A stretch of DNA of 35,301 nucleotides, taken from positions 1-35,301 of IMG/VR virus record IMGVR_UViG_3300031554_000004; one strand, 5' to 3'. The stretch is from a virus. Positions 1-35,301 of this stretch are shown here, one piece after another. Each line of letters opens with the position of its first letter. Positions within the stretch are counted from its first letter, which is position 1. The notes beneath the pieces are model-generated. The model saw only the letters and a program-made list of their open reading frames with translations, searched no databases and was not told the origin of the DNA. The position numbers and the translations under genes are program-made.

Positions 1-256
1 GTAGGTGCTTGGACCCCTACCCCGCCGTGTCCTTCCAGTGCACTTGCCCGCTTCTTCCCGGAAGGCAACGGCCTCACCTCAAACGTGACAGGTTCGGCAC
101 ACCGAAAATACTCCCTGCAATGCAACTTCACCAGGGTCATGCTTCTCGGGGCTGCAGTCATTCCATTATGTTCAGGCTCCCACGCTCGCTAGACCCCCAG
201 ATTGCACCCACCGCTGAAGCTCTAAGTCTTCAGGGCGGCCGGGCCGTTTACACCAC
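1..256. other. Left flank, no supported gene
   Basis: No convincing gene is seen here. An open frame at 9-335 on the plus strand is rich in Arg, Cys, Pro and Gly, has no ribosome binding site and runs straight through the terminal repeats, so it is not called. The segment is probably host or other mobile DNA outside the phage, because the Mu-like repeats begin just to its right. Confidence 0.4.
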
Positions 257-431
257 TGGGGGGAGTAAGATATTATGCGACAGGGGCGGGATGATGTGGG
301 ATAAGGCGGGATGTGGCGGAATATCAAGTAGATAGAGGGTTAAGAATGTATCGGCGGCGGGTTTTTAGTTAAAGATATTCTGCGACAGAAATAGCGGATT
401 TTACGGGGGTAATGAAATGGATTCTGCGACA
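257..431. repeat. Putative left phage end with three transposase-binding repeats
   Basis: Three direct copies of ATTMTGCGACA lie at 272-282, 377-387 and 421-431. The first two are longer (AAGATATT[A/C]TGCGACA, 267-282 and 372-387). A degenerate inverted copy, TGTGGCGGAATATC, lies at 312-325. The spacing of 105 and 44 bp resembles the L1-L2-L3 spacing of Mu attL as I remember it. A TG dinucleotide at 257-258 could be the phage terminus, placing the first repeat about 10 bp inside. The repeats lie just outside the repressor side of a Mu-type genome, as expected. An alternative is the end of an IS21-like element reading leftward, but no istA or istB frame is visible. Confidence 0.55.
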
Positions 432-434
432 AAT

Positions 435-1307
435 TTATCGTTGAATTTTGTATGCAGACTTCACTGTAGAAGTTAATACCCAACCTCTTAATGAACGGTT
501 ATTTTCTTCATTAATTACAAAGACCTCTTTCCAGCTACTATTCTTATTCTTAACCACTTCTATTTTAGTATTAACATTAAGTAAAACAATAACCTGCTTC
601 TGAAATGATTGTTTATCGGGTGGAATTAAGGGCTCATGTAACAATGCAATATTTGAGTCTTTAATAATCCAAAAATCGCCTTCTATAGCAAGATAGAAAG
701 GCATGGGAACGCGTTTAAAAGGCTCAATATAAGCGCCCTCCAAAATAACCTCATGTGTCTTATTTAATATGTATTGATTTACGGTATTTATTGGGATTTC
801 AGTTAATTCAATAAGCTCTTCAAGGCCCCCATTAAAACAATAGCCTTGAGTTTTAGAGCGGTTGATAAACTTAATTTTTTGGATATTCGGCCAAGTGTCT
901 ATTGAAGAGTAAATAATATTATATAAACCTGCTGCGATCATAGTTGTGTAAATCGATTTAGTGAGTCGATCTTGCCTTACCCTGATCGTTATAACACCTT
1001 CTTTAATACCGACATCTAAAACTTCCCAACTACTTAGACTTTTTATAATCTCATCCTTTAATTTCTCAACAACAGAAGGCGGTATGAGCTGCCCTTGTTT
1101 ATCTCCTTTTGACTTTTCGATACGCTCAACATCGCCCTTAGGAATGCTTATAACATCCCCATATAACACATATTTTACATAATCATCCTCCTCCCAAACC
1201 CTTTCCAAATCCAATCTAGACCCATCCTTAAAAAAAATAGTATCCGCATCTAAAAGTGATGGAACAATAAGGGTCACTAAGAGCAAAAAAGGTATAAATT
1301 TTCTCAT
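435..1307 (-). CDS. Secreted protein of unknown function, possible lysogenic conversion gene
   Basis: This 290-residue protein begins with a signal peptide (MRKFIPFLLLVTLIVPSLLDA) and is probably exported. After cleavage comes a short segment, DTIFFKDGSRLDLERVWEED, of the 'TIxxKDGxxLxG' type seen in periplasmic proteins of delta-proteobacteria and relatives. The C-terminal 60 residues, ending in a 'RGWV' motif, look like a bacterial SH3-like fold. The middle is not recognised. The gene is AT-rich compared with the rest of the window and lies between the phage end and the repressor, transcribed away from the lytic genes. That position suits a cargo gene expressed in the lysogen, but this role is inferred from place and composition only. 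Confidence 0.75.
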   Translation of the reverse strand: MRKFIPFLLLVTLIVPSLLDADTIFFKDGSRLDLERVWEEDDYVKYVLYGDVISIPKGDVERIEKSKGDKQGQLIPPSVVEKLKDEIIKSLSSWEVLDVGIKEGVITIRVRQDRLTKSIYTTMIAAGLYNIIYSSIDTWPNIQKIKFINRSKTQGYCFNGGLEELIELTEIPINTVNQYILNKTHEVILEGAYIEPFKRVPMPFYLAIEGDFWIIKDSNIALLHEPLIPPDKQSFQKQVIVLLNVNTKIEVVKNKNSSWKEVFVINEENNRSLRGWVLTSTVKSAYKIQR

Positions 1308-1379
1308 CTTAATTATCCCCTCAACAAATATGGATTATATTGCCTTATTTTTCAAGCCGTCGTCTTTCTCTGTTTGGGT

Positions 1380-1874
1380 TTACTGACGCAATTTTTGTTC
1401 CAACAGTGCAAGGCGGCTGCGGACGTCATTAAGCTCAGACATAAGATTAGAGATTTGTTGATTCTGATTCTTCATCTGATTTACAGCCTCCTTAGAGGCG
1501 GCAAGGTGTGATATTAGGCTGTGAATAAGAGCATCATTACCTGATTCGAGTATTGTCGCCAGCATATCCACGGCTTGTCCGAGCCTGGGGGTGCCTATCT
1601 TATACTCTTCCACTGATTTGCGGAGCTGCGGAATATTATTTTCCTCCCTATCCTTCTTTATGTATGGCTCGCCAATCCCTGTCAGCAACCAATTCCGGTC
1701 ACACCCGTAAAATTTAACATATTTTTCTAAAAGCCTTTTGGAGATGCCGCTGCCAGCTTCATGTTTTTGGATAGAGCTAAGACTTATTCCAATGCGCTTG
1801 GCAAGCTCAGGCTGTGTAATATTTTTATTTTGCCGTAAAGATTTTAAGTTTTTCCCGAGTATGAAATCATCCAT
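1380..1874 (-). CDS. XRE-family phage repressor (c-like)
   Basis: The protein has 164 residues. Residues about 8-62 form a helix-turn-helix of the XRE/Cro type (LKSLRQNKNITQPELAKRIG, then SLSSIQKHEAG), followed by NWLLTGIGEPY, a motif common in phage CI-like proteins. The C-terminal half is a heptad-patterned coiled coil (about 120-164) that probably serves for oligomerisation. There is no S24 peptidase domain, so RecA-driven self-cleavage is not expected. It is divergent from the early operon, and GGTGTTGC operators lie directly upstream. By position it corresponds to Mu c: it would keep the lytic promoter off and control its own promoter, whose -35 box overlaps an operator half-site. Confidence 0.88.
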   Translation of the reverse strand: MDDFILGKNLKSLRQNKNITQPELAKRIGISLSSIQKHEAGSGISKRLLEKYVKFYGCDRNWLLTGIGEPYIKKDREENNIPQLRKSVEEYKIGTPRLGQAVDMLATILESGNDALIHSLISHLAASKEAVNQMKNQNQQISNLMSELNDVRSRLALLEQKLRQ

Positions 1875-1889
1875 AATTAACTCTAATTA

Positions 1890-1917
1890 AATATAATTAC
1901 CCATCATAATTGTGCAA
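1890..1917 (-). promoter_or_regulatory. Leftward promoter of the repressor
   Basis: Read on the minus strand, TTGCAC (complement of 1912-1917) and TATATT (complement of 1890-1895) are separated by 16 bp. The start site would be only about 8-10 bp ahead of the repressor ATG, giving a very short leader. The -35 box lies in an operator half-site, which suggests autoregulation. Confidence 0.5.
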
Positions 1918-2022
1918 CACCAGGTGTTGCGTCAGGTGTTGCACGGCACGAAACCGGATTAAGCTATTAAATCAACAAGTTAAGGCAATATCACATAAAA
2001 CATAAAAAAAATAAGTGTTGCG
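1912..2022. promoter_or_regulatory. Operator sites GGTGTTGC between the divergent promoters
   Basis: A perfect 17-bp palindrome, GCAACACCAGGTGTTGC, occupies 1914-1930. A further half-site GGTGTTGC at 1935-1942 repeats the right arm 12 bp downstream, and GTGCAACACC (1912-1921) and GGTGTTGCAC (1935-1944) form a wider inverted pair. A fourth, isolated copy, AGTGTTGC, lies at 2014-2021 just before the -35 box of the rightward promoter. These are the best candidates for repressor or Ner binding. Confidence 0.7.
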
Positions 2023-2033
2023 TAAGATTTTAC

Positions 2034-2061
2034 TTGACAAAAGCGTAAAAATGCCGATAAT
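2034..2061 (+). promoter_or_regulatory. Rightward early (lytic) promoter
   Basis: A consensus TTGACA lies at 2034-2039 and GATAAT at 2056-2061, with a 16-bp spacer. It faces the ner-transposase operon, and an operator half-site ends 12 bp ahead of the -35. It is the strongest sigma70-type promoter noticed in the window. Confidence 0.75.
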
Positions 2062-2119
2062 CTAATATAGAGCTAAATATACGCATAAAACCGGAAATAA
2101 ATTTTTAAAAGGGGCATCA

Positions 2120-2368
2120 ATGAACGCTATTGAAATAGTTTTTGCTGAAGCAGAAACGAGATTAACGTGTACCACGATTCCGGGATCTCAACGATCTCAG
2201 AATCAGCGCTCCCAAGCGCAAAGGTTGCGGCCTGAATCCGGTCAAAATAGAGAGCCACTATCATGGGATCAATTTCAAGAAGCCTTGCAGAAAGCATTTC
2301 GGGTGTATCAGAGCTTATCAGCTCTTCGATTACGGCGTCTATTTCAGCCCGGCGGCTCTCGCGTATAG
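2120..2368 (+). CDS. Small early ORF, doubtful
   Basis: An 82-codon frame starts at the first ATG after the early promoter, with AAAAGGGG as a fair ribosome binding site. Its first 14 residues (MNAIEIVFAEAETR) look protein-like, but the rest is rich in Gln, Ser and Arg, as expected of a frame read antisense to another gene. The opposite strand carries a more protein-like frame (2127-2507). Either this is a short leader peptide whose true reading was broken by rearrangement, or only the signals at its start are real. Confidence 0.3.
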   Translation: MNAIEIVFAEAETRLTCTTIPGSQRSQNQRSQAQRLRPESGQNREPLSWDQFQEALQKAFRVYQSLSALRLRRLFQPGGSRV

Positions 2369-2507
2369 CCGGAAAATTATCGCCCTGGGCGTCAATTATT
2401 TTTTGAGGGTTCAATTTATTTACCAGGGCATCGGGGAAGAGGATGTTTTTAACGCCTGCATCCCAAATGGCTTTCAGATGCTCCATGTTTATAATTTTTG
2501 TTTTCAT
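2127..2507 (-). CDS. Hypothetical protein antisense to the early transcript
   Basis: The frame encodes 126 residues from MKTKIINMEHLKAIWDAGVK. Other starts lie upstream at 2513 (ATG) and 2549 (GTG). The sequence has a normal mix of hydrophobic and charged residues and looks like a real soluble helical protein; I do not recognise its family. No good ribosome binding site precedes any of the starts. It is convergent with the early promoter and would be transcribed against it. A small plus-strand frame overlaps its 3' end. Confidence 0.5.
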   Translation of the reverse strand: MKTKIINMEHLKAIWDAGVKNILFPDALVNKLNPQKIIDAQGDNFPAIRESRRAEIDAVIEELISSDTPEMLSARLLEIDPMIVALYFDRIQAATFALGSADSEIVEIPESWYTLISFLLQQKLFQ

Positions 2508-2550
2508 TAACATCTGATATTCAAAACAACCCAAGAGCAAGGAGACCACT

Positions 2551-2823
2551 ATGATTCCTGTAAAGAAAACCGAAAGAGCAAAATTGATCGAGGATAACCT
2601 GAACAGTTATCTAGATGACCAGGAGCTTGAGGGCCGCAGCTTTATGGTTGCCGCACTTTTTGACGGCGTGCCCATGAGCCAGGTACGGCCGGTCCTGGAT
2701 CGTGCCGAGAATATCCTGTTATCAGGCCATAAGGTTGATACCCGGAACCCGAGAATCAAGGCGATTGCCGAAGAGTTCGGAGTAACATCCATTAATGATT
2801 ACCGTCTTTCAAAAGGCCACTAA
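2551..2823 (+). CDS. Small early phage protein, function unknown
   Basis: This is a 90-residue protein with a clear ribosome binding site (AAGGAGA, 7 bp ahead of ATG 2551). It is soluble and probably helical, with no motif I recognise. It is the first plus-strand gene after the early promoter with strong translation signals. It ends 15 bp before the 3' end of a convergent minus-strand gene. Confidence 0.75.
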   Translation: MIPVKKTERAKLIEDNLNSYLDDQELEGRSFMVAALFDGVPMSQVRPVLDRAENILLSGHKVDTRNPRIKAIAEEFGVTSINDYRLSKGH

Positions 2824-2837
2824 AAATAGAGAGGTGG

Positions 2838-3020
2838 TCACGATTCCGGTGGTCCAATCCACTCCCATGTACGATCTTCCTTTTGAGTCGGGGGTAATTT
2901 GTCATCACCCGGTTCGATTGTTACTTGCCTTGCGTCAGGCACTGGAGATCCATTTGGACCGCGCTCGATATATTCTCCGGGGCGGTCCGGTTTTTCACCG
3001 GAATTTTGCAGGTGTGTCAT
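2838..3020 (-). CDS. YjzC-like small protein
   Basis: The 60-residue product shows the pattern of the YjzC family: PGEYIERGPNGSPV, then a basic/hydrophobic strand, GDDKLPPT and RTWEWIG. In that family PGxY, GxxGS, GDxxPxT and RxWxW are the conserved points; its function is unknown. An excellent Shine-Dalgarno (AAGGAGGG read on the minus strand, complement of about 3024-3031) lies just ahead of the ATG, which decides strand and start. The gene lies inside the early plus-strand operon but in the opposite direction, so it should be expressed independently, perhaps in the lysogen. Confidence 0.78.
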   Translation of the reverse strand: MTHLQNSGEKPDRPGEYIERGPNGSPVPDARQVTIEPGDDKLPPTQKEDRTWEWIGPPES

Positions 3021-3047
3021 AGTGCCCTCCTTTATAACTGTTGATTT

Positions 3048-3386
3048 ATGAAAAATAAAACTAACGAGAACCCTTGTTCCTGGAAAGACGGGCCATATAC
3101 TTTCAGAGAAACGATCTGCCAGGAATACTCAAACTCAAAATTCAGCGCCGGAGCCGTAAAGGGGCATCCGGTTGATATTCTTTACCTACAGGCAGAGAAA
3201 GACGGAAAAATAACCACCCAGTTATTGCTGCGACCCGATGAGATGGCGGCCATAGCATGGGTTGCCACGGGCGTCTTATGGTCGTACGCAGAGAAATCCA
3301 CACGGAGTCCATTATGGCGTCTAAAACGGTTTCTGAAAAAAGCTCAAATTCGTCTGTTTCCACGGAAAACTTCCTATAAGGAGTGA
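3048..3386 (+). CDS. Hypothetical early protein
   Basis: The protein has 112 residues. The first 75 look like a compact mixed domain (GPYTFRETICQEYSNSKFSA, later LLLRPDEMAAIAWVATGVLW). The last 30 are strongly basic (RLKRFLKKAQIRLFPRK), possibly amphipathic or nucleic-acid binding. I do not recognise the family; similar proteins precede Ner in other Mu-like prophages, as far as I recall. The stop codon overlaps the Shine-Dalgarno of the next gene, so the two are translationally linked. Confidence 0.7.
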   Translation: MKNKTNENPCSWKDGPYTFRETICQEYSNSKFSAGAVKGHPVDILYLQAEKDGKITTQLLLRPDEMAAIAWVATGVLWSYAEKSTRSPLWRLKRFLKKAQIRLFPRKTSYKE

Positions 3387-3388
3387 AA

Positions 3389-3622
3389 ATGCATCCGGCT
3401 GACATACAGGCGGCGCTCAAAAAGAAAGGCATACGACAAAAGGAGATCGCCAAGGATCTGGGCGTGTCCGAGATGGCTGTCTCGCTCGTGGTCCGCAAGG
3501 TCATGGTATCGGACCGGACCATGCGCGCGGTAGCCGACAGAATCGGACGTGATCCGCATGTGATCTTCCATGAGTATTACCTTTCTAAAGATAGACGGGG
3601 CCCCAAAAAAAAGACCGCTTAA
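3389..3622 (+). CDS. ner: Ner-like DNA-binding regulator
   Basis: This 77-residue protein is mostly one helix-turn-helix: MHPADIQAALKKKGIRQKEI, then AKDLGVSEMAVSLVVRK. It ends with a basic tail, GPKKKTA. In Mu, Ner is a small Cro-like regulator that turns down early and repressor transcription; size, place and fold agree here. An upstream GTG at 3383 is in frame, but ATG 3389 lies 5 bp after AAGGAG and is preferred. It comes before the transposase genes, the same order as in Mu (c, ner, A, B). Confidence 0.75.
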   Translation: MHPADIQAALKKKGIRQKEIAKDLGVSEMAVSLVVRKVMVSDRTMRAVADRIGRDPHVIFHEYYLSKDRRGPKKKTA

Positions 3623-3661
3623 TCGTATGGTTTATTATTAAACCATTTTAAAGGCATGTCA

Positions 3662-4174
3662 ATGTCTAAATTACGGCGAAGAATCGACAAAAACCAACTC
3701 ACCATCTTTGACCTGGTCAAAGAATATTCCGCCACATCATCACCCACCGGCGGACAATTCAACATAATCGAACCCCTAAGAGCCTCAATGAGGAAGGTCA
3801 TAAAGGGCTGCCCTCTTTCCCGGCACCAGATCGCGGGCGAGATGAGCCACCTGACAAACGAGACCATCACAAAGGAGCAGATCGACTCCTGGACGAGGGA
3901 AGACCAGAGATCAGAGATCGGGGGCCGGGGATCAGATGATGAAGACAGGTGGATCCGGAGGCACATCCCGGGGGAGTATCTGCCGGCTTTCTGCCAAGCG
4001 ACGGGGAGCGTGGAGCCGCTGAAGGTTTTGGGCGGGCCATGCGGGATTTTTGTCATGCCGGGGCCGGAGGCCCTGCGGGCGGAGATACAGAAGCTGGACG
4101 AGGAGATCCGGGAGGCCCAGGCAAGAAAGAAAAAGAGAATGTTATTTTTAAGAGAGATGGAGGACAGTAAATGA
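3662..4174 (+). CDS. Mu-like phage early protein, function unknown
   Basis: The protein has 170 residues. It contains LRASMRKVIKGCPLSRHQIA followed by MSHLTNETITKEQIDSWT and IPGEYLPAFCQATGSVEPLK. This block recurs in proteins found just before the transposase in many Mu-like prophages and looks like a helix-turn-helix region. The C-terminus is a short coiled coil (about 140-170). ATG 3662 lies 7 bp after AAAGG and is preferred to ATG 3656. The function is not known; a role in early control or in helping the transposase is a guess from position. The stop overlaps the next start (ATGA). Confidence 0.8.
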   Translation: MSKLRRRIDKNQLTIFDLVKEYSATSSPTGGQFNIIEPLRASMRKVIKGCPLSRHQIAGEMSHLTNETITKEQIDSWTREDQRSEIGGRGSDDEDRWIRRHIPGEYLPAFCQATGSVEPLKVLGGPCGIFVMPGPEALRAEIQKLDEEIREAQARKKKRMLFLREMEDSK

Positions 4175-4401
4175 GACATGAGACGGAGAACAGAAAAGAA
4201 ATAACAGGTGTGATGCATACGCAATGCAGTGACTGCGGAAAATATCTTGGCAGTAAGCCATGCAACAAGGAATTTGACGGACTGATATCGCATGGCTCAT
4301 GCCCGGAATGTGCGAAAAAGCAGCTTGAGGAATTGGACAGGTTGTTGGGAAAAAAAGAAGAGCAGGACGTGCTGACTGAAGCAGCGAGCACGTATATATA
4401 A
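4171..4401 (+). CDS. Small zinc-ribbon protein
   Basis: The product has 76 residues with two cysteine pairs, CSDCGK and CPECAKK, 27 residues apart, as in a zinc ribbon. The tail is acidic and helical. ATG 4171 overlaps the previous stop and has GGAGGA upstream; the Met just before HTQCSDCGK is an alternative start. It is one of several Cys-rich small proteins in this phage. The function is unknown. Confidence 0.7.
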   Translation: MRHETENRKEITGVMHTQCSDCGKYLGSKPCNKEFDGLISHGSCPECAKKQLEELDRLLGKKEEQDVLTEAASTYI

Positions 4402-4443
4402 TAAGGATAGCAAGAAACGTGCCAAAGAGATTGGAGATATAAG

Positions 4444-6672
4444 ATGAGCGGATCGGAACTTGTTAGCGCGAAGGGGATCGCAAAGGCGCTGGGGAAGGCA
4501 AAGACAAGCATCCTTCGGCGGGCTGAAAAAGAAAAGTGGTCACACGCAAAGGGAGGGAACCGAACGAAACAATTTTATTTATCGCGGCTGCCGGCGGAGG
4601 TGCAAACGGCGCTGGCTGCCAGCGGGGCGATATCCATAGAGGCATTGCCGTTACTCTTGCCGGAGGCGGCGCTGGAACTGGTGAGACAGGCGACCGGCGA
4701 TGAAGTACAGATGCAGGGGTTTTTACCTATGGTTGCCAGCGGACGCAGAACGGAGAGCTGGTCCGCAGAGACCGCCCTCGATATGACCGTAATCCGGGAC
4801 GGCCGGGTGGCCAAATGGTCGCGGATTGTCCAGGAGGCTATGGGAACGCCTCCGGGATGGAAAAAGAGGGCCTGGATCGAGGACGTGGCCGGACGGCGTC
4901 ACACCACGGCGTCAACCATATACAGGCAGATTCAAAAATACGAGAAGAAGGGCCTGGCCGGGCTGAAGCACACAAAAGGGAACCGGCGGCAGCCGAAGGC
5001 ATGGACCCCGGAGGCCGTGGATTACTGGATCGGCCTGTGCATCAAGAAGGAACACCGGAAGATAGCAAAGGATGCCCTGTACGCCATCCTTGCCCAGGAG
5101 GCCGCAACCAGGGGCTGGAAGATAGGCAGCTACGAATCCGCCTTATGGTGGGGAAAAAAGAGGATCACACCGCAGCTCCTGGCGCTTCAGAGGGGCGGGG
5201 TTCGCGCCCTGGACAACACCCTGCCCCCGGTGGTCCGGAGCTATGCGGACCTCGGGCCTTTCGAGATAATTGTCGGCGACCAGCACCGCTTCGACTTCTG
5301 GGTAACGGACGAGGATACAGGCGAAGTCTTCCGGCCAGAGGGCTATTTCTGGCAGGACCTGCGGACCCGCGCCTTTTACGGCGCCGCCATTGCTAAAAAA
5401 TATGATTCTTACCTTATGGGCCTGGCGCTTCGCATGGGCCTGAAAATATTCGGGCCGTTCGGCTCGATCTACACGGACCACGGCAAACCGGAGGAATCCA
5501 ACTACATTATGGGGGTCATGAAAGATATGCGCGCCCTGGGCCTGGAGGCCAGGCAGACAGTGGACGCGCCTGTCGATCTGGACGAGGACCCGGAGGAGAT
5601 AAACCCGCTCGCCGCCATCGCCGGCACTCACCGGATGGCGATCGTACGCAACGCCAAGGCAAAGATGATCGAGGGGACATTCCGCAACCTTGAAGGCGTG
5701 CTGCGCGATCATTTCTTTGTGCCGGGTTATGTAAAGAAGCTCGGAGGCCTCCAGGAGGAAAACGAGGTCGACCAGAAGGATATCGAGCGCCTGGCCCGCG
5801 CAGGGAAACTCCTCACCTTCCGTGAGTTCGCCCTCACTATGCTCAAGGGATTGGATTATTACAACAGCGTCAAGCCGCACAGGGGCGTGCGGCGTGAATG
5901 GTCGTGGAGGCCGAAACCCAAAAAGGCCACGCCTATGGATTGCCTCAAACAATGCTGCGCGGAGGGCTGGAGGCCGGTAATGCTATCGGACGAGGCGATT
6001 GACCTGGTGTTTTTAGCCAGGGCAAACCGGATCGTGGACCGCGGCAGGATCACATTACACGGGGAGGTGTACGAAGATGACCGCCTGATCGGCCTGGACA
6101 AGCAGAGGGTGGAGGTGCGGTTCGATCCGCCTGATCCTGGATGGGTGCTGGTATTGAAGGACGGGGAATACCTGGCCCGGGCGCTTCCGGTTGAATACTC
6201 GAGCATGAAGGACCTTACCCTGGCGCAGAGAAAGATCGAGGAGAAGAGGCGGCAGCGCAAGGCATTTATTCTGGAATACCGGACGCTCACGTCCGCAATC
6301 CCGGACGTCAGGGAATATTCGCAAATACCCAGGATCGAGAAGGCGGCGGCGACGATAACAAAAGAGCAGCGGGCCAAGAGCAAAGAGCTGGCAGAGGTAA
6401 ACAGGCCGATGTCTGCCGAGGAGATAGAGGCGGATATCGCCCGCCTGGAGGCGGAGGAGGCACGGCGCAAGATCCGGCCAAAGAAAGTGCCGGAACGGCC
6501 ACGATATTTCAGGGCTGCCCTGGACCGATACAGATGGATCGTGAAATGCGAGCTCGCCGGCGGGGATCCGGACGAGGCGGACACGGCATTTAAGCTGGAT
6601 TATGAATCGCACATGGACGCCGGCCGGCGGGAACACTGGGCGGTCGTCCGGGAACTGGGAGAGATATCATGA
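4444..6672 (+). CDS. Mu-type DDE transposase A
   Basis: The 742-residue protein is a MuA-family transposase that would bind the phage ends and carry out strand transfer. Residues about 1-60 form a Mu-type winged helix (LVSAKGIAKALGKAKTSILR). Residues about 110-230 hold further helix-turn-helix DNA-binding domains. The RNase H-like core has the expected triad: D279 in IIVGDQHRFDF, D345 in IYTDHGKPEE and E410 in AKAKMIEGTFRNLEG; Mu has D269, D336, E392. A beta-barrel domain (about 540-600) and a basic helical C-terminus, which in Mu contacts the B protein, follow. Ribosome binding site GGAG precedes ATG 4444. The stop overlaps the start of the ATPase gene. Confidence 0.96.
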   Translation: MSGSELVSAKGIAKALGKAKTSILRRAEKEKWSHAKGGNRTKQFYLSRLPAEVQTALAASGAISIEALPLLLPEAALELVRQATGDEVQMQGFLPMVASGRRTESWSAETALDMTVIRDGRVAKWSRIVQEAMGTPPGWKKRAWIEDVAGRRHTTASTIYRQIQKYEKKGLAGLKHTKGNRRQPKAWTPEAVDYWIGLCIKKEHRKIAKDALYAILAQEAATRGWKIGSYESALWWGKKRITPQLLALQRGGVRALDNTLPPVVRSYADLGPFEIIVGDQHRFDFWVTDEDTGEVFRPEGYFWQDLRTRAFYGAAIAKKYDSYLMGLALRMGLKIFGPFGSIYTDHGKPEESNYIMGVMKDMRALGLEARQTVDAPVDLDEDPEEINPLAAIAGTHRMAIVRNAKAKMIEGTFRNLEGVLRDHFFVPGYVKKLGGLQEENEVDQKDIERLARAGKLLTFREFALTMLKGLDYYNSVKPHRGVRREWSWRPKPKKATPMDCLKQCCAEGWRPVMLSDEAIDLVFLARANRIVDRGRITLHGEVYEDDRLIGLDKQRVEVRFDPPDPGWVLVLKDGEYLARALPVEYSSMKDLTLAQRKIEEKRRQRKAFILEYRTLTSAIPDVREYSQIPRIEKAAATITKEQRAKSKELAEVNRPMSAEEIEADIARLEAEEARRKIRPKKVPERPRYFRAALDRYRWIVKCELAGGDPDEADTAFKLDYESHMDAGRREHWAVVRELGEIS

Positions 6673-7367
6673 GAGAATGTTTTTTGATCACAGAGAATGT
6701 GAACAGATTTGATGATCTGTGCACGGAGATGGAGGACCGGCGCAGCCTGATCGGGCCGAGCATGGCGATGGTGACGGGTCCGGCAGGGCGCGGAAAGAGC
6801 GAGTCGGCCAAAAAATACGCGGTGAATTCGGGGGCGGTGTATATACCGCCCATGAATAAAACGAGCGCCACGATGTTGTTGGGGGAGATCACGCTTGATC
6901 TGGCCAAGGTTATGCCCGGCAGGGTCGCGGGCTGCCTGGAGGTGATCCAGGCAGAGATGGCCAAGCGCCGGCGGTTGGTCATTATAGATGAGGCGGACCT
7001 GGTGCCTATGCCCCTGCTGGAGATGCTCAGGAATATCAACGAGAGATATTCCTGCCCTATCCTGCTTATCGGCGAGGATGGGTTGACCCGCAAGCTGGCC
7101 TCCAGGAGCAGGATATGGAGCCGCATCCGGAGGCGCATGGCGTTCGAGCCGGTAACCCAGTCGAACATCGTGCTCTTTTTCCGAAAGGCGCTGGAGATAA
7201 ATATCACTGTTGGCGCCACGCAATTGATAGAGCTTCACTGCGAGGGAGACTGGCGGCCGGTCCTGAAAGTGGCCGTCGATATCGAGCGGGCCCTGGAGGC
7301 AAGCGGGCTGACGGAGATACCCGAGGACCTGGTGAGAGACATTGTTGACGAAGACAAGAAAAAATAA
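6669..7367 (+). CDS. MuB-like AAA+ ATPase, target-DNA activator
   Basis: This 232-residue ATPase has Walker A GPAGRGKS (37-44) and Walker B LVIIDE (103-108), followed by a sensor-like LLIGEDGLTRKL and an arginine-rich RIWSRIRRR segment. In Mu, B binds target DNA as an ATP-dependent filament, activates the transposase and gives target immunity. The N-terminal helix-turn-helix arm of Mu B (312 residues) is missing, so this is the short form seen in several non-Mu transposable phages. Its ATG overlaps the transposase stop (ATGA), implying coupled translation. Confidence 0.93.
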   Translation: MRECFLITENVNRFDDLCTEMEDRRSLIGPSMAMVTGPAGRGKSESAKKYAVNSGAVYIPPMNKTSATMLLGEITLDLAKVMPGRVAGCLEVIQAEMAKRRRLVIIDEADLVPMPLLEMLRNINERYSCPILLIGEDGLTRKLASRSRIWSRIRRRMAFEPVTQSNIVLFFRKALEINITVGATQLIELHCEGDWRPVLKVAVDIERALEASGLTEIPEDLVRDIVDEDKKK

Positions 7368-7833
7368 AGCCACGGCAAAAACCGGGCTGGCAGGCCGCAT
7401 ACGGGCCGAATTGAAAACGTGGACGAGGCCGGGATCCCGGTCGAGGCTGTGCAGGAATTTCGGTATGGAGCACGGGCAGGCGCGGCACGTTATGAATCGC
7501 GCCCTAAAGGACTTCGAGGCGCGCGGGGAGATTGCCCGGACGCCTTCCGGCCTCATCAAATATAACCACGCCTGGAGACGGTCGGACAAATCGCCGCTGA
7601 AAGATAAGATCCTCCGCGCAATGTATGTGCAGGCTACCGAGTTTTCTTCCACGGATATCAGGAGGCTCGTGGCCGACGCTGAAAAGAGCCATGTGGAGAA
7701 GACCATCCGGAGGCTGCTGGCAGATGGGCATCTTCACAGGGTGGGCCGCAGGCTGTGCGCCCACGGGATCGGCGCCGAATGGCTCTATAATATTTCGGAC
7801 AGGGTGAGTTTCCGGATCCATGTGATGAGGTGA
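7342..7833 (+). CDS. Winged-helix DNA-binding protein, early
   Basis: The frame gives 163 residues from TTG 7342, overlapping the 3' end of the B gene by 26 bp; a later start is possible. Two winged-helix-like segments are visible: about 15-75 (GMEHGQARHVMNRALKDFEA) and about 85-145 (FSSTDIRRLVADAEKSHVEK, RRLLADGHLHRVGRR). This suggests a double wHTH DNA-binding protein. No family name can be given. It follows B and precedes GemA in one tightly packed operon. Confidence 0.7.
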   Translation: MLTKTRKNKATAKTGLAGRIRAELKTWTRPGSRSRLCRNFGMEHGQARHVMNRALKDFEARGEIARTPSGLIKYNHAWRRSDKSPLKDKILRAMYVQATEFSSTDIRRLVADAEKSHVEKTIRRLLADGHLHRVGRRLCAHGIGAEWLYNISDRVSFRIHVMR

Positions 7834-7837
7834 TAAA

Positions 7838-8293
7838 TTGTCGCAAAATTCATTTCAGAGAGACAGGCGGGCATTGCTTGCCAAGGTGCATATCGCGAAA
7901 AAGGATTTGTGCCTGGACGACGCGCTCTACCGGGATATCCTGAAGACGGAGTTCGGTGTGGATTCCGCGAAGAGGTTGAGCAATCGCGAGCTCGAGCAGC
8001 TTGTTGTCCGCTTTGAAACCAAGGGTTGGCGGGCCAAAAGCGGCAGCAGGACACAGATCGAGGCGCTCAAGGAACGGATAGGCCAGGAACTTTTGCACTC
8101 GCAATTCACCGAGCGCCGGCTCAGGGGCCTGGTGCGCAAAATTTGCAGGGTGGACGATTTGCGGTTTTGCCATAACGCCCGGCTCCTCAAACGGCTGTTG
8201 GTGGTAATAAGGAGGATCAAAGATGAATACGATCTCAAAGACAGAGGCTATGAGCCGCCTGCTGGCAATCCTGACCCGGCATATCGGGATTGA
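7838..8293 (+). CDS. gemA: GemA / Mu gp16-like protein (DUF1018)
   Basis: The protein has 151 residues and starts at TTG 7838. The N-terminus has the pattern of the GemA family (PF06252): RRALLAKVHIAKKDLCLDD, YRDILKTEFGVDSAKRLS and ELEQLV. In Mu, GemA changes host gene expression and DNA supercoiling, and is made early. The C-terminal part (RLRGLVRKICRVDDLRF) also fits the family. The end overlaps the next gene by about 70 bp in another frame. Confidence 0.85.
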   Translation: MSQNSFQRDRRALLAKVHIAKKDLCLDDALYRDILKTEFGVDSAKRLSNRELEQLVVRFETKGWRAKSGSRTQIEALKERIGQELLHSQFTERRLRGLVRKICRVDDLRFCHNARLLKRLLVVIRRIKDEYDLKDRGYEPPAGNPDPAYRD

Positions 8294-8630
8294 GAAGGCA
8301 ATCGGCATGGGCGAGCTGTACACACGCGTGTACGGCAAACCCTGGCTGCACCGGATCAATGACACCCGTGATTTGCGGCATGTCATAACGGAGCTGCGAA
8401 ACAAGGGCGTGCTCATCGGGGAGACCAGGAGCCAGACAGGGGGCGGGTATTACCTGGCCAGGAGTGCCCATGAGCTAAAAATGTTTTTCGACCGGCGCAA
8501 ACATGAGGCGGTGAAAAAACTGGCCATGATCGCCAGGATGCAAAATATCGGGCTGGCCGAGCTTTTAGGCCAGATGCAGCTTAATCTCAAGGAAGGCATA
8601 GAACATGGAAATCCAGGACCTGAAGAATAG
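8223..8630 (+). CDS. Early phage protein with winged-helix features
   Basis: This 135-residue protein starts at ATG 8223 after AGGAGG. The segment LRHVITELRNKGVLIGETRS followed by GGGYYLARSAHEL has the shape of a recognition helix and wing. The C-terminus is helical. Similar proteins lie beside GemA and Gam in other Mu-like prophages. Its exact role is unknown. It overlaps both the gemA 3' end and the Gam 5' end. Confidence 0.75.
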   Translation: MNTISKTEAMSRLLAILTRHIGIEKAIGMGELYTRVYGKPWLHRINDTRDLRHVITELRNKGVLIGETRSQTGGGYYLARSAHELKMFFDRRKHEAVKKLAMIARMQNIGLAELLGQMQLNLKEGIEHGNPGPEE

Positions 8631-9066
8631 CGCGGATGCCAAGCTCGCGGATATCGCCACTTTCACTGGCGAGCTGGCGCGGATACAGGCCGCGGCCGAG
8701 GAAGAGATCGCCAGGATACGCGAATCGCTCGCTCCCGGGGTGCACTATTACCAGGATGCCATCGCGGTCATCGAAAAAGAGCTGGTCGCGCTCATGAAGC
8801 AAAATAAGGCAATTCTATTCGACGGCATCGACCAGGTGGCGCTTGAAAACGGCATCTTGCTTTACGGCAGGGAACCGAAGGTGACGATACCGAAGGACGC
8901 CGTGGATAGGATCGAGGCCCAGGGATGGGAGGACGGGCTCAAAAGATCCGTCAAGGTCGACCGGGAGATAATCGGCAAATGGCCGGCAGAGCGCCTGGCA
9001 ATGATCGGGGCAGTCCGGAAGGAGAAAGAGACGTATACCTACGAGCTGACGGCTGAAAGGGATTAA
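8605..9066 (+). CDS. gam: Gam-like host-nuclease inhibitor
   Basis: The protein has 153 residues and belongs to the Mu Gam family (PF07352). These proteins resemble Ku, coat double-stranded DNA ends as dimers and block host exonucleases. A long N-terminal helix (about 1-65, rich in Ala and Glu) is followed by the family core ILFDGIDQVALENGILLYGR and KVDREIIGKWPAERLAMIGA with VRKEKE. Length and order agree with the family. It begins inside the previous gene's 3' end with AAGGCATAGAAC as a weak ribosome binding site. Confidence 0.9.
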   Translation: MEIQDLKNSADAKLADIATFTGELARIQAAAEEEIARIRESLAPGVHYYQDAIAVIEKELVALMKQNKAILFDGIDQVALENGILLYGREPKVTIPKDAVDRIEAQGWEDGLKRSVKVDREIIGKWPAERLAMIGAVRKEKETYTYELTAERD

Positions 9067-9071
9067 AGGGC

Positions 9072-9344
9072 ATGGAGCTGACCAAGCATTTTAAGGACAG
9101 GTGGCGGGATCATTTCGGGGCGGAACCGCCCTCCCCGTACCGCGTAATGAGGATCATCAGCCAGTCCATATGGCTGCAAAAGGGTCGGCTGCTGATGGAG
9201 CCGGACGGGACGCAATACAAGCTGCTATCCACGTACTGGCATCCGGGCATGGGCGTGGTCATTAAGGTAGACAGGCTGTCCGACCCGCCCCAGGTGGTGA
9301 CGCTGATAACGGGGAAGTCGAAGGGGAAAGGAAGTAAGAATTGA
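9072..9344 (+). CDS. Hypothetical small basic protein
   Basis: This 90-residue protein has alternating hydrophobic strands (QYKLLSTYWHPGMGVVIKVD) and a basic Lys-rich tail. The overall pattern (a helix, then three or four strands) is like small RelE/BrnT-type folds, but no catalytic signature is visible and no family is claimed. ATG 9072 has AAAGG upstream. Its stop codon lies in an AATTG-type repeat. Confidence 0.65.
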   Translation: MELTKHFKDRWRDHFGAEPPSPYRVMRIISQSIWLQKGRLLMEPDGTQYKLLSTYWHPGMGVVIKVDRLSDPPQVVTLITGKSKGKGSKN

Positions 9345-9374
9345 ATATTTTCTATTGAAGATTGACGATTGAAA
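9339..9374. repeat. AATTG-type repeat element, gene junction
   Basis: The stretch is a run of AATTGAA / ATTGAAGATTGACGATTG units and fills the gap between two early genes. It covers the stop codon of the gene on its left and ends at the Shine-Dalgarno of the gene on its right. The same family recurs at 9588-9622, 26655-26690 and in the loop of the terminator at 12905-12928. Confidence 0.6.
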
Positions 9375-9385
9375 GGAAGACAACT

Positions 9386-9586
9386 ATGGGGAAAGAACTG
9401 AAATTTTATCTTGATGAATTGACGAGCGATGAGTGCGCGTGTGGGCAGCCCAAAAAAGCGGGGCACTCGTTTTGCTATCGCTGTTACATGCGGCTTCCCG
9501 GTGACATGCGGCGGGATCTGTGGAAGCGCATCGGGGATGGCTACGAGGCGGCTTATGAGGCGGCGGTCAAGTGGCTGGAGCGATGA
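9386..9586 (+). CDS. Small zinc-binding protein
   Basis: This 66-residue protein carries CACGQPKKAGHSFCYRCYMR, a CxC...CxxC arrangement of four cysteines likely to bind zinc, followed by LPGDMRRDLWKRIGDGYEAA. The pattern is familiar from small proteins in the early regions of Mu-like phages; the function is unknown. ATG 9386 follows AAGGAAG and is preferred to an in-frame ATG at 9362 that lies inside the repeat. The stop overlaps the next start (ATGA at 9583). Confidence 0.75.
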   Translation: MGKELKFYLDELTSDECACGQPKKAGHSFCYRCYMRLPGDMRRDLWKRIGDGYEAAYEAAVKWLER

Positions 9587-10224
9587 ACCAATTGTCAATT
9601 GTCAATCGTAAATTTTCAATTGAGCTGCGCGAGCAGCTCCTGGCTGGGCCGGACTATTTCACATGCGAGCGCAATCGCACACGCATGCGGAAAATCGCAT
9701 GCTTGGAACGACAGGAAAAAGGCATTCCGGTGGGAATGCGCCGCAAACGGGAGATCCCGTCGGAATGTATGGATTGTCCTCAGGGGAAAGAAATAAAAGA
9801 GCTTGCCCGTCCCGCTGTGCGGGATGAGGCGGGCGGGGAGTTGAAAGAAATGGACACCGAAAAAAAGACATGCACAAGACCGGGCTGCGATGATCCGGTA
9901 AAGGCAAAGGGCCTCTGTGAGCGGCACTATAATATGGAATACAACAGGCAGCTCTGGGAGAAGAAAAGGGGCCTAAGGGAAAAGATAGAGATCGAGCCGA
10001 GCAAATCCACCACGCATACGGCGGACAAGCCCGCCGCAGAGAAAACCTTGGCTCCTAAAGAGGAAATCGTGCTTGGTGAAGAAGGCCACAGTATTATTAT
10101 GGTGGATTTTGCGGAGTTTCCCGAGCTGTTGGATCAGCTGGAGAAACGGGCGCGGATCGATTTCGGGCCCATCGAGCATCAGGTGCTATATCTGGTGAAA
10201 CGAGGCTTAGAGGAGGGCCTATAA
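9583..10224 (+). CDS. Cys-rich early protein with repeat-derived N-terminus
   Basis: The product has 213 residues from ATG 9583, with GGAG upstream. Its first residues, MNQLSIVNRKFSIE, are read from an AATTG-type repeat. Two cysteine groups follow: one with CERN..., CLERQ and CMDC (about 26-62), and CTRPGCDDPVKAKGLCERHY (about 96-115), a CxxxxC...CxxH zinc pattern. Between them LARPAVRDEAGGEL is read from a GC-rich palindrome at 9805-9834. The C-terminus (about 165-213) is a compact helical region with acidic ends. The function is unknown; zinc-dependent nucleic-acid binding is possible. Confidence 0.7.
   Translation: MNQLSIVNRKFSIELREQLLAGPDYFTCERNRTRMRKIACLERQEKGIPVGMRRKREIPSECMDCPQGKEIKELARPAVRDEAGGELKEMDTEKKTCTRPGCDDPVKAKGLCERHYNMEYNRQLWEKKRGLREKIEIEPSKSTTHTADKPAAEKTLAPKEEIVLGEEGHSIIMVDFAEFPELLDQLEKRARIDFGPIEHQVLYLVKRGLEEGL
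9588..9622. repeat. AATTG-type repeat read as protein N-terminus
   Basis: CCAATTGTCAATTGTCAATC and the reverse-oriented AAATTTTCAATTG are tandem and inverted copies of the AATTG unit. They lie within codons 2-14 of the gene at 9583 in an open frame. Confidence 0.65.
9805..9834. repeat. GC-rich palindrome inside a gene
   Basis: GCCCGTCCCGC and GCGGGATGAGGCGGGC form nested inverted repeats around a TGT loop. The core CCCGTCCCGCTG...GCGGGAT recurs in the leader RNA hairpin at 12852-12873. It lies in frame within the coding sequence at 9583-10224. Confidence 0.6.
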
Positions 10225-10370
10225 TGGCGGATAATGACAAGCCCTTCTGGTGTTACGTTTGGCGTCAGCAGGTCTTTCCGGATCTGTGCATGCACCGCTA
10301 TAAAAAGGGCATGAAGAAATGCGAGGGCTGCCGGAAGGGCAAAGAGCTGCTTGAAGAAAAGATTAAATAA
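10224..10370 (+). CDS. Very small Cys-rich protein (48 residues)
   Basis: A short gene is seen directly: ATG 10224, TAA 10368-10370, with AGGAGGG ahead of the start and the start overlapping the previous stop. The product MADNDKPFWCYVWRQQVFPD continues with LCMHRYKKGMKKCEGCRKGK. Four cysteines (10, 22, 33, 36), with CEGC at the end, suggest a single zinc site. It is basic and probably binds nucleic acid or protein; no family is recognised. Confidence 0.7.
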   Translation: MADNDKPFWCYVWRQQVFPDLCMHRYKKGMKKCEGCRKGKELLEEKIK

Positions 10371-10404
10371 TTAAAGCAAGAAGCCAGGGAGCTGGGAGGC
10401 GAAG

Positions 10405-11319
10405 ATGCCGACAAAAATCGAATGGTGTGAAGAATCCTGGAATCCCGTTACCGGTTGCTCACCGGTTTCGGAAGGCTGCGAGCACTGTTATGCTCGCCGT
10501 ATGGCCCAGCGCCTCAGAGGCCGGTACGGATATCCCCAGGATGATCCATTCAGGGTGACATTCCATCCTGATCGACTTAACAAGCCATTAAAATGGAAAA
10601 AGCCCCGGATGATCTTTGTGTGCAGCATGGGGGATCTTTGGCATAAAGACATTGATTGGCCGATAATAGATAAAATTTTTTGGTCAATGTGCGGAGCCCC
10701 GCAGCACACCTATCTAATCTTAACAAAGAGGATTGAGGCGGCATGGTACTATTTTCATTCTCCTATTTATAAACAGCCAAATCTTTCGAGAGCAACACTC
10801 CTTACAGATAACGTCTGGCTCGGGGTCACTGCCGAAAACCAACCACGGTTTGATGAACGCTGGTCTATCTTGGCTCAGATCCCTGCGGCGAAACGGTTTG
10901 TCAGCATAGAGCCGATGCTGGGGCCGGTGGATTTATCTGAATGGCTTTGGCAACAATGCACTGTTTGCTGGGGTCCAGGTGAAGATGATTGGGGTTATGA
11001 TGTTGAGCCACGAGAGGATGGCTTAGATTGGATTATCAGCGGTGGCGAATCCGGCCCCGGCGCGCGCCCCATGCATCCGGACTGGGTGCGATCGGTCAGG
11101 GATCAATGCCAGGAGGTGGAAGTACCGTTTTTCTTCAAGCAGTGGGGGGAGTGGAGCCCACATTTAAAACGGTTTGGGGGCGGTATATTCCTCAAACCAG
11201 ATGGAACAATGACCTGTCAAGGTGATTATTGGGATGGCCAAGCAGCAGCAATGAATCGTGTCGGTAAAAAAGCGGCCGGCCGTCTGCTTGATGGCCGGGA
11301 ATGGAATGAGAAACCTTAA
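10405..11319 (+). CDS. Phage Gp37/Gp68 family protein (DUF5131)
   Basis: The 304-residue protein matches the DUF5131 (Gp37/Gp68) family: KIEWCEESWNPVTGC, then C25 and C28 in EGCEHCYARRMA, RVTFHPDRLNKPLKWKKP, IFVCSMGDLWH, LILTKR, VWLGVTAENQ, FVSIEPMLGPV, WIISGGESGPGARPM and FFKQWGEW. The family has a radical-SAM-like barrel, and the Cys set C18-x6-C25-x2-C28 is the likely iron-sulfur or metal site. No reaction is established, as far as I know; it is common in phages and in restriction or repair islands. Ribosome binding site GGGAGG precedes ATG 10405. It is a free-standing accessory gene. Confidence 0.9.
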   Translation: MPTKIEWCEESWNPVTGCSPVSEGCEHCYARRMAQRLRGRYGYPQDDPFRVTFHPDRLNKPLKWKKPRMIFVCSMGDLWHKDIDWPIIDKIFWSMCGAPQHTYLILTKRIEAAWYYFHSPIYKQPNLSRATLLTDNVWLGVTAENQPRFDERWSILAQIPAAKRFVSIEPMLGPVDLSEWLWQQCTVCWGPGEDDWGYDVEPREDGLDWIISGGESGPGARPMHPDWVRSVRDQCQEVEVPFFFKQWGEWSPHLKRFGGGIFLKPDGTMTCQGDYWDGQAAAMNRVGKKAAGRLLDGREWNEKP

Positions 11320-11339
11320 ATTAATGGACGGAGGAAGAA

Positions 11340-11684
11340 GTGAAAAGTCATTTTCTGAAAAACTGGCTTGTTCCAATGGGCCTTGGCTCTAGCCTGGGCT
11401 TGGTGCTGATTGGATCGATTCTCAGTTTTGGGCTTTCTGTAAGCACGCATGAAGCAGAAAAGATCCATAATGAGATCCAAGAATTACGCGGCGAGCTCAA
11501 AGCGCGCGGCGAGCTTATCGCTCGGCTGCAGGAAGAAGTTGAGTACGCGAACGCCAAAGCGGACTGGGTACTCAAGAAGATCGACAAGCACCGGATCCTG
11601 ATCCCGGTTTTGAACGGTGATGTGTATAAAATCGTGGAGATTGAATATGAGAATCCAGAAGAAAATGAGCGCCAACAGGATTGA
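11340..11684 (+). CDS. Membrane-anchored coiled-coil protein
   Basis: The 114-residue product starts at GTG 11340 after GGAGGAAG. Residues about 10-33 (VPMGLGSSLGLVLIGSILSF) form one transmembrane helix or uncleaved signal anchor. Residues 38-80 are a heptad-patterned coiled coil (IHNEIQELRGELKARGELIA). This shape resembles phage i-spanins (Rz), but the endolysin and holin lie more than 1.5 kb away, past the leader RNA, so the role stays open. It is not called as a spanin. Confidence 0.65.
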   Translation: MKSHFLKNWLVPMGLGSSLGLVLIGSILSFGLSVSTHEAEKIHNEIQELRGELKARGELIARLQEEVEYANAKADWVLKKIDKHRILIPVLNGDVYKIVEIEYENPEENERQQD

Positions 11685-11726
11685 TTCCATCATGGCCCTG
11701 ATCGTTGCCTGTGCCGGGGGTGAGCA

Positions 11727-12281
11727 ATGCAATTGATCTGTCCGAAATGCGGAAGCCGCTTTGATTTGGAACAGGCCGTCAGTGAATTGGAACAAGCGGA
11801 AACGCACGATATTGCAGCAAAATTCGGCGTACATTGGCGACTGGTCTATGAGTATTCGGAGTGTTTCAGACAAAGCGAGTTCGGCAATGTTTCATTAACG
11901 AAGCGCCTCAGAATTTTAAAGCATACCGCCCGGCTCCTGGAAATATTTACGTTTAGGTATAAGGGCAAGCAGTACCGCACGTCAAAGCCGGAGATAATCG
12001 GGGCCATGACCGACATCTGCAATATGCAGAAATGGGGCTTCATGAACCACGGTTATCTGTTTGCGATCCTTTCTAAGTCCGGGGAGCGGCTGAGCGCCGA
12101 GGGGCTGACCGCGGATGAAGAGGCGGAAAGAGAAACCCGCCGTCGCCAAGGCTATGGCGGGCAGGGGCGACCTGTCCACCGAAGCCTTGGCGAAGGTGGA
12201 AAGGAGGATATAGGGCTTGACGAGGCCCTTGAGAAGCATCCGGAGCTCAAGGATGCTTTGAATAAATTCGGAAAGGAGTAG
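11727..12281 (+). CDS. Zinc-ribbon protein with an in-frame palindromic element
   Basis: The 184-residue protein starts MQLICPKCGSRFDLEQAVSE; the CPKC pair suggests half of a zinc ribbon, though the second pair is not obvious. Residues 25-125 look helical with a possible helix-turn-helix (HDIAAKFGVHWRLVYEYSEC). Residues about 138-159 (RRRQGYGGQGRPVHRSLGEG) are read from a palindromic repeat at 12138-12201, with acidic flanks that look like the original protein. It is the last gene before the integron cassette and late leader, a place where late regulators often lie; a regulatory role is inferred only. Confidence 0.72.
   Translation: MQLICPKCGSRFDLEQAVSELEQAETHDIAAKFGVHWRLVYEYSECFRQSEFGNVSLTKRLRILKHTARLLEIFTFRYKGKQYRTSKPEIIGAMTDICNMQKWGFMNHGYLFAILSKSGERLSAEGLTADEEAERETRRRQGYGGQGRPVHRSLGEGGKEDIGLDEALEKHPELKDALNKFGKE
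12138..12201 (+). repeat. RPE-like palindromic element in frame
   Basis: TCGCCAAGGCT (12143-12153) and AGCCTTGGCGA (12183-12193) are an exact 11-bp inverted repeat inside a longer element that also holds CTATGGCGG and ACCTGTCCACC. A second, diverged copy lies in the opposite orientation between genes at 22523-22575. Here the element keeps the reading frame open and adds about 21 residues. Confidence 0.75.
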
Positions 12282-12309
12282 CTGGAAAATTTTCGAGGTA
12301 TTACCGCTG

Positions 12310-12620
12310 TTAGGTGACCTATGAAAAAAGCATTTGGATTTGAGCGAGAAGCTGAGTCTATATCACTTGATAAGGATAGGCGATTTTGTTTAGATCTCAT
12401 GGCATGGCTTTTGATGGATGGGCATGGCACAATGTACGATTATTATGAAGTCATGGCCGGGAGATTACCATGTCCTGCGCGGGATACCTGCCATCGATAT
12501 TTGAAGGCAAGGGTTGCTGGGAAGAAGTTTATATGGGAAGGACAAATGTCTTTCCGCTTTGCAAAATCACCTAACAAGAGCATCCATTCGACCTGCTCCG
12601 CAGGCGACTGATGCTAGGCG
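12310..12620 (+). mobile_element. Orphan integron gene cassette
   Basis: The 311-bp segment has the full anatomy of an integron cassette. The left boundary is G^TTAGGT (12309-12315, matches GTTRRRY). One gene begins 11 bp in. An attC lies at the 3' end, beginning with ACCTAAC at 12569-12575, the exact complement of GTTAGGT, as expected for the R'' and R' boxes of the same circular cassette. The right boundary is G^TTATGT at 12620/12621. No integrase or second cassette is seen in the window, so it most likely entered at a secondary G^TT site. Confidence 0.82.
12321..12611 (+). CDS. Integron cassette protein, function unknown
   Basis: The product has 96 residues and no recognised family. The first 75 look like a small mixed alpha/beta domain (CLDLMAWLLMDGHGTMYDYY, CPARDTCHRYLKARVAGKKF). 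The last 14 (PNKSIHSTCSAGD region) are read from the attC, whose TGA ends the frame. The start lies 11 bp from the cassette edge with AGGTGA as ribosome binding site, typical of cassette genes that use an outside promoter. Its codon use is more AT-rich than its neighbours. It should be transcribed with the early phage genes. Confidence 0.75.
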   Translation: MKKAFGFEREAESISLDKDRRFCLDLMAWLLMDGHGTMYDYYEVMAGRLPCPARDTCHRYLKARVAGKKFIWEGQMSFRFAKSPNKSIHSTCSAGD

Positions 12621-12626
12621 TTATGT
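12569..12626 (+). repeat. attC recombination site
   Basis: From outside in: R'' ACCTAAC (12569-12575); L'' AGCATC (12579-12584) pairing with L' GATGCT (12610-12615); TCG/CGA (12588-12590, 12605-12607) with an unpaired A at 12591; CCTGC/GCAGG around a TCC loop (12592-12604); and R' beginning at G12620. Size (58 bp), unpaired spacer, extrahelical base and boxes all fit attC. Confidence 0.85.
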
Positions 12627-12722
12627 GCTTGGTGGCTCCAACTGGGGAAGCAGGGTTCCTCGAAAGCTTTGCAGCAGCTGGAGGGCCTACTATGCCGGTT
12701 CGAATCCGGCCCAAGCACACCA
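12625..12722 (+). tRNA. tRNA-like gene, class II size, anticodon unclear
   Basis: The 98-nt sequence has an 8-bp acceptor stem (GTGCTTGG with CCAAGCAC), a discriminator A with encoded CCA, a perfect T arm (GCCGG, TTCGAAT loop, CCGGC at 12694-12710) and a D-arm-like GCT/AGC of 3 bp with a GG in its loop. Total length and the 8+5 acceptor/T geometry recall tRNA-Sec or Ser-type class II tRNAs. The anticodon region is poor. The best stem (GGGTT/AGCTT, three G-U pairs) gives loop CCTCGAA without U33; CTCGAAA would read CGA (Ser) but its stem does not pair; TTGCAGC on an AGCT/AGCT stem would read GCA (Cys) but leaves an overlong D region. It may be a decayed tRNA, an unusual tRNA or a tRNA mimic. 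Confidence 0.5.
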
Positions 12723-12747
12723 CATAATAAGCCGGCTAAAAAAGTGC

Positions 12748-12776
12748 TTGACATGTTACAGCAACGCCTGTAGCGT
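12748..12776 (+). promoter_or_regulatory. Promoter of the late leader
   Basis: TTGACA at 12748-12753 and TAGCGT at 12771-12776 are 17 bp apart. A TACAG/CTGTA inverted repeat (12757-12761, 12768-12772) lies between them, which could be an activator or repressor site as in Mu middle and late promoters. The weak -10 suggests help from a factor. Confidence 0.5.
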
Positions 12777-12782
12777 GTAAAA

Positions 12783-12945
12783 TACAATTAAAACGTTATC
12801 CGCTGCAGAACAGAGTGGCGGATCAGGGGTTGACGGAGCCTGATCCAGAGTCCCGTCCCGCTGGAAGCGGGATCGTGGCATAACGGCTAACCAAAGCCCG
12901 GCGATTCGATTTTCAATCGAAGATTGAAGTGTCGGGCTTTTTTTT
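12783..12945 (+). ncRNA. Structured leader RNA ahead of the lysis genes
   Basis: The interval from the expected start to the terminator is about 165 nt with no gene. It can form ATCCGC/GCGGAT (12798-12803, 12818-12823), GATCAGG/CCTGATC (12821-12827, 12839-12845), TCCCGCT/AGCGGGA (12856-12862, 12866-12872) and the terminator hairpin. The first two share 12821-12823 and exclude each other, so the RNA may switch. Layout and length resemble the lambda pR'-6S RNA-tR' late leader. Whether it is an attenuator, antitermination site or free small RNA is not known. Confidence 0.5.
12893..12945 (+). terminator. Rho-independent terminator before the lysis genes
   Basis: AAAGCCCGGC (12893-12902) pairs with GTCGGGCTTT (12931-12940) over 10 bp with one G-U, and eight T's run from 12938 to 12945. 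The loop carries its own 7-bp hairpin, TTCGATT/AATCGAA at 12905-12921, made of AATTG-type repeat sequence. Confidence 0.88.
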
Positions 12946-12957
12946 GAGGCGAATGAG

Positions 12958-13116
12958 ATGCCGGAAAAGAACGAAGAAACCAAGGCGATGCAACGGATTG
13001 TCGTTAAACCGCGGGGGCAAGCGGGGTGTTTATATATTATGAATCTGCCTCTTATGAAGAACGGGCGGATAATCGCAGATCCGTGGCCGGTGCCCGTATG
13101 GGTGAGCTTTAACTAG
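12958..13116 (+). CDS. Very small protein (52 residues), unknown
   Basis: ATG 12958 to TAG 13114-13116, seen directly. GAGGCGAATGAG precedes the start. The product begins MPEKNEETKAMQRIVVKPRG and ends in DPWPVPVWVSFN; the middle (GCLYIMNLPLMKNGRIIADP) is hydrophobic enough to form strands. No family is recognised. It is the first gene after the terminator and ends before a repeat cluster. Confidence 0.55.
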   Translation: MPEKNEETKAMQRIVVKPRGQAGCLYIMNLPLMKNGRIIADPWPVPVWVSFN

Positions 13117-13125
13117 AAAGAGGTT

Positions 13126-13172
13126 TCAAGGTTCAAGGTTCAGGGTTCAGAGGTTAGAACCTTGAACAGGGA
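13126..13172. repeat. GGTTCA-type palindromic repeat
   Basis: Tandem 7-mers of the GGTTCAA/GGTTCAG type (13129-13152) are followed by the inverse arm GAACCTTGAAC (13157-13167). It sits in the gap before the endolysin gene. The family recurs at 23514-23584 and 29932-30015. Confidence 0.7.
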
Positions 13173-13189
13173 AGCGGGGAGATGGAATA

Positions 13190-13639
13190 ATGATTACATG
13201 GAAGCAGATCCGTCATTTCGTCGCTAAGGAATTTGATGATTCTCTGCACCCCGGGAGCGGCGAAGAGATCGACATGACCCTTGTCTTGAACCTTGACTAT
13301 CTATGGGAAAGGGTTGCCACCATATCCGGCAAGAAGCCTGCCATTATCATCACTCAAGCGGTGGATCTCTATGGCGAGCATGGACATGCAGACAATAGTT
13401 ATCATCTGCAAAAACAAGGATGTCAGGCCGCCGATTTCATCATTCTCACCGGCCTTGACTCCAGGATACAATACCAGCTGGTCGAACGTCAGGGCTTTGC
13501 CGGCATAGGGATATATTACGATTGGCATTATAAAGGCGAGCCTGTCTCGATCGGATTCCATACAGACCTTCGTCCGCATCACCTGATCCAGAGATGGAAG
13601 CGGGTGAACGGCGAATATTTTTATCTGTTAGGGAAGTAA
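13190..13639 (+). CDS. Endolysin, M15-type peptidase
   Basis: The 149-residue protein resembles M15 zinc peptidases that cut peptide cross-links of the cell wall. The family's SxH...GxxAxD motif appears as SYHLQKQGCQAADF, with three extra residues compared with the usual spacing, and the second zinc histidine appears in IGFHTDLRP. The intervening GIGIYYDWH is the usual strand before it. The N-terminal part (KQIRHFVAKEF) is typical of phage enzymes of this type. No signal peptide is present, so it needs the holin encoded next. ATG 13190 has GGGGAG upstream. Confidence 0.8.
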   Translation: MITWKQIRHFVAKEFDDSLHPGSGEEIDMTLVLNLDYLWERVATISGKKPAIIITQAVDLYGEHGHADNSYHLQKQGCQAADFIILTGLDSRIQYQLVERQGFAGIGIYYDWHYKGEPVSIGFHTDLRPHHLIQRWKRVNGEYFYLLGK

Positions 13640-13666
13640 CCTCTGGCAAGCTGAAAGGAGGAAGAT

Positions 13667-14203
13667 ATGGGCGCATTCAGTAAGATAGCGGACGGAATCA
13701 AGGCGATTGCTCCTACAGTCGCGAATCTTATTGTACCTGGCTCAGGGACTCTTTTGGGAGGGCTCATGAGGGCGGTAACAGGGGACAGCACGTCGGACAT
13801 CGAAGCTGTGGCCGCGAAAATAGAGGCGGACCCGAAACTTTATGTGGAGCTGCAAAAAATGGCGATTGAACGGGAGGTGAGCCTGGCACAGATCGAGGCC
13901 GCCAAACTCGCAACCGTGAACGCCACCATGCAGGCGGAAGCGAAAAGCGACCGGTGGCCGCAGTACTCCTGGAGGCCGTTTAACGGTTTTGCCTACCCTC
14001 TGGCGGTAATTCTTATCTATTTCCTCCTTCCTCTGCTCAGCAAGCCGGTGCCGGACGTGCCTCAGTGGATCTGGGTGGGCTGGCTTTCCATCCTGGGCGT
14101 GGCCGTGTGGGACAGAGGAAAAGAGAAAAGGACAAAGGCGGGAGAGCATAAGACCGGTTTGATCGAGGGAGCTATCAAGGCAATTCAGGGAGGCAAATCA
14201 TGA
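13667..14203 (+). CDS. Holin, 3TM type
   Basis: The 178-residue product has features of the GTA_holin_3TM family (PF11351): an N-terminal hydrophobic Gly-rich segment (VANLIVPGSGTLLGGLMRAV), a central helical region with DPKLYVELQKMAIERE, then SWRPFNGFAYPLAVILIYFL and WIWVGWLSILGVAVWDRGKE. Two clear transmembrane helices (about 105-124 and 132-147) plus the weaker first segment make up the three membrane spans. It would open the inner membrane to the endolysin encoded just before. Strong ribosome binding site AAAGGAGG. Confidence 0.88.
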   Translation: MGAFSKIADGIKAIAPTVANLIVPGSGTLLGGLMRAVTGDSTSDIEAVAAKIEADPKLYVELQKMAIEREVSLAQIEAAKLATVNATMQAEAKSDRWPQYSWRPFNGFAYPLAVILIYFLLPLLSKPVPDVPQWIWVGWLSILGVAVWDRGKEKRTKAGEHKTGLIEGAIKAIQGGKS

Positions 14204-14481
14204 CCGCGCAGATCGCCCTGGTAATCGTGGGATGCGTGTTCTCGGCGCTACTGACGTTCGCGGTGATTTATCTGCGGGACATAAAGCACAGCATAATCAG
14301 ACAGGGCGACCGTCACGAGAAGTTGCGCCAGGAGCTGGCGGACCTCAAGGAGGCACTGCCCAAAGAGTACGTCCGCCGCGAGGACTGGATCATGAGTTTC
14401 GGCAAGATCGAGCAAAAAATAGACGCGATATGGGAGTTTGTGCATCAACAGATAGAACCAATCAGGCGGGGAGGTGGGTGA
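14200..14481 (+). CDS. Membrane coiled-coil protein of the lysis/packaging boundary
   Basis: The 93-residue protein has one N-terminal transmembrane helix (AQIALVIVGCVFSALLTFAV), then a coiled coil (KLRQELADLKEALPKEYVRR) and FGKIEQKIDAIWEFVHQQIE. Such proteins are common between the holin and small terminase of Mu-like prophages. A role in lysis (spanin-like) is possible but not shown. It overlaps the holin stop (ATGA) and the next start. Confidence 0.75.
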   Translation: MTAQIALVIVGCVFSALLTFAVIYLRDIKHSIIRQGDRHEKLRQELADLKEALPKEYVRREDWIMSFGKIEQKIDAIWEFVHQQIEPIRRGGG

Positions 14482-14783
14482 TGGACCTGGAGAAAAAACG
14501 CATAGAGGTGTTGCGGTGGAGGATCCTGCAGACCCTGAACGTGGGGCGGCCCTATCCCGTGTCGGAAGAGGTAATCATGGCCACGGTGGGCGGCGATGAC
14601 ATGCCTGTCACGCCCAGGGAGCTGAGGCGGGAGATGGATTACCTGGAGGACCGCAAGCTGATAATAATCAGCGGCAAGGATACGGCATGCTGGAGCGCGG
14701 ACCTGACCCATCACGGGGTCGATGTGGCGGAGTATACCGTCGAGTGCCTGCCCGGGATCGCCCGTCCGGTGAAATACTGGTAG
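14481..14783 (+). CDS. Small winged-helix-like protein
   Basis: The protein has 100 residues. VLRWRILQTLNVGRPYPVSE and TPRELRREMDYLEDRKLIII followed by a short strand look like a winged helix. Similar small proteins lie in the same place, before the DUF3486 small terminase, in other Mu-like phages (position of Mu gp25/gp26). The function is unknown. The start, ATG 14481, overlaps the previous stop and has GGGAGG upstream. Confidence 0.75.
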   Translation: MDLEKKRIEVLRWRILQTLNVGRPYPVSEEVIMATVGGDDMPVTPRELRREMDYLEDRKLIIISGKDTACWSADLTHHGVDVAEYTVECLPGIARPVKYW

Positions 14784-14793
14784 GGGGTTAATC

Positions 14794-15318
14794 ATGCAGC
14801 GATCGAGCGTGGAATTGTTACCCGAGGAAGTGCGCCAGGAGCTGGAGAAAAAACTGATCCGGGGGGGGTTTGGCCGGTACGAAGAGCTGGCCGAATGGCT
14901 CCGGGACCAGGGATACGAGATCTCGAAATCCAGCGTGCACCGGTACGGGAAAAAATTCGAGGACAGATTGCGGGCGCTCAAGGTGGCCACGGACCAGGCC
15001 AAGGCCATAGCGGAGGCCTCGGAGGATGATGCGGGCGCCATGAATGACGCCATTATCAGGCTGGTGCAGACAAAAACGTTCGAGCTGCTCGTGGAGCTGG
15101 AGGTAGACAACAAGAGCCTGCCCAGGATCGGCCAGATGGTTGCAAAGCTGGCACAGGCCGCGGTGAGGCAGAAAAAGTGGCAGACGGAGATGGAGACCGC
15201 GGCGAGGAAGCGGGCGCTCGAGGACGCGGCAAACGCCGTTGAGAGTGCCGCCTCTGAGCAGGGCCTGAGCAGCGATCAGGCCGAGTTCTGGCGCAAAAAG
15301 GTACTGGGAGTCGCGTAA
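14794..15318 (+). CDS. Small terminase subunit, Mu gp27-like (DUF3486)
   Basis: The 174-residue protein has the DUF3486 pattern: RSSVELLPEEVRQELEKKLI, GRYEELAEWLRDQGYEISKS and SVHRYGKKFEDRL, followed by a long helical region. The N-terminal part is a helix-turn-helix suited to recognising the phage end for headful packaging. It forms the packaging motor with the large subunit, whose gene overlaps its stop (TAATG at 15318). Confidence 0.9.
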   Translation: MQRSSVELLPEEVRQELEKKLIRGGFGRYEELAEWLRDQGYEISKSSVHRYGKKFEDRLRALKVATDQAKAIAEASEDDAGAMNDAIIRLVQTKTFELLVELEVDNKSLPRIGQMVAKLAQAAVRQKKWQTEMETAARKRALEDAANAVESAASEQGLSSDQAEFWRKKVLGVA

Positions 15319-16922
15319 TGACTGACCGGCCCGGAGATATCGAGCGCATATTAAGCTGGGATGAATTGCCTCCCAGCGTGCGGGAGATCCCGGAGGGATA
15401 TGATCCCCTGGCTGAAGGGGTGCTCATGAAACACCAGGCCGGGTGGATCAAACAGATTCACGAGTACCCCCTCAATATCGCCGAAAAGGGGCGGCGCACG
15501 GGCATCACCTTTGCCACCGCCCTGGATGATACGATCACCGCCTCGAGTAAAAAGAGCGCGGGCGGGGATAACGTCTATTACATCGGCGACACCAGGGAAA
15601 AAGGTCTCGAGTATATAGGCTACTGCGCCCACATGGCCAGAGTCATGGCGGCGGCTATGGCGGACGGATGGCAGGGAATAGAGGTATTTCTGTTCGAGGA
15701 CCAGCAGCCGGACGGATCATCAAAACATATTACCAGCTATCGGATCAGGTTCGCATCGGGTTTTCAGGAAGTGGCGTTATCGTCCAGGCCGGCGAGCATC
15801 AGGGGACTGCAGGGCAAGGTCAACATAGACGAGGCGGCGTTTCATCTTAATGTGCAGGCCGTGATCGATTCCACCCTGGCCCTTATTATATGGGGCGGGG
15901 ATATCCGCATCATAAGCACGCACAACGGCGACAAGAACCCGTTTAACCAGCTGATCCACGACACGAGGGCGGGACTGTTCGCGTTTAAGATATTCAGGGT
16001 GACATTCGATGACGCCGTTAAAAACGGGCTGTACGAGCGGGTCTGCATGGTCAAGGGATGGACCCCGACGCCCGAAGGGAAAAAGGAATGGTACCAGCGG
16101 GTGCGCGGGGCATACGGGGCCAACAAGGCGGCCATGAAAGAGGAGCTGGACGCTATCCCCAGGGAAGGATCGGGGGTGGCCATCCCCGGTATCTTGATCG
16201 AGGCATGCATGAAAGAAGCCAGGCCGATCATACGCCTGGCCCTGGACAATAATTTCGCCCTCAAGGGGGAGGAGTACAGAAAATCATGGTGTGACGAGTG
16301 GATCCGGATCCAACTCGCGCCTCTCATGAAAGGGCTGGACAAAACGCTCGATCACGTTTTCGGGCAGGACTTTGCGCGGTACGGCAATTTTTCCGTTATC
16401 GGCCCCCTGGAGATCTTGAAAAACCTGGTGCGGAAATGTCCCTTTCTCGTGGAGATGCACAATGTGCCGTCGCGTCAACAGGAGCAAATACTCTGGTACA
16501 TGATCGGCAGCTTCCCGAAATTCCGGGGCGGTGCGATGGATGCGACCGGGCCGGGGCTGACGCTTGCGGAATACACGGCGGACAAATACGGCCGGCCGCT
16601 GATCGAGGAGATAACCCTGAATGACGCCTGGTACAGGGAGCATATGGTGCCCTTCCAGGACGCCTTCGAAGACCAGACCATCGACCTGCCGCGCGACACC
16701 GACATAAAAAACGACCTCCGGGCGCTCGAGCTGATCGACGGCATTATCAAGCTGCCCAGGCTGACGGTCAGCGATACAAAAAACCCGGAGTTCATGCGGC
16801 ACGGAGACGCGGCGATCGCGCTCGCACTGGGACACTATAAATCCATAAACATGAGTGGCGGGCCTGTGGAATACAAAACCATATCAAAGCGCCGGTTCGC
16901 CGGCGTCAAGGGGACGTGGTGA
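15318..16922 (+). CDS. Terminase large subunit, Mu gp28-like
   Basis: The 534-residue motor protein packages DNA by headful. The ATPase half has a Walker-A-like KGRRTGIT (57-64) and Walker B NIDEAAF (169-175), with a coupling IISTHNG segment (198-204). The nuclease half has likely metal-binding D351 in GQDFARYGN, D408 in GAMDATGPG and D497 in RHGDAAIALALG. The length is usual for the family (Mu gp28 is about 550). The stop overlaps the portal start. Confidence 0.93.
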   Translation: MTDRPGDIERILSWDELPPSVREIPEGYDPLAEGVLMKHQAGWIKQIHEYPLNIAEKGRRTGITFATALDDTITASSKKSAGGDNVYYIGDTREKGLEYIGYCAHMARVMAAAMADGWQGIEVFLFEDQQPDGSSKHITSYRIRFASGFQEVALSSRPASIRGLQGKVNIDEAAFHLNVQAVIDSTLALIIWGGDIRIISTHNGDKNPFNQLIHDTRAGLFAFKIFRVTFDDAVKNGLYERVCMVKGWTPTPEGKKEWYQRVRGAYGANKAAMKEELDAIPREGSGVAIPGILIEACMKEARPIIRLALDNNFALKGEEYRKSWCDEWIRIQLAPLMKGLDKTLDHVFGQDFARYGNFSVIGPLEILKNLVRKCPFLVEMHNVPSRQQEQILWYMIGSFPKFRGGAMDATGPGLTLAEYTADKYGRPLIEEITLNDAWYREHMVPFQDAFEDQTIDLPRDTDIKNDLRALELIDGIIKLPRLTVSDTKNPEFMRHGDAAIALALGHYKSINMSGGPVEYKTISKRRFAGVKGTW

Positions 16923-18571
16923 TGATACTGGATCAGTTCGGCCGGGAAATCAAAATGACCAAGGCACCGGAGAGGCGGCCCCTGGCAGCGGCGCCGGTCC
17001 TGGACTCGTGGCGGGAGTACGTGAGCGCGGGCCTGACCCCGCAGCGGCTCACCACCCTGCTCAAGGAGGCCGATTCCGGCAACGTGCAGAGACAGGCCGA
17101 GCTCTTCGACCAGATGGAAGAAAAAGACGCCCACCTCCTGGGGGAGGCGGAGAAGCGGAGAAACGCCATACTGGACGTGGAGTTCCGGGTTTCGCCGGCC
17201 ACAGAAGACAGCCGCGACGTGAAGGTTGCGGAGTTTGTACAGGAATATTTCGACAATTTCACGGACTGGGACGATACCCTGGTCTCGCTCCAGGACAGCG
17301 TGGGCAAGGGTTTCTCTGCCCTGGAGATCCACTGGGATACCTCCTCCGGCCAGGCCATGCCGACCGACCTGGAATTTATCGAGCAGAAACGATTTTTGTT
17401 CACCGACGCGACCGGGTACCTGCGCAAATACCCCAGGCTGATCTCGGACGACAACATGATGGGCGAGGAGATCCCGGCCTGGAAGATCCTCTTCCACCGC
17501 TACGGGGGCAAGGCAGGCCACGCGGCGAGGTCCGGGATTTACCGGGTATGCGCATGGATGTTTCTTTTCAGAAATTATTCCCTCAAGGACTGGATGGCAT
17601 TTCTGGAGGTGTTCGGGATGCCCCTGAGGCTGGGACATTATGACCCCGGCGCGGGCCCGGAAGACAAGGACGCCCTGATCACGGCCATACAATCCCTGGG
17701 CTCGGACGCGGCCGGGATCATTTCCAAAAACACGGAGATCGAATTTGTCGAGGCGGTCAAGCACGGGGCCAGGGGGGACAACCCGTACGAGACGATGGCC
17801 GCTTTCTGCGCCAAGGAGATATCCAAGGCCCTGCTGGGCCAGACCCTGACCGCGGACGTGGGCGACGTGGGCTCCTATGCGGCAGCCAGGACCCACAACG
17901 AGGTGCGGATCGACCTGGCCAAGGCGGACACGCGGACCTCGGCCGCCACGGTGCGGTACCAGCTTATACGGCCGATGGTGGGATTCAACTTCGGATGGGA
18001 CACGCCGGTGCCCGGGTACGCCGCGATCTGGAACGAGCGGGAGGACCTCAAGAGCCTGAGCGAGGTATACAAAAACGTGATCGGGTTCGGCCAGCCGGTT
18101 TCCGCCGAGCACGTGAGCGAGCGGTTCGGGATCCCCCTGCCGGAGAAAGAACAGACGATTTTGCAGCCCGTGACGCCCGGCCAGATGGCCATGAAGCGGA
18201 CAAACCCCGCCCAGTCTGCGAAAACAGGGGCAAAGGCGTCTAATCATACGCGCCTCACAGCAAAAGACGATCCTGGGCCTGTTTTTGACGCGGAGCAGCA
18301 GGAACTGGAGGAGCTCGCGGACGACTCCCTGACTCTCGCGGCCGAGGCATGGAAAGGGATAGACGGCCCGGTCCGGAAACTGATCGAATCCAGCTCGAGC
18401 CTGGAGGAATTGCGCGACCGGATATTTGACGTGTACGCGGATCTGGACCCGGCGGATTTGGAAATATTGGTACGCGACGCCCTGGTTACCGCGGCACTGG
18501 CAGGCGCGGCGGATGCGGCAAAACCCAGAAATAAGAGGCCACAAAGACACCAAGACACAAAGTCTTTGTAG
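16922..18571 (+). CDS. Portal protein, Mu gp29-like (DUF935)
   Basis: The 549-residue protein matches the DUF935 portal family: LDQFGREI at the start, GLTPQRLTTLLKEADSGNVQ, DQMEEKDAHLLGEAEKRRNA, SVGKGFSALEIHW, GMPLRLGHYDPGAGPEDKDA and ISKALLGQTLTADVGDVGSY. It forms the ring through which DNA enters and leaves the head. ATG 16922 overlaps the terminase stop and has AAGGGG upstream, so it is preferred to GTG 16916. The last residues (about KRPQRHQDTKSL) and the stop codon are supplied by a CACNAAG repeat, so the original C-terminus has been replaced or extended. Confidence 0.93.
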   Translation: MILDQFGREIKMTKAPERRPLAAAPVLDSWREYVSAGLTPQRLTTLLKEADSGNVQRQAELFDQMEEKDAHLLGEAEKRRNAILDVEFRVSPATEDSRDVKVAEFVQEYFDNFTDWDDTLVSLQDSVGKGFSALEIHWDTSSGQAMPTDLEFIEQKRFLFTDATGYLRKYPRLISDDNMMGEEIPAWKILFHRYGGKAGHAARSGIYRVCAWMFLFRNYSLKDWMAFLEVFGMPLRLGHYDPGAGPEDKDALITAIQSLGSDAAGIISKNTEIEFVEAVKHGARGDNPYETMAAFCAKEISKALLGQTLTADVGDVGSYAAARTHNEVRIDLAKADTRTSAATVRYQLIRPMVGFNFGWDTPVPGYAAIWNEREDLKSLSEVYKNVIGFGQPVSAEHVSERFGIPLPEKEQTILQPVTPGQMAMKRTNPAQSAKTGAKASNHTRLTAKDDPGPVFDAEQQELEELADDSLTLAAEAWKGIDGPVRKLIESSSSLEELRDRIFDVYADLDPADLEILVRDALVTAALAGAADAAKPRNKRPQRHQDTKSL

Positions 18572-18603
18572 GTATTTTCTTAGTGTCTTCGTGACTTGGT
18601 GGC
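18538..18603. repeat. CACNAAG palindromic repeat overlapping the portal 3' end
   Basis: Three 8-bp units of CACNAAGN form the left arm (from GCCACAAAG at 18538), and CTTAGTGTCTTCGTGACTTG plus GTGGC at the end the inverse right arm, around an AT-rich loop. The two arms are not fully complementary but share the CACNAAGN unit. The portal stop codon lies in the loop. Confidence 0.8.
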
Positions 18604-18621
18604 AAGAGAAAAAGGCAAAAC

Positions 18622-19167
18622 ATGGAACTGACCATACGCATTGGGGGCGAGGAGAAGGTTATCAAGGCCGTGGATGAAACCGGCGACAGGGCGCGGGATC
18701 TCACGCAGCCCCTGGCGGATTTCGGCGAGCGCATGGTCAGAAAGATATCGAAACGGCTGTCCGGTCCGGCGCTCAAGGAGAGAACGAGCAGGCTCAAGGG
18801 CAGCCTGACCCACGAGGAGATGGCCGATACGGGGGAGATATCCGCCGGCGGCGGCCCCGGCGAGGTGGATTATGCCGCGATACACCATTACGGCGGGACG
18901 ATCAGGCCGAAAAAAAAGAAGTTCCTGACCATCCCGTTTCCCGGCGGGCCTGCGGATAAGCGCGTGCCGCTGCGGGCCGCGGACTTTGCGGACACCTTTG
19001 TGGCCAAGGGAATCATCTTTCAGAAGAGGGGCGAGGATATCGTGCCGCTCTTTATCCTCAAAAAATCCGTTGAGATCCCGGCGCGGCCGTACATGTACGC
19101 GGAAGATGCGGACTGGGAATATCTCAATGGTTCGGTAGCAGATTTTATCGCGGGGGCGTGGGCATGA
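18622..19167 (+). CDS. Virion morphogenesis protein, Mu gpG-like
   Basis: The 181-residue protein belongs to the phage virion morphogenesis family (PF05069; Mu gpG). Clear points are DETGDRARDLTQPLADFGER, VDYAAIHHYGGTIRPKKKKF, then IPFPGG and the end motif EIPARPYMY. Relatives act in head-tail joining or tail completion. In Mu the G gene follows F; here it precedes the gpF-like gene. Confidence 0.88.
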   Translation: MELTIRIGGEEKVIKAVDETGDRARDLTQPLADFGERMVRKISKRLSGPALKERTSRLKGSLTHEEMADTGEISAGGGPGEVDYAAIHHYGGTIRPKKKKFLTIPFPGGPADKRVPLRAADFADTFVAKGIIFQKRGEDIVPLFILKKSVEIPARPYMYAEDADWEYLNGSVADFIAGAWA

Positions 19168-19172
19168 AGATA

Positions 19173-19238
19173 GCCACAAAGACACCAAGACACAAAGTTT
19201 ATAATTATTTTTCCTTCGTGCCTTTGTGCCTTAGTGGC
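19173..19238. repeat. CACNAAG palindromic repeat
   Basis: Left arm GCCACAAAGACACCAAGACA and an inverse right arm (CTTCGTGCCTTTGTGCCTTA then GTGGC) surround an AT-rich loop. It fills the gap between gpG and gpF. The Shine-Dalgarno AGGAG of gpF follows directly at 19239. Confidence 0.8.
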
Positions 19239-19254
19239 AGGAGAAGCTGAAACA

Positions 19255-19929
19255 ATGAAAGGAATGGCGTTTAGCGAGGCGGTGGAATTTTTTCGGGATA
19301 AGATCCCGATGACCGCCGCGGAATACGAGGTTCTGGTGGCGGAGGTGGGTGCGTATGCAAACAGCCTGGCGTTTACGGTGTCTCGCATTGCCTCTGCCGA
19401 CCTGCTGCAAGACCTGCACGGGGAGGTCCTGAAGGCCCTCGAGAAAGGAGGGACGTTCTTTGAGTTCCGCGAGGGGATCGATGAGATCATGGCCCGGCGG
19501 GGCTGGCAAGGCATGACGCCCTACCGGCTGGACAATATCTTCAGGACCAATAACCAGACCGCTTATAACGTGGGCAGGCACAAACAGATGAAGGCGGTCG
19601 CGGACCGCAGGCCGTACTGGGAATACGACGCGGTGAACGACACGCACACCAGGCCGACCCACCTGGCGAACGACGGCAAGATATACCGCCACGATCATCC
19701 CTTCTGGAATACGTGGTTTCCGCCTGCAGGTTTTAGGTGCAGATGTGTCGTACATTCTATTTCCGCCCGGGAGATGGAGGAGGAAGGGCTGAAAGAGGAA
19801 ACGCAGGTCCCGGATCTGCAGCCGGACCCGGGGTTCCGGTATAACCCGGCAGTGCAGGAATGGAAGCCGGATCCTGGAAAATACGATTCACGGCTGCGCG
19901 ATCGCATGGAGGAAGCGATATGGGATTGA
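19255..19929 (+). CDS. Minor head protein, Mu gpF-like (SPP1 gp7 family)
   Basis: The 224-residue protein has the gpF/SPP1 gp7 hallmarks: MTPYRLDNIFRTNNQTAYNV, GRHKQMKAVADRRPYWEYDA, DTHTRPTHLANDGKIYRHD and WFPPAGFRCRCVV. It is a minor head component near the portal. It is about half the length of Mu gpF, as in many relatives. ATG 19255 follows AGGAG; an in-frame GTG at 19234 lies in the repeat and is rejected. Its 3' end overlaps the protease start by 10 bp. Confidence 0.9.
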   Translation: MKGMAFSEAVEFFRDKIPMTAAEYEVLVAEVGAYANSLAFTVSRIASADLLQDLHGEVLKALEKGGTFFEFREGIDEIMARRGWQGMTPYRLDNIFRTNNQTAYNVGRHKQMKAVADRRPYWEYDAVNDTHTRPTHLANDGKIYRHDHPFWNTWFPPAGFRCRCVVHSISAREMEEEGLKEETQVPDLQPDPGFRYNPAVQEWKPDPGKYDSRLRDRMEEAIWD

Positions 19930-21317
19930 AACTTTTATATGTACTCAAGAGCATCGAGGGCGCCCCGGAAGAATTCCAGCTTTTTCCGTACGGGAAGATC
20001 GGGATCGAGGGCGAGGACGATGCATTTGTGGACGACGAATCGATGGACGCCATTATCGCCGATTTCGAGCGCCGGGGAAACGACATGGTCATCGATTACG
20101 AGCACCAGACCCTCCAGGGCGTCAAGGCCCCGGCTGCAGGATGGATCAAGAGATTCATCAATCGCGGCAAGGAAGGGTTCTGGGTGGTTGTGGAATGGAC
20201 CAGGCAGGCAAAGGAATACCTGGAGAACCGAGAATACCGTTATTTTTCGCCGGTATTCTGGGTCTCTGAAAACGGCCGGAAGATTATCAAGATCGAAAAC
20301 GTGGCCCTGACCAATTTCCCGAAGCTGAATAACCTGCGGCCGATCATGGCCAAGATGAGCCTCGAGGAGGCGCGGGAGGCCAGGGAGGCCCGCTCGAGAA
20401 AATACAGGATCGGCATCAAGGAGGGAGGGCATGTAACCAAGCCTTCCGAGTGGGAGCACGTGCCCGACGATGAGTGGCTGGACCCGGTCAATTACCGCTA
20501 CCCGTGTCCCGACGCGGCCCAGACGCGGGCGGCTGCCGGTTACTGGGGCCAGGAGGATAACCAGGCGCAATACAACCCCGAGGAACGCTCGATCATCAAC
20601 GGGCGATTAGATAAATTCCGTAAAAAATTCAACATCGGAGAATTCCGAAAGGAGGCAAACATGTTAGACAAACTTAAAAAACTTTTAGGGCTGGCCGACG
20701 ACGCCGGCGAGGACAAGGTAGTCGAGGCCGCCGAGGCGGTCGTGGCCAAGAACAAAGACATGATAGAGCTTTTCGAGCTGGCTGATGACGCCGGCCAGGA
20801 TAAGGTGGCTGAGGCCGCGAAAGCGGTCGTGGCCGAAAACAAGAACCTGAAAAAGCAGGTCGAGGGCAAGAAAATAGAGGTGGTGGCCAAGGAGGTGATC
20901 GAGGCCCTCGGGCTCAAAGAAGACGCTGCCCGGGAGGACGTAATCACAACCATTAGGGGCCTTAAAGCAAGCCACGCCGCCACGGATGATTTGAGCGGAC
21001 AAGTCGCTAAATTGAGCGCCGATATTGCCGCGATAAAAAAGGAGGACCTCGTAGGACAGGCAGTGCTGGAAGGCAAGATCACAAAAGATCAGCTGGAAAA
21101 ATGGGGCAACGACATGGCGCTCAACGACCCGGAGCAATTCAAAAAAGTCGTGCTTTCGAAGGCGGTCGGAAGCGAGGTCCCGGTGGACAAGCTGGCCAAA
21201 AAAGAGATCAAGGCGGATGACGCCATCCTTGACCAGGTGCAACTGTCCATCAACAAGATGGTGGGCGTGTCTGAGGACAGCTGGAAAAAATACGGGCCTA
21301 AAAATACGGTGCAGTGA
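19920..21317 (+). CDS. Head maturation protease with scaffold, Mu gpI-like
   Basis: The 465-residue protein starts with a Mu gpI-type protease domain (about 1-150): DDESMDAIIADFERRGNDMV, IDYEHQT, PAAGWIKRF, YRYFSPVFW and IENVALTNFPKLNNLRPIM. Residues about 175-245 form an extra domain (KPSEWEHVPDDEWLDPVNYR). The rest is a helical scaffold with a tandem duplication of the LADDAG(E/Q)DKV..AA.AVVA block. Mu makes protease I and scaffold Z from the same frame; here an internal start with a perfect ribosome binding site (20661) does the same. ATG 19920 has GGAGGA upstream. Confidence 0.9.
   Translation: MGLKLLYVLKSIEGAPEEFQLFPYGKIGIEGEDDAFVDDESMDAIIADFERRGNDMVIDYEHQTLQGVKAPAAGWIKRFINRGKEGFWVVVEWTRQAKEYLENREYRYFSPVFWVSENGRKIIKIENVALTNFPKLNNLRPIMAKMSLEEAREAREARSRKYRIGIKEGGHVTKPSEWEHVPDDEWLDPVNYRYPCPDAAQTRAAAGYWGQEDNQAQYNPEERSIINGRLDKFRKKFNIGEFRKEANMLDKLKKLLGLADDAGEDKVVEAAEAVVAKNKDMIELFELADDAGQDKVAEAAKAVVAENKNLKKQVEGKKIEVVAKEVIEALGLKEDAAREDVITTIRGLKASHAATDDLSGQVAKLSADIAAIKKEDLVGQAVLEGKITKDQLEKWGNDMALNDPEQFKKVVLSKAVGSEVPVDKLAKKEIKADDAILDQVQLSINKMVGVSEDSWKKYGPKNTVQ
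20661..21317 (+). CDS. Scaffold protein from internal start, Mu gpZ-like
   Basis: In frame within the protease gene, AAAGGAGG lies just ahead of ATG 20661. Translation would give a separate 218-residue scaffold beginning MLDKLKKLLGLADDAGEDKV. It is Glu/Lys/Ala-rich and helical, with two copies of the same 20-25-residue block. Such a scaffold would shape the procapsid and be removed by the protease. Confidence 0.8.
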   Translation: MLDKLKKLLGLADDAGEDKVVEAAEAVVAKNKDMIELFELADDAGQDKVAEAAKAVVAENKNLKKQVEGKKIEVVAKEVIEALGLKEDAAREDVITTIRGLKASHAATDDLSGQVAKLSADIAAIKKEDLVGQAVLEGKITKDQLEKWGNDMALNDPEQFKKVVLSKAVGSEVPVDKLAKKEIKADDAILDQVQLSINKMVGVSEDSWKKYGPKNTVQ

Positions 21318-21320
21318 ACA

Positions 21321-21392
21321 GTCAAAGAGTCGAGTGGTCGACTAGTTGAGTGGTTTAACAACTCAACGACTCAACGACTTAACGATTCAACC
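21321..21392. repeat. GAGTSGTY-type palindromic repeat
   Basis: AGTCGAGTGGTCGACTAGTT with GAGTGGTTT is followed by the inverse arm (AACAACTCAACGACTCAACG, then ACTTAACGATTCAACC). It fills the gap between the protease/scaffold and decoration genes and ends 8 bp before the ribosome binding site GGAGG. Confidence 0.7.
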
Positions 21393-21413
21393 AAAAACAT
21401 GGAGGTATAAAAA

Positions 21414-22457
21414 ATGACAGCATTAAGTGCAGACAAAAAGACGGAATACACCGAAGGGGTGGAGGTGCCCTTTGAGCTATACCGGGCGGTCGAGATTTTC
21501 GCAGGCAGCTTCGTATGCGTGCGGGCCGACGGCTATGCCACACCGGGAGACGATGCCACGGGGCTCCTTTTCATGGGCGTGGCCCTTGCGCACGTGGATA
21601 ACTCAGACGGTGATGACGGCGACGAGTCCGTGGTCCTGCGCAGGCGCGGCCTGGTAAAGGCCATCCTGGATACCGCAATTACCATCGCCAACGTGGGAGA
21701 CAGCGTGTACCTGGTGGACGACCAGACGGTAGACATAGTGGGCAACACAACCCATGATATTTTCGCCGGCATTATCGCGGCATATATCGACACAACCCAC
21801 GCCTGGATCGACATCGAGCCGGCCATTCGCCAGTCCGATGCGGCTGCCCATATCGCCGACGGCACCGCTGCCCATGCGGCATCGGCCATCAGCATCGCGG
21901 ACGCGGGCACCTTCACGGCCCAGGAAGAGATGGAGGCGGCACTCCAGGAGATCTATCAGCACCTGATCAGCGAACAGAAATTCATCCCGATTCCACTGAC
22001 ATCCTGGATGCTCAGCGACGGATCGAACACGGTCACGTTCGGAGGGCCTGCGACCGATCCGATCCTGGATATGGCCGACGGCGATACGGACAGTGCACTC
22101 AGGTGGGCATGGGTGGCTACCAGCGTGGTGGCGATCGTCAACCAGGTGCCGCTGCCGCCGGATATGGACGTCACGAAAGACCTGGTCCTGCACCTGCTCA
22201 CCAAGAAAGACGCTGATGCCAATACGGTGACCCTGGCATCGGATGCCTATTTTATGGATGGGGACACCAAGGTGGAAGACGTGACGGCTACGATTGCCCA
22301 GGCATTCGGAGAGACCATAATCACCATCGCGGCCACGGATATCCCGGCAGGGGCGCAGACGGTTACCATCGAGCTGACCCCGAGCGCGCACGCAGGTGAT
22401 GCGCTCTACATGCAGGGATCGTGGCTGGAATATACGTCGAAGCTGCTGGCATCGTAA
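21414..22457 (+). CDS. Capsid decoration (cement) protein
   Basis: The 347-residue protein has an N-terminal cement-like domain (about 15-140): RAVEIFAGSFVCVRADGYAT, LLFMGVALAHVD, VLRRRGLVKAIL and VGDSVYLVDDQTV, as in DUF2190-type decorators. A linker rich in Ala follows (AAHIADGTAAHAASAISIAD). The C-terminal part (about 185-347) is a beta-rich domain (LPPDMDVTKDLVLHLLTKKD) of a type often fused to phage surface proteins. Its place between the scaffold and gpT supports the role. Confidence 0.8.
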   Translation: MTALSADKKTEYTEGVEVPFELYRAVEIFAGSFVCVRADGYATPGDDATGLLFMGVALAHVDNSDGDDGDESVVLRRRGLVKAILDTAITIANVGDSVYLVDDQTVDIVGNTTHDIFAGIIAAYIDTTHAWIDIEPAIRQSDAAAHIADGTAAHAASAISIADAGTFTAQEEMEAALQEIYQHLISEQKFIPIPLTSWMLSDGSNTVTFGGPATDPILDMADGDTDSALRWAWVATSVVAIVNQVPLPPDMDVTKDLVLHLLTKKDADANTVTLASDAYFMDGDTKVEDVTATIAQAFGETIITIAATDIPAGAQTVTIELTPSAHAGDALYMQGSWLEYTSKLLAS

Positions 22458-22466
22458 ACAAGGAAT

Positions 22467-22517
22467 GTTCACCGTTGACCGTTCACCGTTTTCCGACGGA
22501 CAACGGTGAACGGATAA
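22467..22517. repeat. GTTCACC-type palindromic repeat
   Basis: GTTCACCGTTGACCGTTCAC is followed by the inverse arm ACAACGGTGAACGG. It lies between the decoration and major head genes. Confidence 0.7.
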
Positions 22518-22522
22518 CCCGA

Positions 22523-22575
22523 CAGAGGCGGACAAGCCGACTGCGCCATAGCAGCTATTGCTGCGACGGCCGGGC
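22523..22575 (-). repeat. Second copy of the 12138-type element
   Basis: Read on the minus strand, GCCGTCGCAGCAATAGCTGC followed by TATGGCG resembles the in-gene element at 12138-12201 (GCCGTCGCCAAGGCTATGGC). A GCAGC/GCTGC hairpin lies at 22551-22564. Here it lies between genes. Confidence 0.55.
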
Positions 22576-22611
22576 GGATAACAGACAACAAACTAAAGGG
22601 AGGATTAAATC

Positions 22612-23493
22612 ATGATTATTAATCAAGCAAATCTGGAAGGCATTTATAAGAGCTTTTCGACGATTTTCAACGAGGCATTAGCTCAGGCCGAATCCATGTG
22701 GCCCCTGGTCGCAATGCACGTGCCCAGCGGCGGCCGCAGCGTCGATTACAAGTGGCTGGGCGATTATCCCACCATGAGGGAGTGGGTCGGGGACCGGGTC
22801 ATCAAGGACCTCTCCGCGTTCCACTACGAGATCGTCAACAAGAGTTATGAAGCCACGATCGAGGTGGATCGCGACGATATCTCGGATGATCAGGTCGGCG
22901 TGTATACGCCCATGATCCAGGGCCTCGCCCAGGAGGCCAAGGCCCACCCGGATATTCTCGTGTGGGCGCTGCTCGCTGCCGGCTTCGACACAGACTGCTA
23001 TGATGGGCAGTATTTCTTCGATGGCGATCATCCGGTGGGCGACGGATCGGCATCCAACGACGGCGGCGGTGGGGGCGATCCCTGGTTCCTTCTGGATCTC
23101 CGCAAGGCGATCAAACCCATTATTCTCCAGGTCCGGAAAACGCCGGAATTCGTTGCGCAGGATAAGATGGATGACGAGAATGTGTTCCTGCGGAAAAAAT
23201 TCCGCTATGGGGTAGATGACCGGAAAAATGTGGGCTACGGGCTCTGGCAGATCGCCTACGGCTCTAAAGACACTCTGAATGCCGCCAATTATGCGGCGGC
23301 CCGCGCAGCCATGATGGCGTATACCAAAGAAGATGAGGTTACCAAGCTGGGCATAAGCCCGAGCCACCTGGTGTACGGCCCGACCAACGAGTCAGCGGCA
23401 AGGACGCTCATAGTCAATGAGCGCAACGATGCCGGCGCGTCCAACCCCTGGTACAACACGGTTGAGCCGGTGCTGGTACCCTGGCTCGCATAG
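22612..23493 (+). CDS. Major head protein, Mu gpT-like
   Basis: The 293-residue protein matches the Mu-like major head subunit gpT family (PF10124). Key points: INQANLEGIYKSFSTIFNEA, VPSGGRSVDYKWLGDYPTMR, WVGDRVIKDL, YEIVNKSYEATIEVDRDDIS, DDQVGVYTP and YFFDGDHPVG. It forms the HK97-type capsid shell. The length is close to Mu gpT (305). Ribosome binding site GGGAGG precedes ATG 22612. Confidence 0.95.
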   Translation: MIINQANLEGIYKSFSTIFNEALAQAESMWPLVAMHVPSGGRSVDYKWLGDYPTMREWVGDRVIKDLSAFHYEIVNKSYEATIEVDRDDISDDQVGVYTPMIQGLAQEAKAHPDILVWALLAAGFDTDCYDGQYFFDGDHPVGDGSASNDGGGGGDPWFLLDLRKAIKPIILQVRKTPEFVAQDKMDDENVFLRKKFRYGVDDRKNVGYGLWQIAYGSKDTLNAANYAAARAAMMAYTKEDEVTKLGISPSHLVYGPTNESAARTLIVNERNDAGASNPWYNTVEPVLVPWLA

Positions 23494-23513
23494 ACCACGC
23501 GGATAAAAATATA

Positions 23514-23584
23514 AGGTTAAGAAGTTCAGGGTTCAGGGGTTCAAGAGTTAACCCTGAACCCGGAACGTTGAACAGGGAACCTAA
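23514..23584. repeat. GGTTCA-type palindromic repeat
   Basis: AAGTTCAGGGTTCAGGGGTT with CAAGAGTTAACCCTGAACCC and GGAACGTTGAACAGGGAACC form head-to-head arms. It lies between gpT and the gp35-like gene and ends just before the AACGGAGG ribosome binding site. Confidence 0.7.
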
Positions 23585-23599
23585 CAACGGAGGTCTACC

Positions 23600-23980
23600 A
23601 TGATTCGAATAACGAGCAAGCAGCATAACTTCCGGCGCTGCAGGGTCGCCCATCCCAAAGGGACGACCGAGTACCCGGATGATACGTTCACTCCGGAGCA
23701 AGTGAAGGTTCTGGAGGCGGAGCCGAAACTGACGGTGGAGATCGTTCCCGCCGTCGCTGAAGCTATGGCGGGCGGGGAGCAGGGTGAAGGGCAGATCGAG
23801 GGCACGGAGGAGTCCTCCTCCGCTGAAGTTCCGGAGGACGGGGAGCAGCCCGACCTGACAGTTCGGGAGATAAAAGAGCGGCTGGAAGAGATGGGAGTCG
23901 AGTTTCCGCCCAAGGCCAAAAAAGAAGAGCTGCAGCAACTCCTCGCGGAAAAGATGAGCGAGCAGTCGGACACGGAATAA
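23600..23980 (+). CDS. FluMu gp35-like protein with HeH/LEM tail
   Basis: The 126-residue protein has a small beta-rich N-terminal domain (RITSKQHNFRRCRVAHPKGT, YPDDTFTPEQVKVLEAEP), an acidic linker and a C-terminal HeH/LEM-type helix-extension-helix (LTVREIKERLEEMGVEFPPK). The combination is typical of the Mu-like FluMu gp35/HI1506 family, found after the major head gene. Its exact role in the head is not known. Confidence 0.85.
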   Translation: MIRITSKQHNFRRCRVAHPKGTTEYPDDTFTPEQVKVLEAEPKLTVEIVPAVAEAMAGGEQGEGQIEGTEESSSAEVPEDGEQPDLTVREIKERLEEMGVEFPPKAKKEELQQLLAEKMSEQSDTE

Positions 23981-23981
23981 C

Positions 23982-24419
23982 ATGGCCTATTGCGCGCAAG
24001 ACGAGACACATAACGACATCCTGGACCAGATCGATGAGGCTATTCTTATCCAGTTGACGGATGACACAGGCGCAGGCGCGGTGGACGAGGACAAGGTAAC
24101 CAAGGCGATCGAGGACGCGGACGCTACCATAGACGCGTACTGCCAGGGCAGATATACGATTCCTCTTTCGCCGGTACCGGATAAGATCCGGCAGGTCAGC
24201 GTGGATATCGCCATCTATAATCTCTTCTCCAGGCGCGGGGACGCCGCGCCCGAGACACGCAAGGACAGGCACAAGGAGGCGATCCGTTTCCTGGAAAAGG
24301 TCGGGGAAGGAAAGATCAGGCTGGGCGCTGCAACGCCGGCGCCGTCCAACACGCCGGATACGGTTAATATTTCATCGAATAAGAGGATCTTCGATCGCGA
24401 CAAGATGAGCGGGCTTTAA
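23982..24419 (+). CDS. Mu gp36-like protein (DUF1320)
   Basis: The 145-residue protein shows the DUF1320 pattern: MAYCAQDETHNDIL near the start, then DDTGAGAVDEDKVTKAIEDA, DATIDAYCQGRYTIPLSPVP and ISVDIAIYNLFSRRG-like segment. This family acts at the head-tail connection (adaptor). Length and position agree with Mu gp36. It ends in an overlap with the next start (TAATG). Confidence 0.9.
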   Translation: MAYCAQDETHNDILDQIDEAILIQLTDDTGAGAVDEDKVTKAIEDADATIDAYCQGRYTIPLSPVPDKIRQVSVDIAIYNLFSRRGDAAPETRKDRHKEAIRFLEKVGEGKIRLGAATPAPSNTPDTVNISSNKRIFDRDKMSGL

Positions 24420-24565
24420 TGAGCGGGAGGCTCCACAAAAAGATCCGGCGGGCGGCCCGCAAGGAGGCGGATAAACGGTTTATGGCGATGGTCGGGCAGA
24501 TCGGGCGCCTGCCGCTCAGGCAGCGGCTGTGGTTCGCCGTGAAGGTTATCAAGGGAGCTAAGTAA
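24419..24565 (+). CDS. Very small basic protein (48 residues)
   Basis: ATG 24419 to TAA 24563-24565, seen directly and overlapping both neighbours (TAATG at each end). The product begins MSGRLHKKIRRAARKEADKR and ends in LRQRLWFAVKVIKGAK. It is strongly basic and helical. The overlaps on both sides make it very likely to be translated. Small basic proteins occur here in other Mu-like phages; the function is unknown. Confidence 0.75.
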   Translation: MSGRLHKKIRRAARKEADKRFMAMVGQIGRLPLRQRLWFAVKVIKGAK

Positions 24566-25017
24566 TGCACGAGTTCGAGGAGCTGGAGCAGGTTACTCTC
24601 GTTACTCTGGAGCCGCTGAAAGATCAAGGCGTCAAGACCCTGGAGCTTTATGCGGGCCAGGCCGAGGCGGAGGACATTGAGGAGCTGGCCAGGATGACGC
24701 TGCTTTTTCCCTGTGTTTACGTGGTGGCCACGGGCCTGGCGCTCACGCACAAGGACCGCTACGACGAAGAGGATATCGGGATCATGCTCCTTGTCGGGGA
24801 TAAAAACCTGCGGGGCACGGAGGCCTCCAGGCGTGGGGACTCCACGAGCATGGGAGTCTATGAGATCCTGGAGCTGACCGAGGGACTGCTGCACAGGCAA
24901 AAGATCCACAGCTCAGGCGTCATGCTCCTGCGCTCCGCTGCGCCGCTATACCTGGCGCCTAAAAGGGGGCTGTGTTTTTACGCGGCGCGGTATGAGTTCA
25001 AGACAATTAAAACATAG
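24565..25017 (+). CDS. Mu gp37-like protein (DUF1834)
   Basis: The 150-residue protein shows the gp37/DUF1834 pattern: KDQGVKTLELYAGQAEAEDI, FPCVYVVATGLALT, IGIMLLVGDKNLRG and YEILELTEGLLHRQKI. It ends in RGLCFYAARYEFKT. This family is a likely tail-terminator or joining protein by position, between the connector and tail tube. Overlaps the small gene before it. Confidence 0.88.
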   Translation: MHEFEELEQVTLVTLEPLKDQGVKTLELYAGQAEAEDIEELARMTLLFPCVYVVATGLALTHKDRYDEEDIGIMLLVGDKNLRGTEASRRGDSTSMGVYEILELTEGLLHRQKIHSSGVMLLRSAAPLYLAPKRGLCFYAARYEFKTIKT

Positions 25018-25020
25018 GAG

Positions 25021-25077
25021 GCCACAAAGACACTAAGACACTAAGTTTTATCTTTTGTGACTTTGTGACTTAGTGGC
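25021..25077. repeat. CACNAAG palindromic repeat
   Basis: GCCACAAAGACACTAAGACA and the inverse arm TTTGTGACTTTGTGACTTAG then TGGC enclose a short AT-rich loop. It lies between the gp37-like gene and the tail tube gene; the ribosome binding site AAAGGAGG follows 3 bp later. Confidence 0.8.
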
Positions 25078-25095
25078 AAAAAAGGAGGTTTTATT

Positions 25096-26070
25096 ATGCC
25101 ATTAGCATCAAGCGCGGACAATATTCGCTATTACGGCACCGGCAGGGCATACGCCGGCGAGGTGGACGAGGATTCGTTCGATGACCTGGGCGAGCTGGAG
25201 AATATCAATTTCGCCCTCACGGTCACGATCGAAAAGCTCAAGAGCACGCGGAACGCGGCCAGGGCAACCATCATCGAAAAGGAGACGGAGCGGGACGCGG
25301 TGCTTACCTTCGGGCTCCGGGAGATGACGAACGAGAACCTGAAGATGACCCTGCTCGGCTCGGACATTAACACCGACAACCAGGCCGCGAGCTATGTGTA
25401 TCAGGACGCGATCGGCACGGACGTGGACCTGGAAGACGATCTGTATATAGATCTGGGCAAGCTGAACGTGTTCAGCATCAAGCTGACCGGCACGATTACC
25501 GGAGCGCTTGCGGTGGGCGACACAGTGACGGGAGACACCTCGGCAGCCACGGGCGACATAGCCTTTAAGGCGGCCGGATACATCGAGCTGGTCAATATCG
25601 TGGGAACGTTCCAGGTGGGCGAGGAGGTGTATGAGACCCAGGGCACCAATTACATCACGCCCACGGGTATCGAGACCCTCGAGGACGTGGTGGTCACCGA
25701 TGCGGCCGGAACGACGCGCCGCGTGCAGGGAACGGATTACAGCCTGGACCCGGATTACGGGTATATCCGCAAGATCAGCGACGGGGACATCATCGACACG
25801 GACGTGATCTCTTACGATTACGAGGCCGTGGACCGCAGCTATATCTGGGGGATGTCCGCGGGATCGGTGGAGCGCAAGCTGATCTTCGTTTCCGATAAAG
25901 ACGACAACGGCGTGCGCCAGAGATGGACGTTCCACAAGGTCAATATCTTGCTCAACGGCGAGTTCCCGTTGATCGGGGAAGGCGCCTCAGTGCTCGCGGT
26001 CACGGGCACAGTGCTCAAGGACAGCGATCAGGCCAGCGGCCAGGAGTATTACAAAGTCGAGACGATGTAA
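25096..26070 (+). CDS. Major tail tube protein (non-contractile type)
   Basis: The 324-residue protein fits a siphovirus tube protein by position and fold pattern: RYYGTGRAYAGEVDEDSFDD, FALTVTIEKLKSTRNAARAT and LTFGLREMTNENLKMTLLGS, then at the C-terminus RKLIFVSDKDDNGVRQRWTF, KVNILLNGEFPLIGEGASVL. Residues about 120-230 look like an inserted beta domain (GTITGALAVGDTVTGDTSAA) of carbohydrate-binding or Ig type exposed on the tube. No sheath gene lies beside it, so the tail is probably non-contractile. Confidence 0.82.
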   Translation: MPLASSADNIRYYGTGRAYAGEVDEDSFDDLGELENINFALTVTIEKLKSTRNAARATIIEKETERDAVLTFGLREMTNENLKMTLLGSDINTDNQAASYVYQDAIGTDVDLEDDLYIDLGKLNVFSIKLTGTITGALAVGDTVTGDTSAATGDIAFKAAGYIELVNIVGTFQVGEEVYETQGTNYITPTGIETLEDVVVTDAAGTTRRVQGTDYSLDPDYGYIRKISDGDIIDTDVISYDYEAVDRSYIWGMSAGSVERKLIFVSDKDDNGVRQRWTFHKVNILLNGEFPLIGEGASVLAVTGTVLKDSDQASGQEYYKVETM

Positions 26071-26097
26071 TCCCGCTTCCGGGGCCAATAATATTTG

Positions 26098-26169
26098 GCC
26101 ACGGATTTACGCAGATTTACGCAGATATTAATTTTTCTTAATCCGCGTTTATCTGTGTGAATCCGTGGC
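26098..26169. repeat. ACGGATT palindromic repeat
   Basis: GCCACGGATTTACGCAGATT and the inverse arm (ATCTGTGTGAATCCGTGGC) form head-to-head arms with an AT-rich loop. The unit is a different family from CACNAAG but has the same GCCAC...GTGGC ends. It lies between tail tube and chaperone; AAAGGAG follows 2 bp later. Confidence 0.8.
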
Positions 26170-26186
26170 TAAAGGAGATCCCAACC

Positions 26187-26525
26187 ATGAGAAAAGAAAA
26201 GCCGTTTAAAATCGGCGATAAGAAATTTACCGCCCGTGAGCTCACGGTCAAACAGATTGCGCAGATACTCGAATCCGCGGGGACGGACACGGAAATCAGC
26301 GATATCGACATGCTGTTCCCGGACCGGCTTCCGTCAAGCGCTCTCGCGATGAGCCTCGAGATGCCGGTCGAGGAACTGGCCAAATATGCCCCGTCCGAGA
26401 TAGAGACCATGATCGACGAGGTAGAAGGCATAAACCCTACTTTCGCCGGCCTGATGCAAAGGCTGGCAAACGTGGGGCGAGCGGCGCTGGCAGCGCAGAA
26501 ATCAGAAGAGCAATCTGCCGGCTGA
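26187..26525 (+). CDS. Tail assembly chaperone
   Basis: The 112-residue protein begins MRKEKPFKIGDKKFTARELT and is helical after a short beta start; it is of the size and position (between tube and tape measure) of phage tail chaperones (lambda G type). ATG 26187 follows AAAGGAG; an in-frame ATG at 26157 lies in the repeat. A slippery heptamer A AAC CCT, correctly phased, lies at 26432-26438, and a -1 frame stays open to 26629, so a longer frameshifted product may be made. Confidence 0.78.
   Translation: MRKEKPFKIGDKKFTARELTVKQIAQILESAGTDTEISDIDMLFPDRLPSSALAMSLEMPVEELAKYAPSEIETMIDEVEGINPTFAGLMQRLANVGRAALAAQKSEEQSAG
26432..26438 (+). promoter_or_regulatory. Candidate -1 ribosomal frameshift site
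   Basis: AAACCCT is phased as A AAC CCT in the chaperone frame, matching X XXY YYZ. A shift would join the first 84 residues to the -1 frame running to TGA 26627-26629. No downstream pseudoknot was worked out. Confidence 0.5.
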
Positions 26526-26527
26526 TC

Positions 26528-26629
26528 ATGATGGGACACGCGCAGGCGTGGGACTACGGCTGGAGTTTTTTTAATCTCGCGATCGAGGAGGCCGTCCGGT
26601 GGCTCAAGCCTCCGCAAGATAAACCATGA
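26528..26629 (+). CDS. Second tail chaperone ORF (-1 frame)
   Basis: A 33-residue frame starts at ATG 26528, 2 bp after the chaperone stop, and encodes MMGHAQAWDYGWSFFNLAIE followed by EAVRWLKPPQDKP. The Trp/Phe-rich, amphipathic sequence looks like a real protein end. It lies in the -1 frame relative to the chaperone, which is open upstream past the slippery site. Either coupled re-initiation or frameshifting could express it; the layout matches the G/GT system of many tailed phages. Confidence 0.6.
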   Translation: MMGHAQAWDYGWSFFNLAIEEAVRWLKPPQDKP

Positions 26630-26630
26630 T

Positions 26631-26715
26631 GCCACGAAGTCACTAAGACACAAACAATTGAAAATTGACAAGTGAAAATTGAAAATTAAACTTCGTGCCT
26701 TTGTGCCTTAGTGGC
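26631..26715. repeat. CACNAAG palindromic repeat with nested element
   Basis: GCCACGAAGTCACTAAGACA and the inverse arm CTTCGTGCCTTTGTGCCTTA then GTGGC enclose a loop that is not AT-rich filler but an AATTG-type repeat (26655-26690). Confidence 0.8.
26655..26690. repeat. AATTG-type repeat nested in the hairpin loop
   Basis: CAATTGAAAATTGACAAGTG followed by AAAATTGAAAATTAAA is the same family as 9339-9374 and 9588-9622. It sits exactly in the loop of the CACNAAG element, splitting its two arms. Confidence 0.75.
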
Positions 26716-26728
26716 GGAAAAGTGAGCG

Positions 26729-29722
26729 ATGACGGACCGCAAAGTCAAAATAACGGTCGAGGCAAAAGACCGGACAAAGGAAGAGCTCCGCAAGACCAGG
26801 AGCGAGCTGGACAAGACCAAAAAGTCCGCGGCCGAGGCCCGGAAGGTCATGGAGGCCAGATCGGCCCTGGGGGTGCGTCCCTACAAGGAGATCCGGGACG
26901 AGATTACAAAACTCCGGGGCTCCTACGACACGCTCAAAAAATCGGGCAAGCTGTCCAGCGCGGAGCTTTATCAGGCCAAGGTAAAGCTCAAGCAAAAGAC
27001 CGCCGAGCTTCGCAAAGAGACCGGCGACTGGGCGGGTGAGCTGGGCAAGGCAAAGACCGGGCTGATCGCCCTGGCAGGGGCCGGGTACGCGGTCATCAAA
27101 TCCTTTAACCGGTACAGCGAGTTCTCCCAGCGCATGGCCGAGGTCAACACCCTGATCGACGTGAGCAAGGAGCAGTTCGCCTCCCTGGGCAAGGAGATCC
27201 GGGCAATGACAAAGGAGATCCCCCAGAGCGCCACGGAGCTCGCGGCCGCACAGTACGATATTCTTTCAGCGGGAGTGGCCCTGGAGAAATCGGTCGGGGT
27301 TTTAGCACTATCCGCCAAGGCCGCGGTCGGTGGCGTTACCGATACCAAGACGGCCGCGAACGCCGGGATCGCGGTGATCAACGCCTACGGCAAGTCGATC
27401 GACGAGTTGGAAGAGGTCTACGATATCCTGTTTACAACCGTCAGGCTCGGCGTCACCACGTTTCCCCAGCTCGCCCATTCCATAGGCGAGGTCCTGCCCA
27501 CGGCAAGGGCAGCAGGTGTGGAGTTCCGGGATGTTTCCGCCGCCATTGCGACCATGACCAAGGGCGCCCTCCGCACGCCCCAGGCCATGACCGCGCTCAA
27601 GGGCGCGATCAATGCGATGGCCGCTCCCACGGCTGAGGCAAAGAAAAAGTTCGACGAGCTCGGGATCACCTGGAAAGGCCTCATTCCGACCCTGGACGCG
27701 ATCCGGCAAAAAGGTCTACATAAAGACATAAAACAAATGCGGTTCCTTATTCCGGACGTTGAAGCGCGTACCGGAGTTCTGGCCCTGATCAACAATTTCG
27801 ACGATCTCACCAAAACCCTGGACAAGATGGCGGACTCCGCCGGAGCGATGGCTGAGGCCAACGAAAAAATGAAAGACACGCCGGCCAACCAGATGAAGCT
27901 CTTCAGAAATGCGATAGACGATCTGATGATCTCCGCGGGCGCCCTGGCCTCCAAGGTGCTGCTGCCCCTGGCCAGGGGAGTGCGGGAACTGATCGACTCG
28001 TTTGAGGAGATGGACCCGGTGACAAAGTCAGTCGTGGCCACGCTGGCGAGCGCAGCGGGCGCGTTTATCATCTGGAAATTGGGACTGGGATCTATGGTAT
28101 CGGGACTCAAGGGGCTCATTGTTCACGCCGGTGCGGCCCAGGCAGCCGTAGGCTCTTTGAACGCACAATTCGCCGTAACCGGGGTTCTGATGAAGGCGGG
28201 TTTGGCAGCGGCTGTATTGTACACATCTTACCAGCTGGCCACCCTGACAGCGGAAGCATACAAGGCGATCCAGGCGCACAAGGCCATGAGGGAATCCCAG
28301 GACCGGCTCAGGGAAAACTCGGACCGGCTCATGAGAAAGTTTAAGGAATTCAAGGACGTGAAGCTCCCTGACGACATCACGCAGCTGGCCCAGGAGGACC
28401 TGGAGGACTTCAAAAAGAAACTGGCGGAGGCCAGGGTATATTACACGGCGCTCAAGGCAAAGCTGGAGACACGGGCAGCCGAGAAGACGCTATTCGGCCT
28501 CGGCAACGCGACCAAGGATGCGAAAGAGGCACAGAAAGAACTCATTGGGGTCAACGCCAAGCTCAAAGAGATCCAGGCGGCTTTTAAAAAGGTCGGCGAG
28601 GCCGCCTCCGGCGCGGCAGGGGAGATGGAAAAGCCCGTCAAGGCTGTGGAGGCCACGACAGAGCAGCTCGACGAGTTCGAGAAAAAGGCCAAGAAGGCGT
28701 ACGAGGAGGCCAAAAAACAGGCGGCCGATTATGCAAAGCAGGTGATCGCCTGGGAAGACAAGATCAAGTACGCCAGGCTTTCCACCGAGGACAAGCTCCG
28801 CGAGCTGGGCCGCAGGGGACTGGAGGACGCGGAGATCTGGGCCGACAAAAAGCTCCAGGCCGAGGAGAAATTGTACGCGGCCAGGGAGGCGATGGCCAGG
28901 GGCGATTACAAGCTTGCGGAAAAGCTGGCCAAAGACGCGGAGGGTTTGTATGCCGATCTCGCCACGGAAGTCAAGAAGAGCGAGGGCGGCAAGGACGTCG
29001 TGGTCCGCTCGCTGGAAGACACGAAGCAGGTGGCAATCAACGGCGTTACCGAGGTCGGGAATTTTGTCGAGGAGCTGTATTCGCTGCAGCGGGATGCCGC
29101 TGCGAGTGCCAGGGACGAATGGACGGCCACGGCGGACGGCATAAAGAAACAGCTCGACGAGATCGCAAAGCAGCGCGAGGCAAACGTAAAAATCACGCTG
29201 AGCGGCCTTGAGGCGGCCCAGAATGCGATTAATAAGTTTATTGGTACCAAGGCTATCAAACACATATATGTGGTTACCCATCACAAAACGGTCGAAGAAA
29301 AAAAGGCGGGCGGCCTTGCGGGGCTCGCTTCAGGATCCATGCTCGCCGGGTACGGCGGGGGCGACCGGATACGCGCGCTCCTGGAGGCCGGGGAGTTCGT
29401 GATCCGCAAGGAGGCGGTCAGAAAATACGGGGCGGGCCTGTTCCAGGCGCTCAACGCCATGAAACTGGATTTGTCCCATATGGTACGCGCCCGGATAGGA
29501 GGCCTGGTCTCGAACATCTCCCTGCCCGAGATGCCCTCCCCGCAATATGCGTTTCAGGCGGGCGGTTCTGTGCCGGGCATGTCCGGGGAGACCATGACCA
29601 TACGCTTTCAGGCGGGCGGCGCAGAGATGCCGTTGATGGTCATGGGAGACAGGAAGGTAACCAGGGCGATGGTCAAGGAGTTCGAGGCAGAACTGATTAA
29701 AATGGGATTGTCGAAACGTTAA
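26729..29722 (+). CDS. Tail tape measure protein
   Basis: The 997-residue protein sets tail length. N-terminal coiled coil (about 5-105, ELRKTRSELDKTKKSAAEAR), then a TP901-type core (about 120-390: SQRMAEVNTLIDVSKEQFAS, MTKEIPQSATELAAAQYDIL, TDTKTAANAGIAVINAYGKS, TTFPQLAHSIGEVLPTARAA). Hydrophobic segments at about 430-460 and 485-510 may span a membrane during DNA entry. Another coiled coil (about 560-760) follows. The C-terminal Gly-rich part (GLAGLASGSMLAGYGGGDRI, EFVIRKEAVRKYGAGLFQAL) is usual for phages with this core. Confidence 0.93.
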   Translation: MTDRKVKITVEAKDRTKEELRKTRSELDKTKKSAAEARKVMEARSALGVRPYKEIRDEITKLRGSYDTLKKSGKLSSAELYQAKVKLKQKTAELRKETGDWAGELGKAKTGLIALAGAGYAVIKSFNRYSEFSQRMAEVNTLIDVSKEQFASLGKEIRAMTKEIPQSATELAAAQYDILSAGVALEKSVGVLALSAKAAVGGVTDTKTAANAGIAVINAYGKSIDELEEVYDILFTTVRLGVTTFPQLAHSIGEVLPTARAAGVEFRDVSAAIATMTKGALRTPQAMTALKGAINAMAAPTAEAKKKFDELGITWKGLIPTLDAIRQKGLHKDIKQMRFLIPDVEARTGVLALINNFDDLTKTLDKMADSAGAMAEANEKMKDTPANQMKLFRNAIDDLMISAGALASKVLLPLARGVRELIDSFEEMDPVTKSVVATLASAAGAFIIWKLGLGSMVSGLKGLIVHAGAAQAAVGSLNAQFAVTGVLMKAGLAAAVLYTSYQLATLTAEAYKAIQAHKAMRESQDRLRENSDRLMRKFKEFKDVKLPDDITQLAQEDLEDFKKKLAEARVYYTALKAKLETRAAEKTLFGLGNATKDAKEAQKELIGVNAKLKEIQAAFKKVGEAASGAAGEMEKPVKAVEATTEQLDEFEKKAKKAYEEAKKQAADYAKQVIAWEDKIKYARLSTEDKLRELGRRGLEDAEIWADKKLQAEEKLYAAREAMARGDYKLAEKLAKDAEGLYADLATEVKKSEGGKDVVVRSLEDTKQVAINGVTEVGNFVEELYSLQRDAAASARDEWTATADGIKKQLDEIAKQREANVKITLSGLEAAQNAINKFIGTKAIKHIYVVTHHKTVEEKKAGGLAGLASGSMLAGYGGGDRIRALLEAGEFVIRKEAVRKYGAGLFQALNAMKLDLSHMVRARIGGLVSNISLPEMPSPQYAFQAGGSVPGMSGETMTIRFQAGGAEMPLMVMGDRKVTRAMVKEFEAELIKMGLSKR

Positions 29723-29745
29723 CCGACGAAAAGGAGACTAGTATC

Positions 29746-29919
29746 ATGGCGGATACAAAAACAAACCCCAGTGGAGCACCACGGCCCCATGACGGCCGGG
29801 GAGGCGGAACAGGCATGCCCGGCGGGCAAAGGGGCGGCGCAAATGATCAGCCGTGCCCGGACGGCGGCCCGGGACAAGGCCAGGGCGGCGGACAGGGAGG
29901 CGGCCAAGGACGGGAATGA
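29746..29919 (+). CDS. Small Gly/Gln-rich protein (57 residues)
   Basis: ATG 29746 to TGA 29917-29919, read directly, with AAAAGGAGA ahead of the start. The product begins MADTKTNPSGAPRPHDGRGG and the rest is Gly/Gln/Pro-rich with GQGQGGGQGGGQG near the end. It is low-complexity and probably unstructured. It lies between the tape measure and the tail-tip genes. Function unknown; the strong ribosome binding site and placement support it over the overlapping Ala-rich frame. Confidence 0.65.
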   Translation: MADTKTNPSGAPRPHDGRGGGTGMPGGQRGGANDQPCPDGGPGQGQGGGQGGGQGRE

Positions 29920-29931
29920 GATAAGGTTCAA

Positions 29932-30015
29932 AGGTTCAGACTTGAGAGCTTCAAAGTTGACAAAAGTTGACATCCTTCAACCCTGAACGGGGAACCCTGA
30001 ACCCGGAACGGTTAA
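29932..30015. repeat. GGTTCA-type palindromic repeat
   Basis: AAGGTTCAAAGGTTCAGACT, with TTCAAAGTTGACAAAAGTTG inside, is followed by the inverse arm CTTCAACCCTGAACGGGGAA and CCCTGAACCCGGAACGGTTA. It is the longest of the three copies of this family. Confidence 0.7.
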
Positions 30016-30018
30016 CAA

Positions 30019-30516
30019 ATGGCTGATTTTGCTTTTTACAGCACGGATATAGATCCTACAACCGACCCGGCAAATGCGGACCCTGCTCCGGAGACCCTGG
30101 TAGTTTTGGACCAGGTGCCGATCCTGGGCGATGCCCACTATGACCTCATGGCCGTGGAGACCGGGCGGGGAAGCGTGATACCGACCCTGGGCGGCGTGGT
30201 CATCCAGGACTTCGGTGTTGTGGACGGGGATCAGAGGATCTCGTTTTCCGACAGCGATGCCCTGGGCGCGGAGACCGTAGCGGATCTCAGGACCATCCAC
30301 GAAACAGTGGACGGGGAGTATTTCTTTACGGACGGCTATGATATCTGGCGCGTTCGGTTTGCACGGCCGGGCGGGTTCAGGTACCGGAGGAACCTGTTCT
30401 GGGCCGCGCACGGAAAAGCAATCTATTCGTATGAAATCAACCTGATTGTTACGGCAAGTCTTTTGCCGGGGGTGGCGGATTGCGGGCTTTCCCTCGAAGC
30501 CGTCGCAGGGGATTAG
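30019..30516 (+). CDS. Tail-tip protein, distal-tail position
   Basis: The 165-residue protein is beta-rich: ETLVVLDQVPILGDAHYDLM, GRGSVIPTLGGVVIQDFGVV, YFFTDGYDIWRVRFARPGGF. The position right after the tape measure is that of distal tail or minor tail proteins that begin the tip. No known domain is recognised with confidence. No good Shine-Dalgarno lies before ATG 30019 because the repeat ends there. Confidence 0.65.
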   Translation: MADFAFYSTDIDPTTDPANADPAPETLVVLDQVPILGDAHYDLMAVETGRGSVIPTLGGVVIQDFGVVDGDQRISFSDSDALGAETVADLRTIHETVDGEYFFTDGYDIWRVRFARPGGFRYRRNLFWAAHGKAIYSYEINLIVTASLLPGVADCGLSLEAVAGD

Positions 30517-30522
30517 AGGATA

Positions 30523-30589
30523 GCCACGAAGGCACAAAGGCACCAAGGTTTTTAATTATTGTTACTTAGTGACTTCGTGTCTTGGTGGC
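30523..30589. repeat. CACNAAG palindromic repeat
   Basis: GCCACGAAGGCACAAAGGCA and the inverse arm CTTAGTGACTTCGTGTCTTG then GTGGC enclose an AT-rich loop. It lies between two tail-tip genes; no Shine-Dalgarno follows, only an A-rich stretch before ATG 30604. Confidence 0.8.
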
Positions 30590-30603
30590 GAAAAAAGATA
30601 CCA

Positions 30604-33213
30604 ATGTATGCCTGGAAAATAACACTGAACAGCGCGGACATCTCCGGCAAGGTGTCGAGGTTCTCGATTGCCTGTTCGCTGGATAGTTTCTGCAGGGAGA
30701 TGACCCTGGATATATCCGATCCCGATCTCTACGCGGACCTGGATTTCTCGCAGATTTCCGAAACCCCCGAGATCGAGATATTCACCAGGACCGGGGAGGA
30801 CTGGATCAGCCAGGGCACGTTTTTCATCGAGCGGCCGGCCCTGGCCGTGAGCATTCAATCGGATCTGCTGCAGGGCGTGTGGGGGAGGTCGTTGACCGCC
30901 AGATTAGCGGAGCCCTTTGCCCCGAAGATAACAAAGGCATGGGAGCAGAAAACCACCTTTTTCAATATCTGCGAGGAGCTGTGCGACTTCGCGGGGTTTG
31001 AGTGGAACCCGGCCTACAGCGACATAGACGATTTTATTATCTTTCCCTACACCTACGAGGCCGACGGGCTCTATCCGATCGACGTAATCAGCGAGCTTGC
31101 GGGCCTGGCAGGCGCCCTGGTCACGACCGATCGTCTCGGGCACCTCTGCATAAAACAAATCGATTATTCTCCATCCTCGGCGGATGTGACGATCACGGAC
31201 GATGATATCGGGACGATCACCGAGAGCCCGGAATGGCCCGTGTTTGCCAACCGGGTCAGGATCACTCCCACCGGAGACCTCGGGAATTATTCCGTCACGC
31301 TCTTTATCCCCGATCCGTGCCTCAAGGCGGACGGCACCTCACGAGCAAAAATATATGCCCAGGTGAGAGATCCGGACGGAGAGCCCGTCGATGGCCTTGC
31401 GGTCAACTGGGAGGCAGACAGCGACAGCGCGGCTCTGGACCACGAAACGTCGAATACCCAGGAGATCATTATCCGCAGCGAGTCGCAGAGGGCGACTAAT
31501 TTTTACAGCGTGGCGGTAGATTTTCCGCCGAGCTCTGTCGACGGGATATATGCTTATTCGGATACGGCCCGGCGGAATAATTTCGCGGCGGCTGGCTACG
31601 AGATAAACGGCAATAGCATCACCCTGACCGATAAGCTCGCCTATTGCGATCAATCGGTGCTTATCGACTACAGGGCCGGCGGGATCGGGGTTAATTATCT
31701 CCAGGCCGGCGATGAGGCCGAGGACGTGACCGTAACCGCAAGCGTTAAAGGCCAGGCGGACTCAGGCACTGTATATATTGACAATCCGTGCGAGTGCCCG
31801 CCCATGATTCGTCTGACCGCGGCGCCCACGTCCATCTACCTTGGAGGCTCGGCGAGCCTGCTTGTATACGGGGAGGAGGCCGGGCCGATTACCACGGGCA
31901 GGATGGTGTTCATGGCCGAGGTGAGCGCCACGAAACGCGGGACATTGTCGTGGACCTACGCCAGGCTGGGCACGGTGGGTGTGGCCAACGAGCAGGCCGC
32001 GGCGATTAATGAGATAGCGGGAGTCAGCCAGTGCGAGATATCGATGTTTCCGGCGAGCGTGTCGGGCGTGCACAAGGCGGACGAGGACGGCAACCCAACA
32101 GGAGGAAATTTATATTCCTCTCATAACGGCAAGGTGATCGACCTGAACGGTATCGTGGCCACTGCAACGGACCTGCTGGTCAATTACACCGCCCAAGGCG
32201 CTGCCCTAAACCATTTTACCGGCGCGGTACTGGGCACGGCGACCATAAACGCCTGGATGATCACGAACAGGGAAGAGGGGGCAGAGACAAGCGCAAGCGT
32301 GAGGATTGTGGATAATACCGAGATCACGGACGAGTATCCGAGTGAATGGGCAGCCGGAGACGGGGACGGGGGTTACGGCGGATTGGGCGGGGATTCCGAC
32401 GAGGAAGAGGACGAGGGCTATGACCCGACGGAAATGGGAGAGCCGACATCCGACTTGAACTGGTGCGTGCCGGATAACGTGTCCGCTGATCCGAGCGAGG
32501 AGGCCCTGGCCGCGAGGTTTGCAACGGCCCTGGAGCATGACTGCGCCTGCGAAGACGTGTGCGATGCGGAGCTCTACATATACGATACGATACAGAGCTA
32601 TGACGGGGCTAGCGGGCGGGATATATCCGAGATCGTGACCGAGGATTACGGCCTGGCGGAGGGCAGCCCGGCATACTGGGAGAAATACGCGGAGCTGAAA
32701 GACGAGGCGATCGCGGAATGCGTGGAACAATGCGATAAGTGCGGGCAGCCGATGAAATGGGCGGAGGACAATGAAGAGACGATCGATCCGGACGACTCGA
32801 TTCCCATATCCGTCACCGGCGGGGGAGCTCCGTATAAATGGAGTGTTGAGGGAACCGGTTTTTCCCTGGGAGCGTCTGAAACCGAAGACGGGGTCAATCT
32901 GCTGAACTCCGACGACACCGCCTGCGGCCCTGCAACGATAACGGTGACCGATGCCTGCGGGTTCGATGTTACCGGATACGTGAGATGCACCGATGGCCAC
33001 TGGGTGGCATCTGACGATTGGCTCTGCTCGGCTCCCTGTGAACTTATCCATGATGGATGCGGCTCTTGCGGGGCGTGGGATTATAACTGTTGTGAAGGAC
33101 AGATCCGCTACTGTTACGGATGGTGCCCGAGCCCTTGTTATAACCACTGTCTTAAGGAAATCTGTGACGAATGTGCGGGTACTTTCGTCGAACTCCAATA
33201 CTGGGAGTGCTAA
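30604..33213 (+). CDS. Large tail hub/adhesin with Ig-like and Cys-rich domains
   Basis: The 869-residue protein starts with a hub-like region (about 1-230): WKITLNSADISGKVSRFSIA, LDISDPDLYADLDFSQISET, RPALAVSIQSDLLQGVWGRS and LYPIDVISELAGLAGALVTT. Residues about 235-335 look like an invasin-type Ig domain (LKADGTSRAKIYAQVRDPDG). A second beta region (about 395-575) follows, then an acidic Gly-rich linker. The last 75 residues hold 14 cysteines. ATG 30604 is used rather than an in-frame ATG at 30559 in the repeat. The N-terminal part would belong to the tail tip, the rest to host contact. Confidence 0.78.
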   Translation: MYAWKITLNSADISGKVSRFSIACSLDSFCREMTLDISDPDLYADLDFSQISETPEIEIFTRTGEDWISQGTFFIERPALAVSIQSDLLQGVWGRSLTARLAEPFAPKITKAWEQKTTFFNICEELCDFAGFEWNPAYSDIDDFIIFPYTYEADGLYPIDVISELAGLAGALVTTDRLGHLCIKQIDYSPSSADVTITDDDIGTITESPEWPVFANRVRITPTGDLGNYSVTLFIPDPCLKADGTSRAKIYAQVRDPDGEPVDGLAVNWEADSDSAALDHETSNTQEIIIRSESQRATNFYSVAVDFPPSSVDGIYAYSDTARRNNFAAAGYEINGNSITLTDKLAYCDQSVLIDYRAGGIGVNYLQAGDEAEDVTVTASVKGQADSGTVYIDNPCECPPMIRLTAAPTSIYLGGSASLLVYGEEAGPITTGRMVFMAEVSATKRGTLSWTYARLGTVGVANEQAAAINEIAGVSQCEISMFPASVSGVHKADEDGNPTGGNLYSSHNGKVIDLNGIVATATDLLVNYTAQGAALNHFTGAVLGTATINAWMITNREEGAETSASVRIVDNTEITDEYPSEWAAGDGDGGYGGLGGDSDEEEDEGYDPTEMGEPTSDLNWCVPDNVSADPSEEALAARFATALEHDCACEDVCDAELYIYDTIQSYDGASGRDISEIVTEDYGLAEGSPAYWEKYAELKDEAIAECVEQCDKCGQPMKWAEDNEETIDPDDSIPISVTGGGAPYKWSVEGTGFSLGASETEDGVNLLNSDDTACGPATITVTDACGFDVTGYVRCTDGHWVASDDWLCSAPCELIHDGCGSCGAWDYNCCEGQIRYCYGWCPSPCYNHCLKEICDECAGTFVELQYWEC

Positions 33214-33594
33214 ATGAAAAACCTGTCATATTTAAGCGCCTTTAATTCCAAAATTGTTCGGGAAGCACGGCGTATAATACAACATGGCATTACAGTTGAC
33301 GACATTGACAAGTATCTAAAATCGCCTGAATCTCATGTAAGAACCGAGCCTTGTAAGGGTTGCGGCGGTAAAAAGAATATGCCGAAAGGCATAGTCGGAT
33401 TGGCAAAGGCGGAATTTGGAATTGATAAGGCGTCCGAAGAGGTGATTGCCGAACGGAAGGCAGTCTGCATGTCCTGTGCCCTGAACGACATAGGCCGATG
33501 CTCAAAATGCAACTGTTATCTTTATGCAAAGATCAGGATAAAGAATGAAAAATGTCCTGAGAATAAATGGAGGGAAACCAATGAGCTTACCTAA
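33214..33594 (+). CDS. Small zinc-motif protein of the tail module
   Basis: The 126-residue protein has CKGCGG near residue 47 and a C-terminal cysteine set: CMSCALNDIGRCSKCNCYLY, then KNEKCPENKW. The CxxC...CxxCxC...CPxxKW pattern is common in small proteins near phage tail genes and probably binds zinc. The N-terminus (SKIVREARRIIQHGITVDDI) is helical. Function unknown; its start follows the hub stop by 0 bp, so it is coupled to it. It overlaps the next gene by 14 bp. Confidence 0.72.
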   Translation: MKNLSYLSAFNSKIVREARRIIQHGITVDDIDKYLKSPESHVRTEPCKGCGGKKNMPKGIVGLAKAEFGIDKASEEVIAERKAVCMSCALNDIGRCSKCNCYLYAKIRIKNEKCPENKWRETNELT

Positions 33595-34237
33595 CACATA
33601 CTGGCTGTTCAACAACACGGCCAACGACGGCGCGAACACGGGAAACGCCTCGGGCGGGGCCGGGGGTGCGTCATCCAACTGGGTGGTGATAGACCTGACA
33701 AACGATACGATCCTGTTTCTGGACGATCAGCAGACCGACGGGGACGATCACGCCGGGACAAAGTACCCGGTGATCATACCGGACGCCGGGGACCTGGAGG
33801 CGCCCAAGACGTTCGTGGATGACGATTCCGAGGAGATCTTCGACCAGGTTCCTCTTGCCGGCACGACCAACGGCGAGCAGAGCGGCGGGGACACCAGGTA
33901 TGTTTTTGCCATCTACTTCGACGGCGCCACCGCCGGGGTACCCACCCTGGAGGCATGGGACGACGATACTCATGCCACAGCAGACGACGATTTCTTAGGC
34001 GGAGGAACGCCTGCGAATTCGACCCTGCTTGCGATCGCAACCACAAACGGAGCCCCCGGATCTGCCACATGGGCGGGCACACCGCTGAGCGGCACGGACA
34101 GCCGGATCGAGCTGGACACCGGCGCCCTTGGGGCCGCAAAAAACCTGTATTTCAACATCAAGCAGGTTATCCCGAGCACCTTTACGGCGCAGTCGGACAG
34201 CGCCATCGTCCTGACGCTGAGGTTTCTGTACTCATGA
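33581..34237 (+). CDS. Virion surface protein, tail module
   Basis: The 218-residue protein is beta-rich and acidic: MSLPNTYWLFNNTANDGANT, TRYVFAIYFDGATAGVPTLE, SRIELDTGALGAAKNLYFNI. It looks like a structural appendage rather than an enzyme; no family is recognised. GGAGGG precedes ATG 33581 and decides the start against an in-frame ATG at 33545. The stop overlaps the next start (ATGA). Confidence 0.65.
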   Translation: MSLPNTYWLFNNTANDGANTGNASGGAGGASSNWVVIDLTNDTILFLDDQQTDGDDHAGTKYPVIIPDAGDLEAPKTFVDDDSEEIFDQVPLAGTTNGEQSGGDTRYVFAIYFDGATAGVPTLEAWDDDTHATADDDFLGGGTPANSTLLAIATTNGAPGSATWAGTPLSGTDSRIELDTGALGAAKNLYFNIKQVIPSTFTAQSDSAIVLTLRFLYS

Positions 34238-34671
34238 TCCCGGGTATTCCCAAACACCAGATGGCCTGGCGCATTCGGGTGACGTTTGTAGGCAAGCTGC
34301 CGCCGAAAAAATATATGACGCCCGATATCCGGCATCATGATCCGGGCTGGGCGAGCGAAATTTTCAGCCGCCCTATCGAGATGCTGGAGTTTTTTCTGCC
34401 CACCGGGCACCGGCTCGTCATGTCCGGCATGGAGCAGTATAATTTTTTCGTTGAGGCGGTGCAGTCCACCAGGACACGGGGTGGCGCCAAGATTCAAGCC
34501 TTTTGGTTTTGCGGTAAGCTGCCCGGAAACGATGTCGTAGAAATGTGGCGGGTAGGATACGGTAAGATTATCCGGGACCGCAAGCCCTGGGGCCGGGAAT
34601 GGGGCGGAGGCCCGACCAGCGGCTGGAAGCAGGGCATTAGCGGGAAACCGCTTTCTATACTCCTTAAGTGA
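34234..34671 (+). CDS. Hypothetical protein, tail module
   Basis: The 145-residue protein begins MIPGIPKHQMAWRIRVTFVG. It has alternating strands and many aromatic residues (LEFFLPTGHRLVMSGMEQYN, AKIQAFWFCGKLPGNDVVEM). No family is recognised. ATG 34234 overlaps the previous stop, so it is probably made with the two genes before it. A longer upstream extension of this frame runs antiparallel in content to the previous gene and is a shadow. Confidence 0.62.
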   Translation: MIPGIPKHQMAWRIRVTFVGKLPPKKYMTPDIRHHDPGWASEIFSRPIEMLEFFLPTGHRLVMSGMEQYNFFVEAVQSTRTRGGAKIQAFWFCGKLPGNDVVEMWRVGYGKIIRDRKPWGREWGGGPTSGWKQGISGKPLSILLK

Positions 34672-34678
34672 GGAAAAG

Positions 34679-35301
34679 ATGGGTTGGTTAGGCGATTGGG
34701 CAGAACGCATAGAAATTACTGTCGATAACACGAATATCGATTCGGATCTCACGCATTTCCCGCTGCCGCTTATCCTGGGCACCTCAGTGGGCCAAAACAG
34801 CGCCGATGTGTCTTGCGTTTTCGATGAGTTGGGGTCGAGCTCGAAAAAAATCGCCGTCACCAAAGACGATGGCACCACGCAACTGTATGTCGAGATAGAA
34901 CTGTGGGATGAAGCAAACGAGAAAGCAGTACTGTTCGCGTCCAAATCCGATTTAACTCTTTCGTCCGCCTCCACGACCGTACTGTATTTATATTACGATG
35001 CCTCCCAGCCCGATAATGACACCTATGTTGGAGAGACTACGGAAAGCCCGGCCCAGGCAGTCTGGGATGCCGACTTTGTAGGTGTTTGGCACATGTCTCA
35101 AGACCCGTCTGGCGGAGCCGGATGCATCAAGGACTCGACGTCCAATATCAATCATGCCACTCCTGCGGGATCGATGACCGCCGATGATTTAGTGGATGGG
35201 CAAATTGGGAAAGCCTTGGATTTTGACGGATCCGATGACCGGGTAATAGAAAATTCACTTACAAGACCTACATCAACTCTTACATTGGAAAGCTTTTTTA
35301 A
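34679..35301 (+). CDS. DUF2341/LamG-type surface protein, cut by the window
   Basis: The frame starts at ATG 34679 (AGGAAA upstream) and is open to the last base, giving 207 residues so far. The N-terminal part matches the DUF2341 pattern: WAERIEITVDNTNIDSDLTH, FPLPLIL, YVEIELWDE and ASTTVLYLYYD. A LamG/ConA-like domain begins near residue 140: VGVWHMSQDPSG, KDSTSNINHATPAG, GKALDFDGSDDRV. In virions such proteins bind surface sugars of the host, so a receptor-binding role is likely. The rest lies to the right. Confidence 0.82.
   Translation, partial: MGWLGDWAERIEITVDNTNIDSDLTHFPLPLILGTSVGQNSADVSCVFDELGSSSKKIAVTKDDGTTQLYVEIELWDEANEKAVLFASKSDLTLSSASTTVLYLYYDASQPDNDTYVGETTESPAQAVWDADFVGVWHMSQDPSGGAGCIKDSTSNINHATPAGSMTADDLVDGQIGKALDFDGSDDRVIENSLTRPTSTLTLESFF

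Follow-up and report, generated by a model that had tools for sequence, protein, structure and literature searches.

Introduction

Integrons and CALINs have been described in 21 phages, and IntI1 activity has been shown for the attC sites of virulent phages (Qi et al. 2023, PMC9892861). DNA methyltransferases are among the genes reported from phage cassettes (PMC9892861). By what route cassettes get from the chromosomal integron of one bacterium to that of another is still an unsettled matter. Among the open-access papers searched, none described a cassette site in Mu-like phages that is both recurrent and integrase-less.

We analysed a 35,301-base IMG/VR contig (record IMGVR_UViG_3300031554_000004, positions 1 to 35,301; the window), in which an initial annotation, made by a model from the sequence alone, had described an orphan integron gene cassette inside a Mu-like phage. 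That the cassette is an orphan was not borne out: other phage contigs have cassettes of their own, as many as six in one array, at the corresponding site. We consider it probable that these loci represent an integrase-less integron platform of Mu-like phages, located at the junction of early and late genes, on which a host IntI acts in trans and which is transcribed by phage read-through.

An integron gene cassette in the window

As read from the sequence, the linear form of the 311-bp cassette opens at ^TTAGGTG and closes with the G of the R' box (Table 1). The start box G^TTAGGTG occupies positions 12309-12316, where the cassette opens with G^TTAGGTGA. The R'' box CACCTAAC has its last base at 12575, and the R' box reads GTTATGT (12620-12626). 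The initial annotation had delimited this unit by its G^TT start and complementary R'' box and had placed one gene 11 bp inside it; the boundaries are as described, and the complement between start box and R'' is 9 nt long (GTTAGGTGA). The 96-aa ORF begins 11 nt past the cut on the + strand, in array direction, a leader so short that the ORF is probably promoterless. The unit combines attC boxes and a bottom-strand hairpin with a start/R'' complement and a single ORF in array direction. Judged from its sequence, it is a genuine integron gene cassette. The window holds a single attC and falls outside the definition of a CALIN (at least two attCs without intI), into which the arrays of L007/L005, L012, L013 and L016 (described below) fall. 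A complete integron has intI adjoining attI, an arrangement not seen in the 35,301-bp record, which is possibly incomplete.

Table 1. Features of the cassette locus and its surroundings (window coordinates).
Feature	Position	Strand	Evidence
Mu-type transposase (MuA)	4444..6672	+	PF09299, 45.5 bits
Conserved 184-aa phage gene, CxxC zinc-finger-like N-terminus	11727..12281	+	Ends just before docking site; weak match to PHROG 2161 (function unknown)
attI-like docking sequence GGAAAATTTTCGAGGTATTACCGCT^G	12284..12309	+	Motif conservation directly left of cassette
Integron gene cassette	12310..12620	+	Matched ends and attC
Cassette ORF, 96 aa	12321..12611	+	ORF list; stop inside attC
attC	12569..12626 (R'' 12569-12575, R' 12620-12626)	- (structured strand)	Covariance model 28.8 bits; fold z -3.7; likeness to attC of L016 cassette 2
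Possible second cassette, G^TTATGTG...CACATAA, truncated attC, encloses tRNA-like element	12620..12727	+	7-nt complement TTATGTG/CACATAA
tRNA-like gene, encoded CCA, 98 nt	12625..12722	+	ARAGORN tRNA-Arg(tcg)
Promoter-like TTGACA, four-way-junction RNA and terminator	12750..12946	+	Conserved in L002, L007, L038
Mu-type portal (Portal_Mu)	16916..18571	+	PF06074, 321.7 bits

The bottom strand of the attC folds as DNA at -13.4 kcal/mol, with 0 shuffles as good (z -3.7), into R and L arms with the extrahelical bases that had been claimed for it. We built a covariance model from 13 attC sites of class 1 integrons on annotated plasmids, aligned as bottom strands with the textbook pairing assigned by hand. 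A covariance-model check of this kind had been proposed in the initial annotation. With filters off, the model picked out the bottom strand of window positions 12570-12626, scoring 28.8 bits (E 3.8e-5), with nothing above 10 bits elsewhere in the window; E-values from such short calibrations are rough, and the bit-score gap is the firmer figure. Because the model was built without any phage sequence, its match identifies the window site as an attC. The same model matched the arrays of L001, L012, L013 and L016, also on the bottom strand. All matches up to E 10 in 196 kb fall at the window site or inside an array; the single one on the top strand echoes a site of an array. Several of the sites within arrays scored below E 0.01 only weakly or were missed. 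The model also gave matches in M16-3, a Shewanella phage whose integron has been published.

A second model, derived from 12 phage attCs, recovered both left-out attCs of L013 and 2 sites in the M16-3 integron region, and nothing else new. In the alignment of the phage attCs 84.8% of cells pair, and no slid control exceeded 50.5%. Covariation scored 0.311 versus 0.167 ± 0.025 in shuffles (0/500 reach it), for a structure drawn from one row, a choice that somewhat favours that structure. There are 17 double-changed cells, all in the L''/L' stem. By BLAST, the window attC is 93% identical over 42 bp to the attC of the second L016 cassette. An Rfam search gave no attC match, only a sub-threshold tRNA-Sec and chance-level matches.

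The protein predicted from the window cassette had no match in Pfam, PHROGs or PADLOC and no tblastn match in phages or plasmids, and a pattern scan of IMG/VR returned nothing. Its AlphaFold model (pLDDT 54) was too poor for a structure search.

The cassette lies between early and head genes of a Mu-like phage

The assignment to a Mu-like transposable phage was borne out by a MuA transposase and a Mu portal, both over cut-off (Table 1), and by an AAA ATPase (PF13401) directly after the transposase, the position of MuB. With the early genes on one side and the head genes on the other, the cassette has the same orientation as both. The conserved gene to its left encodes a 184-aa protein (AlphaFold pLDDT 56, too poor for a structure search) that is 72-76% identical in L001, L002, L005 and L007. 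These four contigs have parts of the window neighbourhood, and the transposase is 91% identical in L001 and L002. L012 and L013 are more distant relatives (64%), in which a 226-aa gene separates the array from the 184-aa gene. For L016, a prophage-like contig, no other resemblance was noted.

Two further genes of the neighbourhood were observed. Window positions 10405-11316 encode a DUF5131 protein (PF07505, 308.8 bits), 71% identical in L005 and L007, which matches the PADLOC candidate models PDC-M41B and PDC-M30B. A small zinc-finger protein, which we take to resemble a Com-type regulator of Mu, is encoded after the 184-aa gene in L001 (9031-9216) and L003 (near 13695-13905), and the L001 protein is matched by a PHROG 1305 DNA-binding protein. 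In L001 a cassette separates the two genes; in L003 nothing lies between them.

Different cassettes occupy the corresponding site of other phage contigs

At the corresponding place L001 has one cassette, other than that of the window, and L007 and L005 have one identical two-cassette array. L012 has two cassettes, and L013 has two and a third with a truncated attC. L016 has six cassettes in a row, followed by a phage-type integrase with PF14659. L012, L013 and L016 were returned by a scan of IMG/VR with the sequence left of the window cassette, L016 being new there. No cassette was present at this place in L002, L003 or L038. Since L005 and L007 come from different metagenomes and hold an identical array, assembly chimaeras are unlikely.

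The initial annotation had judged matched cassette ends hard to get by chance, and cassettes elsewhere at the corresponding locus have matched ends of their own, which lowers the odds of chance further. Over 16 cassettes, the start and the cassette's own R'' are complementary over a mean run of 7.0 nt versus 2.8 nt in mismatched pairs. Not one of 100,000 permutations of the matching reached the observed mean (p < 1e-5), which is itself lowered by the third cassettes of L016 and L013, scored out of register in this test.

The relatives do not carry the same gene, as they would all have had to do under a refuting condition set in the initial annotation. A BLAST comparison among cassettes found attC tails of ∼40-50 bp in common and no common bodies, except for L005 and L007, which share one array. 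These comparisons are best explained by a quicker turnover of cassettes than of the phage genes that flank them. Cassette ORFs range from 43 to 146 aa. The second cassette of L013 encodes a Dam-type DNA methyltransferase (31.8 bits, cut-off 28.1), in line with the phage cassettes already published (PMC9892861).

In the first cassettes of L012 (10162) and L016 (12479) the start box GTTAGGAGGT, also given as GTTAGGAGG(T), contains a Shine-Dalgarno-like AGGAGG. Because this hexamer lies within the start box, the recombination box possibly aids translation, and it may double as the Shine-Dalgarno sequence of the cassette ORF. The L016 array also contains GTCAGG twice, at the junction of cassettes 5 and 6 (13536-13560) and after cassette 6 (13740-13755), possibly the original right flank duplicated around a late insertion.

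Right end of the arrays and right flank

The last array units of L013 (8492-8655) and L007 (8671-9534) keep the R'' box entirely or by half and have lost the remaining attC. We rejected the L007 unit, the third in its array, as a cassette: it has a near-match R'' alone (CTGCTAAC versus GTTAACAG) and no attC match. These two units suggest that DNA has been lost from the platform's right end.

To the right of the window cassette lies a tRNA-like element whose 5' end falls within the R' box of the attC, a feature absent from the initial annotation, as were the cassette-bearing relatives and the apparently non-arbitrary insertion site. The tRNA-like element has an odd variable region, and its best Rfam match is tRNA-Sec (26.8 bits against a gathering score of 47, hence sub-threshold). 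ARAGORN found no such tRNA-like gene in L001-L013, and blastn found none in the phage and plasmid collections. Because CACATAA, the complement of TTATGTG, comes after it, the element is possibly a second cassette whose attC has been deleted, and a truncated last cassette is seen in L013 too. The sequence 'ATAA..CCG(G)CTAAAAAA' right of the window cassette also resembles the flank of L002 and L007. From these sequences, it is about equally likely that 12620-12727 is a second cassette and that ATAA...CCG is ancestral flank.

The right boundary of the cassette site is formed by a promoter-like sequence, a structured RNA and a terminator, with counterparts at 11090-11292 in L002, 9545-9752 in L007 and 6110-6290 in L038. 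The four-way-junction RNA is closed by CGTTAT/ATAACG and contains the invariant GGATCAGGGGT(T/A)GACGGAG. Positions 12793-12946 fold at -67.7 kcal/mol (z -5.0). Rfam returned no family over threshold for this RNA.

A common sequence precedes the first cassette

Directly left of all arrays we found a common sequence of 25-28 nt, GGAAAATTTTCNANGTATNNNNGCT^GTT (also written GGAAAATTTTCNANGTATNNNNG(C/T)TGTT), which precedes the first cassette in the window, L012, L013 and L016 and is degenerate in L001 and L007. Its core, TTCNAN(A/G)TATN2-5(G/A)(C/T)TGTT, occurs once per cassette-bearing record, at the first cassette, and was not found in L002, L003, L004 or L038. Over the 28 nt before the first G^TT, the window, L012/L013 and L016 are 18-21/28 identical (P 4.5e-5 to 5e-6 versus random pairs), with the highest identity between the window and L016 (21/28, P 5e-6). 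L001 is 15-16/28 identical. The L007 sequence has one base fewer and does not exceed chance in this comparison, which allowed no gaps. The motif was seen in three upstream gene contexts that differ from one another. At 6/6 cassette-bearing loci the sequence lies where an attI would, directly left of the first cassette and with the GTT cleavage point. Judged by position and conservation, it looks like a phage-borne attI-like site. Because different cassettes at the corresponding site follow the same 25-28 nt sequence, we infer a dedicated attI-like site and not an arbitrary GTT.

A comparison with an empty site had been proposed at the outset. Cassette-less relatives do exist (L002, L003 and L038), and all three are without the motif; the exact motif without a cassette was not found. 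L002 was considered as an empty pre-insertion site and rejected: its motif is missing as well, which is absence and not a clean pre-insertion state.

A piece of a host's chromosomal integron, attI and first cassettes together, could have been captured passively by illegitimate recombination or mis-excision, with no movement by IntI since then. Captured integron fragments of such a kind have been described (Qi et al. 2023, PMC9892861), the truncated-attC last cassettes (the third of L013, possibly the third of L007 and the second of the window) point to deletions that shape the right end, and the entire platform is missing from L002 and L038. We regard passive capture as unlikely, as the window, L001 and L007, and also L012 and L013, retain the platform in place and have no cassette body in common. 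One capture would have left shared cassettes, and separate captures at the same place, with the left motif each time, are hard to expect.

The initial annotation had attributed the insertion to IntI acting at a secondary G^TT. The choice of IntI stands as the most likely one, in trans; the secondary site does not, given that the attI-like sequence recurs. Both the use of secondary sites by IntI (Recchia 1994, as cited in PMC9892861) and its off-target activity (PMC10127599) have been described, and the weak motif in L001 and L007 would fit a chance GTT. Yet one locus is used recurrently, and the 25-28 nt are conserved across contexts and absent from cassette-less records, so that insertion without a dedicated site appears very improbable.

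No integron integrase found on cassette-bearing records

In keeping with the claim that the window has no integrase, neither PF00589 nor TIGR02249 matched the window record. PF00589 was without a match in nine of ten records searched, including the 35-kb window record and the 39-kb L012 record, and its one match was in L003, which has no cassette at this place. TIGR02249 had no match in the window, L005, L007, L012, L013 or L016. Most records are fragments and these results cover the recorded sequence; the L016 contig ends inside its phage-type integrase. The least probable account is that the phages encode a divergent cassette recombinase of their own that was missed in partly incomplete records, for which the phage-type tyrosine recombinases of L003 and L016 might speak, but the two long records are without a PF00589 match and the L016 enzyme has the phage-type N-terminal domain PF14659, which the window family lacks.

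Since these searches turned up no integron integrase in any cassette-bearing record, an IntI supplied by the host is the most likely agent. A host search with the 184-aa gene against the genome collection gave 0 confirmed matches, and one strict, exact attC pattern had 0 matches in ∼85,000 genomes.

Discussion

In the mechanism that we propose for an integrase-less platform served in trans, circular cassettes would be received, in the form of single-stranded, folded attC bottom strands, by a short attI-like sequence located where the early operon ends. An integron integrase, coming in trans from the host or from another element inside it, would cut at G^TT. The cassettes run in the direction of the early operon, their short leaders leave no room for a promoter, and their translation is probably from transcripts that read through from the phage. 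Since the cassettes appear to turn over faster than the flanking phage genes, each phage would sample the cassette pool of its host population, and could bring cassettes to new hosts. We give an even chance to a wider proposal, that phages of unrelated kinds have in common a small and portable attI-like docking site without an integrase, that the IntI of each infected host can load or swap the cassettes, and that phages serve both as shuttles and as evolving reservoirs.

A family of transposable phages whose docking site is fixed and whose cassettes change fast would provide a direct route for cassette transfer. It would also be a way for phages to gain counter-defence genes, such as the Dam-like methyltransferase of L013.

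The phage arrays resemble those of class 1 integrons in attC architecture, G^TT boundaries, matched R'' and start boxes and a bottom-strand site. They differ in that no intI adjoins them, no resistance cargo was seen and the ORFs are shorter (43-146 aa). The Shewanella prophage M16-3 (MZ568829) contains a complete integron and a CALIN, each with a Shewanella-type attI (PMC9892861), and likewise presents an attI-type site followed by cassettes within a prophage. M16-3 is a P2-like (Peduoviridae) inactive prophage with its own IntI, whereas the window family is Mu-like and no IntI was found in it. Close as well are the CALINs and integrons in phages of Qi et al. 2023 (PMC9892861), with which the present loci share integrase-less attC arrays in phages, small cargo and orphan DNA methyltransferases. 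Those were single cases in different phages; here one site, in related and apparently unrelated phages, holds different cassettes next to a common left motif, in a Mu-like setting. Integron parts in phages were already known from that study, and what the present loci add is a recurrent platform with apparently fast cassette turnover.
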